DNA from: Nanobdellota archaeon
GTDB lineage: Archaea > Nanobdellota > Nanobdellia > Tiddalikarchaeales > Tiddalikarchaeaceae
DNA length: 64,000 nucleotides
Reading direction: 5' to 3'
NCBI GenBank assembly: GCA_016931175.1
Contig: JAFGFH010000006.1
Coordinates: 1 to 64,000 of the forward strand
The notes under the pieces are model-generated. The model was not told the origin of the DNA, did not search any database, and saw only the letters and a list, made by a program, of their open reading frames with translations. This document shows, piece by piece, positions 1 to 64,000 of this stretch (position 1 is the stretch's first letter; each line of letters starts with the position of its first letter). A program made the translations under genes and the position numbers.

Positions 1-1
1 A

Positions 2-64
2 AGGTTTAAGATAGGATTCCTTGGACAAAACCCCTGGATCGTTGGTGCTATTTATAAAAAATAA
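2..64 (+). CDS. C-terminal fragment of a CDS entering from the left edge (...RFKIGFLGQNPWIVGAIYKK*); possibly a SAM-dependent methyltransferase tail
   Basis: Open frame from window edge to TAA at 62-64; weak resemblance of GFLGQNPWIVGAIYKK to small-molecule methyltransferase C-termini, from memory. Confidence 0.3.
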   Translation, partial: RFKIGFLGQNPWIVGAIYKK

Positions 65-66
65 AG

Positions 67-82
67 CTTTGCGGGGGACGAG
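67..82. repeat. 16-bp direct repeat (CTTTGCGGGGGACGAG) of the tRNA-Leu 3' end
   Basis: Identical to 1155-1170, which is the 3' end of tRNA-Leu (minus strand). Confidence 0.85.
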
Positions 83-151
83 GTTTTTAATCTTGACTAA
101 ATCGTATGTCTTACCATAAGCATTTTAATTAATTGATAAGTTAGAACTGTT

Positions 152-601
152 ATGAAACTCAGGAAGTTCAAAAAAGAGGATGCGAGAAAATTGTCTTATC
201 TTATTCGTAAAGCATTAACTGAAACTAATATAAATGATTATTCAAAAAAAGTGATTGATTATTTATATGAAAGGAATTCTCCTGCCCATATAGTTGACAG
301 GGCGAAGATAAAGCTAACTTATGTTGCTGTTGATGGTGATAAGGTTATTGGAACGGGGAATCTTGAAGGTAATGAGATAAATACTGTTTTCGTGAACCCT
401 AAGTATCATGGTAAAGGGATTGGCAGAAAAATTATGGAGCATTTAGAAGAGATTGCTAAGAAAAAGGGTTATAAATCAATTAAACTCCCTGCTAGTGTTA
501 CTGCAAAAAGATTCTATGAAAAATTAGGGTATAAAAAGGTTAAAGACCAGTATAGTAAGAAGTTTGGAAAAACTATACTAATGAAAAAATTTTTGAAATG
601 A
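152..601 (+). CDS. GNAT family N-acetyltransferase
   Basis: VFVNPKYHGKGIGRKIMEHLE acetyl-CoA binding motif; FYEKLGYKK C-terminal motif. Confidence 0.9.
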   Translation: MKLRKFKKEDARKLSYLIRKALTETNINDYSKKVIDYLYERNSPAHIVDRAKIKLTYVAVDGDKVIGTGNLEGNEINTVFVNPKYHGKGIGRKIMEHLEEIAKKKGYKSIKLPASVTAKRFYEKLGYKKVKDQYSKKFGKTILMKKFLK

Positions 602-685
602 TTACGTTTAAGCTGAGTTATAATAAGCCCCATTATTATTTAATTATAGCATTATTTATTAATTAAAGCCATTTAATAACTTATT

Positions 686-1150
686 ATGAATATTGTTATA
701 AGAAAAGCAATTAAATCAGATATTCCCTTATTAAATAAACTTGACATTGATATGCATAATTATTTAGGAAGTCAGATTGGAGTTAAATTTACCGCTTCTG
801 ATGAAAGTTATACTGAAGCTGATTTTAAAAAACAAAATGTATATGTTGCAGTTGTTGATAACAGAATGGTTGGTTTTATTACATTTAGTAAGAAATTATT
901 GTTTGATGAGTTTTATGGAGGAAAATATGTTTTCTTAGATGATTTTGCAGTAGACAATAATTACAGAGGTAAAGGAGTAGGAAAAAAATTATATAAAATA
1001 GTTTTAGATTATGCAAAAAAGAATAAAGCAAATATTAAAGTGGATACTTTAGTTACAAATAAGAAAACAATAAAATTATACAAAAAATTAGGATTTAAAC
1101 CATTAGAAACCAACTTTGTATTAGATGTTAATAAGAAATTAAAAATATGA
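686..1150 (+). CDS. GNAT family N-acetyltransferase
   Basis: FAVDNNYRGKGVGKKLYKIVLDYAKK and KLYKKLGFKP motifs. Confidence 0.9.
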   Translation: MNIVIRKAIKSDIPLLNKLDIDMHNYLGSQIGVKFTASDESYTEADFKKQNVYVAVVDNRMVGFITFSKKLLFDEFYGGKYVFLDDFAVDNNYRGKGVGKKLYKIVLDYAKKNKANIKVDTLVTNKKTIKLYKKLGFKPLETNFVLDVNKKLKI

Positions 1151-1154
1151 AATT

Positions 1155-1170
1155 CTTTGCGGGGGACGAG
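1155..1170. repeat. 16-bp direct repeat, second copy, inside tRNA-Leu 3' end
   Basis: Identical to 67-82. Confidence 0.85.
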
Positions 1171-1287
1171 ATTCGAACTCGCGTAGGCACTAAACCAACA
1201 GATTACTCACTTCATTGCACAAGTGTGCTCGTCACTCAAAACAATTAGTCTTGAGTCTGTCCCGTTTGACCGCTCCGGCACCCCCGC
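1158..1287 (-). tRNA. tRNA-Leu(CAA) with 46-nt intron (1204-1249) at position 37/38; no encoded CCA
   Basis: Manual fold: acceptor GCGGGGG/CCCCCGC, discriminator A, D-stem CCG/CGG, anticodon arm ACAGA-CTCAAG|intron|A-TCTGT, long variable arm, T-arm GCGAG-TTCGAAT-CTCGT. Confidence 0.93.
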
Positions 1288-1313
1288 AAATAAAAATAGA
1301 CAATTATTCTTTT

Positions 1314-2528
1314 TTAAATCTTGTTAAAGAAGAAAATGCTGGTGAAGAAGAACAAGCTTCCGACGAGTATTGAAGTGCTTATATTGAACAAATCCGTAAC
1401 TAAACCGAACAATAATACCTCTCCAAGCATTGTGGGCAGGAAATTAGCAAAGGATTTCAATGACAAAACCGTTGCTCTAATTTTGCGGGGAATCAACTCA
1501 TTCATTCTTATTGAAATATTATTCTCCCAGAAATCCCATAACATTCCTGCAAATAGTAGGTAAACAGGTATTAGCCAGAGTCCTAAATTGAAACTGAAAA
1601 CCATTATTGTAACTGCGAGAAGTGCTACAGAGTAAGTGATAGCCTTTTTAACCCCAATCTTCTTGGTAATTCTTTCATTAAAGCTTAAGGTGATAAAACT
1701 TAACAAGTAAGCGATTCCGAGCAGAACGCCAAGGAAGGACTCGTCAACCCCGTTATTATTCAACTGAACATTCCATCCTAAACTAGTGCTTGTGCTTCCA
1801 AAGAACAAGATCATGCAGGCAATGAATATGAAAAAAAGCCTCTTGTTTGAAGTAATCTCTTTTAATGATTTTTTAACAGTAATCCTTGCCTCATCAATGG
1901 TGTCCTTGAAATAATTCTTAAAACTTTTCTTTTTAAAATAAGGCTCTTCAGTAAAAAAGGCGATTATGAAACATAAAAGCATCACGCTTGATTCTATAAT
2001 AAACATAGCTCTTACCACAGTTATGAGCCCGTAATCATACTTGAAAAGTATTAATATGAGGCTTGCAAAGAAGTGAACAATGAAACTCATGAAAGAGAAT
2101 ATACTTTTTCTTCGTGAAATAACCCTGCTAAGGGATTTTTTGTCACCGTTGTGCAGGAAGTAGTCAACGAACCAAGCATCATCAGCTCCGGATATAAAGG
2201 TATAACCAATACTTGCGATAACAAAGGATATTAAAACGATTAAAGGATTAGCAGTGAGGAATAGTATGAAAATACTCAATGCATTAAGCAGTATTCCTAT
2301 GCAAACGCTTAACTTCCTGCCGAAGACATCAGCAACAACACCAGTTGGGATTTCAAATAATACTATGAAGAGCGTGCTGGCAGCGTAGATGAAACCAGTC
2401 AAGGTAGTAGAGAATCCTATGGCTAAGAAGTAAAGAACTAGAACACTGAATGTTAAGTTAGTGAAAGGGCTTAAACCAGCTCTTGTGTAAAACTTCCACA
2501 TTAAACTTAACTCTTCTTTAAGATTCAT
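1314..2528 (-). CDS. MFS family transporter
   Basis: About 12 hydrophobic segments; FEIPTGVVADVFGRKLS matches the MFS motif A region. Confidence 0.85.
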   Translation of the reverse strand: MNLKEELSLMWKFYTRAGLSPFTNLTFSVLVLYFLAIGFSTTLTGFIYAASTLFIVLFEIPTGVVADVFGRKLSVCIGILLNALSIFILFLTANPLIVLISFVIASIGYTFISGADDAWFVDYFLHNGDKKSLSRVISRRKSIFSFMSFIVHFFASLILILFKYDYGLITVVRAMFIIESSVMLLCFIIAFFTEEPYFKKKSFKNYFKDTIDEARITVKKSLKEITSNKRLFFIFIACMILFFGSTSTSLGWNVQLNNNGVDESFLGVLLGIAYLLSFITLSFNERITKKIGVKKAITYSVALLAVTIMVFSFNLGLWLIPVYLLFAGMLWDFWENNISIRMNELIPRKIRATVLSLKSFANFLPTMLGEVLLFGLVTDLFNISTSILVGSLFFFTSIFFFNKI

Positions 2529-2533
2529 GAGGA

Positions 2534-3013
2534 TTATTTTCTCTTCTTGAGTTCTTTGCTTATGTTTTCCAAGTCCTGCTTTAAGAGTTCTAGTTCTCTC
2601 TTCTCGCTTGAGAGCATGTCAATCTTTTCTTCAGGTTTAACCTTCACCTTCTCTGGCAGTTTCTTCTCCTTCTTAACCTCTTTCTTTGCAGCTTTTTTCA
2701 CTTTACCTTTAACGGTTTTCTTCTCAACAGCTCTTTTCTTTTTGCTGTAAGATTCAATCTCTTTAATCCTTTTCTCTAATTTAGCTGCTTCGTGAGCAGG
2801 CAAGTGATTCTTTAACTTGTCCAAGTTAAGCCTTAAAGAGATAAGCATCTCGTACAACTCCTTCCTTAACTCAGCCTTTTTCTGCCTGTAACTGTTCAAA
2901 CTATTCCTAGTCTGCTTCAACTCCTTAAGCAGGTAAGATATATTAGATAATTCAGTGCCGAACCTGGAACCTAAACCAATCTTAATATAATAATCAGAAA
3001 ACTCGTTCTCCAT
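2534..3013 (-). CDS. Hypothetical coiled-coil protein with Lys/Glu-rich C-terminus
   Basis: ORF; charged heptad-like composition. Confidence 0.6.
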   Translation of the reverse strand: MENEFSDYYIKIGLGSRFGTELSNISYLLKELKQTRNSLNSYRQKKAELRKELYEMLISLRLNLDKLKNHLPAHEAAKLEKRIKEIESYSKKKRAVEKKTVKGKVKKAAKKEVKKEKKLPEKVKVKPEEKIDMLSSEKRELELLKQDLENISKELKKRK

Positions 3014-3111
3014 AAGTAATAAAAATACTCAATCAAGGTTTAAAATATTAACGGATTAAAGGAAGCTTATTATCCCTTCTTTTTAAAGCATAAATAGTTT
3101 AGTAATCAAAT

Positions 3112-3249
3112 ATGGAAGCAAAATTCAATTCATACAATCAAATAATGGGTGCATTAAACGAGGAGCTTGAAAGCAGAAAGATAGAGCTTGAATGGTACAA
3201 GTTCAGAATCAAACAATTAAGCACTAGGCCTTCAATGCACCCCTTATAA
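3112..3249 (+). CDS. Small 45-aa hypothetical protein (MEAKFNSYNQIMGALNEELESRKIELEWYKFRIKQLSTRPSMHPL)
   Basis: ATG..TAA ORF below the track cutoff; fills the gap between two minus-strand coiled-coil genes; amphipathic/helical composition. Confidence 0.45.
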   Translation: MEAKFNSYNQIMGALNEELESRKIELEWYKFRIKQLSTRPSMHPL

Positions 3250-3256
3250 TCTTTTT

Positions 3257-3760
3257 TTATTCTATAGGAGTAACCATTGTCTTCTCAAACAATGAAATAA
3301 TCTTATCTATGTCTCTTAACAACTCTTCACTCTTCTCTAATTTAGAATGCTCATCCTTCTCAATAAGCCTTAACTCGCTGACAATCTCTTTAGTCTTCTC
3401 AATATCCTTCCTCATCTTATTAGTTGCTTCAACCACTTCCTTATACTCTGACAATTTAATGTAAAGCGTTGGATTAATAGTAGTAGGCATTACAGGTTCT
3501 GGAATAAAACCCCTTCTAGGAGGCTCGTAACTAGGCAAATCCTCATCTTCCATCTCCTCCTCTAACTCGTCACTTATCTCTTCCTTCTTCATAGGCTCTT
3601 CCATCTGAATTGGAGTCTCAACCCTTTCCTTAATATCATCTAATTCATCATCATCCATTGGTTTAGGAGGTTCCGGGAAAGCAGGTTTAACATCCTCGCT
3701 AGGAGGTTCCGGGAAACTAATATCATCATCAGACTTTTTCATCTTGTCAAACAAACCCAT
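3257..3760 (-). CDS. Hypothetical acidic/proline-rich protein with C-terminal coiled coil
   Basis: ORF; repeated SFPEPPSEDVKPAFPEPPKP followed by acidic tract and helical C-terminus. Confidence 0.6.
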   Translation of the reverse strand: MGLFDKMKKSDDDISFPEPPSEDVKPAFPEPPKPMDDDELDDIKERVETPIQMEEPMKKEEISDELEEEMEDEDLPSYEPPRRGFIPEPVMPTTINPTLYIKLSEYKEVVEATNKMRKDIEKTKEIVSELRLIEKDEHSKLEKSEELLRDIDKIISLFEKTMVTPIE

Positions 3761-3824
3761 AATAATACTACAATATGCCTTTTGTTTAAAAACTTTTTTT
3801 ATATCCAGACTCTTATATTAAGCT

Positions 3825-4832
3825 ATGAAAAAAGCAATGTTCTCCACAAAACTAGGAGAAAACAAAGTTAAATGCGGCTTGTGCAAACATAATTGTATTA
3901 TAAAAGAGAATAATTACGGAATCTGCCTGGCTAGAAAGAATATTAAAGGAGTATTATACTCAGAGGTTTACGGAAAACTCTCAGCAGTCAACGTTGACCC
4001 TGTAGAGAAGAAACCATTATACCACTTTTACCCTGGAAGCAAAGCCTTCAGCATAGGAACGTGCGGCTGCAACTTCAAATGCGGTTTCTGCCAGAACTGG
4101 CAGATAAGCCAGATAAAAACCGTTGACTATCCTTACATTACAGAAATGACCCCTTCAGATGTTGTACGAGAAGCGAAGAGGTACCGCTGCAAGAGCATAG
4201 CATACACTTACAACGAACCAACGATTAATTACGAGTTCGCCCTAGAGACCAGCAAATTAGCCCACAAACAAGGCATAAAGAACATCTTCGTAACCAACGG
4301 CTACATTGAAGAGAAACCATTGCGCAGGATAGCGCCTTACTTGGACGCCGCCAATATTGATTTGAAAAGCTCGAACAGTTCATTCTACAATAAAGTATGC
4401 AAGGCAGACATTAACAAAGTGCTTGATTCAATAATATTATACCATAAGTTAAAGATTCACATAGAATTAACAACACTAATAGTCCCTGGAGAGAATGATT
4501 CTGAAGAAGACATAAGAAGATTGTGCAAATGGGTTGTTGACAATTTAGGATTCGAAGTCCCATTGCATTTTTCAAGATTCTTCCCGGACTATTTAATGAG
4601 AGACAAGCGTGAAACTCCCCTGAACATTATAGACAAGGCAGCAGTTATAGCCAAAGGTTTCGGAATCAAATACGTTTACGGAGGCAACGTTGCAGAAGAA
4701 GGATTAAACAACACGTTCTGCCCTAAATGCGGAGAATTACTCGTTGACAGAACCAAGTACCCAATAACTGTTGAGAACGTAAAGAAAGGCAGGTGCGAGA
4801 ACTGCAATGAAAAGATACCAATCAAATTCTAA
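3825..4832 (+). CDS. amrS: AmmeMemoRadiSam system radical SAM enzyme (AmrS-like)
   Basis: CGCNFKCGFCQNWQIS radical SAM CxxxCxxC; N-terminal CGLCKHNC; C-terminal CPKCG...CENC zinc site; AmrS-type architecture. Confidence 0.85.
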   Translation: MKKAMFSTKLGENKVKCGLCKHNCIIKENNYGICLARKNIKGVLYSEVYGKLSAVNVDPVEKKPLYHFYPGSKAFSIGTCGCNFKCGFCQNWQISQIKTVDYPYITEMTPSDVVREAKRYRCKSIAYTYNEPTINYEFALETSKLAHKQGIKNIFVTNGYIEEKPLRRIAPYLDAANIDLKSSNSSFYNKVCKADINKVLDSIILYHKLKIHIELTTLIVPGENDSEEDIRRLCKWVVDNLGFEVPLHFSRFFPDYLMRDKRETPLNIIDKAAVIAKGFGIKYVYGGNVAEEGLNNTFCPKCGELLVDRTKYPITVENVKKGRCENCNEKIPIKF

Positions 4833-5982
4833 GAGCCGTGTTGCTCCAGAACTTCTTCTTGGTAAGAAATTTCTTAATTACCTTCTTAACAGCATCAAAA
4901 TTTAATTTCTTATAACCAGCAGTAGTTAAATCATGAGCAATATCCATAAGGCTTTGCTGAGCGTCGCCTAAGATTCTTGCACCAATACCGAACTCTAAAT
5001 CAATATCTAACTTGTTCATTTTCTTAAGCAGGTTTCCCTTGCCAACGTATACGAGAAGCTCAGTTTCCAAATCAAACGCGTTTGCTTTAACATCCTCGAG
5101 ATGCTGCAAAGCAGTAGGAGAAACACCTTCAACGGTTAAGTAAACAACATACATTGGATTAAAGAACCTCCAAGTATTAACAACACTGTTGCGCAACTCT
5201 TTCTCATCACTGAACGTAACAAAATCCTTATGCTTAATATCAGAATACCTCACAACGTTGATTAATTCAAGCCTGCCTTTTTTCAAGGCAAGCACTAAGT
5301 TTCCAATACTGCTCTTTATCTCATCTTCTAATAACTCGCTCTCCTGTTTGTTTATGAAATTCTTAATCTGTGAAAGTGAAACATCAGTGATATTAGGAAA
5401 ACTATGAGCTTCCAAGGTAAATCTTCCAAAATCCTTTAAAGCAATGTATTTATTTCTGCCCTTAGGCAAAACGCTTTTTTCTAAATACTCAGTATTAAAA
5501 TCAGAGTTTTTAACAACGTCAAGAACGTGATAAGTTTTCTTGAACTTGTATTTTTCAAAACCAACATTTTCATCTTTTATTATAACAGTAGATACGGGAA
5601 TATTATATGAAACAATACCCCAGACGCCAACGCTGCTCAAGTCTTCATCAATGTGCTGGTAATCAACAGATTTTCCATAATTCTTGCACTGAATTGCAAT
5701 ATTCTGAGTTGCATGAGTTGTCTTAATACCCCACAAGAACCTGTGAAATTTCTTTAACTTGCCAAGCTCGTGTTCTGCAAATAATACTACGTCTTGCTCG
5801 TATTTTTTCTTGCCATCCAAATATAATATCAGAGTAGTAAAGCCGTCGGTTAAATTATACTTCTTCCACCCAACCTGCTGAACATTATCCTTATTATTCA
5901 TTAACTCCTTCAGAGTGTACAATTCCAGTGCAGGCCCTTTCTTTGAACCGCTGAAGTATTTTGAAAACTCTTCAAAACCCAT
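4822..5982 (-). CDS. Hypothetical protein, 386 aa
   Basis: Long ORF, no recognised domain. Confidence 0.6.
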   Translation of the reverse strand: MGFEEFSKYFSGSKKGPALELYTLKELMNNKDNVQQVGWKKYNLTDGFTTLILYLDGKKKYEQDVVLFAEHELGKLKKFHRFLWGIKTTHATQNIAIQCKNYGKSVDYQHIDEDLSSVGVWGIVSYNIPVSTVIIKDENVGFEKYKFKKTYHVLDVVKNSDFNTEYLEKSVLPKGRNKYIALKDFGRFTLEAHSFPNITDVSLSQIKNFINKQESELLEDEIKSSIGNLVLALKKGRLELINVVRYSDIKHKDFVTFSDEKELRNSVVNTWRFFNPMYVVYLTVEGVSPTALQHLEDVKANAFDLETELLVYVGKGNLLKKMNKLDIDLEFGIGARILGDAQQSLMDIAHDLTTAGYKKLNFDAVKKVIKKFLTKKKFWSNTALRI

Positions 5983-6069
5983 TTATGAAATGATGCTGCT
6001 TTTACTTAAAAGAGTTCCACACTACTAATCAGTCGTAAAGAATAAATTATTTTAAACCCTAATATTAAC

Positions 6070-7179
6070 ATGCTGAAAAAGCTTTTCTTGCTATTATTCC
6101 TGATGCCAGCCGCTTATTGCGGAGTTGAAGCAGCAGTCTTTAACCACTACTTATACCCTGGCAGTAATTTAGAGTTCAGCATTGACATCAGCGAGGACTA
6201 TACTGGAACCGCTGACTTGAAGTTCTGCCTTGCAGAGTTCAACTTTGACGAATTAAGCTACAATTACAGGTGCGACATCTTCCTGGAAAGACACGACATA
6301 ACCTTTGACAAGACTTATTACAAGATTTATTCAATACCTTTGAATGAAGTTCAGCCTTTGATTTACAGATTATTCGTGCAATTACACTTCGAGGACAAGT
6401 ATCACAAAGACAGCGATTCTGACAACTTCATATACTTAGCCTCACCGAAAGAACCAACAGTATTTGTTTACAACCCTAAAGGTGTAATAATACTACCAAA
6501 CAATCTCGCGCATACTGCAGAACAGGATGAGGCGATAACAGCTGATTTTAACATTACTACTTATGAGAACTGCACGAACTACCAAGTCTATTCTTACGTT
6601 TACAATAACACTAAATGCATAACAGGCAGCTTCAACAATAATTTAAGACGCGTAGAACTGCCTTTCGGTTCAAGCATGAGATTATATTTAAAGAATACAA
6701 TAGATTGGAATGCTACAATAGGAGATTACGATTACAAGATAAGGGTTAATGCCTGCGGCAAAGACTATGATTACAGCCAGCCAATAACAATAACTGAAAA
6801 AAGAAAACCATTATATAATATTACAATAAACCATGATTTAATACTAATAAAAAACTATGATAACACTAACCTCACTTATAATATTATAATAATTGAAGAA
6901 GAAGAAAATAATACTATTATTGGAGAATTAAAACCCCACAATCAAATAATTATTGAACTTGACAATTCAAGCAAATTCGTTAAAGCAATAATAAATAATG
7001 CAGTTGAGCATAACCAGTTATTCCTCGAACAAGATAAACAATCCATAATTGAAGAATCTTCAAAAATAACAGGAGAAATAATAATGGTAGAAAGTGAAGG
7101 GGAAGAGAAACCCTTTTATATACTATCTATATTAACAAGCCTAGGAGCATTAGCTATAATATATAAGGGATTGAGATGA
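6070..7179 (+). CDS. Secreted/membrane-anchored surface protein (signal peptide, Asn-rich ectodomain, C-terminal TM)
   Basis: MLKKLFLLLFLMPAAYC N-terminus; many N-x-S/T sequons; C-terminal FYILSILTSLGALAIIYKGLR. Confidence 0.6.
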   Translation: MLKKLFLLLFLMPAAYCGVEAAVFNHYLYPGSNLEFSIDISEDYTGTADLKFCLAEFNFDELSYNYRCDIFLERHDITFDKTYYKIYSIPLNEVQPLIYRLFVQLHFEDKYHKDSDSDNFIYLASPKEPTVFVYNPKGVIILPNNLAHTAEQDEAITADFNITTYENCTNYQVYSYVYNNTKCITGSFNNNLRRVELPFGSSMRLYLKNTIDWNATIGDYDYKIRVNACGKDYDYSQPITITEKRKPLYNITINHDLILIKNYDNTNLTYNIIIIEEEENNTIIGELKPHNQIIIELDNSSKFVKAIINNAVEHNQLFLEQDKQSIIEESSKITGEIIMVESEGEEKPFYILSILTSLGALAIIYKGLR

Positions 7180-7583
7180 TAAAAGCAAGATTCGTGATTG
7201 AAGCCATGGGCTCACCCCAGGAACTAGTTAAGGATACTTTGAAGAACATGCTTGAAGCCATAAAGCAAAAGTTCAAGGTTGAAGAGTCATTTATAGAGAA
7301 GCCAAAAAAGAGCGGGGAAAAATTTTACACCAGCTTTATTGAATTAACAGTCCAGTTCAAAAACGTTCAATTCCTCTTCGAATTCATGACTTATTACACT
7401 CCTACAATAGTTGAAATCCTTGAACCTTACAAGTTAGAGATAAGCGCTGGAGAGTTAGAAAACATATGCAATGACGTGATGAGCAAAATCCACGAAATGG
7501 ACAAGCGCTTAAAAACCAATATCAGCGTTAATAAACTGCTTTCCAGGCAGGTAATACAAAATAATACAAAAGAAAACGTTTAA
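7176..7583 (+). CDS. Hypothetical protein, 135 aa
   Basis: ORF overlapping the upstream stop by 4 nt (ATGA), suggesting coupling. Confidence 0.6.
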   Translation: MIKARFVIEAMGSPQELVKDTLKNMLEAIKQKFKVEESFIEKPKKSGEKFYTSFIELTVQFKNVQFLFEFMTYYTPTIVEILEPYKLEISAGELENICNDVMSKIHEMDKRLKTNISVNKLLSRQVIQNNTKENV

Positions 7584-7614
7584 AAAGCAAGAGTTTAACG
7601 TATTACTTACACAG

Positions 7615-7680
7615 CTTCTTATTTTGTAGTGGAAACCATAAGGTTTTCCTAAAAACACACACTAAAAGACTTATTTTGAG
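7615..7680 (+). promoter_or_regulatory. S-layer gene leader element: CTTCTTATTTTGTAG, hairpin GGAAACC-ATAA-GGTTTTCC, then TAAAAACACACACT...CTTATTTTGAGAAAT
   Basis: Hairpin at 7631-7649; sequence shared with 50572-50610; TATA-like TTTAAAAAG near 7580. Confidence 0.55.
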
Positions 7681-7698
7681 AAATAGGTGAAAAAAGAA

Positions 7699-10089
7699 AT
7701 GCAAAAATTGAAAAGAGCAATAAAGAAAGTCGCAGCTTTGGCTGGCAGTGCAATTATTGCAGCTTCTATGGTGACACCAGCAATGGCATCATTGGCAAAC
7801 TTGCCAAGCCCATTCATTAGCGGAGCAGGATTGTTCAACGCTAATGTAATCGTTGGTTCACAGACATGGAACGCATTAGTTGCTGGAGACCCAGCAGGAG
7901 TGGCAAGCGACTTAGCCGGAGCAATTGATGTTGCTGCAGCTTTCGCACAGAAAGCTTTAGCATCAGCAGGAGCTTCAGGAACAGTAACTCTGACAAGACC
8001 ACAAACACCAGGAACTTTGATGAACTCATCATCCCAGTACATGGGTATTGGTGACTCAGTAGGAAGTGCTGGAGTTAACTTGTTTAACGCAACAGTAGGT
8101 GGTTTTGAATGGTTAGTGAACAAGACAGCATCATGGAACAGTACAGATTACCCTGTTTGGGAAGTTTTGAGTTCAACAGCTCCAGCTGTATTGAACAACC
8201 AGGGAATATTCACAGACTACGGAGGTATAATTTTAAATATTACTTCCAACGGAACAGCAGTATTCCCAACACAGTTCAACAAGTTCCCAATGTTTGGAAA
8301 CGAGTACCAAATAATTGAAACAAGTACTTCAAGTGTTAAGTTCGGACAGATAAGTGAAGTAAAAGGAAACTTGTTTGGACAACCAGTTTCAATCGGTGAC
8401 AAAGCAACAATAGTTGTAACTGACTGGAACCAGGCGAACAGCAAGGCAAAGGTAACAATAACTGGTGCTGACGGCCACATATGGATAGATGACTATTACA
8501 GTGCGCCGTACACATTTGAGAACGGAACAAACGGGTATTCAGTAACACTGAAACAAGTTGTTATCTCAACAGTTCTTGGAAACAAATTTGATGTAGACTG
8601 GACAACTTCCTTGTTAACACTTGAGAACAACGGAAATGCAAGTGCTTTAGGAGTTCCTGCATTCGAGAACTGGACAGTTAAACTTTCAGCTTTACCAGCT
8701 GGAGGAGGCTTGCCTGGTAACTTGTCTTGGTTGGCTTTCACTAGTCCAACAGACATAAACAGTAGAATATCCCTAAACGTTGGAGAGTCATATGATGTTA
8801 TGGACTACTTCAGCTTGAACTTTGAAGGCTGGAGAGACAACAACATGACATCATTGAAGTTTAACAACATGGATGGAACTGCTTCAGTTAGTGACTTGTA
8901 CTACAACACTAACGAGTCAACTTCCAGATATAGAGGAATAAACCTTGATGGAGTTTCAGGAAACTGGGGAGCTTTAATACCAGGATCAGCTTCGGAAAGT
9001 AACAAAACCCAATCACCAATAGCTTTGTTGACATCAACCGATTACTTGTACTTCCAGTACTACAACGGTTCATGGGCAGACAACATGCACGCATTACCTG
9101 GCGGACAGCACATAATTGATGCAATAAGAATCTATGAAGGAAACACTCTTGTAGGTAACTTAAGTGCATTCAATTATACAAACAACGCAGTTGACTTCGG
9201 ATGGCCACAGGGTTGGGCATGGTTCAACCTATCAGGAGCAGTGTACAATATAAGTTTCAACAACATATCGTACAACATATCTCTTGTAAACTGGACATCA
9301 ACAACAGAGGCCAGCAGACCTGGTGATGACAACTTAGGTGGACAGTACTTTGGAAGCAACTTGAAGTGGACAACAACAAACGTGCACGAGTTTAACAACA
9401 ATGCTACAATGACTGGAACTTTAACTCTCACAGAAGGAGATGGAGCAACAGTTACTGTAACATACACACAGGGTGCAATATCAGGTGTTGATGTTTCAAC
9501 AGTAAGTGGTTCAAACGACTTAGCTGTTGGAGGAAGCTTGTACACAAGATGGGGTTCAATGTTAAGCAGAGACTCAGCAGGAATTGACTTAACATATGTT
9601 AACGCTAGAAGACAAGCTGACTTGTGGTTAGGTAGAAGCACTTCAGAAGAGACAAGCTTCTCAGTAGGAGACACTATAACAGGAACTACTTGGAAGGTTG
9701 GATCTGTAGGAGCAGGAGGTTCACCAGCTATAAACGACATAACACCAGGAATTGGTACTGTTGATACTAGTGTAGTATTCACTAGCTTATCAAAGCCAGC
9801 AATTCTCGTTGGTGGTGCCAGCGTAAACAAGGGTGTTTACGAATTAGGCAGCGCTGGTGTTAATGCTGCAGACTGGGAAGCTAACAGAGCTTACTTCCAA
9901 TTGGTTGAGAACGCTTTCGGAAGCGGACAAACTGTACTCGTAATCGCTGGTTTCGAAGCTAAGGACACTAAATTGGCTTGCCAACTAATGGCTGCTAAGA
10001 TAGTAGGACTTTCAAACCTAGCTTTAACTGGCAACCTTGTATGGTTGGACACTAGCGGAAGTACTTACAGCCAAGTTACTGTAGTATAA
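7699..10089 (+). CDS. S-layer protein (ORF track start 7687 is a GTG inside the likely RBS AGGTGAA; ATG at 7699 preferred)
   Basis: Signal peptide KKVAALAGSAIIAASMVTPAMA; FNANVIVGSQ...AGDPAGVASDLAGAIDVAAAFAQKAL N-domain and KPAILVGGASVNKGVYELG...GQTVLVIAGFEAKDTKLACQLMA C-domain resemble archaeal S-layer proteins (MJ-type). Confidence 0.82.
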   Translation: MQKLKRAIKKVAALAGSAIIAASMVTPAMASLANLPSPFISGAGLFNANVIVGSQTWNALVAGDPAGVASDLAGAIDVAAAFAQKALASAGASGTVTLTRPQTPGTLMNSSSQYMGIGDSVGSAGVNLFNATVGGFEWLVNKTASWNSTDYPVWEVLSSTAPAVLNNQGIFTDYGGIILNITSNGTAVFPTQFNKFPMFGNEYQIIETSTSSVKFGQISEVKGNLFGQPVSIGDKATIVVTDWNQANSKAKVTITGADGHIWIDDYYSAPYTFENGTNGYSVTLKQVVISTVLGNKFDVDWTTSLLTLENNGNASALGVPAFENWTVKLSALPAGGGLPGNLSWLAFTSPTDINSRISLNVGESYDVMDYFSLNFEGWRDNNMTSLKFNNMDGTASVSDLYYNTNESTSRYRGINLDGVSGNWGALIPGSASESNKTQSPIALLTSTDYLYFQYYNGSWADNMHALPGGQHIIDAIRIYEGNTLVGNLSAFNYTNNAVDFGWPQGWAWFNLSGAVYNISFNNISYNISLVNWTSTTEASRPGDDNLGGQYFGSNLKWTTTNVHEFNNNATMTGTLTLTEGDGATVTVTYTQGAISGVDVSTVSGSNDLAVGGSLYTRWGSMLSRDSAGIDLTYVNARRQADLWLGRSTSEETSFSVGDTITGTTWKVGSVGAGGSPAINDITPGIGTVDTSVVFTSLSKPAILVGGASVNKGVYELGSAGVNAADWEANRAYFQLVENAFGSGQTVLVIAGFEAKDTKLACQLMAAKIVGLSNLALTGNLVWLDTSGSTYSQVTVV

Positions 10090-10113
10090 GGGGGTTAACC
10101 CCCTTTTTTTTTT
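10090..10113 (+). terminator. Palindromic hairpin GGGGG-TTAA-CCCCC followed by a T10 tract
   Basis: Perfect inverted repeat directly after the S-layer stop codon, followed by 10 T. Confidence 0.8.
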
Positions 10114-10174
10114 ATTATTTTTATTTTTTCTCCTCCAAAAGTTATTTAAATAACAGTTTCAACTTTCTTATCTA

Positions 10175-10543
10175 ATGAAGCTTAAAATACCCCGCAAACT
10201 AGATTTAAAATTTGACCTGGAAAAGGTTAAGAACGCTTTCAGTATAATTGGATTCGTATTATTCATAGGATTAACACTTTCAGGAGTGGTTTATGGTATA
10301 AGGTATTTCAGGTACGAAGTTTACGCTGACGAGAAGGAAGCGGAGTGCGCGGTTTTCACGGATTACTTGAACAGAGAAGTTTTGCCTTTAACTGAAGCGA
10401 ACATAACAGACTGCGATTGCCATTATGCTTATGAAAACGTTGGCAAAGGTATAGTTTCAAACTGTTTATGTTCATGCAATTTGTACGATGAGAATGGGAC
10501 ACTAATTGATAATGACTGGAATCCGCTGTTCAGTTCAATCTAA
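10175..10543 (+). CDS. Hypothetical single-TM protein with Cys-rich C-terminus
   Basis: TM segment FSIIGFVLFIGLTLSGVVYGI; CDCHYAY...NCLCSC. Confidence 0.55.
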   Translation: MKLKIPRKLDLKFDLEKVKNAFSIIGFVLFIGLTLSGVVYGIRYFRYEVYADEKEAECAVFTDYLNREVLPLTEANITDCDCHYAYENVGKGIVSNCLCSCNLYDENGTLIDNDWNPLFSSI

Positions 10544-10549
10544 CACTCT

Positions 10550-11695
10550 ATGTATCGCAACCTAGAATTTGATTTCAAAACAGTAGGAATAACAGGTAAA
10601 TTATTCCCTTACTCTACTAAAGGTTTTATTAAGGATTCAAGCGAGGATTTCATAGTTAAAGAAATACCCTTTGACGTGAAAAGAGATGAAAACGGCAGGA
10701 ACACATTCTTCACATTAGTAAAAAACAACTGGACAACTATGCAGGCAATAAACAAGATAGCAAGACTGTGCCACGTAAGCTGGAAAAGGTTCAGCTTTGC
10801 AGGAACAAAGGACAAGAATGCAGTAACAAAACAATTAGTCTGCGTTAAAGGGGTCAGTGTTGAAACACTTAAAGCTCTTAAGATTAAAGACATAGAGATT
10901 GAAGACGTTTTCAAAAGCAACGAAGTATTGAATCTTGGAAGCTTGGAAGGCAACGAGTTCACCATAAGAGTTAATGATTACGCATGCAAAAACATTAATG
11001 AAGTTCTTAATGAATTCAAGGATTTCATAAAACAAGGGCTTCCAAACTACTTCGCAGAACAGAGGTTCGGAATACAAAGACCCAACAATCACTTGATAGG
11101 GAAAATGATATTAAGAGAAGAATACGAGAAGGCTCTTAAGGAATTACTAGCAGAAAGCTACCCATTAGAAGGCGAGGACAGCAGGAAGGCCAGAGATTAC
11201 TTGAAACATAATTGGGGCAGCTGGAAAGAGGCTTTCAATAACTTCCCTAAATACTTGAACGTTGAAAGAATCATAATAAACCACTTAATTAACCACCCTA
11301 ACGACTACGTTAACGCTTTAAGAAAGCTTCCTAAAAACATTTCTAAAATCTTCGTATACGCTTACCAGTCATACATCTTCAACATCTCGCTTAGTGAGAT
11401 GATAAGAAAGAAACTCTTATCAGACTTCGAGCTTGAACTACCAGGCTACGACTCGAAACTTGACAAATTAGGAGGAGCAGTTGTTGAAGAGATTCTTGAG
11501 AAAGAGAAAGTAAAACTATCAGATTTCAGAGTTTCAAGCTATCCTGAGATAAGCTGCAGAGGAACCAAGAGGAAGACAATAATTTACCCTAAAGATTTCA
11601 GAGTAAATACTGTTAAACCCAAGAATTACTCAGTATCATTCACTTTACCTAAAGGCTCTTACGCGACAATAGTCATGAGGGAATTAACGGAATGA
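10550..11695 (+). CDS. truD: tRNA pseudouridine(13) synthase TruD
   Basis: SSEDFIVKEIPF, FAGTKDKNAVTKQ and GLPNYFAEQRFGIQRPNNHLIGK motifs. Confidence 0.95.
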   Translation: MYRNLEFDFKTVGITGKLFPYSTKGFIKDSSEDFIVKEIPFDVKRDENGRNTFFTLVKNNWTTMQAINKIARLCHVSWKRFSFAGTKDKNAVTKQLVCVKGVSVETLKALKIKDIEIEDVFKSNEVLNLGSLEGNEFTIRVNDYACKNINEVLNEFKDFIKQGLPNYFAEQRFGIQRPNNHLIGKMILREEYEKALKELLAESYPLEGEDSRKARDYLKHNWGSWKEAFNNFPKYLNVERIIINHLINHPNDYVNALRKLPKNISKIFVYAYQSYIFNISLSEMIRKKLLSDFELELPGYDSKLDKLGGAVVEEILEKEKVKLSDFRVSSYPEISCRGTKRKTIIYPKDFRVNTVKPKNYSVSFTLPKGSYATIVMRELTE

Positions 11696-12924
11696 AAAAA
11701 GAATTCTTACTGCTCTTGTCTTTAACGATTATTTCAATAATAATAATTACTCCTAACACTGAATGGGACGAGTACGTATACCTTCTAAACGCTGAACATT
11801 TCGCAGGCAACCAATTATACTTTGAAGACATACGCCCGCCACTATTCCCGTTAATACTTGCAATAACACCTGCAGGCATGCAATTCGTGATACCTTTAAT
11901 CTTCTTCTCTGCTTATTTAATACTCTCATACTTTTTGGCAAAAGAGTTTGAGATTAAAAATCCTTTAACTGTTGTTTTCATACTATTATCCTGCCCGATT
12001 GTTCTAATGTACGCTGAGAAGTATATGACTTCAATACCTGCTTCTTGTTTTTTAATAACATCGCTTCTTTTTATGAAGAAACATATTAAATCGAATAATA
12101 ACTTCTTTCTTTACTTTTCATTCTTATCCGCGGCTTTAACAACACTAACCCGGTACGTTTTAGGACTAATATACCCATTGCTAATAATATTGTATTTCTT
12201 ATTTGCAAAGAAGAAGAATTACAAAGAATTAATCATAAGCCAATTATTCTTTATAATACCAATAATAGTTTGGGTTAATTACATAGGCATTGAATCATTT
12301 TATTACGCTTACTTGTGGGGAGGAGGAGCTTCAAACCCCCTAACTTATTTATTAAATATTCCAATGATATTGGGATTAACTTTTACTCTCTTATTCTTTA
12401 CCAGACTTAGTTTCTCAAAAAAAGACTCGTGGTTCCTTTTTCCATTATTAGCACTGATTTTTTTCTTCCAAATATTTTCAAACAAGCAGCCAAGATTCTT
12501 AATACCCGCACTGCCTTTCTATTCAATAATTTTAACAAAATATGTTAATATAAGCGCTAAAAAACTTTTAATATTATTAACACTGTTCGTTTTAGTGTCT
12601 GCTCTCTCAGCACAGTATTATTACTCGTTATTCTGCAAAACAGACATGACAGATTTAACAACTTATTTCTCAAATAAACATGTTAATATATTGTCAAACT
12701 TCTGGCCGATATGCTCCTATTATACTAGGAATACTTGCTACGCTTTAATTGAAGATTTTGAAGACGTTGCTTCAAGAGCAGAATACACGAATTCCACGTA
12801 TATAGTGGTTTCAAACATTTACGGCAAAACGTACAATAACGAATCCTTCACACATTCAGGTTTTATAATGAATAAGCTTATTAATGAGGATTGTGAACAA
12901 CTTTTAATATACGGCAAGGAGTAA
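11692..12924 (+). CDS. Polytopic membrane glycosyltransferase (GT39/ArnT-like)
   Basis: NTEWDEYVYLLNAEHFAGNQLYFEDIRPPLFPLILA N-terminal loop plus many TM segments. Confidence 0.7.
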   Translation: MKKEFLLLLSLTIISIIIITPNTEWDEYVYLLNAEHFAGNQLYFEDIRPPLFPLILAITPAGMQFVIPLIFFSAYLILSYFLAKEFEIKNPLTVVFILLSCPIVLMYAEKYMTSIPASCFLITSLLFMKKHIKSNNNFFLYFSFLSAALTTLTRYVLGLIYPLLIILYFLFAKKKNYKELIISQLFFIIPIIVWVNYIGIESFYYAYLWGGGASNPLTYLLNIPMILGLTFTLLFFTRLSFSKKDSWFLFPLLALIFFFQIFSNKQPRFLIPALPFYSIILTKYVNISAKKLLILLTLFVLVSALSAQYYYSLFCKTDMTDLTTYFSNKHVNILSNFWPICSYYTRNTCYALIEDFEDVASRAEYTNSTYIVVSNIYGKTYNNESFTHSGFIMNKLINEDCEQLLIYGKE

Positions 12925-12933
12925 CTAATAACA

Positions 12934-14202
12934 ATGATTAGCATAATAATACTGTGTTTATTGTATTTTTTCCTATTTCTAAGCTGTTTCTGGGTTATAG
13001 TCTTCCTCGATAATTTAGACGTTTTATGGGAAGACCCAAATCCTAAAAAGAAGTATCAAATCTCAGTAATTATTCCAGCCTATAATGAAGAGAAGAATAT
13101 AACTAAAAGTATAGAAAGCACCTTGTCCCAGAACTATCCAAGAGAATTGTTTGAAGTTATAGTAGTTAATGACGGCAGCAATGATGCTACTAGAAGAATC
13201 TGCGAATCATATGTTAAGAAGGGATTGATAAGACTCTTCAACAAGAAGAACGGGGGGAAAGCAAGCGCTATGAACTTAGGCATAAGACACGCGAAGGGAG
13301 AGTTAATATTTATTCTTGACGCTGACTCTAAAGCAGATAAGAATTGTTTCAACAACTTAATAGGCTACTTTAATAACAGCAAGGTTGCTGCAGTAACCAG
13401 CAGCATGACAGTCACAAGCAAGAAGACATTCCTTCAAAAGATTCAATGGGTAGAGTACTTGTTCAGTATTTTAATGAGAAAGATTATGAGCTTGTTTAAT
13501 TGTCTCCACGTAACACCTGGTCCTGGAAGCATATACAGGAAGAGTATTATTCAAGAGATAGGAGGCTTCAGCGAAAAGACTTTAACTGAAGATATGGAGA
13601 TAGCTTTTAATATTCAAGACAAAGGGTATATTATAGAGAACAGTCTCAACAGTGTCGTTTTAACCAATACTCCTGAAAAGATAGCTGACTTGATAAGGCA
13701 GAGAAGAAGATGGTATACTGGTTTCATAGAGGACAGCTCTTCTTACAAGCACTTCTTCTTCAACAAGAATAAAGGATTCCTCGGCGCTTTCCTATTGCCT
13801 TCAAACGTTTTCGGAACATTCGCTTTACTATTCCTTTCTTTTTACTCTATATTCCTGCTTGGCAAGAATTTTTTCAAGACATTAACTAATTTTAACTCTA
13901 TCAATTTTAACTTATTAACAGTCTTAAAATTCCCTGAATTGAGCAATTTTTTTTACGGCATAAATATTTTTTCAATAATAAGCATCATACTATTAGCCAT
14001 GTCTTTAATTCTAGTTTATTACAGTTTGAGAACTTCTAATGTTAAGATTGATTTGAAGAATAACTTCTGGGACTACGTATCTTATTTATTGTTCTATTCT
14101 ATTCTAATGACATTATTCTGGGTTGATTCAATATTTTACAAATTATTCTTCAGAACGAATAGTGCGGGGTGGCGTTATGGCAAAAAAGAAGCACTCAACT
14201 AA
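12934..14202 (+). CDS. GT2 family glycosyltransferase
   Basis: SVIIPAYNEEKNI, VVNDGSNDAT, FILDADSKAD, LTEDMEIAF, RQRRRWYTG. Confidence 0.92.
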   Translation: MISIIILCLLYFFLFLSCFWVIVFLDNLDVLWEDPNPKKKYQISVIIPAYNEEKNITKSIESTLSQNYPRELFEVIVVNDGSNDATRRICESYVKKGLIRLFNKKNGGKASAMNLGIRHAKGELIFILDADSKADKNCFNNLIGYFNNSKVAAVTSSMTVTSKKTFLQKIQWVEYLFSILMRKIMSLFNCLHVTPGPGSIYRKSIIQEIGGFSEKTLTEDMEIAFNIQDKGYIIENSLNSVVLTNTPEKIADLIRQRRRWYTGFIEDSSSYKHFFFNKNKGFLGAFLLPSNVFGTFALLFLSFYSIFLLGKNFFKTLTNFNSINFNLLTVLKFPELSNFFYGINIFSIISIILLAMSLILVYYSLRTSNVKIDLKNNFWDYVSYLLFYSILMTLFWVDSIFYKLFFRTNSAGWRYGKKEALN

Positions 14203-14839
14203 TTTCTATTTAATAATGGCATTTTTCGTATCAGCAGTAATATTCGCTTCAGGAATTGGAATAGGATTATTTATTGATAATTTAAAAGGAGAGAGCATAA
14301 GTGCGAGCTTATCAGATATGAGATTATCACTTCAGGATGCTGAGATAGAACTATTAGTGATGGATTACTTAGGAGGCAGCCTAAGCTGTGACTACTTGAC
14401 TATGAAGAGCACAGAATTAGGAGAGCAATCCACTAATCTTGGAACACAGCTTGACGTGTTTGAACAATCCAATCAGATTAATCCAGACTTTTACGTTCCT
14501 TTAAAACAAGAATATACCCGGGTATTGATTAAGAATTGGATAACTTTGGAAGAGATTAAGAAATCATGCAATTCAAACTATTCAACCATTTTATATTTTT
14601 ATAATAATATTGACTGCCAGTTATGCGATAATCAAGCATACGTTTTAGAATATTTCAAAAGCTTATTAGGCGACAAGGTTTTAATCTTTGCCTTAGACGC
14701 TGGCCTGAACGCAGGAGTTGTTGACTTGTTAAGGTATAATTTTAATGTTGAAGAATACCCTTCACTCGTTATTAACGGTGAATTATACTCTGGTTATCAG
14801 GACACTAACGTATTAACTCAAATCCTAAACGTTTCATGA
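14177..14839 (+). CDS. Membrane-anchored thioredoxin-fold protein (likely start 14177)
   Basis: N-terminal TM; IDCQLCDNQ CxxC; cis-Pro-like VEEYPSLVINGELYSG. Confidence 0.65.
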   Translation: MAKKKHSTNFYLIMAFFVSAVIFASGIGIGLFIDNLKGESISASLSDMRLSLQDAEIELLVMDYLGGSLSCDYLTMKSTELGEQSTNLGTQLDVFEQSNQINPDFYVPLKQEYTRVLIKNWITLEEIKKSCNSNYSTILYFYNNIDCQLCDNQAYVLEYFKSLLGDKVLIFALDAGLNAGVVDLLRYNFNVEEYPSLVINGELYSGYQDTNVLTQILNVS

Positions 14840-14848
14840 TTCACAAAA

Positions 14849-15364
14849 ATGATAGTTGTTCTAAGATTAAACCATCGAAGGGAAAGAGATAAGAGAGTCT
14901 CCACTCACATAGGCTTGGTTGCAAGAGCATTCGGAGCAGACAAAGTAGTATACACTGGCGACAGTGACGAGGCATTAATCAAGTCACTCCAGACAGTAGT
15001 CTTAGGCTGGGGGGGCAGCTTCGCAGCAGATTATGAGAAAGACTACAGGAAGGTAATAATGGATTACGCAAGCAAGGGTTTCAAAATAGTTCACTTAACC
15101 ATGTATGGTCTGCCGTTGGAAGAGCAGGCTACCAACCTCCGCAAGCACAAAAACTTGCTTATCATAGTCGGCGGCGAGAAGGTGCCGGGTGACGTGTACG
15201 AAGCAGCAGATTATAACATAAGCGTGACAAACCAGCCGCACAGCGAGATAGCTGCGCTCGCCTTAACTCTTGACAGAGTCTTTAAAGGCAAAGAGTTCGA
15301 ACTAAGATTCAAAGGCGCTCAGAAAGTAATAAAACCAGACCCTAAAGGGAAATCATTTCTCTAA
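14849..15364 (+). CDS. trm56: tRNA (cytidine(56)-2'-O)-methyltransferase
   Basis: LRLNHRRERDKRVSTHIGLVARAFGAD, LTMYGLPLEE, IIVGGEKVP, YNISVTNQPHSEIAALALTLDR. Confidence 0.93.
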   Translation: MIVVLRLNHRRERDKRVSTHIGLVARAFGADKVVYTGDSDEALIKSLQTVVLGWGGSFAADYEKDYRKVIMDYASKGFKIVHLTMYGLPLEEQATNLRKHKNLLIIVGGEKVPGDVYEAADYNISVTNQPHSEIAALALTLDRVFKGKEFELRFKGAQKVIKPDPKGKSFL

Positions 15365-15949
15365 CAATCTGCTAGTATCATCTTTTCTAATATGCCAGTA
15401 ATAGAACCAGTCAGGGCCTGAGCTGAACTCGAGTATGTGATAATTTAAATTTAAACCTTGCACCCTGCTTATCACTCGTTTAATATCCTCTTCAGGAATA
15501 ACTCTTTCCCCGTAATGGAACAATAAACTGCCGTTCTTATTAATTCTCAAATGCTCGTGAACCACTCCTTCCCTGTTCAGCTTGCTCACCGGTCCCCCGC
15601 GCATAACTTCAATAATGTAGCAATCAGATAAGATTAAGACGTTGCCTGAGAAACGGTTATTTAATGGAACGTGATTCTGAACTATAGCAGCATAACCCTG
15701 TTTGTTCAAATCTGAAATGAAACTCTCAGCGTTTGAAGAATCACACTTGATGTTGCTGGGGCAGTGAGACGCCTGCCCTACCTTGTCACTTCTAATTATT
15801 ACAAAATCCTTGCCTTTTAAGAAATTGTTAAGCTCTTCATTTTGAGATTCAACATCTGATACGAAGACGGTTTTTGGAGTGGGCAGGTTCAATTCTTGAA
15901 TCCTCATAATACTGGTAATCTTTTCATAACCTTCAAACATTACAAGCAC
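15353..15949 (-). CDS. Uncharacterised protein, possible PEP-synthase/PPDK N-terminal (ATP-grasp)-like fragment; overlaps the rad50 stop
   Basis: FVIIRSDKVGQASHCPSN...GYAAIVQNHVPLNNRFSGNVLILSDCYIIEVMRGG faintly resembles PPDK_N-type ATP-grasp. Confidence 0.4.
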   Translation of the reverse strand: MLVMFEGYEKITSIMRIQELNLPTPKTVFVSDVESQNEELNNFLKGKDFVIIRSDKVGQASHCPSNIKCDSSNAESFISDLNKQGYAAIVQNHVPLNNRFSGNVLILSDCYIIEVMRGGPVSKLNREGVVHEHLRINKNGSLLFHYGERVIPEEDIKRVISRVQGLNLNYHILEFSSGPDWFYYWHIRKDDTSRLLEK

Positions 15950-17895
15950 TCCACTATTGAATCATTGCCTTTCTTTTTAATATCAATAATGTTATCCGCG
16001 ATGTCTTTAAGTATTAACTGGTGAGTTACTATTATTATCTGAGGTATTGAGGATATGTTTTTTAAAGCCTCAGGCAAGGACTTAACATCCTCGTTGTCAA
16101 AACCAGTGGTTGGCTCGTCCAGTATTAACAACTCGCTGGGAACCACGTTGCTCATCTGCGCAGCCAAGTCGCTTAAAGCTAGCCTGTAAGCAAGCGCAAC
16201 GCTCGTCTTCTCACCACCGCTTAAATAAGATACTGGAACCTTTTCACCGCTTGTAGTGTAAGCAGTAGGCTCGTAATCCAACCCAATATCAACACTGTAT
16301 TCTTCCTCCTGGCTTCTTATCTCTTCAAATTTGTGCTGGAACTCGTTTCTGAAATCAGTTAAAAACTTCTGCCTTATAACAGTTCTAATCTCCTTAACGT
16401 AATCCCTTAAATTATTAATGAACTTAATCAAGTACTCGAATCTTGGCTTATTACTGGCTTCTTTTTCATAATTCTTAATAGTCTCGTTTTTAACACTCAA
16501 GTCCTGATTTGATGATTTCAAATCCTTCTCTAATAATACTATAATATCGCTCACACTCTTATGCTTTGAGAATAATTCTTTATCCTTATCAATCAATTGC
16601 TTTAACTTCATCTCTAAATCTTCATAATTTTCTTCAATACTCTTAATGTCATTTAATATAATCTTGTCCGCTTCTTCCTTAAGTCCTGAAATGACTTTAT
16701 TATAATTTTCAATCTTGTTTGAAACCTCTTCGTGTTTTTTTAATAAAATAACTTGTTGTTTTAATTTTTTCAAATCATTTTCAGCCTTAGTTTTTTCTTT
16801 TTCCAGCTCTTCAATTTTTATTCCTATACTTGAAATAATTTTGTTCTTATGAGACTCGTTCATCTCCTGCCTGCAAGTAGGGCACTTAGCGCCTAAAGAA
16901 TTAATGGCTTTTCTCTCATCTTCTAATTCTTTAATTTTGTTCTTATTCACGTTAATAATTGTTTCAAACAAGGTTAATTCATTATTCGCTGCTTCTAAGT
17001 CTTTTAAACCCTCAGGCAATGGTTTTAATCCTTTAATCTCATCTTTTAAACTCTTAACAACTCTTTGATTAGCTTCTAATTGTTTAATTAACTCTTCTTT
17101 TCTGCTTTTCTTATCCTTTTCTTTAACTACTGTTTTCTTAATATCCTCAATACTCGTGTTTATTTTTTCCTTCTCTTTCTGTTTTTCCTTCAAAGCCTTT
17201 GACAATACCTCTTCCTTAATCCTGTTTTCTTTAATACTCTTATCTAATTCTTGTATTCTAACCTTTAATTTGTTAAACTCTTCTCTCTCCTTGTTTACGA
17301 ACTCTTCCACCCTTTCAATCTCTTTAATCTTATTATTGAAATGCGACAATACTCCTTTAAGGTTCTCAAAAGTGTTTTTGTACCTGGAAAGCTGAAGTAT
17401 TTTGTCAATATAATCCTGCCTCTCTTCTTTTCTCATCTCAATTAATGTTCTAATCTCATCCTGTTTCGTGTAACTAGTGACTTGGAACATTTGCGAAGCC
17501 TTAACATTATCAGGTATGCCAAGAATCTCAGTTATTATCTGGTTGATATCATTAGCTCTGGATAAAATGTTTAATTGTTTATTACTCTCTAATACCTTAA
17601 GATTGTCAACGTCAACTGTTGCAGAACCCGTTCCCCTCTTCAATCCTCTAATTATAGTATAATCTTTATTGTTGTGGTTAAAACATAACCTGATAAGCAT
17701 ATGCTTGGCTCCCCTCCTCATTATCTCATTATTACCTAAATTAGCAGAGCCGAAAAGGGCGTAATCAACAGCCATTAAGATGCTGCTCTTACCGCTTCCA
17801 GTTTTACCATTGATTACTGTAATTCCTTTTCTGAAAATAATATCAGTATCCTTGTGAGAGCGCACGTTCTTCATGTAAAGGCTGACGAGTTTCAT
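15940..17895 (-). CDS. rad50: DNA double-strand break repair ATPase Rad50
   Basis: GKTGSGKSSILMAVDYALFG Walker A, CPTCRQEM zinc hook, SYLSGGEKTSVALAYRLAL signature, LLILDEPTTGFD Walker B. Confidence 0.96.
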   Translation of the reverse strand: MKLVSLYMKNVRSHKDTDIIFRKGITVINGKTGSGKSSILMAVDYALFGSANLGNNEIMRRGAKHMLIRLCFNHNNKDYTIIRGLKRGTGSATVDVDNLKVLESNKQLNILSRANDINQIITEILGIPDNVKASQMFQVTSYTKQDEIRTLIEMRKEERQDYIDKILQLSRYKNTFENLKGVLSHFNNKIKEIERVEEFVNKEREEFNKLKVRIQELDKSIKENRIKEEVLSKALKEKQKEKEKINTSIEDIKKTVVKEKDKKSRKEELIKQLEANQRVVKSLKDEIKGLKPLPEGLKDLEAANNELTLFETIINVNKNKIKELEDERKAINSLGAKCPTCRQEMNESHKNKIISSIGIKIEELEKEKTKAENDLKKLKQQVILLKKHEEVSNKIENYNKVISGLKEEADKIILNDIKSIEENYEDLEMKLKQLIDKDKELFSKHKSVSDIIVLLEKDLKSSNQDLSVKNETIKNYEKEASNKPRFEYLIKFINNLRDYVKEIRTVIRQKFLTDFRNEFQHKFEEIRSQEEEYSVDIGLDYEPTAYTTSGEKVPVSYLSGGEKTSVALAYRLALSDLAAQMSNVVPSELLILDEPTTGFDNEDVKSLPEALKNISSIPQIIIVTHQLILKDIADNIIDIKKKGNDSIVECL

Positions 17896-19049
17896 AACTT
17901 GTCACCTTCAAGCAGTATTATAACCTCATTTACTAATTCGTCAAGTTTAGAGTTAGAAAAACCGTTGCCTAATTGTTTAATAAGATTCTGAGCAAGAAGC
18001 GATTCTTTATTATTGAAGCCTTTATTGTGAAAGAATTCCTTTTCAATCTCTTCAATACTCTTCTTGGTTATTTCTGTCTGTCTCTCTTCAGGATTCTCTA
18101 ATTTGCCAGTGTAAATCTTGCAGAACAAGTAACCTTTCTCCCTGGCTTTATCATAAACTAATTGTTTGTTAATCTCACTCTTAACACCGCTCTTTAAACG
18201 CCCTTTTAGTATAAAAAAAAGCATAGCCCCTTCTTCATCTTGTATCTTTGAAAAAAGTAATTCAACAACTTCTTCTGCAGACTTGTTATTGCAGTCAACG
18301 TTTATTATAACACTCTTGCGGTTTCTTATATTTACGAATTCGTAATTATTATTTTCAGTATCATAAACTATGAATCCTTTCTTGTCATTCTGCATGTCTC
18401 TTAAATCGCAGCTTTCAGTAGAGCCAGGATATAATATCTTCTTATCTTTTATTTTAGATTCGAAAAAATCATGCCAGTGGCCGCTGACATATAAATCAAA
18501 CCCTTTAGGCAGGCAGCTCTTCTTAACAGTGCCGAATAAAGGATTAATATCTTCAATAAAGTGATGGAAAACAAAGACTTTGAAGAGATTAACAGGCAAT
18601 TCAGGTTTTAAATACTCAAGAACTTCATTAATGTTACTTTTCCTAGCGTATAATCCTGCCACGAATAAGCCCTTAAACTGCTCTCCTTTTAACACAACCT
18701 TGCTCTCTGACTCTTCATAATACTTCTTGTCTGTCACATTAAATACTAAACCTATCCTGTCCAAAACCTTCAAGAAACTGCCTTCAACACTTATGTCATG
18801 GCTGCCTGCTATTACAAAGAAAGGAATATTTTTCTCCTTTAATCTCTTTAACTGCTTTATAGCAGAGAGTATTGTATCAATGCTTGGCGTGCCTATGTCG
18901 AACAAGTCCCCAGTGTGAATAACTGCTTCGCTGTTTTTTAAAGCATAATCTATTACTTGCGTGAAGGCATTCTCAAAATCAGCCTCACGCTCCTTAATCT
19001 TAAAATTCCTTCTTCCAAGGTGAGTGTCACCAAATATTACGATTCTCAT
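17892..19049 (-). CDS. mre11: DNA double-strand break repair nuclease Mre11
   Basis: GDTHLGRRNF, HTGDLFDIGTP, IAGSHD, VSGHWHD; 4-nt overlap with rad50. Confidence 0.95.
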   Translation of the reverse strand: MRIVIFGDTHLGRRNFKIKEREADFENAFTQVIDYALKNSEAVIHTGDLFDIGTPSIDTILSAIKQLKRLKEKNIPFFVIAGSHDISVEGSFLKVLDRIGLVFNVTDKKYYEESESKVVLKGEQFKGLFVAGLYARKSNINEVLEYLKPELPVNLFKVFVFHHFIEDINPLFGTVKKSCLPKGFDLYVSGHWHDFFESKIKDKKILYPGSTESCDLRDMQNDKKGFIVYDTENNNYEFVNIRNRKSVIINVDCNNKSAEEVVELLFSKIQDEEGAMLFFILKGRLKSGVKSEINKQLVYDKAREKGYLFCKIYTGKLENPEERQTEITKKSIEEIEKEFFHNKGFNNKESLLAQNLIKQLGNGFSNSKLDELVNEVIILLEGDKL

Positions 19050-20581
19050 AAGCCTAATACTATCTTCTTCTGTTCAGCAGGTTTTTTGATTAATTCCTCA
19101 AATAAGAATATTTTTACAGGCAAAGGGAAATCAATGAAAGGGCTTGTTATTATCGCCTCTCCTTTGTCAAGCATTTGAATCTCAACACTCTCATCACTTA
19201 TGTTCTGAGCACTGCTCTCAATAACAGCATTCCTGTCGCTTGGGGAAGGAATTCCTAAAAGTATCTTAGTATTCATCTGGCTTAGAATCTCTTTTGGTAT
19301 AAGGCTGGGCATCTGAGTTATAGCACAGATTCCTACCTTGAACTTTCTGCCCTCCCTGGCTATTCTTTCGAAAACGTTAGAGCCGTGGCTTAAAGCCTCA
19401 ACACCCAAGACTCTAGGAGCCTCTTCAAAGACTATTAACAACTCAGGCAGTTTTTCAAAAGATTCAGGATTCAACTGTTTAGTCCTGCGGTAAAAACCGA
19501 ACTGCCTCCTTACGATTGCAGCACTTGCAAGCTTCTCAGCCTCGCTGCCGAGGAGTGAAGTATCTATTATTACAGTCTTTCCTTCAAGTATGGCTTTCTG
19601 AACCTTTTCAAATATGCTTGTTCCTTCCCTCTTTCTTATGCTAAACGCTAAACCGCTTTCACCATCCTGCAATTCCAGTGTGTAACCTATTCTTCGCTTC
19701 AAAGCGAATAGTGTTGCAGGACTAACCTTCCTGCCAAGCTCTTCATGAATATTATTAATAGGCTTCTCTATCAATAAAGTGCGTATCCACCAATTATTGT
19801 AAGTCTTTTCCAACGCGTCCATAGCCTCGCGCTGCGCCTCTGATAATTCAATAACTCCATGAAAATCCGTTGGTTTTAAATCCTCAGCAAATATTTTAAG
19901 CTCGTAACTGCCAATCATCTCCTGCCACCTCGGAGTGAAGTATTCTATTCTTGCCTTATTATGATGGTGGCTTAATCCCTTTATGCCCTTGCCGCCGTAA
20001 TACTCCGCGTGAGGGTCTATTATTAGTGATGCAACTTCATCGGATTCTAATAAGCCGCTTATGAATACTTTTGTGAAGTTGCTCTTTCCTTTACCAGTAG
20101 CAGCAGTAACTAATACGTGGTGGCTTACTAGTTTCGTTGCAGGCAGTTTGATAACAACGTCTTTCAAATAATCCGTACCCAACCTCAAGTAACCTATCTC
20201 AACCTCCCCCTTTTTTTCCAAGAACTTGAAATCCTCCTTGTTTACTTTTTTAACCTCTGCAAAGAAGGAAGGTATTGTTCTTGGAGGTTTGAAACCGTCC
20301 TTGTTTATAGTAAGTATTTTAGCATGAGCTATTTGGTAGAACCTCTCCTTCTCATCAAACAAGTTTATGCCTTCATTATATTCAAGATTCTGCCCTGCCA
20401 TTTCTTCAATGAATTGTTCAGGCACGAGAGAGGATATCATCTTATTAATTACTTTAACGTAGAACTGGCAGTTCTTGTCCTTAATTAATAAAAGGTCTCC
20501 AACGTCAATATCAGATTCGTTCTTTAACCTAATTACTAATTTGTCTCCAACGCTGCCGCCTATTATTCTCCCAACTACCAT
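19046..20581 (-). CDS. herA: DNA double-strand break repair helicase HerA
   Basis: VTAATGKGKSNFTKVF Walker A, LLIVFEEAPRVLG, AREGRKFKVGICAITQMPSLIPKEILSQMNTKILLG. Confidence 0.95.
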   Translation of the reverse strand: MVVGRIIGGSVGDKLVIRLKNESDIDVGDLLLIKDKNCQFYVKVINKMISSLVPEQFIEEMAGQNLEYNEGINLFDEKERFYQIAHAKILTINKDGFKPPRTIPSFFAEVKKVNKEDFKFLEKKGEVEIGYLRLGTDYLKDVVIKLPATKLVSHHVLVTAATGKGKSNFTKVFISGLLESDEVASLIIDPHAEYYGGKGIKGLSHHHNKARIEYFTPRWQEMIGSYELKIFAEDLKPTDFHGVIELSEAQREAMDALEKTYNNWWIRTLLIEKPINNIHEELGRKVSPATLFALKRRIGYTLELQDGESGLAFSIRKREGTSIFEKVQKAILEGKTVIIDTSLLGSEAEKLASAAIVRRQFGFYRRTKQLNPESFEKLPELLIVFEEAPRVLGVEALSHGSNVFERIAREGRKFKVGICAITQMPSLIPKEILSQMNTKILLGIPSPSDRNAVIESSAQNISDESVEIQMLDKGEAIITSPFIDFPLPVKIFLFEELIKKPAEQKKIVLGL

Positions 20582-20635
20582 GAATAGTAAGAATCAGCGA
20601 TAATTTTTTAATACTTTGGATTAAAGTTCCTGTTC

Positions 20636-21004
20636 TTACTGGATTAAATCGCTGCCAATAATTGTAAATTCGTGAAGTATGGAATCGTATTTTACTTCAA
20701 TATCTTCAGGCATCTCCATGCCGTTTAGGACATTATCTGCAAACAGTCTGCCTCTTTTAAGCGACAAGTCCAATAATGTCTTAACCTCAGGCTCCCTGTA
20801 CAACTTTTCAACACGTATTCTTGAATAATTAACCAATGTTTTCATGTCAGTCTCACCATTATAGAGCCACCTGTTTGCTAATTCCACAATTTTATCTTTA
20901 CTGCGGCTGCTTAAACCATTATAATACTCCTGCTGTTCTAATAATATTTCAGTATCTGTCTTAATAACATCAGCGTCCAAACTCTTATTTTTTCTGAACC
21001 TCAT
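20636..21004 (-). CDS. Uncharacterised 122-aa protein between herA and nurA
   Basis: ORF in operon context; no recognised domain. Confidence 0.6.
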   Translation of the reverse strand: MRFRKNKSLDADVIKTDTEILLEQQEYYNGLSSRSKDKIVELANRWLYNGETDMKTLVNYSRIRVEKLYREPEVKTLLDLSLKRGRLFADNVLNGMEMPEDIEVKYDSILHEFTIIGSDLIQ

Positions 21005-21036
21005 AATTGAATCATAAAAATTGTTTTTTATAAACT

Positions 21037-21993
21037 TTAAGTTTTGTACATCCTCTTATCCAATTCTGCGTGAAAGCTTTGACTGTAAGTATCATTTATC
21101 AAATCCGTCTTTTTTAACTCTCTTTCAAAAATGTTCATCTCCTTCCTCTTCTCAAAATTAGTGATTCTAGCAATTTTATCCGCTTTCACTAAAGGGTAAG
21201 GGTAACCAAGGGTTTCTGAATCTCTTGCAAAGAAAGCCAAGACTTCGAAGTTCTTAATAAAATCATTCTCTTTCGCAAACATTTGAACCTTATGGGAGAA
21301 CCTGCTAATCTTGTTAAGCTTTAATATGAAAGTATTAACACCTTCTTCATTTTCATACAATGGGTAATAATACCATGATTTAAGTTTATCACTTAATCCG
21401 TTAATAACTCCTAACAAGCTTCTGCCTTTAGTTGTCCTCATCCTGCTCGTCTTGCAGAAACCGATGACTGTATTATCAGACTCTGAAACATGTCTTATGA
21501 CCTCTTCCTCAACTTTATTATCCGCTTCAAGCGGCGAATCCATCATAATAAACAATTTTTTGCCTTTATTGCACAAATCCCTGCAAGTCTTCCACTCAAG
21601 AATCTTCATAATCTTTGAGGGAACCTCATCTATCTCATAAGCGTTAAAGTCTGGAAGCGTTAAATCAACAACTTTATCATCCTTAGTTACAGTAATCTCG
21701 TAATTGTTCTTATTGATTATTGAGGCGTAATAATTAGAAACAGTTTTATGATTCTTCTTCTCAGAATCGTAGCCCACAACTGCGATTTTAATCTTTGCAA
21801 TAATCCAGGCTCCTCCGTCGCTGATAACCGAGCTTCCTCCGTCAACAGCGTAAACTTGGCAAGCTCTCGCCCCATTTATTGCTGTAAAATTATTTCTTGT
21901 TAAAGGAAGCCCTTTTAATTCCTTGCTTAAAGCAACCTCTGCCTCTTTACTGTTTAATACGTTAAGTATGTGATTAATTATTTTCATAAGCAT
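21037..21993 (-). CDS. nurA: DNA double-strand break repair nuclease NurA
   Basis: YAVDGGSSVISDGGAWIIAKIKIAVVGY motif I; Asp-rich VDLTLPDFN; linkage to herA. Confidence 0.9.
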   Translation of the reverse strand: MLMKIINHILNVLNSKEAEVALSKELKGLPLTRNNFTAINGARACQVYAVDGGSSVISDGGAWIIAKIKIAVVGYDSEKKNHKTVSNYYASIINKNNYEITVTKDDKVVDLTLPDFNAYEIDEVPSKIMKILEWKTCRDLCNKGKKLFIMMDSPLEADNKVEEEVIRHVSESDNTVIGFCKTSRMRTTKGRSLLGVINGLSDKLKSWYYYPLYENEEGVNTFILKLNKISRFSHKVQMFAKENDFIKNFEVLAFFARDSETLGYPYPLVKADKIARITNFEKRKEMNIFERELKKTDLINDTYSQSFHAELDKRMYKT

Positions 21994-22649
21994 TCAAACA
22001 AATTCTTCTGCTCTTTTTCATTCTTTGCCTTCTTATAAGTCTCCCAACTGTGTCTGATAAAAGGGGTTAGCTTATCAAACCCTTTGCTGAAATATTGAGC
22101 AATTAATTCCTTAGTAGCAGGATCATTAGGGTAACCGGAGCCTATTTTCAAACCAAGAACCTCGCTTAACTCTTTAATATGAGCATCTCTTGTAACCTTG
22201 GCAATAATACTCGCCGCGCTAACCAGAGGATACTTGTAATCCGCCTTATGCTCTGCAATAATCTCAACACTCTTATTGTTTAACTCTTTTATTAACTCGT
22301 GCTTGAATTTTTCAGGAACAGGGTGAGGGCAGTCTATTATAACCTTATCCGGGTTTAACTTGTTTATTATCTGAGCCATTTTAAGGCATTCCAACTGGTT
22401 AAGGTTGCAGCCAACCCTGTTTCTAGTATCTATCTCCATAGCTGAAATCCTGATTGTTTCATAAGATTTAATTACTTCTTTAATTTTCCCGCTTAACTCT
22501 TCTCTCTTCTCCTTGCTTAACAATTTACTGTCCTTAACACCTAATTCTTCAAGCCGTTTATCATTTTCTTCAATTAAGCAGCCTGTTATAACCAAGTCTC
22601 CTATTAAAGGACCCTTGCCTGCTTCGTCAATGCCGCAAACTAGTGCCAT
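21984..22649 (-). CDS. rnhB: Ribonuclease HII
   Basis: CGIDEAGKGPLIGDLVITGC, GVKDSKLLS, KADYKYPLVSAASIIAKVTRD, GSGYPNDPAT. Confidence 0.96.
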   Translation of the reverse strand: MALVCGIDEAGKGPLIGDLVITGCLIEENDKRLEELGVKDSKLLSKEKREELSGKIKEVIKSYETIRISAMEIDTRNRVGCNLNQLECLKMAQIINKLNPDKVIIDCPHPVPEKFKHELIKELNNKSVEIIAEHKADYKYPLVSAASIIAKVTRDAHIKELSEVLGLKIGSGYPNDPATKELIAQYFSKGFDKLTPFIRHSWETYKKAKNEKEQKNLFECL

Positions 22650-22885
22650 CTCTCATGCCCCAAGTGAATTATTAAATCAATACCTGAAGTTTCAGTAAAT
22701 AAGGGGATATCACAGGCTCCGAAACAACTACCTGCCCAGAAAAACAGGTTATAATCCCCTTTCAAACCTTCACATATGACTTCATAATCTTGTTTTAAAC
22801 CGTCAGGAAGCTGTACGAGAACGTTCTTAGCTTTTGACTTCTTAATCTTCTGCTTTAAACCTTTATAATCTATCTCGTATTCCAT
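22640..22885 (-). pseudogene. Truncated diphthamide biosynthesis protein Dph2 (first ~80 aa only)
   Basis: LVQLPDGLKQDYEVICEGLKGDYNLFFWAGSCFGACDIPLFTETSGIDLIIHLGH aligns with the Dph2 N-terminal Cys domain, then stops 10 nt inside rnhB. Confidence 0.75.
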
Positions 22886-22920
22886 AACTATTAAAATACG
22901 TTATTGCTATTTTAAACTTT

Positions 22921-23841
22921 ATGAACATACCCGTTGTTAATAAATACGAATTCTATTTCAAAACTGCTTACGCAGCCTCTCAGAAAGTAAACCTACCAAA
23001 GACGATTCCCAGGGAACTCAGGCAGAACATAAAAGACAAGGAGAGCGCTAAAATCTTCTACTCATCACTTTATAACCAGTTAACTGCTGTAATAACTCAC
23101 TTTCCAAAGATTGAAGCCTTGTCAAAGTTTTACACAGAACTGGTTGACACGGTTGTATCAATAGACGATTACAAGAAAAGCCTTGGAGCATTAAACTGGG
23201 CAAGGTTCATGATTAAAAAATTATACTACCAGTTTCTGAAGAAGAAATTAAGCCTGAAGGATTATTACGGCAGAGCTAATTCAGTTCTTAAACAAGTAAG
23301 CAAAGAATTCTCTTTTCTTGAAACAGCCCGCAAAAAGTTCGGCAAGTTCCCAAGCGTAAAGAACTACCCCACAGTATTACTGACAGGTTTCCCTAACGTT
23401 GGCAAGACGAGTTTACTGGCAAAGCTCACAGAGAGCAGGCCGGAGATTAACAGCTACCCTTTCACAACCAAGAACATAAACGTTGGAATCATGAAAATAG
23501 GCAATTACAAAATACAAGTCATTGACACACCAGGACTCCTAGAAAGGCCTCTTGAGAAGCGCAACGTTATTGAAATGAAGGCGATAATAGCTTTGAAATA
23601 CTTGGCAGACTTGATACTATTCATCTTCGACACCAGCGGGGCATCAGGCTTCACAGTCAAACAGCAGGAGGGATTATACAATGATATTGTTTCAGTCTTT
23701 TCTAAATCTAAGATATTCACAGTTACTAACAAGTCAGAATTGGACAAGAGTAAAAAAACAGATTTTCACATCTCATGCAAGACAGGAGAAGGAATTAGCG
23801 AACTAAAAGAGTTCATAAGAAAGAAACTGCTTAAATCGTAG
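22921..23841 (+). CDS. NOG1-family GTPase
   Basis: TGFPNVGKTSLLAKLTESRPEINSYPFTTKNINVG, DTPGLLERPL, NKSELD; NOG1 N-terminal helical domain. Confidence 0.9.
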   Translation: MNIPVVNKYEFYFKTAYAASQKVNLPKTIPRELRQNIKDKESAKIFYSSLYNQLTAVITHFPKIEALSKFYTELVDTVVSIDDYKKSLGALNWARFMIKKLYYQFLKKKLSLKDYYGRANSVLKQVSKEFSFLETARKKFGKFPSVKNYPTVLLTGFPNVGKTSLLAKLTESRPEINSYPFTTKNINVGIMKIGNYKIQVIDTPGLLERPLEKRNVIEMKAIIALKYLADLILFIFDTSGASGFTVKQQEGLYNDIVSVFSKSKIFTVTNKSELDKSKKTDFHISCKTGEGISELKEFIRKKLLKS

Positions 23842-24457
23842 GCTTTATAGGATCAGATGAAGCAACAATTGTGAAACCTGCATTTTCAAGCCTTTCCTCT
23901 GCATCATCAAGCAAATCTTTAAAGTTCTCATAAAAACCAGAGTGCATGTAATACTTCAAAGCAGTCTCTAAAAGTTTTGACTTATACTCCTCAAAAGATA
24001 CTTTCCTAGCTTTAAGACCTTTGTTATTAAGATTCCACCTTCTCTTGTAAACGTCCTGTTTTTTAAGATTCATAACGTGTTCTGTAATTGATTCAATCCT
24101 TGCCTTTAAAGCAGCGTTTGCAGAACCGTAATGCAAAACTAACTCGTCGCAGACATTGTCCAGCGTTAAATCATCATACTCTTTCAACTTGTTTTTCAAA
24201 TCTTTCCAAACAGGTTTGAAGACCTTCTTATACAATTTATTATCCTTAAAATCATTGTTTAATATTGTGTAAACGCTTGAAGGCAGCTTCTCCAGCCACT
24301 CTTTTTTTATCTTATTAGTTCCCGCAGGTTTCTGGAAAGAATCATCCATTTCATCGCTAATATCACTATAAAGCTGGCTCACAGCAGCATTGTTTTGAGT
24401 AGTATATGTCTGCATTATGCTTTTCAGCTTTTTTGCCAGTCTGCCATCGGTTATCAT
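23831..24457 (-). CDS. Hypothetical protein, 208 aa
   Basis: ORF only. Confidence 0.55.
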   Translation of the reverse strand: MITDGRLAKKLKSIMQTYTTQNNAAVSQLYSDISDEMDDSFQKPAGTNKIKKEWLEKLPSSVYTILNNDFKDNKLYKKVFKPVWKDLKNKLKEYDDLTLDNVCDELVLHYGSANAALKARIESITEHVMNLKKQDVYKRRWNLNNKGLKARKVSFEEYKSKLLETALKYYMHSGFYENFKDLLDDAEERLENAGFTIVASSDPIKPTI

Positions 24458-24491
24458 AGAACTTTAAACTAAATAATTTAATTTAAAAATC

Positions 24492-25568
24492 TTACTGTTT
24501 CATCATTTTCTTTAATTCTATTATAATATTCCTTTTGAACATGTTCAAATCCTTCGTCTGGACGTGCCCGCCGGCAGCAACGTCGTGGCCTCCACCTCCA
24601 GCCTTCTTCAATCCCTTAATGGCTTTTTTGGCTAACTCGCTCATGTTATACTTCTTGTCCTGCCTCCTTAAGTTAATAGTAGTGATGCCGTTCTTTTTAG
24701 AAAAGATTATTACAGTATTATGAGCGTGCTTGAAGCTTACTATTGTTGAGAGCACGGAGCCAATCATGTATTCAGGCTTGAAGGTGTAAAAGAATAACTC
24801 CAAACCTTCGTAAGCCTCTTTTCTCGCTTCAAAGTTGTTCTCAACTTCTTTCAAATAGTCTTCTATCTTATTGCTCCAATCCCTTAATTTGTAGCTCTTG
24901 TCATGAAACTCTTCAGGATTCGCTGACTCCTGCAGTATCTTCAAAGCCATCTGGGCGCCGTCATTACCTTTAACTATCTTGCCGCTGTTAATAATGTTTG
25001 ACAAGGTTCCGAAGAATGAATCAAAGAAGTAATTATTATCCTTCTCCTCCTTAATATTATACTTTTTCATAACATTTTTCACAAAACTCTTATGATGCGG
25101 AGCTCCAGAGTCACCTATTATTCCAACGGCGCACACCCAATCCAAGTCGTTGATATCAACGACTTTGTTCATCTCATCAAAAACTATCTTAGCAGCAGGA
25201 GTGAACTTGTAATCATTGCCTATCTTAGGATTAAAGTATAAAACGTTGCTGCCTTTAGGCAGTTCGTCAATGTTATGGTGGTCAAAGACTAAAAAAATAG
25301 TGTCAGGGTTGTCCTTTAACAACTTGTTTGAAGCTTTTAATTCAACGTCAACGAAGATTATCAAATCAGGCTTGTTGCGTTTTATTCCAATCTGGAAATC
25401 AACGCTTTCCAAGAGTTTTGGAGTAGTTGGGAAGAAGTTAATCACTTCCTTGTTTAACCTGTTTAAAGCCTCGCTAACTATTTTTGCAGCGCATATTCCG
25501 TCAGTGTCTATGTGATATAGTATGACTGCTTTTTCACAGTTTTTTAAGACATCTTTCAAAGATTTCAT
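24492..25568 (-). CDS. DHH/DHHA1-family phosphoesterase (RecJ-like)
   Basis: HIDTDGICAAKI, FDHHNID, GDSGAPHH, GGGGHDVAAGG. Confidence 0.9.
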   Translation of the reverse strand: MKSLKDVLKNCEKAVILYHIDTDGICAAKIVSEALNRLNKEVINFFPTTPKLLESVDFQIGIKRNKPDLIIFVDVELKASNKLLKDNPDTIFLVFDHHNIDELPKGSNVLYFNPKIGNDYKFTPAAKIVFDEMNKVVDINDLDWVCAVGIIGDSGAPHHKSFVKNVMKKYNIKEEKDNNYFFDSFFGTLSNIINSGKIVKGNDGAQMALKILQESANPEEFHDKSYKLRDWSNKIEDYLKEVENNFEARKEAYEGLELFFYTFKPEYMIGSVLSTIVSFKHAHNTVIIFSKKNGITTINLRRQDKKYNMSELAKKAIKGLKKAGGGGHDVAAGGHVQTKDLNMFKRNIIIELKKMMKQ

Positions 25569-25572
25569 TGCT

Positions 25573-25785
25573 TCATTTAATCTTAAGCAGTTTTTTAATT
25601 AAACTGATTCTGGCCGAACCTGTTATGAGCAAATGAATGCTTAAGAACAGCATCAATAACAGGTAATTCTTTGAGAGCCCGAGTTGAATATAACCTAAAG
25701 TATGAAACCAGAAGAGTATGAAAATCATTATGCCTAAGACTATTCTTATTACTGACTCGTTAATTCCCATGTTTTCAGCCTTCAC
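25573..25785 (-). CDS. DUF2892-like small membrane protein
   Basis: GINESVIRIVLGIMIF...LFLSIHLLITGSARISLIKKLL pattern. Confidence 0.55.
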   Translation of the reverse strand: MKAENMGINESVIRIVLGIMIFILFWFHTLGYIQLGLSKNYLLLMLFLSIHLLITGSARISLIKKLLKIK

Positions 25786-26069
25786 TTTTTTGACCTCCTT
25801 TTATTTTTCTTCTCAACTTTTTTCAAGTGAGTATAGTATATTAATGAGAAGAAACCAACAGTTATAAACATTTCAAGCATTTCAGCAAAAAGTATGAGAA
25901 TAGTGTCAAAAGCTATGTCTGCGAGCAAATCCATAGTCTCTCCCATTAAGAGCAGAGAGAAAGCTATCATAGCAGGCACCTTAAGCCTCAAATCCTTAAA
26001 ATCCATAACATAATACAAGGACATTATTGCAACCAAGCCGGTAAAGAAGCTTATAATCCAAAAAACCAT
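25782..26069 (-). CDS. Small membrane protein, 3 predicted TM
   Basis: Hydrophobic segments; 4-nt overlap with downstream gene. Confidence 0.5.
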   Translation of the reverse strand: MVFWIISFFTGLVAIMSLYYVMDFKDLRLKVPAMIAFSLLLMGETMDLLADIAFDTILILFAEMLEMFITVGFFSLIYYTHLKKVEKKNKRRSKK

Positions 26070-26131
26070 GATGTTTTAAATTATTCTCGTAATTAAAACT
26101 TTTTTAAACCACGAATTAATACATTAAATTA

Positions 26132-27304
26132 ATGGCTTTGTCCGATTTCACAAACGTTCTAAGCATTGTATTCTCATTATTTGACAAACTAGCCTTCTTA
26201 GTGTTATGCTTCTTCTTCGGAAGCCTAGTTTACAAGGGCTGGAAAGGCAAAAAAAACTTTTTAATCTCATGGCTAATCATTGCATTATCCGGTCTTTTAT
26301 GCTTTTTTGGAGGATTAATACTGGAAGAAATGCTTGAATGGGACTTTTTTGCCAGCAATTATATAACCTCTCTTTTAATAGCAGTAATTCTTTTCGTAAT
26401 AACTTACCTAATCTCTTCAGGTTTTAAAGTAAAAGAGAAATATGTTACGAAGCAGGATGTTAATTCTTTATCAAATGATATCAGAACTCTTAAGATACAA
26501 GTTGCTAAATTAACAAAGGCTTTAGAAGACAAGCACATTGTTCCTGAACCTTTAGTTGAGGCAGATATTAAATCAGCGCTTTCTAAAAACCTTGAAAAGA
26601 AAGGCGTGAAAAGGTATGAAATATTATCCTTAACAAAGGTTAACAGTGATTACTGGAGCTGCATTATTTCAAGCAAGGCAGGCAGGGAAGATGTGATAAT
26701 AGATGCTTACACTGGGAGCATAACGCAGACAAGACCAATAACCAACCCTTTCCAGTTCCTTTACAAGAACCCATTATCAACACTTGGATTCTTGTTATTA
26801 ACTGTTTTAATAATCTTCTTAAGCTTGAACGTTTCAGTCAGCGTTGTAAGCTCTTTTGAGAACGCTTTTGATTTCAGCTTCTTATTCGCACCCCCCTTGC
26901 CTGAAGGATGCGTCAAGACTAGTTTATTATTAGAGGATTTCAAGAATATTCAAGTAAATGCGAATTTTAACAATACCTTGCTTGAGAGTTTAATTAACAC
27001 TCCTGAGAGTTACATGATTAGTGATATGACAAGAGCAGCAGCATTTGACAGCGATGTTTATTTTATAACTACGAGTTATAACACTCCTGTTTCCAGCATA
27101 GCTGATGAGATTACAATAAGTGATTGGGAAAATATTTACAATGTTAGAATCTGCAATTTCAAGGATGATTACACCTTATGCGATTGCTTGGGTGGTGAAC
27201 AGACAGACCTCGTTTTCACAGTGCCTTACCTGATAGAATTAGGTTTTATAGAACAAGCATTGCAGAATATTATTTTAGACAGCTTAACAGGGCTTTTCCG
27301 TTAG
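26132..27304 (+). CDS. Hypothetical multi-TM membrane protein with possible PepSY-like segment
   Basis: TM segments; YWSCIISSKAGREDVIIDAYTGSITQ resembles PepSY-like strands. Confidence 0.55.
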   Translation: MALSDFTNVLSIVFSLFDKLAFLVLCFFFGSLVYKGWKGKKNFLISWLIIALSGLLCFFGGLILEEMLEWDFFASNYITSLLIAVILFVITYLISSGFKVKEKYVTKQDVNSLSNDIRTLKIQVAKLTKALEDKHIVPEPLVEADIKSALSKNLEKKGVKRYEILSLTKVNSDYWSCIISSKAGREDVIIDAYTGSITQTRPITNPFQFLYKNPLSTLGFLLLTVLIIFLSLNVSVSVVSSFENAFDFSFLFAPPLPEGCVKTSLLLEDFKNIQVNANFNNTLLESLINTPESYMISDMTRAAAFDSDVYFITTSYNTPVSSIADEITISDWENIYNVRICNFKDDYTLCDCLGGEQTDLVFTVPYLIELGFIEQALQNIILDSLTGLFR

Positions 27305-27352
27305 TTTTAAAAAACAATCCAGCTCTTAATTAATTACGCTTTACATTGTTGT

Positions 27353-27495
27353 CCCGCGGTAGCTCAATGGTAGAGCGTCTGACTGTAGATTTTACAGTCG
27401 AGGAGTGAGAATAACAACTTTAAACTGTTGTTTCAATGATACTCTTTTCAGCAGAAATCAGGAGGTTGGCGGTTCGAATCTGCCCCGCGGGACCA
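27353..27495 (+). tRNA. tRNA-Tyr(GUA) with 78-nt intron (27389-27466) at position 37/38; CCA encoded
   Basis: Manual fold: CCCGCGG/CCGCGGG acceptor (C1-G72), discriminator A + CCA, D-stem GCTC/GAGC, anticodon arm TCTGA-CTGTAG|intron|A-TCAGG, T-arm GGCGG-TTCGAAT-CTGCC. Confidence 0.93.
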
Positions 27496-27497
27496 CT

Positions 27498-28124
27498 TCA
27501 TTTCTTCTCTTTGGTTATGACAACTTCCAAATCCTTAATGTCTTTTTTGAGCTTGTCCAAAACCTTCTCCTTAGATTCAAGTTTTTTTTCAACTTCAACC
27601 CTTTTCTTCCTCTCCTTAACAGCATCTAAGTCCTGTTCTATAAGACTCTTAACAATAGCTCTCTTTCTTGAAATGCTGGGCATGCCAGAGAAAACAATCT
27701 CGTAACCCTCGCTTCCGCTAGTGTCAACACTGAATGTGCCGTAATTGAATATTCTCTCAATTAATGACTGGTGAACCTTAGTGTTTTGAATCTTGTCAAC
27801 GTCAACGTCTAAAGTGTTAATATTGAACAAACCTTTCTTGTAAATAAGCCTGTGAGTAGTTATAACGAACAATTCAGCCTTATTAGCTATGATTGTAAGA
27901 ATAAGCCAAACAATTCCAGCGCCTGATAAGTATAACAAGTAAACGAATGGCTCTAAACTTAAACCCAGTATGTCATACTCGTAATAATAAGCTAAGATTC
28001 CTAAAGCTATTAATAATAAACTAATAATGTAATGCCAGAAGAACCTTAAAAATAAAGGATGAAAAGAGTCAACGATTTCCTCACCTTTTATCATATCAAT
28101 ACCGTATATTGACTCGTTGCTCAT
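27498..28124 (-). CDS. PH domain-containing (bPH2/DUF304) membrane protein
   Basis: FVITTHRLIYKKGLFNINTLDVDVDKIQNTKVHQSLIERIFNYGTFSVDTSG. Confidence 0.85.
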   Translation of the reverse strand: MSNESIYGIDMIKGEEIVDSFHPLFLRFFWHYIISLLLIALGILAYYYEYDILGLSLEPFVYLLYLSGAGIVWLILTIIANKAELFVITTHRLIYKKGLFNINTLDVDVDKIQNTKVHQSLIERIFNYGTFSVDTSGSEGYEIVFSGMPSISRKRAIVKSLIEQDLDAVKERKKRVEVEKKLESKEKVLDKLKKDIKDLEVVITKEKK

Positions 28125-28159
28125 AATTCTTTAAAAACCATCAATATCTTATAATACTT

Positions 28160-28621
28160 ATGAAAATAAGCAAAGCAGTTCCTGAAGACTATGAAGAACT
28201 TCACATTTTAGAACAGGAATGGGTTAAGGAAGGAATCAGCCCCTTAATGACGGGCTATAACAAGAAAGACTTTGTTAAAGAGATGAAGAATTCCACTGTT
28301 TTTTTAGCCAAAAAGAATAATAAGATAATTGGTTACTTAACATGCAAGATTAGAACTGCTAAAGAAGATAACTCTGTTCACAGCATTAAGAAAGGCACGA
28401 AATACGCTGATATTGATTCATTATACGTTAAGAAAAATTATAGGAATAAAAAGGTAGGAACAGCTTTATTGAAGCACTGCTTGAAAGAGCTTGAAAAAGC
28501 AGGTTACGAGAGGACGATATTATCCGCTGACAGCAAAGAGATGGACAAGCTCATAAAGTTTTATGAAAAACACGGTTTCAAGGTATTATTCACTCGCATG
28601 ATGCTGGTGAATAAGAAATGA
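28160..28621 (+). CDS. GNAT family N-acetyltransferase
   Basis: LYVKKNYRNKKVGTALLKHCLKELEKAGYER; FYEKHGFKV. Confidence 0.88.
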   Translation: MKISKAVPEDYEELHILEQEWVKEGISPLMTGYNKKDFVKEMKNSTVFLAKKNNKIIGYLTCKIRTAKEDNSVHSIKKGTKYADIDSLYVKKNYRNKKVGTALLKHCLKELEKAGYERTILSADSKEMDKLIKFYEKHGFKVLFTRMMLVNKK

Positions 28622-29127
28622 AATGCTTAAAGTGCAAAATTGAAGAGTATTGCTCGCGTTTCTGCAAAGAACACTTCAAGTCTTATTTTGAGCGTAAATT
28701 CAAATCGCACTTGTCAAAGAATAAGATGCTTAATAAGAATGAGACTCTTAACGTTCTTGGAGAAAACAAGGAAGTAGTAAAATACTTACTTAATGATTTG
28801 GGCAGGAAAGTGGATGCTAAATTCAACACTAGAGGCAGAAGAGTTGAATCCTTCAGCATGGACAGTAAAGCTGTTAAGCAGTTGTCAGACTTCATGCAGG
28901 CCAAGAGTTTAGAGATGCCGGTTTCCTTCCTTGAATGCTTCACTCAGGAAGAGATAAACCATTACGCCAAACTCTGCAGATTAAAGACCAGCAAGCCTAA
29001 ACTTTCCAAGTTTGAAACTAAACTTAACAAATTAATGAAGGAATCAATGGAGAGGAGGCCGAACATCTACTACTGCACTTATAACATGATGAAAGAGTTC
29101 TCGAAAGTTATTAAAAAAAGCAGATAA
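28618..29127 (+). CDS. TtuA/Ncs6-like protein lacking the PP-loop (169 aa)
   Basis: N-terminal FCKEHFKSYFERKFKSHLSKNKMLNKNETLNVLGENKEVVKYLLNDLG matches the start of archaeal TtuA/Ncs6 proteins, but SGGKDS is replaced by GENKEV. Confidence 0.6.
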   Translation: MKCLKCKIEEYCSRFCKEHFKSYFERKFKSHLSKNKMLNKNETLNVLGENKEVVKYLLNDLGRKVDAKFNTRGRRVESFSMDSKAVKQLSDFMQAKSLEMPVSFLECFTQEEINHYAKLCRLKTSKPKLSKFETKLNKLMKESMERRPNIYYCTYNMMKEFSKVIKKSR

Positions 29128-29141
29128 TTACTATTATAATA

Positions 29142-30155
29142 ATGAAGATTGAAGAAAAACTGGAATTAGTAAAAAAGAACACCATTGACTCCATGGGTTT
29201 AGAAGAGTTAAAAACTAAACTTGAATCTAAGAAGGTCAGTGCTTATATTGGAAGGGCGCCTACAGGTTCATTGCACTTAGGCCACATAATACCCTTATCT
29301 AAAGTCTTTGATTTCCAGAAAGCAGGCATAAAAACCAAGATATTAATAGCAGATATTCACGCAGCACTGGATGACTTGAAAGCTCCTTGGGAGCAGATAG
29401 GACTTAGAACAGAGTTCACCAAGAAATGCATTGAGTTAAGCCTGCCATGGGTTGAAAAGCCTGAATTCGTGACAGGCTCTGATTATCAATTATCAAAGAA
29501 TTACCAAATGGATATCTTCAAAATAAGCACTTTAACAACAATTACTAGGGCTAAAAGAGCAGCTAGTGAGGTAACGCGCATGAAAGACCCTAAAGTTTCA
29601 GAACTAATATACCCGATTATGCAGGCATTGGATGAAGAGTACTTAAAAGTAGACATGCAGTTCGGAGGAATAGACCAGCGCCATATAATGGCCTTTGCAA
29701 GAGATTATCTTCCTAAAATAGGTTATTCTCCAAGAACAGAACTAATGCTACCATTAATAGTCTCGCTTAAAGGACCTGGAGTAAAGATGAGCTCTTCAAT
29801 ACCTGAGACTATAATAAAGGTTTACGACAGTGAGGAATCAATAAAGAAGAAGATTCAGAACGCTTACTGCCCAATAGGCGACGTTAAGGACAACCCAGTA
29901 ACTCAAATGGTGCAGTACTTAGTTTTTCCAATAAACAATGCCTTGAAGATTGAAAGGCCTGCAAAGTTCGGAGGCGATGCCTCTTACAAAGACTATAATA
30001 GTTTTGAAAAAGATTTCACAGCCAAGAAGATTCACCCAATGGACTTGAAACAAGCACTGACAAGCGACTTGATTAAAATGTTCTCAAAGGTTAGGAAATA
30101 TTTTGAAAAGAACACGAGCATATTGAAAGAATTAGGACCTAACTTCATGCCATAA
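29142..30155 (+). CDS. tyrS: Tyrosyl-tRNA synthetase
   Basis: GRAPTGSLHLGHIIPL, QFGGIDQRHIMAFARD, KMSSS. Confidence 0.95.
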   Translation: MKIEEKLELVKKNTIDSMGLEELKTKLESKKVSAYIGRAPTGSLHLGHIIPLSKVFDFQKAGIKTKILIADIHAALDDLKAPWEQIGLRTEFTKKCIELSLPWVEKPEFVTGSDYQLSKNYQMDIFKISTLTTITRAKRAASEVTRMKDPKVSELIYPIMQALDEEYLKVDMQFGGIDQRHIMAFARDYLPKIGYSPRTELMLPLIVSLKGPGVKMSSSIPETIIKVYDSEESIKKKIQNAYCPIGDVKDNPVTQMVQYLVFPINNALKIERPAKFGGDASYKDYNSFEKDFTAKKIHPMDLKQALTSDLIKMFSKVRKYFEKNTSILKELGPNFMP

Positions 30156-30165
30156 TTATAAGATA

Positions 30166-30381
30166 CTAATAGAGATTTATATTGTTTCTCTCAACGTATT
30201 TTAAGAAATCTTCTAAACTGTCCGTTTTGTCAATTTTAATATCTCTTGCAGAACCGTTGTCATAAATTATTTCTTTTCTTATTATCCTTCCATTCTCAAT
30301 ATTGTATCTTATAAGTTCGTCTTCTTTGTTAAACTGCAGCACTCCCTGCTTTATAGTTCCAACGAAAAAGTAGTGTGTCAT
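30166..30381 (-). CDS. Hypothetical small protein, 71 aa
   Basis: ORF only. Confidence 0.45.
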   Translation of the reverse strand: MTHYFFVGTIKQGVLQFNKEDELIRYNIENGRIIRKEIIYDNGSARDIKIDKTDSLEDFLKYVERNNINLY

Positions 30382-30419
30382 AATTGAGAGTGAGAAATAT
30401 CTTAACTTTTAAAACTTTG

Positions 30420-30773
30420 CTATAAGAGCTTCAAATCCTTTATAACAGCGTCTATCTTGTCTTCAATTTCAGGCCCTATTCCAAGCGCTGTTATTGAACC
30501 AGCAGGTATCTGCGTCCTGCCAGCATCTTTTATAACCTCTGCAACGAGGCTTGCACGAGCAGCTTTCTCTTTAAGCTTCATCAATTCCTCTTTAGAAGAG
30601 GCTTTGAGCACTATCTTTTGCATTCCAGAATCAAACCATTCATCAGCCTTGTCCTTGTTTTTTTGCAAACTCTTATGGTAAGCTGCAACGCTTGCATGAC
30701 TAGCCTGGGCAGCGATTTTTCCCTTATCCATCTTCAAATCCGTGCGAACGATAATTGCCTGCTTTAATTCCAT
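30420..30773 (-). CDS. pth2: Peptidyl-tRNA hydrolase Pth2
   Basis: KQAIIVRTDLKMDKGKIAAQASHASVAAY; DAGRTQIPAGSITALGIGP. Confidence 0.96.
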   Translation of the reverse strand: MELKQAIIVRTDLKMDKGKIAAQASHASVAAYHKSLQKNKDKADEWFDSGMQKIVLKASSKEELMKLKEKAARASLVAEVIKDAGRTQIPAGSITALGIGPEIEDKIDAVIKDLKLL

Positions 30774-30856
30774 AAGAATAAGAACTCCTTCTTTAATTAT
30801 TAAACTTTCTTACAACAACCACAACCTTTTAAAAAATAAACCTTTCTCATTATAAA

Positions 30857-31345
30857 ATGAAACTTTTTAATGAATTGAAAAAAATACCTGGTGTTTTAGA
30901 AAGCGCTGGAAAATTATACACAACTGATAAGATTCAAAACTTTAACATTGCAAGAATAATATATTCACGATTCAACGGGGAACTAATAGCAACAGCATTG
31001 GATGAGAACCCTAACTACTCCCAAGACTTAGCGCTTAACTTTAAAGGCAGGAGTTTGAAGAGATTAGCAAGACAAGAGTTTTGTTCAAAAAAAGATGAGG
31101 AAGAAATAATATCAAGGTTTAGCAATGCGGAAGTTAAGCTTGAATTAATAGTATTGCCTGAAGGAACAATAGTTGAAAACCCTACAGGAATGTTCTGCAA
31201 AGAAGGAGTTAATTACTTAGCCTTCACTGCCAAAAACGACCCTTTTAATAACAGTAACAGGATTGGAGAAGTATTAACAGGAGAACGAGCAGAAGCTTTG
31301 TTCAATTACTTTAACAACTTATGCAAAGAGCATAGTAATCTTTAA
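30857..31345 (+). CDS. Hypothetical protein, 162 aa
   Basis: ORF only. Confidence 0.5.
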   Translation: MKLFNELKKIPGVLESAGKLYTTDKIQNFNIARIIYSRFNGELIATALDENPNYSQDLALNFKGRSLKRLARQEFCSKKDEEEIISRFSNAEVKLELIVLPEGTIVENPTGMFCKEGVNYLAFTAKNDPFNNSNRIGEVLTGERAEALFNYFNNLCKEHSNL

Positions 31346-31371
31346 AAAGAGTTTATTGATTAATATTGAGT

Positions 31372-31539
31372 ATGACAACAGAAAAAAGGGTTTGCGTATC
31401 ATGCAATGATGATATAACGTCATCAACTAAGAGCGTTGAATTCAAATGCCCTAACTGCGGGGAAGTAATAAGAAGGTGCGGAAGGTGCAGGAAGACAATG
31501 GTTAAGTGGGTATGCAAGTGCGGTTTTGAGGGACCATAA
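31372..31539 (+). CDS. Small zinc-ribbon RNA-binding protein (COG2888-like), 55 aa
   Basis: ORF below track cutoff: CVSCNDDITSS...FKCPNCGEVIRRCGRCRKTMVKWVCKCGFEGP; directly upstream of EF-1beta as in other archaea. Confidence 0.88.
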   Translation: MTTEKRVCVSCNDDITSSTKSVEFKCPNCGEVIRRCGRCRKTMVKWVCKCGFEGP

Positions 31540-31543
31540 GACA

Positions 31544-31819
31544 ATGGCTCAAGTAGTTATAACATTTAAAATAATGCCTGAATCACCAGACGTTGACTTA
31601 ACTGCTTTGCAGTCAAAGGCTGAGAGTATTATAAGCAAAGCAGGAGAGGTTGGTAAAGTAGAGATTGAACCAATCGCGTTTGGACTAAAAGCATTAAAGA
31701 TATTTGCAATAATGGATGAATCTAAAGGAAGCCCTGATAATATAGAAAATGAGTTAAGCAGTTTAGAAAACGTTAGCAGGGCAGAAGTTATTGATGTAAG
31801 ACGCACAGTCGATGTATAA
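31544..31819 (+). CDS. Elongation factor 1-beta (start corrected to 31544)
   Basis: AQVVITFKIMPESPDVDL...IEPIAFGLKALKIFAIMDESKGSPDNIENELSSLENVSRAEVIDVRR. Confidence 0.93.
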   Translation: MAQVVITFKIMPESPDVDLTALQSKAESIISKAGEVGKVEIEPIAFGLKALKIFAIMDESKGSPDNIENELSSLENVSRAEVIDVRRTVDV

Positions 31820-31855
31820 ATTTAAATAGTTTCTATTAATAATATTCTATTAATC

Positions 31856-32683
31856 ATGAGTTTTGAAAAAGTAGTTGAAGGAATAAAAAAATTAAAGATT
31901 CAAGGAGCTACAGCGGTTGCAAAAAAAGGAGTTTTAGCATTTGCTGATTACGTGAGCAAAGGCAGGAATATGAAGAAGGACTCCGCTTTTGCCAAGAAGA
32001 AGCTCATGAATGCTAGACCTACTGAACCAATGCTCGTAAACGCTATGAATTATGTTATAAAACACAGCAAGAAACCAGATGATTACTTGAAATACGCTGA
32101 AGATTTTATTAAGAAAAAAGAAGAATCTGAAGAGATAATAGCAGAGGAGGGAGCTAAATTAATAAAAAACGGCATGAACGTTTACACCCACTGCCACAGC
32201 AGCAGTGTAATAAGAGTGTTGAAGAAAGCGAAAGAGCAGGGCAAGAAGTTCAGCGTTGTATGCTTTGAAACCAGGCCATTATACCAGGGAAGAATTACTG
32301 CAAAACAATTAGTTGATTTAGGCATTAGGACAACACTAACCGTTGATAGTGCAATGACTGAAGCCTTTGAAGTATTCCCTCCAGATTTAATACTTGTCGG
32401 CTGCGACGCGATAACTAAGACATTCTTTGTTAACAAGATTGGAACAGATACTCTGGCCCACATAGCCGCCAAGTATAAAGTGCCGTTCTACGTCTGCGGG
32501 GAAACCTTCAAGTACACTAATAGTTTAATTATTGAACAGAGAAGTGACGACGAAGTTTGGCCTAACAGGCCTAAAAAACTGAATATTTGGAACCCCGCAT
32601 TTGATACAATAGCAAGCAAACACGTTACTAGATTCATAACTGAGAAAGGACTTCTCAAGAGGGTAACATGTTCAAAGTTGTAA
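31856..32683 (+). CDS. Ribose 1,5-bisphosphate isomerase / eIF2B-alpha-like protein
   Basis: YTHCHSSSVIRVLKKA, CFETRPLYQGR, VDSAMTEAF, LVGCDAITKTFFVNKIGTDTLA. Confidence 0.88.
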   Translation: MSFEKVVEGIKKLKIQGATAVAKKGVLAFADYVSKGRNMKKDSAFAKKKLMNARPTEPMLVNAMNYVIKHSKKPDDYLKYAEDFIKKKEESEEIIAEEGAKLIKNGMNVYTHCHSSSVIRVLKKAKEQGKKFSVVCFETRPLYQGRITAKQLVDLGIRTTLTVDSAMTEAFEVFPPDLILVGCDAITKTFFVNKIGTDTLAHIAAKYKVPFYVCGETFKYTNSLIIEQRSDDEVWPNRPKKLNIWNPAFDTIASKHVTRFITEKGLLKRVTCSKL

Positions 32684-33279
32684 TATTTGATTTGGTTGGA
32701 GTTTTTTCAAAACACAAAAATGTTTACTCTATTCTTAAGAAAATAACTAATTATGACGGGACAGCTGAAGGATTACACTCTTACATTGGAGACGCTTATG
32801 ACAAATTAATAGTAGGAAAGATGAACGAGTTAGTTTTCTGGAACAAGTTAAAGAAAGAGACTGGTTCAAGAAAGACAATAGATTCATTAAAGAAGAGCTT
32901 CCTTAAAGAATTCAAACCCGTATTCAAGCACGAAGACTTTGAAAAGATTAAGAAGAACTTCAAAGTAGCATTATGCAGCAACTTCGTCAACAGCTGGTGG
33001 ATGTATTTAAAAGACAAGTTTAAGATAAGTTTTGATTACGAAGTTTTAAGCAGTTCGTTAAAGATTAAAAAACCTGAACCTGAAATCTTCTTAAGCGTTT
33101 CAAGCTTCTTTAAAATAAGCCCGTATGATTGTGTTTACGTAAGCGACGAAGCAGAGGATATGAAAGCAGCTAAGAAGACAGGCATGCAGACAATATTCAT
33201 ACCGGGAAAGACTAAGAGTTTCAAAAACGCAGATTATTACTACACCAGCGTTGAAAACCTGCTGGAAGTTCTTGCTTAA
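32668..33279 (+). CDS. HAD family hydrolase
   Basis: VVIFDLVGVF motif I (second Asp not conserved), LCSNFVNSW, KKPEPEIFL, YVSDEAEDMKAAKKTGMQTIF. Confidence 0.85.
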   Translation: MFKVVIFDLVGVFSKHKNVYSILKKITNYDGTAEGLHSYIGDAYDKLIVGKMNELVFWNKLKKETGSRKTIDSLKKSFLKEFKPVFKHEDFEKIKKNFKVALCSNFVNSWWMYLKDKFKISFDYEVLSSSLKIKKPEPEIFLSVSSFFKISPYDCVYVSDEAEDMKAAKKTGMQTIFIPGKTKSFKNADYYYTSVENLLEVLA

Positions 33280-34019
33280 ACATTCTCAATCATTAAGTAC
33301 TCGTAAACAGCTTCTAATAAAGTCTTGCCTAACTCTATTAAAGCATTCTCTTCCCCATTGAAACAGAAATCAAACTCTTCACCGTCCAAAACCTTCAAAG
33401 TGTAAGGAAGTCCTGCAAAGAAAGCATCCCTTGTAGTATTCTGGTAAGAACTAACATCCAAGTTTTTGTCCATTAAAGAATAATCTATTCTAACAGGATT
33501 AAAGCAGACACTGAACTGCGCATTATTAAACAATACGTTTAACTTATCCTTTGTATACTCTGCTTTAACCTTGTTTTTTACCTTGAAAAAAAGAAACCTC
33601 TTGCTTGCACTAAGATTATTAATAACAGCGCATAACTCGCTCATTTTCATATTTAAACCGTTATGGGCTTCAAAGATTACAGGAACTATTACAAACTTGT
33701 AGAACCTGCCAGTGCCTAAAACATTAATCAACTCTTTCTTGGACCTGACACTATTAGCATACTCGTGCATGCAGTCATTTCTTAAAATCTCCAACTCCTG
33801 CTCGAAAAAACGGCTGTCACCAAAACTGTTTACTTTATTCTTGTTAATAGTAAGCACTAGTTTGTTCTCACCTTTTCTAAGAGTAATTACGGACTTATCC
33901 CCCTCTTTGTCAAAATCAGAATTAACAATGTTTTTTAAAAGCTCAAAAACAACCCTTTCCCTGCCGAAACTAAACAAACCAGCATTAATTAGCTCCTGCA
34001 AGTTCTTGTTCATTAACAT
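33276..34019 (-). CDS. Hypothetical protein, 247 aa
   Basis: ORF only. Confidence 0.55.
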   Translation of the reverse strand: MLMNKNLQELINAGLFSFGRERVVFELLKNIVNSDFDKEGDKSVITLRKGENKLVLTINKNKVNSFGDSRFFEQELEILRNDCMHEYANSVRSKKELINVLGTGRFYKFVIVPVIFEAHNGLNMKMSELCAVINNLSASKRFLFFKVKNKVKAEYTKDKLNVLFNNAQFSVCFNPVRIDYSLMDKNLDVSSYQNTTRDAFFAGLPYTLKVLDGEEFDFCFNGEENALIELGKTLLEAVYEYLMIENV

Positions 34020-34050
34020 AAGATTAAACAGGGATTTTATTTAATTATTT

Positions 34051-34809
34051 CTAAGCATATAAAGCTTCAACGTAGTCCTTCTCTATCTCACTCATAGATG
34101 GCACCACTAATATGTGAGGCTGTTTGCTGAACTTGTAATTAAGCAGTTCTTTGACAGTTCCGTACTTAATCACTTGGTCTTTAAAACCAAGCCTTGAAAC
34201 GCCAATAATTCTTGTACTCTTATTAAGGAAACTATTCCTTTCCCTGCTAATATTTAATAATATCTTCAAAGCTTCACTAATAGTCATGTACTTATCCTCA
34301 TTCTTCTTAATATCAAGAAATACCAAGGTATGGGCGTTGTTTTCATGATTCTTTTTAATAATGTCAAAATAACTCGTCGGCTTGTAATTAGGTTCAGGAT
34401 AAGGTATTGAACAGCTCTTGCCGAACTTGTAAACGTGCAATCCTGTCTCGCAAATGCTTGAATAAATACTGCTCGCGTGAACCACTTCAAACCTGATATT
34501 ATTATCTTTGCAGCTCTTCAAGAATTCAATATGAGTTGTAGCAGTTAATGGGTCCCCTACTATGAGCAAAGCAACATCCGATACTCCGGCTTTTTTTAAT
34601 ATCTTTTCTTCAAAATTAGTTTCCAAATCTTTCCTGCTGAGCTCTATTATACCTTTTCCAACTAAGTTATTAAGCTTAGCAACGTCCTCGTCACTGATAA
34701 TGCTGGTATACCTCTCAATAAAGACAGTATCGCACTTCTTAGCATAGTCTAAACCTTTCAAAGCTATATTATCCCAACCGCTTATGCCTGTTCCTATCAA
34801 ATAAAGCAT
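34051..34809 (-). CDS. dphB: Diphthine synthase (Dph5/DphB)
   Basis: MLYLIGTGISGWDNIALKGLDYAKKCDTVFIERYTS; LLIVGDPLTATTHIEF; HASSIYSSICETGLHVYKFGKSCSIP. Confidence 0.95.
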   Translation of the reverse strand: MLYLIGTGISGWDNIALKGLDYAKKCDTVFIERYTSIISDEDVAKLNNLVGKGIIELSRKDLETNFEEKILKKAGVSDVALLIVGDPLTATTHIEFLKSCKDNNIRFEVVHASSIYSSICETGLHVYKFGKSCSIPYPEPNYKPTSYFDIIKKNHENNAHTLVFLDIKKNEDKYMTISEALKILLNISRERNSFLNKSTRIIGVSRLGFKDQVIKYGTVKELLNYKFSKQPHILVVPSMSEIEKDYVEALYA

Positions 34810-34834
34810 GAAGAATATAATGCAATAGTCTTAT

Positions 34835-35602
34835 TTAAAAGATTATTGCTATCAAACCAAAGATTATGCAGAATATGCTGAAGTTCACCTTCTCAGCTAC
34901 TTTAAGCAGGTATTGTATGGTTAATCTTCCAACTATGAAAGCAGTAAGCCCCGCCAATAAGTATCCAATGTTTAAATAGAACCCGTTCTTTAAACCGCTA
35001 ACTAGTTGCGCAATGAATATTACAGGTATGCTGGCAAGAAAACTAAGTTTCAAAGCAGAGTTAATATTGAATCCTTGAATTAAAAGAGCAAGAGTTGTTG
35101 AACCGCTTCTGCTTATTCCAGGAAGAACAGCAGCTCCCTGAGCCAATCCAGTAATTATTCCATCAATTTTCTTAACACTCTTCTCTGCTCTAGAACCGAA
35201 GTTCTTTCTGAACAATTGAAGCAGACCAGTTATTACAAGAAGGGAACCTATTATTAACCCAACCTTATCAGCGAAGTTAACACTAATTGTTTGAATAAAC
35301 AAGTATAACGGGCCTGCAATTAAGACTGAGAAGAGCGTAGTCCATAAAAAGAATATTAAGAGGTTCATCTGATTCGTAGTCTTAGGACTAACCATTTTCT
35401 TGAAATCCGTCCAGAAATAAGATATTGTTGCAGCCAAGGTTCCAATATGAAGGAATAATGCTACATCAACTGCTTGTTCAAAGGTATAACCCGCGTTTTG
35501 CAGAAATAAAGAAACAAAACCTTCACTGCTGACAGGCAGCCACTCCAGAATGCCTTGTATAATCCCAGAGATTAATAATTCAATCATGAATAATCTAATC
35601 AC
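34835..35602 (-). CDS. uppP: Undecaprenyl-diphosphatase (UppP/BacA family)
   Basis: GIIQGILEWLPVSSEGFVSLF; GAAVLPGISRSGSTTLALLIQG. Confidence 0.93.
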   Translation of the reverse strand: MIRLFMIELLISGIIQGILEWLPVSSEGFVSLFLQNAGYTFEQAVDVALFLHIGTLAATISYFWTDFKKMVSPKTTNQMNLLIFFLWTTLFSVLIAGPLYLFIQTISVNFADKVGLIIGSLLVITGLLQLFRKNFGSRAEKSVKKIDGIITGLAQGAAVLPGISRSGSTTLALLIQGFNINSALKLSFLASIPVIFIAQLVSGLKNGFYLNIGYLLAGLTAFIVGRLTIQYLLKVAEKVNFSIFCIIFGLIAIIF

Positions 35603-35617
35603 TTGGTTAATAAAAAT

Positions 35618-36280
35618 TTATACCATAACGAGGGCGAACAAGCTGATTAGAGAATCTGCCAGGACAGCACCGTAAATATCCTTGGTCTTCTCAAAGACCC
35701 ATCCTATAAACAAACCCATGAAGAAGTAAACTATTCCTGTTATTATTGGAGGAGAGACTATTACAGCGCTGATGAAACTAGTAATTATTATCCCAATATA
35801 CGTGTTGCCAACATAATTAACCATGTTCTGCTGAATGAAGTATCTGAAAAGTATTTCATGAAAAAAAGCAACTATTACAACCCTTAATATTACAAAAGCG
35901 CTGATGCGTGTAAGAATCACCCAGCTGAAATTAGAAGTTGCCCACCCGACTAAAAGCATTAATATTACGAAACCAACGCTTGACAATAAGTTAATCATAA
36001 TACTTTGCAGAGTGTCTTTAACATCAAAAGCGAACAAGTGAAAGTGTTTGTTAAAAAACAAGTAAATGAAAGGAACCCCAAATATTATAACAGTGTATAT
36101 TGTTAAAAAAATCCCGGAAAGAAAATAACGAGCCAGCATTAACGCTGCAAATATGAAGAATAACACCCTGTAAATCTTTTGTTTAACACTTAAAACAGGA
36201 GGAGTAATTATTGAAGGCTCGGTTCTTAAGCTCTGGGAAATGTCACCGCTGTAATCCTCTGAACCATTCGTCATTAACAA
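35618..36280 (-). CDS. CPBP-family intramembrane metalloprotease-like protein
   Basis: Multi-TM; FFHEILFRYFIQ (ExxxR) and later membrane helices. Confidence 0.65.
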   Translation of the reverse strand: MLMTNGSEDYSGDISQSLRTEPSIITPPVLSVKQKIYRVLFFIFAALMLARYFLSGIFLTIYTVIIFGVPFIYLFFNKHFHLFAFDVKDTLQSIMINLLSSVGFVILMLLVGWATSNFSWVILTRISAFVILRVVIVAFFHEILFRYFIQQNMVNYVGNTYIGIIITSFISAVIVSPPIITGIVYFFMGLFIGWVFEKTKDIYGAVLADSLISLFALVMV

Positions 36281-36330
36281 AAGACTAGCCGAAGAATATT
36301 AATATACTTTTTGAATAAAAGAATAATACC

Positions 36331-37161
36331 TTGATAGAGAATATAATAGTAATATCAGCAGGACTTTACTTGCTGCTTGCCAGCATTAATGACATCATGC
36401 ACAGGTTTGTGCACGATTACATGACTTACAGCTTCGGAGCATTATTTTTAGTGCTTAGAGTTCTGCTTTTCTACGAAACAGGAGAACCTATTATGCTTCT
36501 AAGCAGCTTATACGTTGCAGCACCAACACTTTTAATATCATACATTTTGTACAAAGCAGGCGCTTGGGGAGGAGGGGATTTGAAACTATTAACAGCAATG
36601 GCAATAGGTGTGCCATTTTTAACATCTCATGATGCTCAATTCCCTTTCTTTGCAAACTTCTTAACCAATACATTAGTTACTGGAATATTCTTTGGAATAA
36701 TCTGGTCCTTAATACAAGTTGTTAGAAACCTGAAAAAAGTCTCGAAAAAAATATCAAAGACGGACTTAATAATCTTCCTGCTCTTTTTAATAACTGGAGT
36801 GTTTTTCTTTACACAAAACTACATATTCAAAATATTCTCAATAATACTCCTGCTCTTCCCAATAACTTACATGATAAAAAAGGTTGAGTACGAGACGCAG
36901 GTTATAGACAAACCAGTTAAGAATTTAGAAGAAGGGGACTGGATACTTGAGGATATAAAAGCGGGAAGGAAAACAGTGCTCAAGAAACCAACCGGGCTTT
37001 CAAAAGAGGATATAGCACTGCTTCAGAAGACTAAGCTTAAAACAATTAAAGTAAGAGACGGCATACCTTTTGTGCCAAGCTTTTTTCTAGGATACTTGAC
37101 TGCTTTTTATTACGGCAACTTAATATTTAACTTTGTAGGAGTTTTATTCACCAGTATTTAG
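36331..37161 (+). CDS. Type IV prepilin peptidase (A24), archaeal FlaK/PibD-like; TTG start
   Basis: LASINDIMHRFVHD and GAWGGGDLKLLTAMA catalytic Asp motifs. Confidence 0.85.
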   Translation: MIENIIVISAGLYLLLASINDIMHRFVHDYMTYSFGALFLVLRVLLFYETGEPIMLLSSLYVAAPTLLISYILYKAGAWGGGDLKLLTAMAIGVPFLTSHDAQFPFFANFLTNTLVTGIFFGIIWSLIQVVRNLKKVSKKISKTDLIIFLLFLITGVFFFTQNYIFKIFSIILLLFPITYMIKKVEYETQVIDKPVKNLEEGDWILEDIKAGRKTVLKKPTGLSKEDIALLQKTKLKTIKVRDGIPFVPSFFLGYLTAFYYGNLIFNFVGVLFTSI

Positions 37162-37687
37162 GAATTCTCTCCTCAATCTCTTGAACAGCTTCTTCCTCTT
37201 CAGTCATTTTTGGAGGCTTTTCTTCAGCAGTTTTTGGCTCTTCTTTAACCCCTTCCTCAGCAGAACCTGACTGGAGTTTCTTAATAACATTCTGCAGGTA
37301 CGAGTTTATCTCTTCCTGGCTTAACTGCTTCTCTTCCCAGCCAATAGTTACACTGTCACCTTCATACCTGGGTATTACTTGAATGCTCGCGTGGGCAACT
37401 CTTTGCCCTGCGCCAGAACCTTCATTAATAATATAAGATACTCCTGTAGCTTTAAGTTTCTGAACAAGTATTCCTCCTATATTAAGCGCGACGTTAAACA
37501 TTTTGCTTCTAACCTCTGCAGGAAGCATGCTGAACAATGGAGCGTGCACCTTGCTTATAACTTGAATATGCCCTTCAGTTGCAGGCCTGATGTCGAGAAA
37601 CGCGAGGGTATCATTATCCCCCCCAACCATAGCTGCTTGAATCTTACCTTCAGCTATTAAGCAAAAAACGCACTGCTGTTCTGTCAT
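37148..37687 (-). CDS. HIT family protein
   Basis: CVFCLIAEGKI, DIRPATEGHIQVISKVH, VAHASIQVIPRY (catalytic HIT-like triad degenerate). Confidence 0.85.
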   Translation of the reverse strand: MTEQQCVFCLIAEGKIQAAMVGGDNDTLAFLDIRPATEGHIQVISKVHAPLFSMLPAEVRSKMFNVALNIGGILVQKLKATGVSYIINEGSGAGQRVAHASIQVIPRYEGDSVTIGWEEKQLSQEEINSYLQNVIKKLQSGSAEEGVKEEPKTAEEKPPKMTEEEEAVQEIEERIPKYW

Positions 37688-37730
37688 AAGAAAAGAATAG
37701 TTTTATTTAATTAAAAAGGTTATTAATCTT

Positions 37731-38411
37731 ATGGAATTCATTGTTGGCGAATCAGCAATAAAATACGGCGACTATATTGTAATATCAGACATTCACATAG
37801 GTTTTGAGGAATCAATAGAGGAGAAGGGTTATACTATACCTGACCAGACAAGCAACGTAGTAGAGAGGTTAAGAGTTCTAAACGAGAAAGCCAAGAACTT
37901 AATAATATTAGGTGATGTTAAACACAACATATTCTTAAACGACAAGATGAAAATCCTGCTTTTCTTATCAAAGGTTTCAGAACTCTTCAAAAAGATAATA
38001 ATAGTCAAAGGAAACCATGACGGTAATATAGAAAATTATACAAAGGGTTACAAGAACATAACAGTTGTTTTGGAACTGTTAATAAGAGATACTTTATTTA
38101 TTCACGGCCACAAATACGCCAGCAAGGAGGTTATGAGCAAAGCCAAGAATATACTGACTGGGCACTTCCACTCAGCACATAAATTAAAAGACCATTTAGG
38201 CACAATAACAACCCGCAAAACCTGGGCAGTTTACAAATTCAACAATGAAGAATATTTCAAGAAACAGAAGGTTAAGACCAGCGTTAAGAAAGTTGTTGGT
38301 TTCCCTTGCTTTAACGCCTTCTTTGACGGAACAGGAGAGAAGAACGGGCCTTACTCTAAGTTCTTAGAGAAAACTGATGTTTTAACGCTTGACTTGATTA
38401 AACTCGTTTAA
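37731..38411 (+). CDS. Calcineurin-like metallophosphoesterase (MJ0037-like)
   Basis: VISDIHIGFEE, LGDVKHN, VKGNHDGNIE, FIHGHKY, TGHFHSAHK. Confidence 0.9.
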   Translation: MEFIVGESAIKYGDYIVISDIHIGFEESIEEKGYTIPDQTSNVVERLRVLNEKAKNLIILGDVKHNIFLNDKMKILLFLSKVSELFKKIIIVKGNHDGNIENYTKGYKNITVVLELLIRDTLFIHGHKYASKEVMSKAKNILTGHFHSAHKLKDHLGTITTRKTWAVYKFNNEEYFKKQKVKTSVKKVVGFPCFNAFFDGTGEKNGPYSKFLEKTDVLTLDLIKLV

Positions 38412-39177
38412 CGTCTAATACTTTAGCCGTCTTTCCAACATCAACTAAGATTACATTGCCTGGGCCGCAGTTAATCACTAAATTCTTTGACTCTTTCTTC
38501 TTTTTATGAGTAATTAACTCTTCACTTTTACCTTTCTCTTCATGAACGTGGCCGAAAACAGATAATAAGGGTTTGTTTTTTTCAATCAACCTCTTCAATA
38601 CTTTGTCGCCAACTCTTTTCCTCTTGCAGCCTTTAATATCATCTAAGCAAGGCTCAACATGCCATTGGCGTCCTTTTTTGAATAGCTTAAACACTGCTGT
38701 ATCAAGGTAGGAATAAGCAGGCATGTGGGATACGAAGATTACAGGCTTATCATTATTTTTCAAAAGCTTGTCAAGAGTTAACTCGTCAAACTTGGGATTA
38801 ACCCGGAAATAAGCCTTGTCAAGTATGTCAGAGAGTATTGCAGTAGCTCCCCCGTAACCAATTAAGTAATGAGATTTTAAATCAACAATTTTATTGTTAA
38901 AATCAACAAGTTTGTCATACTTTGTGAACTTCCAGTCAGTTATTAACTGCCAGCTCTTAACATCCTCGTAATTGCCAGGAATCAAGTAAACCTTTTTCTT
39001 ACAAACATTCAACGCTTTAAGCAATCTTTTGAACCTGCTGACAGGTTTTTTATAATCCTCCCAATTCATCAAATCCCCTGCCACTATAATACTGCACTTT
39101 TCCTTATTAGCTAACTTAACAGCTTTTGTGCACTGCTTAAGACTGCCGTGGCAGTCGCTTAATAATACGAGCTTCAA
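38398..39177 (-). CDS. Metallophosphoesterase
   Basis: LLSDCHGS, VAGDLMNW, IPGNYED, FVSHMP, FGHVHEEKG. Confidence 0.9.
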   Translation of the reverse strand: MKLVLLSDCHGSLKQCTKAVKLANKEKCSIIVAGDLMNWEDYKKPVSRFKRLLKALNVCKKKVYLIPGNYEDVKSWQLITDWKFTKYDKLVDFNNKIVDLKSHYLIGYGGATAILSDILDKAYFRVNPKFDELTLDKLLKNNDKPVIFVSHMPAYSYLDTAVFKLFKKGRQWHVEPCLDDIKGCKRKRVGDKVLKRLIEKNKPLLSVFGHVHEEKGKSEELITHKKKKESKNLVINCGPGNVILVDVGKTAKVLDVKRV

Positions 39178-39614
39178 AATATTAACCCCTTAAGCTTGTC
39201 CTGTTCTAAGTAGTAGCCGATGTTAACCTTATTGTTATAAACCTTGTTTTTGAAGATTATAACTCCGAGAACCTCGCCTTTCTCATTTAAAGCTGCGAAC
39301 TCGGGACCGTTACCTTTCTTTTTAACAATACCCTTCTTGAGGATTTTCCTGTTGCAGGTGAAAAGGAAACTGCTCTTATCATTCAAGACTATATAATTCT
39401 TTAAACGATTCCTGTTAATTCTTAACAACTCATGACAGGGCTTATTATTAATACTAATCATTAAACCCTTGCTTAAGGGCTTAATCTTGAAACTAATCCC
39501 TGCCAAATCCTTGCTAACCTCATAAATACTGGACTTATCAATAATTATGTTCTTCGGCAGCAAAGGTTCAACACCAAAACTATTCTTGAAAGACTTCTTT
39601 AAATCACTAATCAT
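39174..39614 (-). CDS. Hypothetical protein, possibly PUA-like
   Basis: C-terminal GNGPEFAALNEKGEVLGVIIF resembles PUA-type strands; weak. Confidence 0.4.
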   Translation of the reverse strand: MISDLKKSFKNSFGVEPLLPKNIIIDKSSIYEVSKDLAGISFKIKPLSKGLMISINNKPCHELLRINRNRLKNYIVLNDKSSFLFTCNRKILKKGIVKKKGNGPEFAALNEKGEVLGVIIFKNKVYNNKVNIGYYLEQDKLKGLIF

Positions 39615-39644
39615 TAAATAATATAATAATTAGTCTTATATAAA

Positions 39645-41039
39645 TCATGCTTGTTTTAAATGCCCTATTATGCCTTCAGCTATTTTTTCACTGCCAATCC
39701 TAATGCTTTCTTCTAATTCTCTTTTACCGTAATTATATAACGCGTCAAAGACCATGAAGTTAGGGCTGGAGTTTGACTCTAAACAGTAATAATTACCCTC
39801 TAAATCTTGTATCCAGTCCTGTCCAGTAATATACATTCCTTTTTCTCCTAATGCAACAGCAGCCTTTTCAGCCAGAATTCTGAGAGCATCAGGAAGAGCC
39901 TGATTGCTTATATTATGCGCCTCAAGTATTCTTTCTTCCTCAACGCATAACTCTTTACTCTTCTCATTAGGGTTTAAAGGAATCTGGCTCCCGCCGCTGC
40001 CAACGTTTGAAACTATCTTATTAAAACCAAAAACGTTCTTAACACCTTCACACTTCTTGTTCGAAGAGTAAGATAAAGCGCTTGCCAATACCTTCCCGCT
40101 CCCAAGGGTGAAAATCCTGTAATGAGTGTAATAATCGCTTGGGGACTCAATAAAACGTGAAACCAGGAACTTATACCTGTAATTTTCAACACTCTGGCAG
40201 GCGAATCTTAAAAATTTTTTAAAATCTTTTTCTTCTTCAATGTAATTAATTCCTTGACCTCTGCTGCTCCCGCTTAACTTAAACACTGCAGGGAAAAAAC
40301 GGTTATTAATGAAATTGTTCAAATCTGACTTAAACGCTAAAGGTATATTATTCTCCTTTAACACTTCATACATAATTATTGGTATTTTTACAAAACCTCC
40401 CGCGCTTAAAACTAAATCCTTATTATCCTCGCATTTAACGTTAATTATTAAATCCTCAATGCTTAATCTGCTCATTAACTCTTTAATCTTGATGGATTTC
40501 TGGTTCAGCAAGTTAAGATTGTTAATCATGATTTTTGACTTTTCAGCATTTTCAAAAGGCATTAAACCCATTACTCTTATTGCCTGCAAGGGAGCAACGT
40601 ATTCTTTTTCTATTAATCCGCACATTCCAGGAAGACGCAGGTAAGCCTGAAAGTGTTCTGCAAACAAGCCGATGATGTTTTCATAGTCTTTTAATCTCAT
40701 TTCTAATTCCTGCTTTACCTTTAAAGGCCAGGCATTATTCTTCATAATCTTATTCACCCAATTATTGAATCGAGTCTTATAATCCGCAAAAGAGTTAAGA
40801 TAAGCCTGGTCGCTTAAATAGAAAACCATATTAGACTCTGTGAAATCCTTTTTATACTCTTCTAATAAACTGCATAATTCAGAGAAGAAACCAGTGTTAT
40901 TGTCAAGCATGCTTGAACTAACTGGTTTAATGATAACTTCAGCCCCTTCTCTTTTCAAATTATTAAACAAGTAATTGTAGCGGTTATCACCATACCTTTC
41001 AGGATTAAACGCGACAGTAATCTTCATTACTAAACTCAA
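39645..41039 (-). CDS. ATP-grasp family protein (RimK/glutathione synthetase-like)
   Basis: FPAVFKLSGSSRGQGINYIEEEKDF and ITGQDWIQDLEGNYYCLESNSSPNF. Confidence 0.72.
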   Translation of the reverse strand: MSLVMKITVAFNPERYGDNRYNYLFNNLKREGAEVIIKPVSSSMLDNNTGFFSELCSLLEEYKKDFTESNMVFYLSDQAYLNSFADYKTRFNNWVNKIMKNNAWPLKVKQELEMRLKDYENIIGLFAEHFQAYLRLPGMCGLIEKEYVAPLQAIRVMGLMPFENAEKSKIMINNLNLLNQKSIKIKELMSRLSIEDLIINVKCEDNKDLVLSAGGFVKIPIIMYEVLKENNIPLAFKSDLNNFINNRFFPAVFKLSGSSRGQGINYIEEEKDFKKFLRFACQSVENYRYKFLVSRFIESPSDYYTHYRIFTLGSGKVLASALSYSSNKKCEGVKNVFGFNKIVSNVGSGGSQIPLNPNEKSKELCVEEERILEAHNISNQALPDALRILAEKAAVALGEKGMYITGQDWIQDLEGNYYCLESNSSPNFMVFDALYNYGKRELEESIRIGSEKIAEGIIGHLKQA

Positions 41040-41065
41040 CTAAGAATTCTATTTTATAAAACTTT

Positions 41066-41905
41066 TTATTTCTTCATAACCGCGTAGTAGAATCCTATCG
41101 TGTCATCGGTTTGAGGGAAGAAATACTTCGTCTTCGAAACCTTTAATTTCAATGTTTTCTCAGCCCAGACAGTGTTGTCCTCGTTCTCTTCTTTTTCCAA
41201 ACTGCAGGTTGAGTAAACAATTACGCCACCAGGCTTTAATACTTCAACGCAAGCCTTTAACATCTTCTTCTGCAGCGAAGCGTGCTTTAAAACCTCGTGC
41301 TTGTTAACAGCTTTCAAACGCTTTTTCTCCCTCCAAACAGTTCCAGTAGCACTGCACGGAGCATCCAGCAAGATTTTGTCAAACAAGACCCCTAATTTTT
41401 TCACCTTTGAAGCGTTCAAGTTAAACGTGGCAGTATTCTTAATGCCTAACCTTTGAAGGTTGAACAAGTGAGCCTTTAACCTGTCCAAATTATCATCCAT
41501 TGCTGCAATAACCCCTTCATTGTTCATTAACTGCGCCATGTGGCTCGTCTTCCCGCCAGGAGCGCAGGCAGCATCTAACACGATTTCAACAGGTTTTGGA
41601 TTTAATTCAATAACAGGCATCATGCTTGCCTTATCCTGCAGGTATAAGTAACCTAATAAGTATTCTTCAGTAGAGCTTACAGCGAAAGGCTCATCTACTA
41701 ACTTGAAAGCGTAACCTACTTCTTTAACAGATTCCAAGACAAAACCTTTCTCTTCCAACCTTTTCCTAAGAACATCAGGTTTAATCTTTAACGTGTTAAC
41801 CCTGATATACTGGCAATAGTTTGTTTTAATCTTTTCAATAAAAGAGTTAACAAAATCTTTGCCGAAACGTTCAACGTAACTCTTTTCAAACTCTCTCTTT
41901 AACAT
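41066..41905 (-). CDS. RsmB/NSUN-family RNA cytosine-C5 methyltransferase
   Basis: LDAACAPGGKTSHMAQLM, LLDAPCSATGT, YSTCSLEKEEN. Confidence 0.93.
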   Translation of the reverse strand: MLKREFEKSYVERFGKDFVNSFIEKIKTNYCQYIRVNTLKIKPDVLRKRLEEKGFVLESVKEVGYAFKLVDEPFAVSSTEEYLLGYLYLQDKASMMPVIELNPKPVEIVLDAACAPGGKTSHMAQLMNNEGVIAAMDDNLDRLKAHLFNLQRLGIKNTATFNLNASKVKKLGVLFDKILLDAPCSATGTVWREKKRLKAVNKHEVLKHASLQKKMLKACVEVLKPGGVIVYSTCSLEKEENEDNTVWAEKTLKLKVSKTKYFFPQTDDTIGFYYAVMKK

Positions 41906-43134
41906 AAGTAATCCTTTAAATATTCCTTAATAACTTCATTAACATCATGCTTTCTGTAAACATCAACAACTAGTTTGTTGTTATAAGTGTAAGGTTTTCC
42001 TAAAACATTATTCTTCCACTTCTTAAAGAAGTTGTCAAAGAACTCAGTTTCAACCCAAACGAAAGGACCGTAATGCTTCTTAGCCTTTGAAACATTCAAT
42101 GACTCTAACTCTATGAATAACTTCTTCTCATCAGCAACTCCGTAACTGTAAACCTGCCAGCCCTCCCTGTCAAGCATTAAACTCAATTGTTTAACCTTTC
42201 TCAAAAGTTTTGCTTTAACAACGTCGAAGTCAGCCCTGTCCTGTTTAATCTTATACATTAATAGTTTAGTTCCTCTCCTCTTGCTTCTCTCCTTAACTAA
42301 TTCACTGCTTAAACCCCTCTCATTAAATAGCTTCAACAAAGGTTCTCTTAAGAAATACCTAATCCTGAACAAGAACTCGCTGAAAGCAGGATATGATACG
42401 CTGGCGCTGGCATTCCTCTCAGGCAGCAAAGGGTCAATTATTATTAAAGGCCCGCTAGTCTTGTTTTCATCTATTTTTTTCAAAGCCTCTTCTGAACTCT
42501 TATAATTCTTTTCAATGTCAATAATTATCTTAGGCTTTGCTTTTTCAAAGAAATTAACTAAGTTCTTAAAACTCTTGAAGTAAACAATTAAGAGTTCGCA
42601 AACGTAGCCGCTGAATCCGCCTCTCGCACTCTCAGCACCATACACTTCATTCGCCTTCATGAATTGTTTGAGAAGCAGGACTTCATTCTTTAACCTTGGA
42701 TTATTCGCATATTTCTTTTTCAAATATTCTATGTGAAAATAACTAATGTCCGCACTGTTAACTGCTTTACTGGGAATATCATATTTTATTGAAGGAACTA
42801 TCTCAATATCAAACCCTTTATGATTGAATTTGTAATAATCCCTTGTTCCATGAACTAAAGACATGTTCTTGAAGCAAGGAGTTACTATCTTTTTGTAATA
42901 CTTGCTGATGCTTTTTTCATCACTGAATCTCATGAAGAAATCAAGATCGTGGTTGCCTGACATCCAGGTGCCCCTGGCAGCGCTTCCTCCCATAACAATT
43001 TCAGGAGAAACTCTCAAAGATTCTGCGGATAGTTTAAGTTTGGAAATAATTTCATTAGTGACGGATTCAAGCTTCTTAACCTCTTCACTGCCAGGCTTAA
43101 CCTTTTTAATTACTTGTTTCAGAACCTCATCCAT
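41899..43134 (-). CDS. cca: CCA tRNA nucleotidyltransferase, archaeal class I
   Basis: MGGSAARGTWMSGNHDLDFFMRF; FDIEIVPS; GAESARGGFSGYVCELLIVYF. Confidence 0.95.
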   Translation of the reverse strand: MDEVLKQVIKKVKPGSEEVKKLESVTNEIISKLKLSAESLRVSPEIVMGGSAARGTWMSGNHDLDFFMRFSDEKSISKYYKKIVTPCFKNMSLVHGTRDYYKFNHKGFDIEIVPSIKYDIPSKAVNSADISYFHIEYLKKKYANNPRLKNEVLLLKQFMKANEVYGAESARGGFSGYVCELLIVYFKSFKNLVNFFEKAKPKIIIDIEKNYKSSEEALKKIDENKTSGPLIIIDPLLPERNASASVSYPAFSEFLFRIRYFLREPLLKLFNERGLSSELVKERSKRRGTKLLMYKIKQDRADFDVVKAKLLRKVKQLSLMLDREGWQVYSYGVADEKKLFIELESLNVSKAKKHYGPFVWVETEFFDNFFKKWKNNVLGKPYTYNNKLVVDVYRKHDVNEVIKEYLKDYLC

Positions 43135-43219
43135 AATAATATATAGTAAGCCTTGTTTTTAAATAAATTGAGTAAAAGTTTAAAAAAAGAATAATCCCCC
43201 TTAAATTTTGAAAAAAAAC

Positions 43220-45832
43220 ATGATAAGCTTAGAGGTTAAACAATGGCTTGAACACAATAACATTAGTGAACTTACTAGTGTTCAGAAGAAGGCAATACCT
43301 GCTATTAAAGCAGGCAATAACGTGTTAATCACAGCACCTACTGGTTATGGAAAGACTCTAGCAGCTATTATACCCTTGTTTGAGAAACTGCTTGAGGAAG
43401 ATACTAAAGGCTTAAAAGTATTATACGTGGCGCCTACTAAGAGCTTAAACAGGGATATTTTCAAGAGAGTAATAAGATTCGCTGAACACTTGGGTTTAAC
43501 CATCAGCATAAGGCACGGGGATACAACTAGTTATGAGAGAACCAAGCAGGTTAAGAACCCTCCTAATGTTTTAGTAACAACCCCTGAATCTTTGCAGTCA
43601 ATGCTTATAAGCCAGACTATGAAGGAGAATCTCAAGTCATTAAGGTTCGTAGTAGTTGATGAGATTCACGAACTAGTTGACAGCAAGAGAGGGGTGCAGT
43701 TAACCTTAGGGCTTGAAAGACTGAGTTTAATAGCCGACTTTGCAAGGGTTGGAATCAGCGCAACTATAAGCGATATGAACGAGGTCAGTAAGTTCTTGTG
43801 CGGTGACAGGAGCTGCGAACTCGTGCAAATCAGTGAGCCTAAAGAATCACAGGTTGAAGTTTACAAACCAGTCATAGATAAATCTAACAAGGACTTGTCC
43901 AAGAAGCTTGGCATAGGAGTTTCTTTAACCACTATAATGGAGAGAATAAAACAGGATTTGAAATCTTCAGAAAGGGCTATAATCTTCGTTAACACGAGGC
44001 AACAGGCAGAAGTTTTAGCTTTCTCAATGAACAAAGCTTATCCTGATATTAAGATTGGACTGCACCATTCTTCACTTTCTAAAAAGCAGAGGATTCAGAT
44101 GGAGAAGGCTTTGAAGGAAGGAGAGTTGAAGGCTTTAATAGCAACAAGCAGCATGGAGTTAGGAATTGACGTTGGAAGCATTGACTTAGTTGTTCAATTC
44201 ATGAGCCCCAGGCAGGTTAATAAACTAGTTCAGAGGGTTGGAAGAAGCGGGCACGCTTATTACAAGAAGAGCCATGGAAAGATTTACACCCTCAACGATG
44301 ATGATTACCTGGAAAGCAAAGCAATAGTTGAATTAATGAAGCAAGGCTTTCTTGAAAAACCTGTCATCCCATTCAACGCAATGGACGTTTTAGCGCATCA
44401 AGTAATAGGGTTCGTAAAAGACAATAATTTAATCAAAGTAAGTGAGTTATTGAAAGCAGTTAATAAGAGTTATTGTTTTAATCTATCAGAGCAGGAGTTC
44501 AGGGATTTCTTAACATTCATGGAAGAGCTTAATTACCTGAACGTTTTTGGCGAGAAGATTAATCTTTCAAAGAAGAGCTTCTACTATTATTTCGAGAACG
44601 TTTCAACAATACCGGACACTAAGAATTATAATATTATTAATGTTGAAAGCAATTCCAAGATTGGAACCCTTGACGAATCCTTCGTTCTTCAATACTGCAA
44701 CCCTGGAGCCACTATTATTATGAGAGGAGAGCCTTGGGACGTGCTGGAGGTTGACGATGACAAGGTGAACGTTGGAAGAGCGCGCAGCTTCAGCGGAGCA
44801 GTTCCTTCATGGACTGGAGAGCTTATTCCTGTAAGCAAGGAGATTGCAGAACTTGTTGGTGAATTAAGAAAAGAGTATTACTCTAGTGAGGATATAATTC
44901 CTGACAATAAATCCTTCTTTGTGGAATTCTTTGAAAACAATATAATAATCCACTCCTGCCACGGTTCTAAAATAAACAACACTTTAGGCACGCTATTCTC
45001 GAGCATGATAAGCGCAAGAATAGGCACAAGCATAGGATTAAGAACAGACCCTTACAGGGTAATACTTACAGTTCCCCACACATTTTCAGTTAATACTCTG
45101 AAAGAGGTTATTAATACCATAAAACCTGAAATAATACCTTATATTATCAAATTAAGCGCTAAGAATACTACGCTATTCCACACCAGGTTCTTCAACGTCG
45201 GGCAAAGATTTGGAATCATAAAAAAAGGCGCAGAGTACATAGGAGCAAGGATTAATAAAATAGTTGACATGTACTCGAACACGCCAATCTTTACTGAAAC
45301 ACTTAATGAGATAATCAGGGAGAAGATGAGCATTGAAGAAGCACAGGAATTATTCAAGGATTTAAAGATAGAATACACTAAGAGTGACAAGGTTTCAAGA
45401 ATAGGATTCGCAGGAGTAAACTTCGGAGGATTCAGCGGCATATTCAGGAGTGCAGAATCTTATGAGGAGATTTACGCTATAGTAAAGGAGAGGCTGAACA
45501 CTAAAGTATTCAGGTTTAAATGCGTTAACTGCAAGAATAACCTTGGAGCTTTCTCTGTGCAAAGCTTCCCTTTTCAGAAGTGCCCTAAGTGCGGCGCCAA
45601 AACAATAGGTTTTGCGCCGGTAAACAAAGAGGTTGACAACGAGTGGTGGGATGAGACTTCTAACCTTTTCCTCTCTTACGGCAAGAAAGCGTGCTTCGTT
45701 CTTGCAGCTTACGGCGTCGGGGTCCGCACAGGCAAGAGGATACTTAGAAACATGACAACTGAGAAGGAATTATTGAAGAATATAATAGATGAAGAGAAAA
45801 CATTTGTGAGAACAAGAAGGTTCTGGAATTAG
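43220..45832 (+). CDS. Lhr-like DEAD/DEAH superfamily II helicase (ATG at 43220 preferred over track TTG at 43208)
   Basis: TAPTGYGKTLAAIIP, VVDEIHEL, ISATISD, ATSSMELGIDVGSIDLVVQ, QRVGRSGH; C-terminal CVNCKNN...CPKCGAK. Confidence 0.93.
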   Translation: MISLEVKQWLEHNNISELTSVQKKAIPAIKAGNNVLITAPTGYGKTLAAIIPLFEKLLEEDTKGLKVLYVAPTKSLNRDIFKRVIRFAEHLGLTISIRHGDTTSYERTKQVKNPPNVLVTTPESLQSMLISQTMKENLKSLRFVVVDEIHELVDSKRGVQLTLGLERLSLIADFARVGISATISDMNEVSKFLCGDRSCELVQISEPKESQVEVYKPVIDKSNKDLSKKLGIGVSLTTIMERIKQDLKSSERAIIFVNTRQQAEVLAFSMNKAYPDIKIGLHHSSLSKKQRIQMEKALKEGELKALIATSSMELGIDVGSIDLVVQFMSPRQVNKLVQRVGRSGHAYYKKSHGKIYTLNDDDYLESKAIVELMKQGFLEKPVIPFNAMDVLAHQVIGFVKDNNLIKVSELLKAVNKSYCFNLSEQEFRDFLTFMEELNYLNVFGEKINLSKKSFYYYFENVSTIPDTKNYNIINVESNSKIGTLDESFVLQYCNPGATIIMRGEPWDVLEVDDDKVNVGRARSFSGAVPSWTGELIPVSKEIAELVGELRKEYYSSEDIIPDNKSFFVEFFENNIIIHSCHGSKINNTLGTLFSSMISARIGTSIGLRTDPYRVILTVPHTFSVNTLKEVINTIKPEIIPYIIKLSAKNTTLFHTRFFNVGQRFGIIKKGAEYIGARINKIVDMYSNTPIFTETLNEIIREKMSIEEAQELFKDLKIEYTKSDKVSRIGFAGVNFGGFSGIFRSAESYEEIYAIVKERLNTKVFRFKCVNCKNNLGAFSVQSFPFQKCPKCGAKTIGFAPVNKEVDNEWWDETSNLFLSYGKKACFVLAAYGVGVRTGKRILRNMTTEKELLKNIIDEEKTFVRTRRFWN

Positions 45833-45868
45833 AAAAGAATAAAAACAACCCATCGTTATATATCTATT

Positions 45869-46273
45869 ATGAAGATTTTTAGGAAGACTCATTTCTGGAA
45901 AGATAACAGAACATTTATAGAGATTGAAGCGAAAAATCCTGAAAAAGAGAGGGGTTTTGCAAAAGAGGGCAGTTTATTATTAAAGATTGGAGAACAGTCA
46001 AATGTTAAAGCAGCTTTTAAACTAGATGTTGACGAGGCAAGGGCTTTAAGGGACTCAATCGACATGTTCTTGAGATTCCATGACATGAAGTTTTCCGAAC
46101 TTATGACTGAACAACAAGAACAGTTTGAGAAGATACCTGATTATTATCCAAGGGACGAGTTCAGAAAAGACGAGCACGTTTCTGAACCGCAAAAAACTGA
46201 ACCCTTCTTCATGTTTGGTTCTGCAGATGAGCCCAAGAAAGAAAAGGATGTTAATTCAGAGTTTTATTTCTGA
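45869..46273 (+). CDS. Hypothetical protein, 134 aa
   Basis: ORF only. Confidence 0.55.
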   Translation: MKIFRKTHFWKDNRTFIEIEAKNPEKERGFAKEGSLLLKIGEQSNVKAAFKLDVDEARALRDSIDMFLRFHDMKFSELMTEQQEQFEKIPDYYPRDEFRKDEHVSEPQKTEPFFMFGSADEPKKEKDVNSEFYF

Positions 46274-46596
46274 AAACCAACACTGCCTGAATTAAGTTTA
46301 TTATAACAGCTGAAGCAGTAACTGTGAAGTTCAAAACCGCTCATAACTCCCAAGAAGATGGTCGCGTTTAATGGAGTGCTGCAAGCTTCACAATTCATAA
46401 CATTCAAATCCTTTTCTAAATCAACCCATTTAACATGCATAGTCTTTTCACACTTAGGGCAGTGAAAGTCAGCAACTAATAAAGGATACTTCTTGTCATC
46501 ACCATTGTTTTTCCTAACCCTGAGCATTTTAAGAACGTTCAAAGGTTCATCATTATTAACCAGTACGAATTTACACATTGGACAAGAATCTCCCAT
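46264..46596 (-). CDS. Zinc-ribbon protein
   Basis: CPMC, CPKC, CEAC, CFSC CxxC pairs. Confidence 0.6.
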   Translation of the reverse strand: MGDSCPMCKFVLVNNDEPLNVLKMLRVRKNNGDDKKYPLLVADFHCPKCEKTMHVKWVDLEKDLNVMNCEACSTPLNATIFLGVMSGFELHSYCFSCYNKLNSGSVGFQK

Positions 46597-46691
46597 AACT
46601 TAAATGATTAAAACTACTTCTTTTTATAAGTTCCTATTACTAGTTAGTAAATACAAGGGTTTTTAAATAAATTAAACTATCTTTAATTTTT

Positions 46692-47012
46692 ATGAGTATA
46701 CTATTCTGGATTATTGGAGTAATAGCAGGATTTGACCTAATATTATACTCTTTTAACAGGATATCATCTAATATAAGAAGCAAGAACTCGCAAAAGATTA
46801 TGGTAAGAGACGAGGCGAGAGAAAAACTTGTAGAAAAGATAGCAGAACTCAATTCTAAACTAAAACAATCCCAGGAGAACCAGGTTTCTAAAAAAGATTA
46901 TACAGAGTTAAACCACAAATACCAACTGCTTCTGAACCAGTTCAGAATCGTTAATAACAAGAATAAAATATTAGCTTCAAGAGTTAAGAAATTGAAAGAC
47001 AAGATTTACTAA
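46692..47012 (+). CDS. Hypothetical N-terminal TM/coiled-coil protein
   Basis: SILFWIIGVIAGFDLILY followed by charged coiled coil. Confidence 0.5.
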   Translation: MSILFWIIGVIAGFDLILYSFNRISSNIRSKNSQKIMVRDEAREKLVEKIAELNSKLKQSQENQVSKKDYTELNHKYQLLLNQFRIVNNKNKILASRVKKLKDKIY

Positions 47013-48283
47013 TCTTTAACAATTAAATAGTAAGTTATTGATGAGAAAACTATAATATAACTTATTAAGTAATATGTTATACTAAATAAATTGCTTAATG
47101 CAGTGTTAAGAACCAAGGCATTGTTTAAGAAAGTGATTTCGAAACTCGTAGGCATGAAAACTAACAAGACCTTAATCATTGAAGGCAGCAGTTCTACAGG
47201 ATAGAACAAACCGCTTAATAAGAGGAACATGAATCCTAAAAAGATTGAAATCATAGTGCTTCCGGACTCGTTCTTGCTTGACAACCCGATTACGGAACCG
47301 ATTAGTGTTGATATTATTGAGGTCAAAAATACCCCGCAAAAAAGTGTTAATAAATTAATGTTGAAATAAGCGCCGTTAAGCATGAAAACCAAGAAAGCAG
47401 GTATGAAGATTGATAAACCAACTATTGAGAAGAATAACACCTTTGAGAACAAGTAATATATTATAGGAGTGGATGAAGTCTTTAGCCTTGTAAAGAATCC
47501 ATTCTTCTTATCATAAACCATGCTCACGCTTGAAAGCAGTAATATAACTATTATATTAAGAACAGTGTATAAAACTGAGAAGCTGAAACCGTCGCTGTTT
47601 TCTCCTTCAAAAACACCAACCAGTTCAGTATTTACAGGGTTAACCAGGAATTCTAAATCAATGCTGTTAAGCAAATTAATCCTGTTATAATAATCTTCCA
47701 CGCTGGCGTATAAACTGTCGTAACCGTCTCTTATTACGGGAGGCACTGAATAGTCTAGTATCTCCATCAAGTTAAGAGTTCCTTTCAAGTCGCTCTCAAT
47801 TTTATTAGTTGTGTCCTTAAGCACTTCTTCAGTCTCTCTTAAAACTCTTGTATTGAAACTGCTTATGTGATTCATCAGGTAAGACCTGGCGAAGAAGCCA
47901 AGATTCGGTTTTGAATTGTCGTAGTATAACTGCAGTGAAGGCTGCTCGTAGTTTTGAATATTTTGAGAAAATGTTTCAGGAATTATGATACCAAGCATTA
48001 CTCCCTTGCTGATATCATCTCTTATCTCTGCAGAGCAGGCATCCAAAGACTGGTTTTCAACAACTATTGCAGAAAAAGAAGAGGTTAAACCGTTTAATAA
48101 AAGTCCTGAATAATCCCCTCTGTCAAGGTTGCATACTGTAACACTTAAATCAATGTCAGTGAATGAGAACATGAACATGTAAACCAGAGAGAACAGCAGA
48201 GGAAGCAGAACTATAGTCCACACCTGCTTCTTGTTCCTCTTGAACAAGATGTACTCTTTTTTTAACAATTCTATAATCTTCAT
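47009..48283 (-). CDS. ABC-2 type transporter permease
   Basis: N-terminal TM, large ectodomain, C-terminal TM cluster; coupled to ABC ATPase. Confidence 0.88.
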   Translation of the reverse strand: MKIIELLKKEYILFKRNKKQVWTIVLLPLLFSLVYMFMFSFTDIDLSVTVCNLDRGDYSGLLLNGLTSSFSAIVVENQSLDACSAEIRDDISKGVMLGIIIPETFSQNIQNYEQPSLQLYYDNSKPNLGFFARSYLMNHISSFNTRVLRETEEVLKDTTNKIESDLKGTLNLMEILDYSVPPVIRDGYDSLYASVEDYYNRINLLNSIDLEFLVNPVNTELVGVFEGENSDGFSFSVLYTVLNIIVILLLSSVSMVYDKKNGFFTRLKTSSTPIIYYLFSKVLFFSIVGLSIFIPAFLVFMLNGAYFNINLLTLFCGVFLTSIISTLIGSVIGLSSKNESGSTMISIFLGFMFLLLSGLFYPVELLPSMIKVLLVFMPTSFEITFLNNALVLNTALSNLFSITYYLISYIIVFSSITYYLIVKD

Positions 48284-49251
48284 TTGCTTGCCAGCATTAC
48301 CTCATCCAAGTTAGGCTCTCTTAAACTAATCTCTGCAAAGCTTTGATTATTTTTTGACAAGAAACTGTTTATTAAGCTCTTGTCACTCTGCGAGTCGAGA
48401 GCGAACTGCACCTCGTTCTTAATAGTGTAAATTATTTTTATACCTTTAAGCATAGTGTAATGGTTTAAAGATTCGAAAAAACTCTGGCTTAAACTGCTTA
48501 ACTTAATGTGGTATAAGTAATTAAAACCTATCCTGGTCTTAATATCTTTGAATGTTCCGTAAGCAAACTTTTTCCCATTCTTTAATATGAGAACTCTTGA
48601 AGAATACTTCTGCGCTTCTTCAAGCAAGTGAGTAGTTAATACAACAGTCACTCCTTTATTCTTCAGAGCTGTTAAGAAATCCCATAATATTCTTCTATTA
48701 TAATAATCCAATCCGGCGAAAGGCTCGTCAAGTATTAACAATTTTGGTGAGTGAAGGCAGCTTATTATAATGTTTAATCTCTTCCTCTGCCCCCCGCTTA
48801 ACTCGTCAGGGTAACTGTTCAAGTAATTATCCAACTTTAACTTCTTTAAGTACTCTATTCCAGTGCTTAAACCCTTTGCTTTGCTAACCCCGTTCATCTC
48901 GCTGAATAATTTAATATTCTCAGATATGGTTAATTCAGTGTAGAAACTATCTTCCTGCGAGGAGAAACCAATTAATTTCTTGGAAAAAAATGGATTCTGG
49001 CCAAAGAAGTATATGCTGCCGTCACTTATTGGATTCAAACCCACCATGCTTTTAAGCAGCGTGCTTTTCCCTCCGCCGCTTAATCCTATTACGGAGAAGA
49101 TTTCACCCCTGTAGACTACGAAATTAATATTATCAAGGAAGACTCTGCCGTTATACTTGTTTGTAAGGTTTTTAATAATTACTGCCTTATTCCTTCCCAG
49201 CTTAGGCTGTTTTGAGAATACTTCCTTAATTATCTTAATCGCTTTATTCAT
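48280..49251 (-). CDS. ABC transporter ATP-binding protein
   Basis: GLSGGGKSTLLKSMVG, ELSGGQRKRLNI, LLILDEPFAGLD. Confidence 0.95.
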   Translation of the reverse strand: MNKAIKIIKEVFSKQPKLGRNKAVIIKNLTNKYNGRVFLDNINFVVYRGEIFSVIGLSGGGKSTLLKSMVGLNPISDGSIYFFGQNPFFSKKLIGFSSQEDSFYTELTISENIKLFSEMNGVSKAKGLSTGIEYLKKLKLDNYLNSYPDELSGGQRKRLNIIISCLHSPKLLILDEPFAGLDYYNRRILWDFLTALKNKGVTVVLTTHLLEEAQKYSSRVLILKNGKKFAYGTFKDIKTRIGFNYLYHIKLSSLSQSFFESLNHYTMLKGIKIIYTIKNEVQFALDSQSDKSLINSFLSKNNQSFAEISLREPNLDEVMLASK

Positions 49252-49280
49252 ACTTTTATTATAGTATAAAGCGGAGTTAT

Positions 49281-49496
49281 TTAAAGGTTAGTTTCGATAT
49301 TAACCCATTCATAAGCAAGCACTACAGAGCTTATAGCTAATACGACAAGCGCTGTCATTACAACGTATTGCAGGAGTGAAGGCTCAACGCCTACTAGTGC
49401 TGCTAAAACGAGAAATAATACTGCTTGTGTAATGTATAAAAACTCTATCTTACCTATGTTCTTTTCAAGAACTTTCTTGTTTGCTGATTTAGCCAT
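49281..49496 (-). CDS. Small membrane protein
   Basis: Two hydrophobic segments. Confidence 0.5.
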   Translation of the reverse strand: MAKSANKKVLEKNIGKIEFLYITQAVLFLVLAALVGVEPSLLQYVVMTALVVLAISSVVLAYEWVNIETNL

Positions 49497-49586
49497 GAAT
49501 AGTGAGAATAGTTGTTAGTTTATAACTTTATCGCAGGGGTTTTAATCCAAAAAACTTTAAAGTATAACTTATTAGTATTCTCTTTA

Positions 49587-50498
49587 ATGAGAAAACTATT
49601 TCTTTTATTAATAGTATTTTCTGCATTCTCAATAGTGTTTGCTGAGGATGTTGGAGCCAAGCTTAATTCTATTAATGTTGAGATTTTGATAAATTCTGAC
49701 TTATCAGTGGATGAATTTGTTACAGTTACTGGTTTTAACAATTACACTGTTAACTCTTCATATTTGTACGTTTTCCTGAATGATATACCTGATGATTTAA
49801 TCGTCACTGACGAAAACGGAACAGTTCTCAACCAAACTTCTTTTGTAGCTAATGGTATTTTTACAATAAGGATATTGGACACTATATCTCCTAAGAGTTC
49901 CAAAACTTATACTTTAAAATATTCCAATGATGATATTATTCAAAGATTTGACAACAACTTCGTATTCTCTTACTATTTCACTTCTTATTATAACCTCTCG
50001 GATTTCTCTCTTGAACTTGTTCTGCCGAAAGGGTTTGGTATAACTCAGAAAGATATTAATACCATATCTCCTCCGTCTTCAAGAATATTCTCAGACGGGC
50101 AGCAGATAATACTGGCTTGGGAGCAGGGAATTAATTACTTGGAGAGTAATATTTACTTGGTTTTCTTTGAAAGGATAGCTTTCGGGTTGTTCTCATTGTG
50201 GTGGATAATAGGTTCAGTATTATTGGGTGCAGGAATAGGGGCAGGTGTTACTTATTATCTTCTGAAGAGGAAGAGGAAGGATATTGTAACTATGGCTTTG
50301 ATAAGGGATGAGAAGCTCGTGGTTGATTATGTCTTAGACCATGATAATGAAGTGTTCCAGAACGATGTTGGAAAGGCTTTGGACTTTTCAAAACCAAAGC
50401 TTTCAAAGATAGTTCATAATCTTGAGGATAAAAAAATATTAAAAGTTAGTCCTGCAGGAAGGAAGAATAAGATATCTGTCAATAAGAAAGTATTATAA
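49587..50498 (+). CDS. Membrane-anchored transcriptional regulator: signal/ectodomain + TM + C-terminal winged helix (start corrected to 49587)
   Basis: Signal peptide MRKLFLLLIVFSAFSIVFA; TM SLWWIIGSVLLGAGIGAGVTYYLLK; wHTH VLDHDNEVFQNDVGKALDFSKPKLSKIVHNLEDKKILKVSPAGRKN. Confidence 0.78.
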   Translation: MRKLFLLLIVFSAFSIVFAEDVGAKLNSINVEILINSDLSVDEFVTVTGFNNYTVNSSYLYVFLNDIPDDLIVTDENGTVLNQTSFVANGIFTIRILDTISPKSSKTYTLKYSNDDIIQRFDNNFVFSYYFTSYYNLSDFSLELVLPKGFGITQKDINTISPPSSRIFSDGQQIILAWEQGINYLESNIYLVFFERIAFGLFSLWWIIGSVLLGAGIGAGVTYYLLKRKRKDIVTMALIRDEKLVVDYVLDHDNEVFQNDVGKALDFSKPKLSKIVHNLEDKKILKVSPAGRKNKISVNKKVL

Positions 50499-50505
50499 AA
50501 GAAAA

Positions 50506-50583
50506 AGGAAGGAAAAGAAAGTTACTGTATGCCGTTTGTTGCTTATTGCTCGTTACTGTTTACTTTCTGCAGTTTTCCTACCT
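50506..50583 (+). ncRNA. Candidate structured RNA: long imperfect hairpin (AGGAAGGAAAAGAAAGT / ACTTTC-tgcag-TTTTCCTACCT)
   Basis: 16 complementary bp with one mismatch and one 5-nt bulge, 39-nt loop; just after the wHTH stop. Confidence 0.5.
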
Positions 50584-50610
50584 ACACACACTTCTTATTT
50601 TGTAGAAATT
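50572..50610 (+). promoter_or_regulatory. Second copy of the S-layer leader element (GTTTTCCTACCTACACACACTTCTTATTTTGTAGAAATTAG)
   Basis: 18/21 identity with 7643-7663 and a downstream CTTATTTTG(t)AGAAAT match; also identical 15-mer to 7615-7629. Confidence 0.6.
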
Positions 50611-50882
50611 AGTAGTCTACCAGGCATATATAAAGGATTCGCTTTAACTGTTAAAACAATCATTTAATAAATTATCATATTGTATTTATTAATTATATAA
50701 ATAAACAATTATGGTTTATTTAAAGTTCAAATAGGACATTATCATAGTTGCGGTGTTTTTTACTTTTTTGCCTTTAAACATCAGGCATTTAATTAAGCCC
50801 CAATCCTTTATAAATGCTGTTTTTAACCGTTAATTTTAAAAAACATGATTTGTTTATGGAATTCATTAAAAATTGAGGTGGG

Positions 50883-51056
50883 ATGCAAATGTTGATTGTT
50901 AAGAAAGCTGCAAAGGAAGCTGCTAAGAAACTAAACGTAAGATTCCCTGACAGTTCAATTGACGGATTGGACAAGATAGTCATGGATATGTTGAAAGCAG
51001 CAACTGACAGAGCAAAGAAGAACGGAAGAGTCACACTTAAAGAGTTCGACTTTTAA
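50883..51056 (+). CDS. Histone-fold protein (DUF1931/Bd0055-like), 57 aa
   Basis: ORF below track cutoff with strong RBS GAGGTGGG: MQMLIVKKAAKEAAKKLNVRFPDSSIDGLDKIVMDMLKAATDRAKKNGRVTLKEFDF. Confidence 0.85.
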   Translation: MQMLIVKKAAKEAAKKLNVRFPDSSIDGLDKIVMDMLKAATDRAKKNGRVTLKEFDF

Positions 51057-51075
51057 ACTTATATATTAGATTTTT

Positions 51076-51309
51076 TTATTTTTCTATTTTTATTTTTACT
51101 TTATTAATGCCTTTAACTGATTTAACAGCTTTTTCAATCTCTGTAATAAAATATGAAATCATAGGGCAATAAGGAGAGGTTGGTTTGAATAATACTTCTG
51201 CACTATCATCCTTTATTGTTATCTTCTTTACCAATCCCAAGTCGTAGATGTTAACTCCTATGTGGGGGTCTATTATTTTTTTCAGTTTAGTTATTATCTT
51301 ATTTTTCAT
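51076..51309 (-). CDS. MIP18/DUF59 family Fe-S assembly protein
   Basis: KIIDPHIGVNIYDLGLVKKITI...LFKPTSPYCPMISYFITEIEKAVKSVKGINKVKI. Confidence 0.92.
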   Translation of the reverse strand: MKNKIITKLKKIIDPHIGVNIYDLGLVKKITIKDDSAEVLFKPTSPYCPMISYFITEIEKAVKSVKGINKVKIKIEK

Positions 51310-53252
51310 AATCCTATCATTGAATCTCCAGGTATGAAGTGAAGAAACTCTTCACTAGTGAAAGCTCTCTTGTCAAACATTGACATTAATCTTTTGCTTA
51401 CCTTTCCAGGATTAATGCTGCCTGGTGTTAAACTAACACTATTCTCGCACTGCTTGTACATTAATTCAGAAGGTCCTGCTATAACCTCGCCATTACTCGT
51501 GTAACCTATCCTTAACTCAGGCCATAATCCCCTGAAGTATTCCTTCTCTCCTTTTATTATGAACGAGCCGTGAGCAACGTATTCACCGCTCGGAGCAGTC
51601 TTAGTGACTTGTTCTTTTGAAACAGAGAAGACATCGGTTGGTATGTTCTCCCTCCAAGCCCTGCTGTAAGAAGCGATGAACTGTGCAGCTTCCTGCTTGT
51701 CTTGGTTCTCTGCGTTCTTGCCGTCTTTCAAAATTCCGAAGGGAGAGCCTGCAATACTAGCATGAAATATTAAATCATTATCTTCAGCAACTTTCTTAAC
51801 CAATATCTCGTTCTGGGTAGCGTCTTTTCCGCAAACTAATAAGAAGTTATTGCTCGTCTTCAACCACCTATACTTATTATACCATTTCTCTTCAATTTTC
51901 TTCTTCTCAATTATTTTATTAACCTCTTCAACTCCTTTCTCCTCAACGTGATTAATCTTCTCCCTGGTCTGATTAATACTGTCTTCAGTGCCGTCTATCT
52001 TGGCTTTTAATTTCTTGCTCTTCTCAAAGAATTCCTGCGCTAATTCAGTAGCATTAGTTGATAAGCTGACAGTGAACTCTTGCCCTTCTATTATTAATGT
52101 AATTGTTCCATCCTCTTCATTTATTGACTTAATCGATTGTGCTTCAACACTCCCGTTTTCATTATCCTTTTCAACCATTGCCTTTATAGTATTCCAATCC
52201 ACGTTGCTCTTATTGGCTTGTTTAATCTTTGTAATAATAGTATTGATTAAGTCATAGTTTGCAAAGACAAGCTCTCCCAGTTTAGCCAGCCTCTTGCTTT
52301 CTTCTTCCAAGAATTTAAGATTCTCTTCCTGCTGTTCCAGCCTGTTCTCTAACTGGTTAATCTTGTTGTCATAACTCTTCTGCGCAGCCTCTTCATGCTC
52401 TGTTTTCTGAGACTCTGAGTAATAGTAATCGTTTGCTTCGTTATAAGTCTCGAAGAATTTGAACTCACAGTCTTGGTAAGACTTGAAAGGGAAAGGGCTG
52501 AAGTTAATAATGTTTTTTTCTTTTATTATAACGCAAGGCCTTATGTTCATGTAATGCTTTACGCTCTTATACATGAGGAAGAAGATTTCAAATAATTTGT
52601 CAATCTCTTGGCAGCTCACCAGTCCTGGACTGGCATTCTTATCCAATTCTGCAAGAGTGCATAACTCTTCAGCGTATTTGCCGCCTAATCCTATGTCAAT
52701 TGCTAAACTCTTAACTATGGACTCCTTATCGCTTCCTTTTATAACGCGTTTGAACTCAATATTATCTATATATTCTTCATGAAACTTTGGCGCTGGCAGT
52801 TCGTAAGCTTCTCCTGGTCTTATAACTCTGTCTTTTACCTTAATGAATCTTAAAGAGTTAATTATAACGCCTTCTTCATTGCAGATAACTATGTTGCCTT
52901 TATTGAATAATTCAATAATAATCTTGAAAAATTCCTCTCCTCTCTTAATCTTGAATATTACCACTCTTTCAAAGGAAGGCTGTTCAATATCCTGAATTAT
53001 TGAACCGTTCATGTATTTCCTCATAACCATAGTGAACATGCTGGGTTGTTCAACAACTTCTCTCTTAAAATCAGTTAAGTGAATGCACTCGCCTCTCAAG
53101 GCTCTTAATACAACCTTGCCGTATTTTGAACTGTAAATCTTTATTAACAATTCGCCTTCAGGAGTGTTGTAAAACTTTTCAATCCTGGAATTGTTTAACT
53201 CTTTCAATTCATTAACGATTACTTTTATGTCAAACCCGGATTGTGGAATCAT
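51306..53252 (-). CDS. rqcH: Rqc2/RqcH/NEMF-family ribosome quality control protein
   Basis: NFACT-N SRIEKFYNTPEGELLIKIYS, central coiled coil, NFACT-R KYRWLKTSNNFLLVCGKDATQNEILVKK...DLIFHASIAGSPFGILKDG. Confidence 0.93.
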   Translation of the reverse strand: MIPQSGFDIKVIVNELKELNNSRIEKFYNTPEGELLIKIYSSKYGKVVLRALRGECIHLTDFKREVVEQPSMFTMVMRKYMNGSIIQDIEQPSFERVVIFKIKRGEEFFKIIIELFNKGNIVICNEEGVIINSLRFIKVKDRVIRPGEAYELPAPKFHEEYIDNIEFKRVIKGSDKESIVKSLAIDIGLGGKYAEELCTLAELDKNASPGLVSCQEIDKLFEIFFLMYKSVKHYMNIRPCVIIKEKNIINFSPFPFKSYQDCEFKFFETYNEANDYYYSESQKTEHEEAAQKSYDNKINQLENRLEQQEENLKFLEEESKRLAKLGELVFANYDLINTIITKIKQANKSNVDWNTIKAMVEKDNENGSVEAQSIKSINEEDGTITLIIEGQEFTVSLSTNATELAQEFFEKSKKLKAKIDGTEDSINQTREKINHVEEKGVEEVNKIIEKKKIEEKWYNKYRWLKTSNNFLLVCGKDATQNEILVKKVAEDNDLIFHASIAGSPFGILKDGKNAENQDKQEAAQFIASYSRAWRENIPTDVFSVSKEQVTKTAPSGEYVAHGSFIIKGEKEYFRGLWPELRIGYTSNGEVIAGPSELMYKQCENSVSLTPGSINPGKVSKRLMSMFDKRAFTSEEFLHFIPGDSMIGL

Positions 53253-53293
53253 TTACCTAAATTATTAATACTACATACTTTTATAATTAACTT

Positions 53294-55756
53294 ATGGTAG
53301 AGTTAGAATTTGAGGTTATTAACAGTTCTGCTGAAGAGCACGCCGTCTTATTATACGGCGTTACTAAGGAAGGGTTGAGGGTTATTGCAAGGGACGAGTC
53401 AATGCCTTTATACTTTCTTGTTCTTACTGATGAAACCGTTGACGTTGAGGCTTTAATCTTCCAAATAAACAGTTTAATCGCTAGGGAGGGCAAGATTGAA
53501 TGCAGTGTTGTTAAGACTGAAAAAATTGAGCATAAATTGTTAGGCGAGAAGAAAACTTTTCTTAAGGTCTTAGTGAACAATTCCAAGGCTTTGAATGTTA
53601 TAAGCAGTATGGTGAAGCGGTTAGAGGGCGTTGTTAGGACTTACGAGAAGGAGGTGAACCATGCCAAGAAGTACTTGTTTGACAATAAGATTACTCCTTT
53701 AACAAGCGTTTCAGTAAAGGGTGAGAAATTAATTCCTCCTCCCGGCATTGATTACTATATTGAGGTTGAAGAGATAAGTTCTGTTGAATCTGACAGCGTA
53801 AAACATAACATCTTATGCTTTGACATAGAAACATACAACCCTAACGGTGTGAGCGAAGTATCCTCTGACCCTGTAGTTATGATTAGTTACGCTTCAACAA
53901 AAGGAAGCAGGGGAGTATTGACGTGGAAGAAGACTGGCAGAAAATTTGCCAAGGTTTTAAGTAATGAGAAGGAGATGATAAAAGAATTTGTTAAAATAAT
54001 TAATTCAGAAAAACCGTCCTTTTTAGTGTCTTATAATGGTGACAATTTTGACCTGCCTTATTTAAAGGAGAGGGCTAAAATTAATAAAGCAGTTTTCAAA
54101 CTAGGATGGGATGGTTCAAGCGTTAAGTTCAAGAATAGGGGAGTGAGGGGTTCTTCAGCAACTATTACCGGCTTGGTTAATATTGACTTGTACCCTTTCA
54201 TTGCTACTAGTATGGGAACTTACTTGAAGACTGACACTTACACTCTTAATGCAGTATGTGAAGAACTGCTTGGAGAGTGCAAGGAAGACTTTGACATCAT
54301 GCTTCTAAAAGAGTTTTGGGATAAAGGAGATATTGACAAATTACTGGATTATTCTTTGCGCGATGCTGAAATAACCCTTAAACTCGCGGACAAGGTTCTT
54401 CCGTTATTATTCGAGCTCACGCGCATTGTTGGAGTATTACCAGAGTACGTTTGCAGGAGCGGCTTCTCCAGTATTGTTGAGAATTATTTGATGAAGGAGA
54501 CGAGGTATTTTAACGAGGTTATCCTGCGCAAACCTTCAAGAGAGGAATTAACATTGCGTTTCAGGCAGACTTACAAGGGGGGTTTCGTCTTCGAGCCGGT
54601 TCCAGGATTTTACGAGAACATTGCAGTCTTTGACTTCAGAAGCCTTTATCCTAGTATAATAGTTGCTCATAATATTTGCCCGACTACTTTGAACGCGAAG
54701 GGCAGGGACGTTCACGTAAGCCCTGAAATACTTGTGAATAATCAAGAGGTTAGTTTCAGGTTCGCGAAGAGCCCCAAAGGTTTTATTCCAACGCTTATTA
54801 AGGACTTGATTGAGCGCAGAGCTAATGTTAAGTCAATACTTAAGAAGATAGATAAGAGTGATGATGATTATAGTATTTTAAGCGCGAGGCAGAACGCTAT
54901 TAAGATTCTTGCAAACGCAACTTACGGCTACTTGGGTTTCCCGCAGGCAAGGTGGTATTCCTTGGAGTGCGCTGCGAGCATTACTGCATGGGGCAGGCAG
55001 TATATTAATAATGTTATCAAGCGCGCGGAGATTGCAGGATTAAAAGTGTTATACGGCGACACTGACTCCTGCTTTTTCATATTACCGAAGCCGGATGTTA
55101 ATTCAGCGATGGAGTTCGTGGCTAAGGTGAATAAGAACCTGCCTGAAATGATGGAGTTGCAGTTCGAGGGTTTTTTCAAGACAGGATTATTCGTGTCCAA
55201 GAAAGGGCAGAGTACTGGTGCGAAGAAGAAGTACGCTTTATGCAATGATAGGAATGAATTAACTGTTAAAGGCTTTGAACTAGTGCGCAGGGATTGGAGT
55301 ATTATTGCCAAAGAGTTGCAGGAAAATATATTGAAGAAGGTCTTAACTGAGAAGGATTTCAAAGGAGCTTTGAAGTTGTTGCAGGAAAAGATTAATGATG
55401 TTAAGAATAACAAACCGCCTGTTGAAGAATTCGTTATAACCACGAGGATGACTAAGGACGTTAAGAGTTATGACAGCCTCGGACCCCACGTTAGCGCTGC
55501 TATGAAGGCTAAGAAGAACGGCAAGTCAATAACAAGCGGCATGCTGATTAATTACGTAATCGTTAAAGGGAAAGGGAGTATAAGCGAGCGCAGTTACTTG
55601 ATTGACGACGTGGTAGAGAAGGGTTTAATTCCTGACAGCGACTATTACATAGAACACCAGTTAATACCAAGCGTTGAAGAAATACTTAAAGTAGTCGGAT
55701 TCAAAGAAGAAGACATTATAAAAAAAGAACAGAAGACACTGGAGGGATTCATGTAA
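53294..55756 (+). CDS. polB: Family B DNA polymerase
   Basis: FDIETYNP, YNGDNFDLPYL, YSLRDAEIT exonuclease motifs; DFRSLYPSIIVAHNI, KILANATYGYLGF, YGDTDSCF polymerase motifs. Confidence 0.97.
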   Translation: MVELEFEVINSSAEEHAVLLYGVTKEGLRVIARDESMPLYFLVLTDETVDVEALIFQINSLIAREGKIECSVVKTEKIEHKLLGEKKTFLKVLVNNSKALNVISSMVKRLEGVVRTYEKEVNHAKKYLFDNKITPLTSVSVKGEKLIPPPGIDYYIEVEEISSVESDSVKHNILCFDIETYNPNGVSEVSSDPVVMISYASTKGSRGVLTWKKTGRKFAKVLSNEKEMIKEFVKIINSEKPSFLVSYNGDNFDLPYLKERAKINKAVFKLGWDGSSVKFKNRGVRGSSATITGLVNIDLYPFIATSMGTYLKTDTYTLNAVCEELLGECKEDFDIMLLKEFWDKGDIDKLLDYSLRDAEITLKLADKVLPLLFELTRIVGVLPEYVCRSGFSSIVENYLMKETRYFNEVILRKPSREELTLRFRQTYKGGFVFEPVPGFYENIAVFDFRSLYPSIIVAHNICPTTLNAKGRDVHVSPEILVNNQEVSFRFAKSPKGFIPTLIKDLIERRANVKSILKKIDKSDDDYSILSARQNAIKILANATYGYLGFPQARWYSLECAASITAWGRQYINNVIKRAEIAGLKVLYGDTDSCFFILPKPDVNSAMEFVAKVNKNLPEMMELQFEGFFKTGLFVSKKGQSTGAKKKYALCNDRNELTVKGFELVRRDWSIIAKELQENILKKVLTEKDFKGALKLLQEKINDVKNNKPPVEEFVITTRMTKDVKSYDSLGPHVSAAMKAKKNGKSITSGMLINYVIVKGKGSISERSYLIDDVVEKGLIPDSDYYIEHQLIPSVEEILKVVGFKEEDIIKKEQKTLEGFM

Positions 55757-56040
55757 TGGGAGCAAAGCAAGAGTTAAAGGAGCAAATCACTAAGCACACC
55801 TTAGTTATGAATAATGTCTTCAAGAATATCCGGTTATTAATGAAAGAAGAACAATTCAAGGAGTTGTACAACTTAGCTCTTGCATACTTTGAAGACTCAA
55901 GGCATTTTTACAACAAGGACTTATATGTGCAGTCCTTCGAAGCATTAATCATATCTTGGGCGTATATTGATGCTGGGCTCAAGCTTGACGTGTTCGAACT
56001 CACAGATGATAAACTAAAGGAATACTTCACTAATGATTAA
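55756..56040 (+). CDS. DUF357-family small helical protein, coupled to polB
   Basis: ALAYFEDSRHFYNKDLYVQSFEALIISWAYIDAGLKLDVFEL. Confidence 0.75.
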   Translation: MGAKQELKEQITKHTLVMNNVFKNIRLLMKEEQFKELYNLALAYFEDSRHFYNKDLYVQSFEALIISWAYIDAGLKLDVFELTDDKLKEYFTND

Positions 56041-56488
56041 TTAACCTGTTGACTTGTTCTAAGAGTTTCTTCTGCTCCGGGAACTCTAACAATTTCATTG
56101 CAGTCTCGTAATCAACCCATTTGTAGTGGTTGTGCTCGCTGCTGAGCGTTACTAACTCATCGCTCGCCTTTGCCAGAAAGCAGCTCACTTCAGCACTAAT
56201 ATAATTAAGGTTTTTCAAGTAATTGTAAGAATAGTTGAAAGGGACAACCTTGATGTCAGTAATGTTCAAACCAGTCTCCTGGTTAACTTCTCGCACAGCC
56301 GCGTCCATGATGCCCTCACTACTTTCAGCCTCTCCCCTAACAAACTCCCAACCATTCCACCAATTATTCTTATGCAGTATCAAGAACTTAACACTATCAT
56401 AGTTTTTCCTGTAAATTGCGCAGCAAACCTTCTCAACCATTAAATTTAATATTATCCGCTTAATAATATAAGATTTGTGAACAACCAC
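56030..56488 (-). CDS. NUDIX hydrolase (likely internal start at 56440)
   Basis: GEAESSEGIMDAAVREVNQETGLNI Nudix box. Confidence 0.92.
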   Translation of the reverse strand: MVVHKSYIIKRIILNLMVEKVCCAIYRKNYDSVKFLILHKNNWWNGWEFVRGEAESSEGIMDAAVREVNQETGLNITDIKVVPFNYSYNYLKNLNYISAEVSCFLAKASDELVTLSSEHNHYKWVDYETAMKLLEFPEQKKLLEQVNRLINH

Positions 56489-58153
56489 GAAGTGGCAAGA
56501 ATATTATACAATATCAGTGTTATTCTTGACGTTAAAGGAGAGGACCGTTTCAAGGCAGTGGCTTACAGGAGAGCCTCGCGTTTTGTTGACTCAATGGAGC
56601 AGGATATTAACACTGTTGAAGACTTGGACGCTTTGCCTACAATAGGAGAAGGCATTGAGAAGAAGATTAAAGACATGCTTAAGACAGGCAAATCATCTTA
56701 TTACGAGAAGCTCAAAAAATCTTTGCCAATTAATTTCGAGGACTTAATATCAATACCAGGAGTTGGACCTAAGACAATAGCCAAATTGTACAAGAAGCTT
56801 GGAATAAAGAATAGAAAGGAATTATTAGAAGCTGCCAAGAATAAGAAAATAAGGAAGATTGAAGGGCTTGGTTCAGTGATCGAGCAGAACATTAAAGAGA
56901 ACATAGGCTTCCAGAAAAAAAGCAGCTCGAGAAGGTTATTAATAGAAGGAGTGCAGGCAAGCGAGGAGATAATAAATGAGTTGAAGATGAGCAAACTCGT
57001 TGAGAACGTAAGCGTAGCGGGAAGCGTAAGAAGAATGAAAGACACGATAGGAGATATTGACATCATATGCACAAGCAACCACGCTGATAAACTAATGGAT
57101 TACTTCACAAACATGTTAACTGTTAAGAAAGTAATTGCTGAAGGAGAAACCAAGTCCAGCATTAAATTATACAATAATCTGCAAGTGGACCTTCGCGTAG
57201 TAAAGCCTGACGAGTACGGCAGCGCCTTACAGCACTTCACAGGAAGCAAAGACCATAATATAGTCCTCAGGAAACTAGCAATCAAGAAAGGATTAAAGAT
57301 TAACGAGTACGGAACCTTTAAAGGAGAAAAGAGAGTTGTCGGACAGACTGAGGAAAGCGTTTACAAAGCATTAAACATGCAGTATATTCCGCCGGAGTTA
57401 AGAGAGAACAAGGGAGAGATAGAGCTTGCTTTGAAGAATAAGATTCCAAAACTGGTTGAACTAAAAAACATTCAAGGCGAGTTCCACGTTCACTCGAAAT
57501 GGAGCGACGGCTTGAACAGTATAAAAGAAATCGCTGACTATTGCAGGAAAAAGATGAAATACTCCTTTATCGGCATCGCAGACCATACAGGTTCATTACA
57601 AATCGCTAACGCTTTAAATATTAGAAATATAAAAAAGAGAACGGTTGAGATAAGAGAGTTGAACAAGGCTTACAAAGACTTCAAAGTGCTTAACTGCGCT
57701 GAAGCGAATATTAAAACAAGCGGCAGACTCGACTTACCTGATGACGTGCTTTCAAAATTCGACTTCGTGATAGCTTCAATCCATCATGGTTTCACGCTCA
57801 GCAAGCAGGAGATGACTGAGCGTTTGCTGAAGGTATTAGACAACCCGTATGTTAAAGCTTTAGGCCATCCCACTGGCAGGAAACTATTAAGAAGACAAGG
57901 TTACGAGTACGATTACGAGAAAATCTTCAGGAAAGCAGCGGAGAAGAACATATTTTTAGAGATTGACTCCTTCCCTGACAGGATGGACTTGAACGATGAA
58001 CTTTCAAGATTGGCAAAGGATTGCGGCGTCAAGTTCATAATCAGCACTGACGCTCACAGCTTAGCACACTTAGACTATATACAGTATGGTGTTGGAGTAG
58101 CGAGGCGCGCAGGACTAACAAAGAAAGACGTGTTCAACACTAAGCGTTTCTAG
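56477..58153 (+). CDS. polX: Family X DNA polymerase with PHP exonuclease domain (GTG start)
   Basis: HhH motifs, VAGSVRRMKDTIGDIDIIC and QVDLRVV catalytic Asp; PHP GEFHVHSKWSDG, GIADHTGS, STDAHSLAHLDY. Confidence 0.94.
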   Translation: MNNHEVARILYNISVILDVKGEDRFKAVAYRRASRFVDSMEQDINTVEDLDALPTIGEGIEKKIKDMLKTGKSSYYEKLKKSLPINFEDLISIPGVGPKTIAKLYKKLGIKNRKELLEAAKNKKIRKIEGLGSVIEQNIKENIGFQKKSSSRRLLIEGVQASEEIINELKMSKLVENVSVAGSVRRMKDTIGDIDIICTSNHADKLMDYFTNMLTVKKVIAEGETKSSIKLYNNLQVDLRVVKPDEYGSALQHFTGSKDHNIVLRKLAIKKGLKINEYGTFKGEKRVVGQTEESVYKALNMQYIPPELRENKGEIELALKNKIPKLVELKNIQGEFHVHSKWSDGLNSIKEIADYCRKKMKYSFIGIADHTGSLQIANALNIRNIKKRTVEIRELNKAYKDFKVLNCAEANIKTSGRLDLPDDVLSKFDFVIASIHHGFTLSKQEMTERLLKVLDNPYVKALGHPTGRKLLRRQGYEYDYEKIFRKAAEKNIFLEIDSFPDRMDLNDELSRLAKDCGVKFIISTDAHSLAHLDYIQYGVGVARRAGLTKKDVFNTKRF

Positions 58154-58994
58154 CTTCCTTAATTAAGAAGTCCCTTGCCTTTATCTGGTTAGGAGTTAAC
58201 AATACACGCATCCCATCGTTCAAGTCTGCAGGAGCTATCTTCTTAAAACCAGTAACGTCCCTTACCAAGACTTCAGGAGTGTTTCCTAATACTGAAATAG
58301 TATGATTTTTTGTAGTATTATTAATGTCTTTTAACAGCCAAGTGCTTGGAGGCAAAACGTTAAGTTCAGCATCAGGCAAAGAACTGTAACTATCATTGCA
58401 TTCACCTAAATAGATTAAGTTATTTCCTTCAAAGACGTACCTTTTATCATCAAAGCTTCTCGCAGTTAACTTATACCTGGTATTATCAAAAGGGTTTCTT
58501 TCAATAACACTCGAGTCTTCATATTCTTGCAGCAAATCATCAAGCTTGCCAATAACCTTCTCCTTGTCCTTGAAGGTTTGAACATTTAACTCTTCAAGAA
58601 TTTCATCACGCGTAACGCCGTTAGTTAAGTTAGCGCTTATAGCTACAAGAACCTTGTCTTCCTCTCTTTCAAACTTTTTAACCTTGACAATATTATTATT
58701 AACGTAAGCAAGTGATTCTAAACTGTTCTCGTCAAATGTTTCGTTATACTCATCAGGGCTTAAGTAAACAGTATCAGCAGGGAGGCCGGCGTTGTGATTA
58801 TTATCCAGTGTTAAAAGATTATTATATGTAGAGTTAGCCTTATACCAGTAAGTCTTCTCTCCTAATTTCTCTCCCATATAATTAACAGTGCCTATTATCC
58901 CAGCACTTAACAGTAATGGAGGGAAGAAGATTCCTGCAACTAATGAGATTAAAGTAGATGCTATCTTAGCCTTATTCTTTAATGAACCTGTCAT
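58140..58994 (-). CDS. Hypothetical membrane-anchored protein, 284 aa
   Basis: N-terminal hydrophobic segment IASTLISLVAGIFFPPLLLSAGIIG. Confidence 0.5.
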   Translation of the reverse strand: MTGSLKNKAKIASTLISLVAGIFFPPLLLSAGIIGTVNYMGEKLGEKTYWYKANSTYNNLLTLDNNHNAGLPADTVYLSPDEYNETFDENSLESLAYVNNNIVKVKKFEREEDKVLVAISANLTNGVTRDEILEELNVQTFKDKEKVIGKLDDLLQEYEDSSVIERNPFDNTRYKLTARSFDDKRYVFEGNNLIYLGECNDSYSSLPDAELNVLPPSTWLLKDINNTTKNHTISVLGNTPEVLVRDVTGFKKIAPADLNDGMRVLLTPNQIKARDFLIKEARNA

Positions 58995-59074
58995 AACGTG
59001 TTATTAGAACGAGATTTTTGTTTTTAAAAAGATTTTCATAAGAGTTAAAAAGCTTTAATACCACTTTTTTAGTT

Positions 59075-60196
59075 ATGAGAAAAGCACTTTTTTACTTATT
59101 AATCTTTGCCTGTTTTAGTATTGTTTTCGCAGCTCCTGAGGTAACCATTTCTTCAATAACATTATCCGATTCAACGATTAATACTGGAGAAAGTGCGGGG
59201 ATAACATTTACTGTAACTAATACTGGTGACAGGGATTTGACGAGTATAGGAATTGTTTTAAACTCTGATTTGAACCTTGCACGAACAACTTTTAGTTTTG
59301 ATGATATTGAGATTGGAGAGTCAAGGCAAATCTCAACCTCTTTCTCTGCACCGGTTGGTTTGTCAAGCGGGACGTATTCAATATCGATTAGTGTTAGTTT
59401 TAACATTGGGGACCAGAAGTACAGCAACCAAGCAGGAGCTTTAGTTAATGTTTTGAGCACTAATTACTTGGTTGTTTCAAGTTATACCAGCAACTTAGTA
59501 ATAGATGATTATACGAGTTTTAATTTGAACGTTACTAACCAGGGAAACACTGATTTGAACAACTTGCTTGTTGATTTAATCCTGCCTGACGGTTTCGTAC
59601 CAACACCAGGCTCCCAGTTTTACATTAATTCATTAAGCGTTGGTGAGAGCAAATTGTTAACAACCAACGTTTTCATTGAGAGAGGCATAGAGCCTGATTC
59701 TTACCAGTTCACTATTTCAAAATCAGCCGAAGGTTACATTGATTCTGACACGCTTAATGTTATAGTAACAGGAACTCCAGTATTATCATTCAGCGGCGTC
59801 AATTTGGACCCTGAGATTCCAGTGTCCGGGACTGCTCAAACAATAAGCGTGCAGTTCGAGAATATTGGCAGCGGCAAAGCTTACAACGTTGTGGCAAAAT
59901 TATTGCTGGAACAAGACGTTGTCGGCGTAACCACTGAGTATTTAGGAACACTTGACCGCGACGACTTAACCAGTGCAATCTTTGACATTCAAACACCATT
60001 AACTAAAAGTTTGAAAGGAGCAGTAACAATAACTTATAATGACGCTTCAGGAGTTTCAAACAGTATAACGCAAGACTTAAATTTTGATGTTGTCCAAGCT
60101 GAAAGCATCTCCGTAACCACTCTCTTAATCGTTGGTGCAGTAATCGCAGTAATAGCTTACCTTGCTTACAAGCGCTTCTATAAGAAGAAAAAATGA
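59075..60196 (+). CDS. CARDB/COG1361-type exported protein with C-terminal TM, partner of ABC exporter
   Basis: Signal peptide; repeated INTGESAGITFTVTNTGDRDL / SFNLNVTNQGNTDL; C-terminal TM + KKK. Confidence 0.78.
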   Translation: MRKALFYLLIFACFSIVFAAPEVTISSITLSDSTINTGESAGITFTVTNTGDRDLTSIGIVLNSDLNLARTTFSFDDIEIGESRQISTSFSAPVGLSSGTYSISISVSFNIGDQKYSNQAGALVNVLSTNYLVVSSYTSNLVIDDYTSFNLNVTNQGNTDLNNLLVDLILPDGFVPTPGSQFYINSLSVGESKLLTTNVFIERGIEPDSYQFTISKSAEGYIDSDTLNVIVTGTPVLSFSGVNLDPEIPVSGTAQTISVQFENIGSGKAYNVVAKLLLEQDVVGVTTEYLGTLDRDDLTSAIFDIQTPLTKSLKGAVTITYNDASGVSNSITQDLNFDVVQAESISVTTLLIVGAVIAVIAYLAYKRFYKKKK

Positions 60197-61350
60197 TAAT
60201 CTTATCCTTCAGCAACTTGATGAGGAATAAGGGGAGGACTTTTCTAACAACTTTTGGAATACTAATTGGTGTTGCTGCAATAGTAAGTCTTGTAAGTATT
60301 AGTGAGGGTATAATCAACGAAGCGGATAACGTATTAGGAAGCCTGCAATACATTACATTAATGGAGAAAGGCGCCTTAGATGACACATTAAGCCACGTAC
60401 CTGTAGAAGAGCTTGGCAGGGTTTCAAGAGTTAGGGGAGTAAAGTATTACACTCCCCAGATTAACTTCTTCGCTTCAACTTTTAACGGTGAAGAGATTGA
60501 CGCGTCATCATTTACGGGAACAGACATTAACATAGTAGCCGTATTCGGCATAGATCCTTCCAACGCTCCTTATTTTGAGAACTCAGTTTCATGGTACAAG
60601 GCTACAAAGGGGCGAATGCTTGTTCCTGGAGAAGAGAATTCCATACTAGTGAATGCTGAACTCGCGGACAAGGAGAACTTGTTCATAGGAAGTGTTGTTG
60701 AAATAAACGGTGAAAACTTCAGAGTTGTTGGAATAGTTGATTTCGAATTAAGCATAGGATTCTCTTACCAATTAGTTGTTATGAACATAGACAAGGCCAG
60801 GGAATTATCAGGTTACGGTGATGACGAGGTTGGTATTATTAACGTATTGCCTGATGATACAATAACTATTGAGAAATTCATGGAGAGATTAAAGGACTCG
60901 CTTCCTAACTTGAGCGTGTTCAGTTCGCAGCAGATAGGAGACATGCTTGACACTTTCCTCGGCGCTTTATCAGCAGCTTTATGGTTCGTCAGCAGCATAG
61001 CCGCAGTTGTTGGTGGAATAGTTGTAATGAATACTATGCTCATGAGTGTTATGGAGAGGATTAAGGAGTTCGGAGTTTTGAAGGCTATAGGGTGGCGAGA
61101 CTCTCATGTTGTCTTAATGGTTGTAGGAGAAGCAGTTATTATTGGATTATTGGGAGGTGTTAGCGGTGTAGTCTTCGGATTCATCGGCAGCGCACTTGTT
61201 CAATTAATTACGGGAATCCCGACAAGTATTAGTATTTATTTAATACTGCAGGTAATGTTTTTCAGCGTAGCTATTGGTGTTGTCAGTTCAATCTATCCTG
61301 CTATTATAGCATCAAGGATGAGTCCTATAGAAGCGGTGACTTACGAGTGA
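60193..61350 (+). CDS. MacB/FtsX-type ABC transporter permease
   Basis: NKGRTFLTTFGILIGVAAIVSL, MNTMLMSVMERIKEFGVLKAIGWRD, ASRMSPIEAV. Confidence 0.94.
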   Translation: MIILSFSNLMRNKGRTFLTTFGILIGVAAIVSLVSISEGIINEADNVLGSLQYITLMEKGALDDTLSHVPVEELGRVSRVRGVKYYTPQINFFASTFNGEEIDASSFTGTDINIVAVFGIDPSNAPYFENSVSWYKATKGRMLVPGEENSILVNAELADKENLFIGSVVEINGENFRVVGIVDFELSIGFSYQLVVMNIDKARELSGYGDDEVGIINVLPDDTITIEKFMERLKDSLPNLSVFSSQQIGDMLDTFLGALSAALWFVSSIAAVVGGIVVMNTMLMSVMERIKEFGVLKAIGWRDSHVVLMVVGEAVIIGLLGGVSGVVFGFIGSALVQLITGIPTSISIYLILQVMFFSVAIGVVSSIYPAIIASRMSPIEAVTYE

Positions 61351-62480
61351 TTCAAATAGTTTTAAGCAACTTGTTAAGGAATAAGAGGAGAGCCGTGCTC
61401 ACACTCTTAGGTGTTGTTATCGGTGTTGCTGCAATAATAAGTTTAGTAAGCGTAAGCGTGGGATTAACAGAGAGGAGCGGAGTATTACTCTCTTCTTTTG
61501 AAGGAATATTCGTGTTAGAAGAAGGAGCGGTTGATATTCCCTTCAGCAAGATACCTAATGATTACATTAATGATTTAGAGAATGTTCCAGGAGTTAAACT
61601 AGTTGTTCCTGAGATTTGGGGCAGCGCGAAGAACATAGGAGGGGACGAGTACGCCTCTTTCCTAGCAAGCTTCCTGCAAGTAGTAGGCATAGACCCAGGA
61701 TTATCATCCGGTTACGCAGTAGCTCCTTATTACGAGGTAGTGAAGGGAAGAACGCTTACAGTGAATGACAGGAAGAGTGTTATTATTGGTGAGGGTTTAG
61801 CTGACAGGTTTGGTTTAACAATAGGCAGCAGTTTAAAGATTAATGACGAGACTTACCAACTCGTTGGCTTGTTCAGCTCAGACGCTCAACTAATGAATTT
61901 CATAGTAGTTACTCACATTGATACTGCGAGAGAGATTACAGAATTCGAAGACGGCTACGTATCCAATTACCAGGTTATTCCAATAAACCCGGAGGATATG
62001 AAGAGTGTCAAGCAGAGGATAGAGTCAAGGTTTGAAGGAGTTCTTCAAACTTTAAGCATGCAGGACAGTGCGGAGTTAATAACAGGATTCCTCGGCAGCT
62101 TAAACCTCGCGTTATGGTTTGTCAGCGGCATAGCAGGAATAGTTGGAGGTATTGGTGTAATGAATACTATGCTCATGAGTGTTATGGAGAGGATTAAAGA
62201 GTTCGGAGTTTTAAAAGCGATAGGCTGGCGGGACAGGGATGTTATGATAATGGTAATATTAGAGAGTGTAATTATCAGCATAGTTGGAGGAATTATTGGA
62301 GTAATCTTAGGATTCTACGTTTCAGGAGTAGTGGTTGAGGTTTCAAGAATACCTTCAGCAATAACTCCAGCATTAATAGGGCAGGCAATGTTTTTTGCAA
62401 TAACAATGGGTTTTGTGGGAAGCATTTACCCTGCTTACAAGTCAAGCAAGATGAGCCCGATAGAAGCAGTCAGGGGATAA
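61347..62480 (+). CDS. MacB/FtsX-type ABC transporter permease (tandem paralog)
   Basis: NKRRAVLTLLGVVIGVAAIISL, MNTMLMSVMERIKEFGVLKAIGWRD, SSKMSPIEAV. Confidence 0.94.
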   Translation: MIQIVLSNLLRNKRRAVLTLLGVVIGVAAIISLVSVSVGLTERSGVLLSSFEGIFVLEEGAVDIPFSKIPNDYINDLENVPGVKLVVPEIWGSAKNIGGDEYASFLASFLQVVGIDPGLSSGYAVAPYYEVVKGRTLTVNDRKSVIIGEGLADRFGLTIGSSLKINDETYQLVGLFSSDAQLMNFIVVTHIDTAREITEFEDGYVSNYQVIPINPEDMKSVKQRIESRFEGVLQTLSMQDSAELITGFLGSLNLALWFVSGIAGIVGGIGVMNTMLMSVMERIKEFGVLKAIGWRDRDVMIMVILESVIISIVGGIIGVILGFYVSGVVVEVSRIPSAITPALIGQAMFFAITMGFVGSIYPAYKSSKMSPIEAVRG

Positions 62481-62514
62481 TTTAATAATTAATAGAGGAG
62501 AGTAGTATTTAGTA

Positions 62515-63243
62515 ATGAAGGAAAAAAAACTGCCAATAATTGAAGTGAAAAAGATTTGCAAGTTCTACAACGAGGGAGAGCATAACGAGGTTCACGCTAT
62601 AGAAGACATAAGCTTCACTGTTGAAGAAGGAGAGTTCATAGCAGTTGTCGGGCCTAGCGGGAGCGGGAAGAGCACATTACTGCACATGATAGGAGCTCTT
62701 GACACTCCAACGTGCGGTGATGTAATAATTGACGGGGAGAATATTAAAAACTTAGACTCTGACGAGCTCGCATCTTTAAGGTTGAAAAAGATTGGTTTCG
62801 TGTTCCAGACATTTAACTTAATACCTGGAGTTGACGCTTTAGAGAACGTTGTCATGCCCCTCATACCTTACGGTTTAAGCGAGTCCAGGAAGGATTACGC
62901 TAAGAAGTTATTGAACAGTTTTGACATAGGCAAGAGGGCAACTCATGACCCGAGCGAGTTAAGCGGGGGAGAAAAGCAGAGAGTAGCAGTGGCGAGGAGT
63001 TTGATTAACAATCCCAGGATTATACTCGCTGATGAGCCAACAGGGCAATTGGACAGCAAGACAGGGAAGGGAATAATCAGGTTAATGAGGGAGTTAAACC
63101 AGGACAAGAAGCTCACCTTTATTATAGTAACTCATGACGAGAGCTTACTGCAATACGTTAAGAGAGTAATCAGATTAAAAGACGGCAAAGTATTAAGCGA
63201 TATAAAGAACGGGAAACTAGCTAGTTATAAGAACATAGTATGA
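62515..63243 (+). CDS. LolD/MacB-type ABC ATPase
   Basis: VGPSGSGKSTLLHMIGALD, ELSGGEKQRVAVARSL, IILADEPTGQLDSKTG. Confidence 0.96.
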   Translation: MKEKKLPIIEVKKICKFYNEGEHNEVHAIEDISFTVEEGEFIAVVGPSGSGKSTLLHMIGALDTPTCGDVIIDGENIKNLDSDELASLRLKKIGFVFQTFNLIPGVDALENVVMPLIPYGLSESRKDYAKKLLNSFDIGKRATHDPSELSGGEKQRVAVARSLINNPRIILADEPTGQLDSKTGKGIIRLMRELNQDKKLTFIIVTHDESLLQYVKRVIRLKDGKVLSDIKNGKLASYKNIV

Positions 63244-63249
63244 TGAATA

Positions 63250-63335
63250 GTGTTATCGTATCTGAAGCTACCCTATACGCCATTACCCACGAATGGGTTT
63301 GCGAGGGTGTTCTTTTCATCACCTACGATAACAAT
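63250..63335. ncRNA. Candidate structured RNA element closed by a 10-bp inverted repeat
   Basis: TGTTATCGTA (63251-63260) / TACGATAACA (63324-63333); internal ACCCA-CGAA-TGGGT, ACCCT...AGGGT and GGTG...CACC helices. Confidence 0.5.
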
Positions 63336-63367
63336 AATTTAAAGGAATTTTTTCGTTTTTAAACCTT

Positions 63368-64000
63368 TCAATTGTAAGAGAAGCTTAAAATATCGGCTTC
63401 TGAGAGCATTCTAGAGTAATTATTAACGGTTTCGTTGTTGATTTTAACAATCCAAGTATTATTCTCATTACTGCATAAGTCAAACAAGCAATTTATAGTA
63501 TTATTCTCAAAGACTAGTGACTGGTAACCGTTCAATAACTGCATGATTGTCAAACTTTTCTGCACCTTTAAACTATTATTCTCCTTTAAACCAAGCATGT
63601 CAACGCTGATTGTAATATTGAAGAACTCCAGCAAGTCCCCGTAATAAAGTATTACCTTGTCCTGTTCTTGCAAGACAATATTGTAGTCCTGCAAGAGTTC
63701 GTTATTCAATAATACTTGCCAGTAAGTCTTGGCAGAGAAACTGTTCTGGATATTACCTATCCTGTTTATGTCACCGTCTTGTTCAAGAACTGCGCCAATA
63801 TTATTAATTAATAAGTTGTAAAGCGTTGAATTAACAACTAATTCTTCCTCGCTTGGACTGTACTGCTGGCCTAAGATTACGTATTGAACATTTACTTTCA
63901 TGTTCTGAACCGGTTCGTCAAAAGTGAATATTGTAAAAACAGAACTTAGTAATATTATGCTTAATCCTATTAGTATAAACTTTGAATACTTCTTTCCTTC
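63368..64000 (-). CDS. Exported protein with tandem DUF4430-like segments, N-terminus cut by window edge
   Basis: Frame is open beyond the track ATG at 63901 to the window edge (EGKKYSKFILIGLSIILLSSVFTIFTFDEPVQNMKVN...); KTYWQVLLNNELLQDYNIVLQEQDKVILYYG and NTWIVKINNETVNNYSRMLSEADILSFSYN. Confidence 0.6.
   Translation of the reverse strand, partial: EGKKYSKFILIGLSIILLSSVFTIFTFDEPVQNMKVNVQYVILGQQYSPSEEELVVNSTLYNLLINNIGAVLEQDGDINRIGNIQNSFSAKTYWQVLLNNELLQDYNIVLQEQDKVILYYGDLLEFFNITISVDMLGLKENNSLKVQKSLTIMQLLNGYQSLVFENNTINCLFDLCSNENNTWIVKINNETVNNYSRMLSEADILSFSYN

Follow-up and report, generated by a model that had tools for sequence, protein, structure and literature searches.

Introduction

Very few archaeal small RNAs (sRNAs) have a defined mRNA partner. 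In Methanosarcina mazei, sRNA154 stabilizes the mRNAs of nifH, nrpA, and glnA1 and masks the ribosome binding site (RBS) of glnA2 (PMC5867862). In Haloferax volcanii, sRNA132 acts mainly on phosphate operons, and its regulon includes the gene of the surface-layer glycoprotein (PMC6560208). Two systems from outside the archaea are also relevant: the sRNA RoxS of Bacillus subtilis activates yflS by inhibiting 5'-3' exonucleolytic decay of the mRNA (PMC5419742), and miR-122 anneals at two sites of the HCV 5'-UTR, shielding the 5' end from exonucleases and favoring translation (PMC7460827; PMC10018354). The literature searched yielded no published sRNA of the kind that pairs with an S-layer leader, and no sRNA of a DPANN archaeon with a defined mRNA partner. 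Here, we describe a candidate for both.

Results and Discussion

Genomes compared

The window, that is, the whole 64,000-nt stretch of DNA analyzed, belongs to an uncultured DPANN archaeon of the Ca. Tiddalikarchaeales. Its genome (G000) was compared with four relatives (G001 to G004), the five genomes being all those available for the family (GTDB f__CG07-land) and representing three genera; G000 and G001 are congeneric, as are G003 and G004. G002 is the contig set CABMEV01 of isolate LFW-252_1, 'Ca. Tiddalikarchaeum anstoanum' (PMC8561730). The corresponding loci of the relatives were located by BLAST, with intergenic matches in G001 and G004 and, more weakly, in G003, while that of G002 was reached through the neighboring winged-helix (wHTH) gene.

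A sequence shared by two loci and a predicted sRNA gene

An earlier note on this DNA had reported that GTTTTCCTACCTACACACACT (50,572–50,592) matches GTTTTCCTAAAAACACACACT (7643–7663) at 18 of 21 positions, and that CTTCTTATTTTGTAG is identical at 7615–7629 and 50,591–50,605. Both observations were confirmed, and within the window no more than these two places fit the joint 21-mer pattern when up to three mismatches are allowed, where 0.01 would be expected by chance. The interpretation placed on them fared differently. The element at 50.5 kb is not the leader of the adjacent histone-like gene, which has its own TATA-like box (50,807–50,814) about 200 bp further downstream. The hairpin proposed at 50,506–50,583 does fold as described, but its stability is below that of most shuffled sequences (z = +1.42; leader, z = −0.30). 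A plus-strand RNA leader was rejected, as no conserved promoter was seen on that strand and the fold was not above shuffles in stability. Nor is there support for a sense regulon element, which would need sense copies in several leaders: the pattern occurs at two places in the genome, one of them well upstream of the box of the histone-like gene. The shared element at 50.5 kb is instead the complement of the 5' end of a predicted sRNA; the relation between the two loci is thus one of complementarity, between an sRNA and its target, and not that of two copies of a leader common to two genes.

On the minus strand, all five genomes have a conserved BRE/TATA, a predicted RNA of ~90–125 nt, and a U-rich terminator. 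In the window, the BRE GCGAATCC and TATA box TTTATATA occupy 50,627–50,642 (minus strand) and are conserved in every genome as GAATnnTTTAWAWA. The predicted sRNA, of ~104 nt, extends on the same strand from 50,604 to 50,501, its 5' end being placed 30 nt downstream of the first base of the TATA box (with an uncertainty of ~6 nt) and its 3' end at the U-run of the terminator (50,495–50,511, minus strand), whose T-run is likewise present in 5/5 genomes. Directly upstream of the promoter lies the palindrome TTTAACTGTTAAA (50,643–50,655, minus strand), a candidate operator, of which AACAGTTAAA is conserved in all five; the palindrome followed by GAAT occurs exactly once each in G000, G003, and G004. 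Thus, the suggestion of a small RNA holds for the 50.5-kb locus, but on the minus strand and with a 5' end near 50,604 rather than at 50,500–50,525. Along the five-genome alignment, the conserved features are AACAGTTAAA, GAAT, TTTAWAWA, a guide that contains GTGTG, a loop resembling CAATAAGCAAC, CAG(T/C)AAC, and the T-rich end.

The first 34 nt (50,571–50,604, minus strand) form the putative guide region, composed of segment A (TACAAAATAAGAAG and TGTGTGT) and segment B (TAGGAAAACT; GGAAAAC). In the minimum free energy (MFE) fold, AGG/GGAAAA pairs with TTTTCC/CCT to give a terminal stem (50,507–50,583, minus strand), which is the hairpin of the earlier note. As long as the sRNA is free, segment B is masked by this stem, and the first ~20 nt stay single-stranded. 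A similar layout of 5' tail and terminal stem is found in four of the five genomes (first 15–21 nt unpaired, segment B within the stem), and G002 deviates.

A sequence-only model of the sRNA (R1) was scanned against 378 genomes of the class. The five members of the order gave a single strong locus apiece (E 2e-21 to 2e-30), and the 373 other genomes gave no credible match; the best match outside the order was judged to be due to chance, because it lies across a proteasome-like coding gene. No curated Rfam family reached its gathering score at the element. The sole Rfam match in the window is a tRNA at 27,353–27,492, a match of 140 bp, which implies an intron. The predicted sRNA is served by a promoter and a terminator separate from the target locus, which lies 43 kb away in G000, ~36 kb away in G002, and on a separate contig in G001, G003, and G004. 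Taken together, these computational results support the prediction of a sRNA gene of the trans-encoded type on the minus strand, conserved as one copy per genome.

Predicted pairing with the S-layer leader

The S-layer protein gene (7699–10,089, plus strand, start ATG at 7699; Pfam S_layer_C, PF05124) is present as a single copy in the genome. Its promoter, with the TATA box TTTAAAAA (7579–7586, plus strand) and the BRE GAAAACG (7572–7578), is conserved in 5/5 genomes, and in each of them the TTTAAAAA box is followed by a leader of ~86–116 nt before ATGCAAAA. Upstream of the BRE are the direct repeats GTAATACAAA/ATAATACAAA (7551–7570), possibly activator sites; AAGTAATAC-type repeats are found at this place in the relatives too.

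Three sites were recognized in the leader, all on the plus strand. Site 1 (7609–7629), at the predicted 5' end of the mRNA, pairs with nt 1–21 of the sRNA at −23.4 kcal/mol. Site 2, GGTTTTCCTA (7642–7651), pairs with segment B and site 3, ACACACACT...CTTATTTTG (7655–7678), with segment A, jointly reaching −31.9 kcal/mol. The Shine-Dalgarno (SD) sequence AGGTGA (7685–7690, plus strand) lies outside the duplex. In every genome, the first 30–39 nt of the sRNA can thus pair twice with the leader of the same genome: with the 5'-terminal ~20 nt of the mRNA, as predicted, at −21.1 to −23.9 kcal/mol, and with a bipartite site upstream of the SD, made of the TTTTCC block and a second copy of the segment A target, at −22.6 to −34.0 kcal/mol. 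Site 1 begins at nt 1–2 of the mRNA in 5/5 genomes, the transcription start itself being a prediction, and the duplexes end 6–15 nt before the SD and 20–29 nt before the AUG, never covering either.

Several lines of evidence indicate that this pairing goes beyond chance. The energy between the 50-nt 5' part of each sRNA and its own leader (−24.7 to −38.0 kcal/mol) was reached by none of 1000 dinucleotide shuffles in any genome. Among the 120 possible assignments of sRNAs to leaders, the cognate one ranked first when either the full leader or sites 2 and 3 were scored, and third for site 1 alone, because the sites of G000 and G002 are nearly identical there. Exchanging the sRNAs within a genus (G000 with G001, G003 with G004) weakened total pairing in both cases. 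Moreover, four base-pair columns between segments A and B and their sites carry double changes. At the segment B/site 2 column, a C in the sRNA faces a G in the leader in G000, G001, and G003, while an A faces a U in G002 and G004; since G003 and G004 are congeneric, at least two changes must have occurred at this column. The other three columns, between segment A and site 1, show A-U versus G-C, C-G versus G-C, and A-U versus U-A. A 6-nt block is present in both the sRNA and site 1 in three genomes and missing from both in the other two. As exceptions, G001 is mismatched at two columns and G002 at one.

A tiling of 314 kb (35% of the genome; 15,682 tiles over both strands) placed the S-layer leader ahead of every other target once the complement of the sRNA itself was set aside, with top scores of −32.5 and −31.9 against −28.4 kcal/mol for the next (mean −12.9, SD 3.3), and no other target as strong was found in this part of the genome. 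In the whole genome of G000, the composite pattern TTTTCCT-N(0–25)-ACACACW occurs only twice, once in the gene of the sRNA and once in the S-layer leader; in G003 and G004 it matches solely the S-layer leader, and in G001 and G002 there is one other match each. In G000, the further copies that had been anticipated upstream of highly expressed genes were therefore not found. The earlier note had counted the lack of both a third copy and conservation in sister genomes against a shared element; there is no third copy, yet both loci are conserved in all four relatives. We conclude that the 5' end of the sRNA very probably coevolves with the S-layer leader by base pairing, a conclusion compatible with either sign of regulation. 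The sRNA is presumably transcribed and the duplex presumably forms in vivo.

Neighboring genes

Convergent with the sRNA and adjacent to it in 5/5 genomes is a gene (49,512–50,498, plus strand, probable start 49,587) for a membrane-anchored winged-helix protein, a candidate sensor. As read from the sequence, it has an N-terminal extracytoplasmic region and one transmembrane segment, followed by a C-terminal DUF7343/MarR-like wHTH domain. The TTTAACAGTTAAA palindrome abuts the BRE of the sRNA, and we tentatively propose that the wHTH protein controls the sRNA through it, binding being guessed from proximity. In the sequence downstream of its relatives in other families, read by eye, there was no such RNA. 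There, DUF7343 wHTH genes are followed by TTGTTTCATCTTGTTTCA-type repeats and the promoter-like sequence TATATTAAATA (loci L050, L052, L054, L056, and L058), and these are possible operators of that class of regulators.

The histone-like gene (50,883–51,056, start 50,883 or 50,889) encodes 57 aa with no significant Pfam match, the best being a weak one to DUF1931 (E 0.061). Its place next to the sRNA is kept in four genomes; the two are separated in G004 by an AlaX-like gene (L003:1825–2913). Between its TATA-like box and its start is the palindrome TTAACCGTTAA (50,824–50,836), also found in G001 and G003. This resembles the TTTAACTGTTAAA palindrome of the sRNA promoter, and the two genes may have a common regulator.

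Proposed mechanism and sign of regulation

The sRNA, running from 50,604 to ~50,501 on the minus strand, would be dedicated to the S-layer mRNA. Because the first nucleotides of the free sRNA are unpaired and segment B is held in the stem, segment A could serve as a toehold. Site 1, which corresponds to the predicted first ~21 nt of the mRNA, and sites 2 and 3, which end just upstream of the SD, would both be paired; with up to two sRNAs bound per mRNA, the 5' end might be enclosed in duplex and the leader hairpins disrupted, leaving the SD and AUG free. If aRNase J, a 5'-3' exonuclease, were thereby denied access to the 5' end and the SD were kept open, the outcome would be activation or stabilization. 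Some of these steps could be examined computationally. The cost of opening the SD was 0.05–0.61 kcal/mol with both sites paired versus 0.40–4.09 kcal/mol in the free leader (five genomes), and in a comparison with rotated controls the real block positions came out among the best in 4/5 genomes. SD closure in the free leader was not above that of shuffled leaders in any of the five genomes, and release of the SD alone is therefore weakly supported; sequestration of the SD as the main switch was rejected on these grounds and is retained as a secondary effect only. A protein of the RNase J family (TIGR00649 match; activity predicted) is encoded in all five genomes, above the curated cut-off in four and shorter and below it in the fifth. 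Since the duplex at site 1 would close off the 5' end of the mRNA and an RNase J-family protein occurs throughout, we favor activation over repression, and 5'-end protection with open-SD activation is, with some reserve, the likeliest effect on the S-layer mRNA.

The same sRNA with the same pairing might instead repress, by blocking 30S loading or by recruiting an RNase, for example upon envelope stress, and we regard this as a possibility of real though lesser weight. MicA and RybB repress bacterial porins under envelope stress, and the sRNAs known to pair with mRNAs of envelope proteins are mostly repressors, a general trend that this reading would match. Of the leader stretch that precedes the SD, the duplexes cover ~40–63%, and a membrane-anchored regulator adjoins the sRNA, both of which would suit a repressor. 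Among the genes that sRNA132 downregulates in H. volcanii is that of the surface-layer glycoprotein (PMC6560208), and the opposite sign is for that reason to be reckoned with here. On the other hand, sRNA41 and archaeal repressors like it act by masking the RBS (PMC5867862), and the fact that the duplexes stop short of both SD and AUG in 5/5 genomes is evidence against occlusion of that type.

Returning to activation, the complete chain would lead from a membrane wHTH sensor to the sRNA, of which two copies on the S-layer leader would seal the 5' end and open the ribosome site, in a geometry like that of miR-122 on HCV; as a whole, this scheme is speculative and rather unlikely to hold in every link.

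Other readings of the two loci

Sequence identity between the loci could also mean that they share a site for a DNA- or RNA-binding protein, as a regulon element, without any RNA-RNA pairing. We consider this very improbable: the sequence varies among genomes yet remains complementary within each, the order and spacing of the blocks differ between the loci, of which the genome has only two, and the promoter and terminator on the minus strand would be left unexplained. Less probable again is a functionless relic, left by gene conversion or by the ancient duplication of a promoter-start segment. A local duplication probably did occur, given the likeness of leader sites 1 and 3; however, identity is confined to the pairing blocks and kept in three genera whose flanks have diverged, and G003 and G004 tolerate G-U wobbles. 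Least probable of all is that the RNA chiefly encodes a tiny peptide, as the GTG- or TTG-initiated ORFs of ~9–17 codons present in each genome's sRNA are not conserved in start, frame, or length, have no apparent SD, and include no ORF conserved across the five genomes.

Comparison with known systems

Like sRNA154, the RNA described here is predicted to be an archaeal, intergenic, trans-acting sRNA with a proposed mRNA-stabilizing mode (PMC5867862). It differs in having one apparent target, a guide at the 5' end, and two sites per leader, whereas sRNA154 has several targets and pairs through loops; the comparison between the two is one of features. The likeness to sRNA132 is that of an archaeal sRNA tied to an S-layer gene, direct pairing to the S-layer mRNA not being described in the available part of that report (PMC6560208). 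With RoxS-yflS (PMC5419742), the present system would share activation through a block of 5'-3' exonucleolytic decay, and an RNase J-family protein is encoded here as well, RoxS being bacterial and the mechanism here inferred. The likeness to miR-122 and HCV, a microRNA and a viral RNA, is in geometry alone. In this case, comparative genomics by itself identifies both partners, and the pairing between them, for the mRNA of a coat protein. With two sites per leader, including the predicted 5' end of the mRNA, the pair offers a direct and testable model of sRNA-mediated 5'-end protection in archaea.
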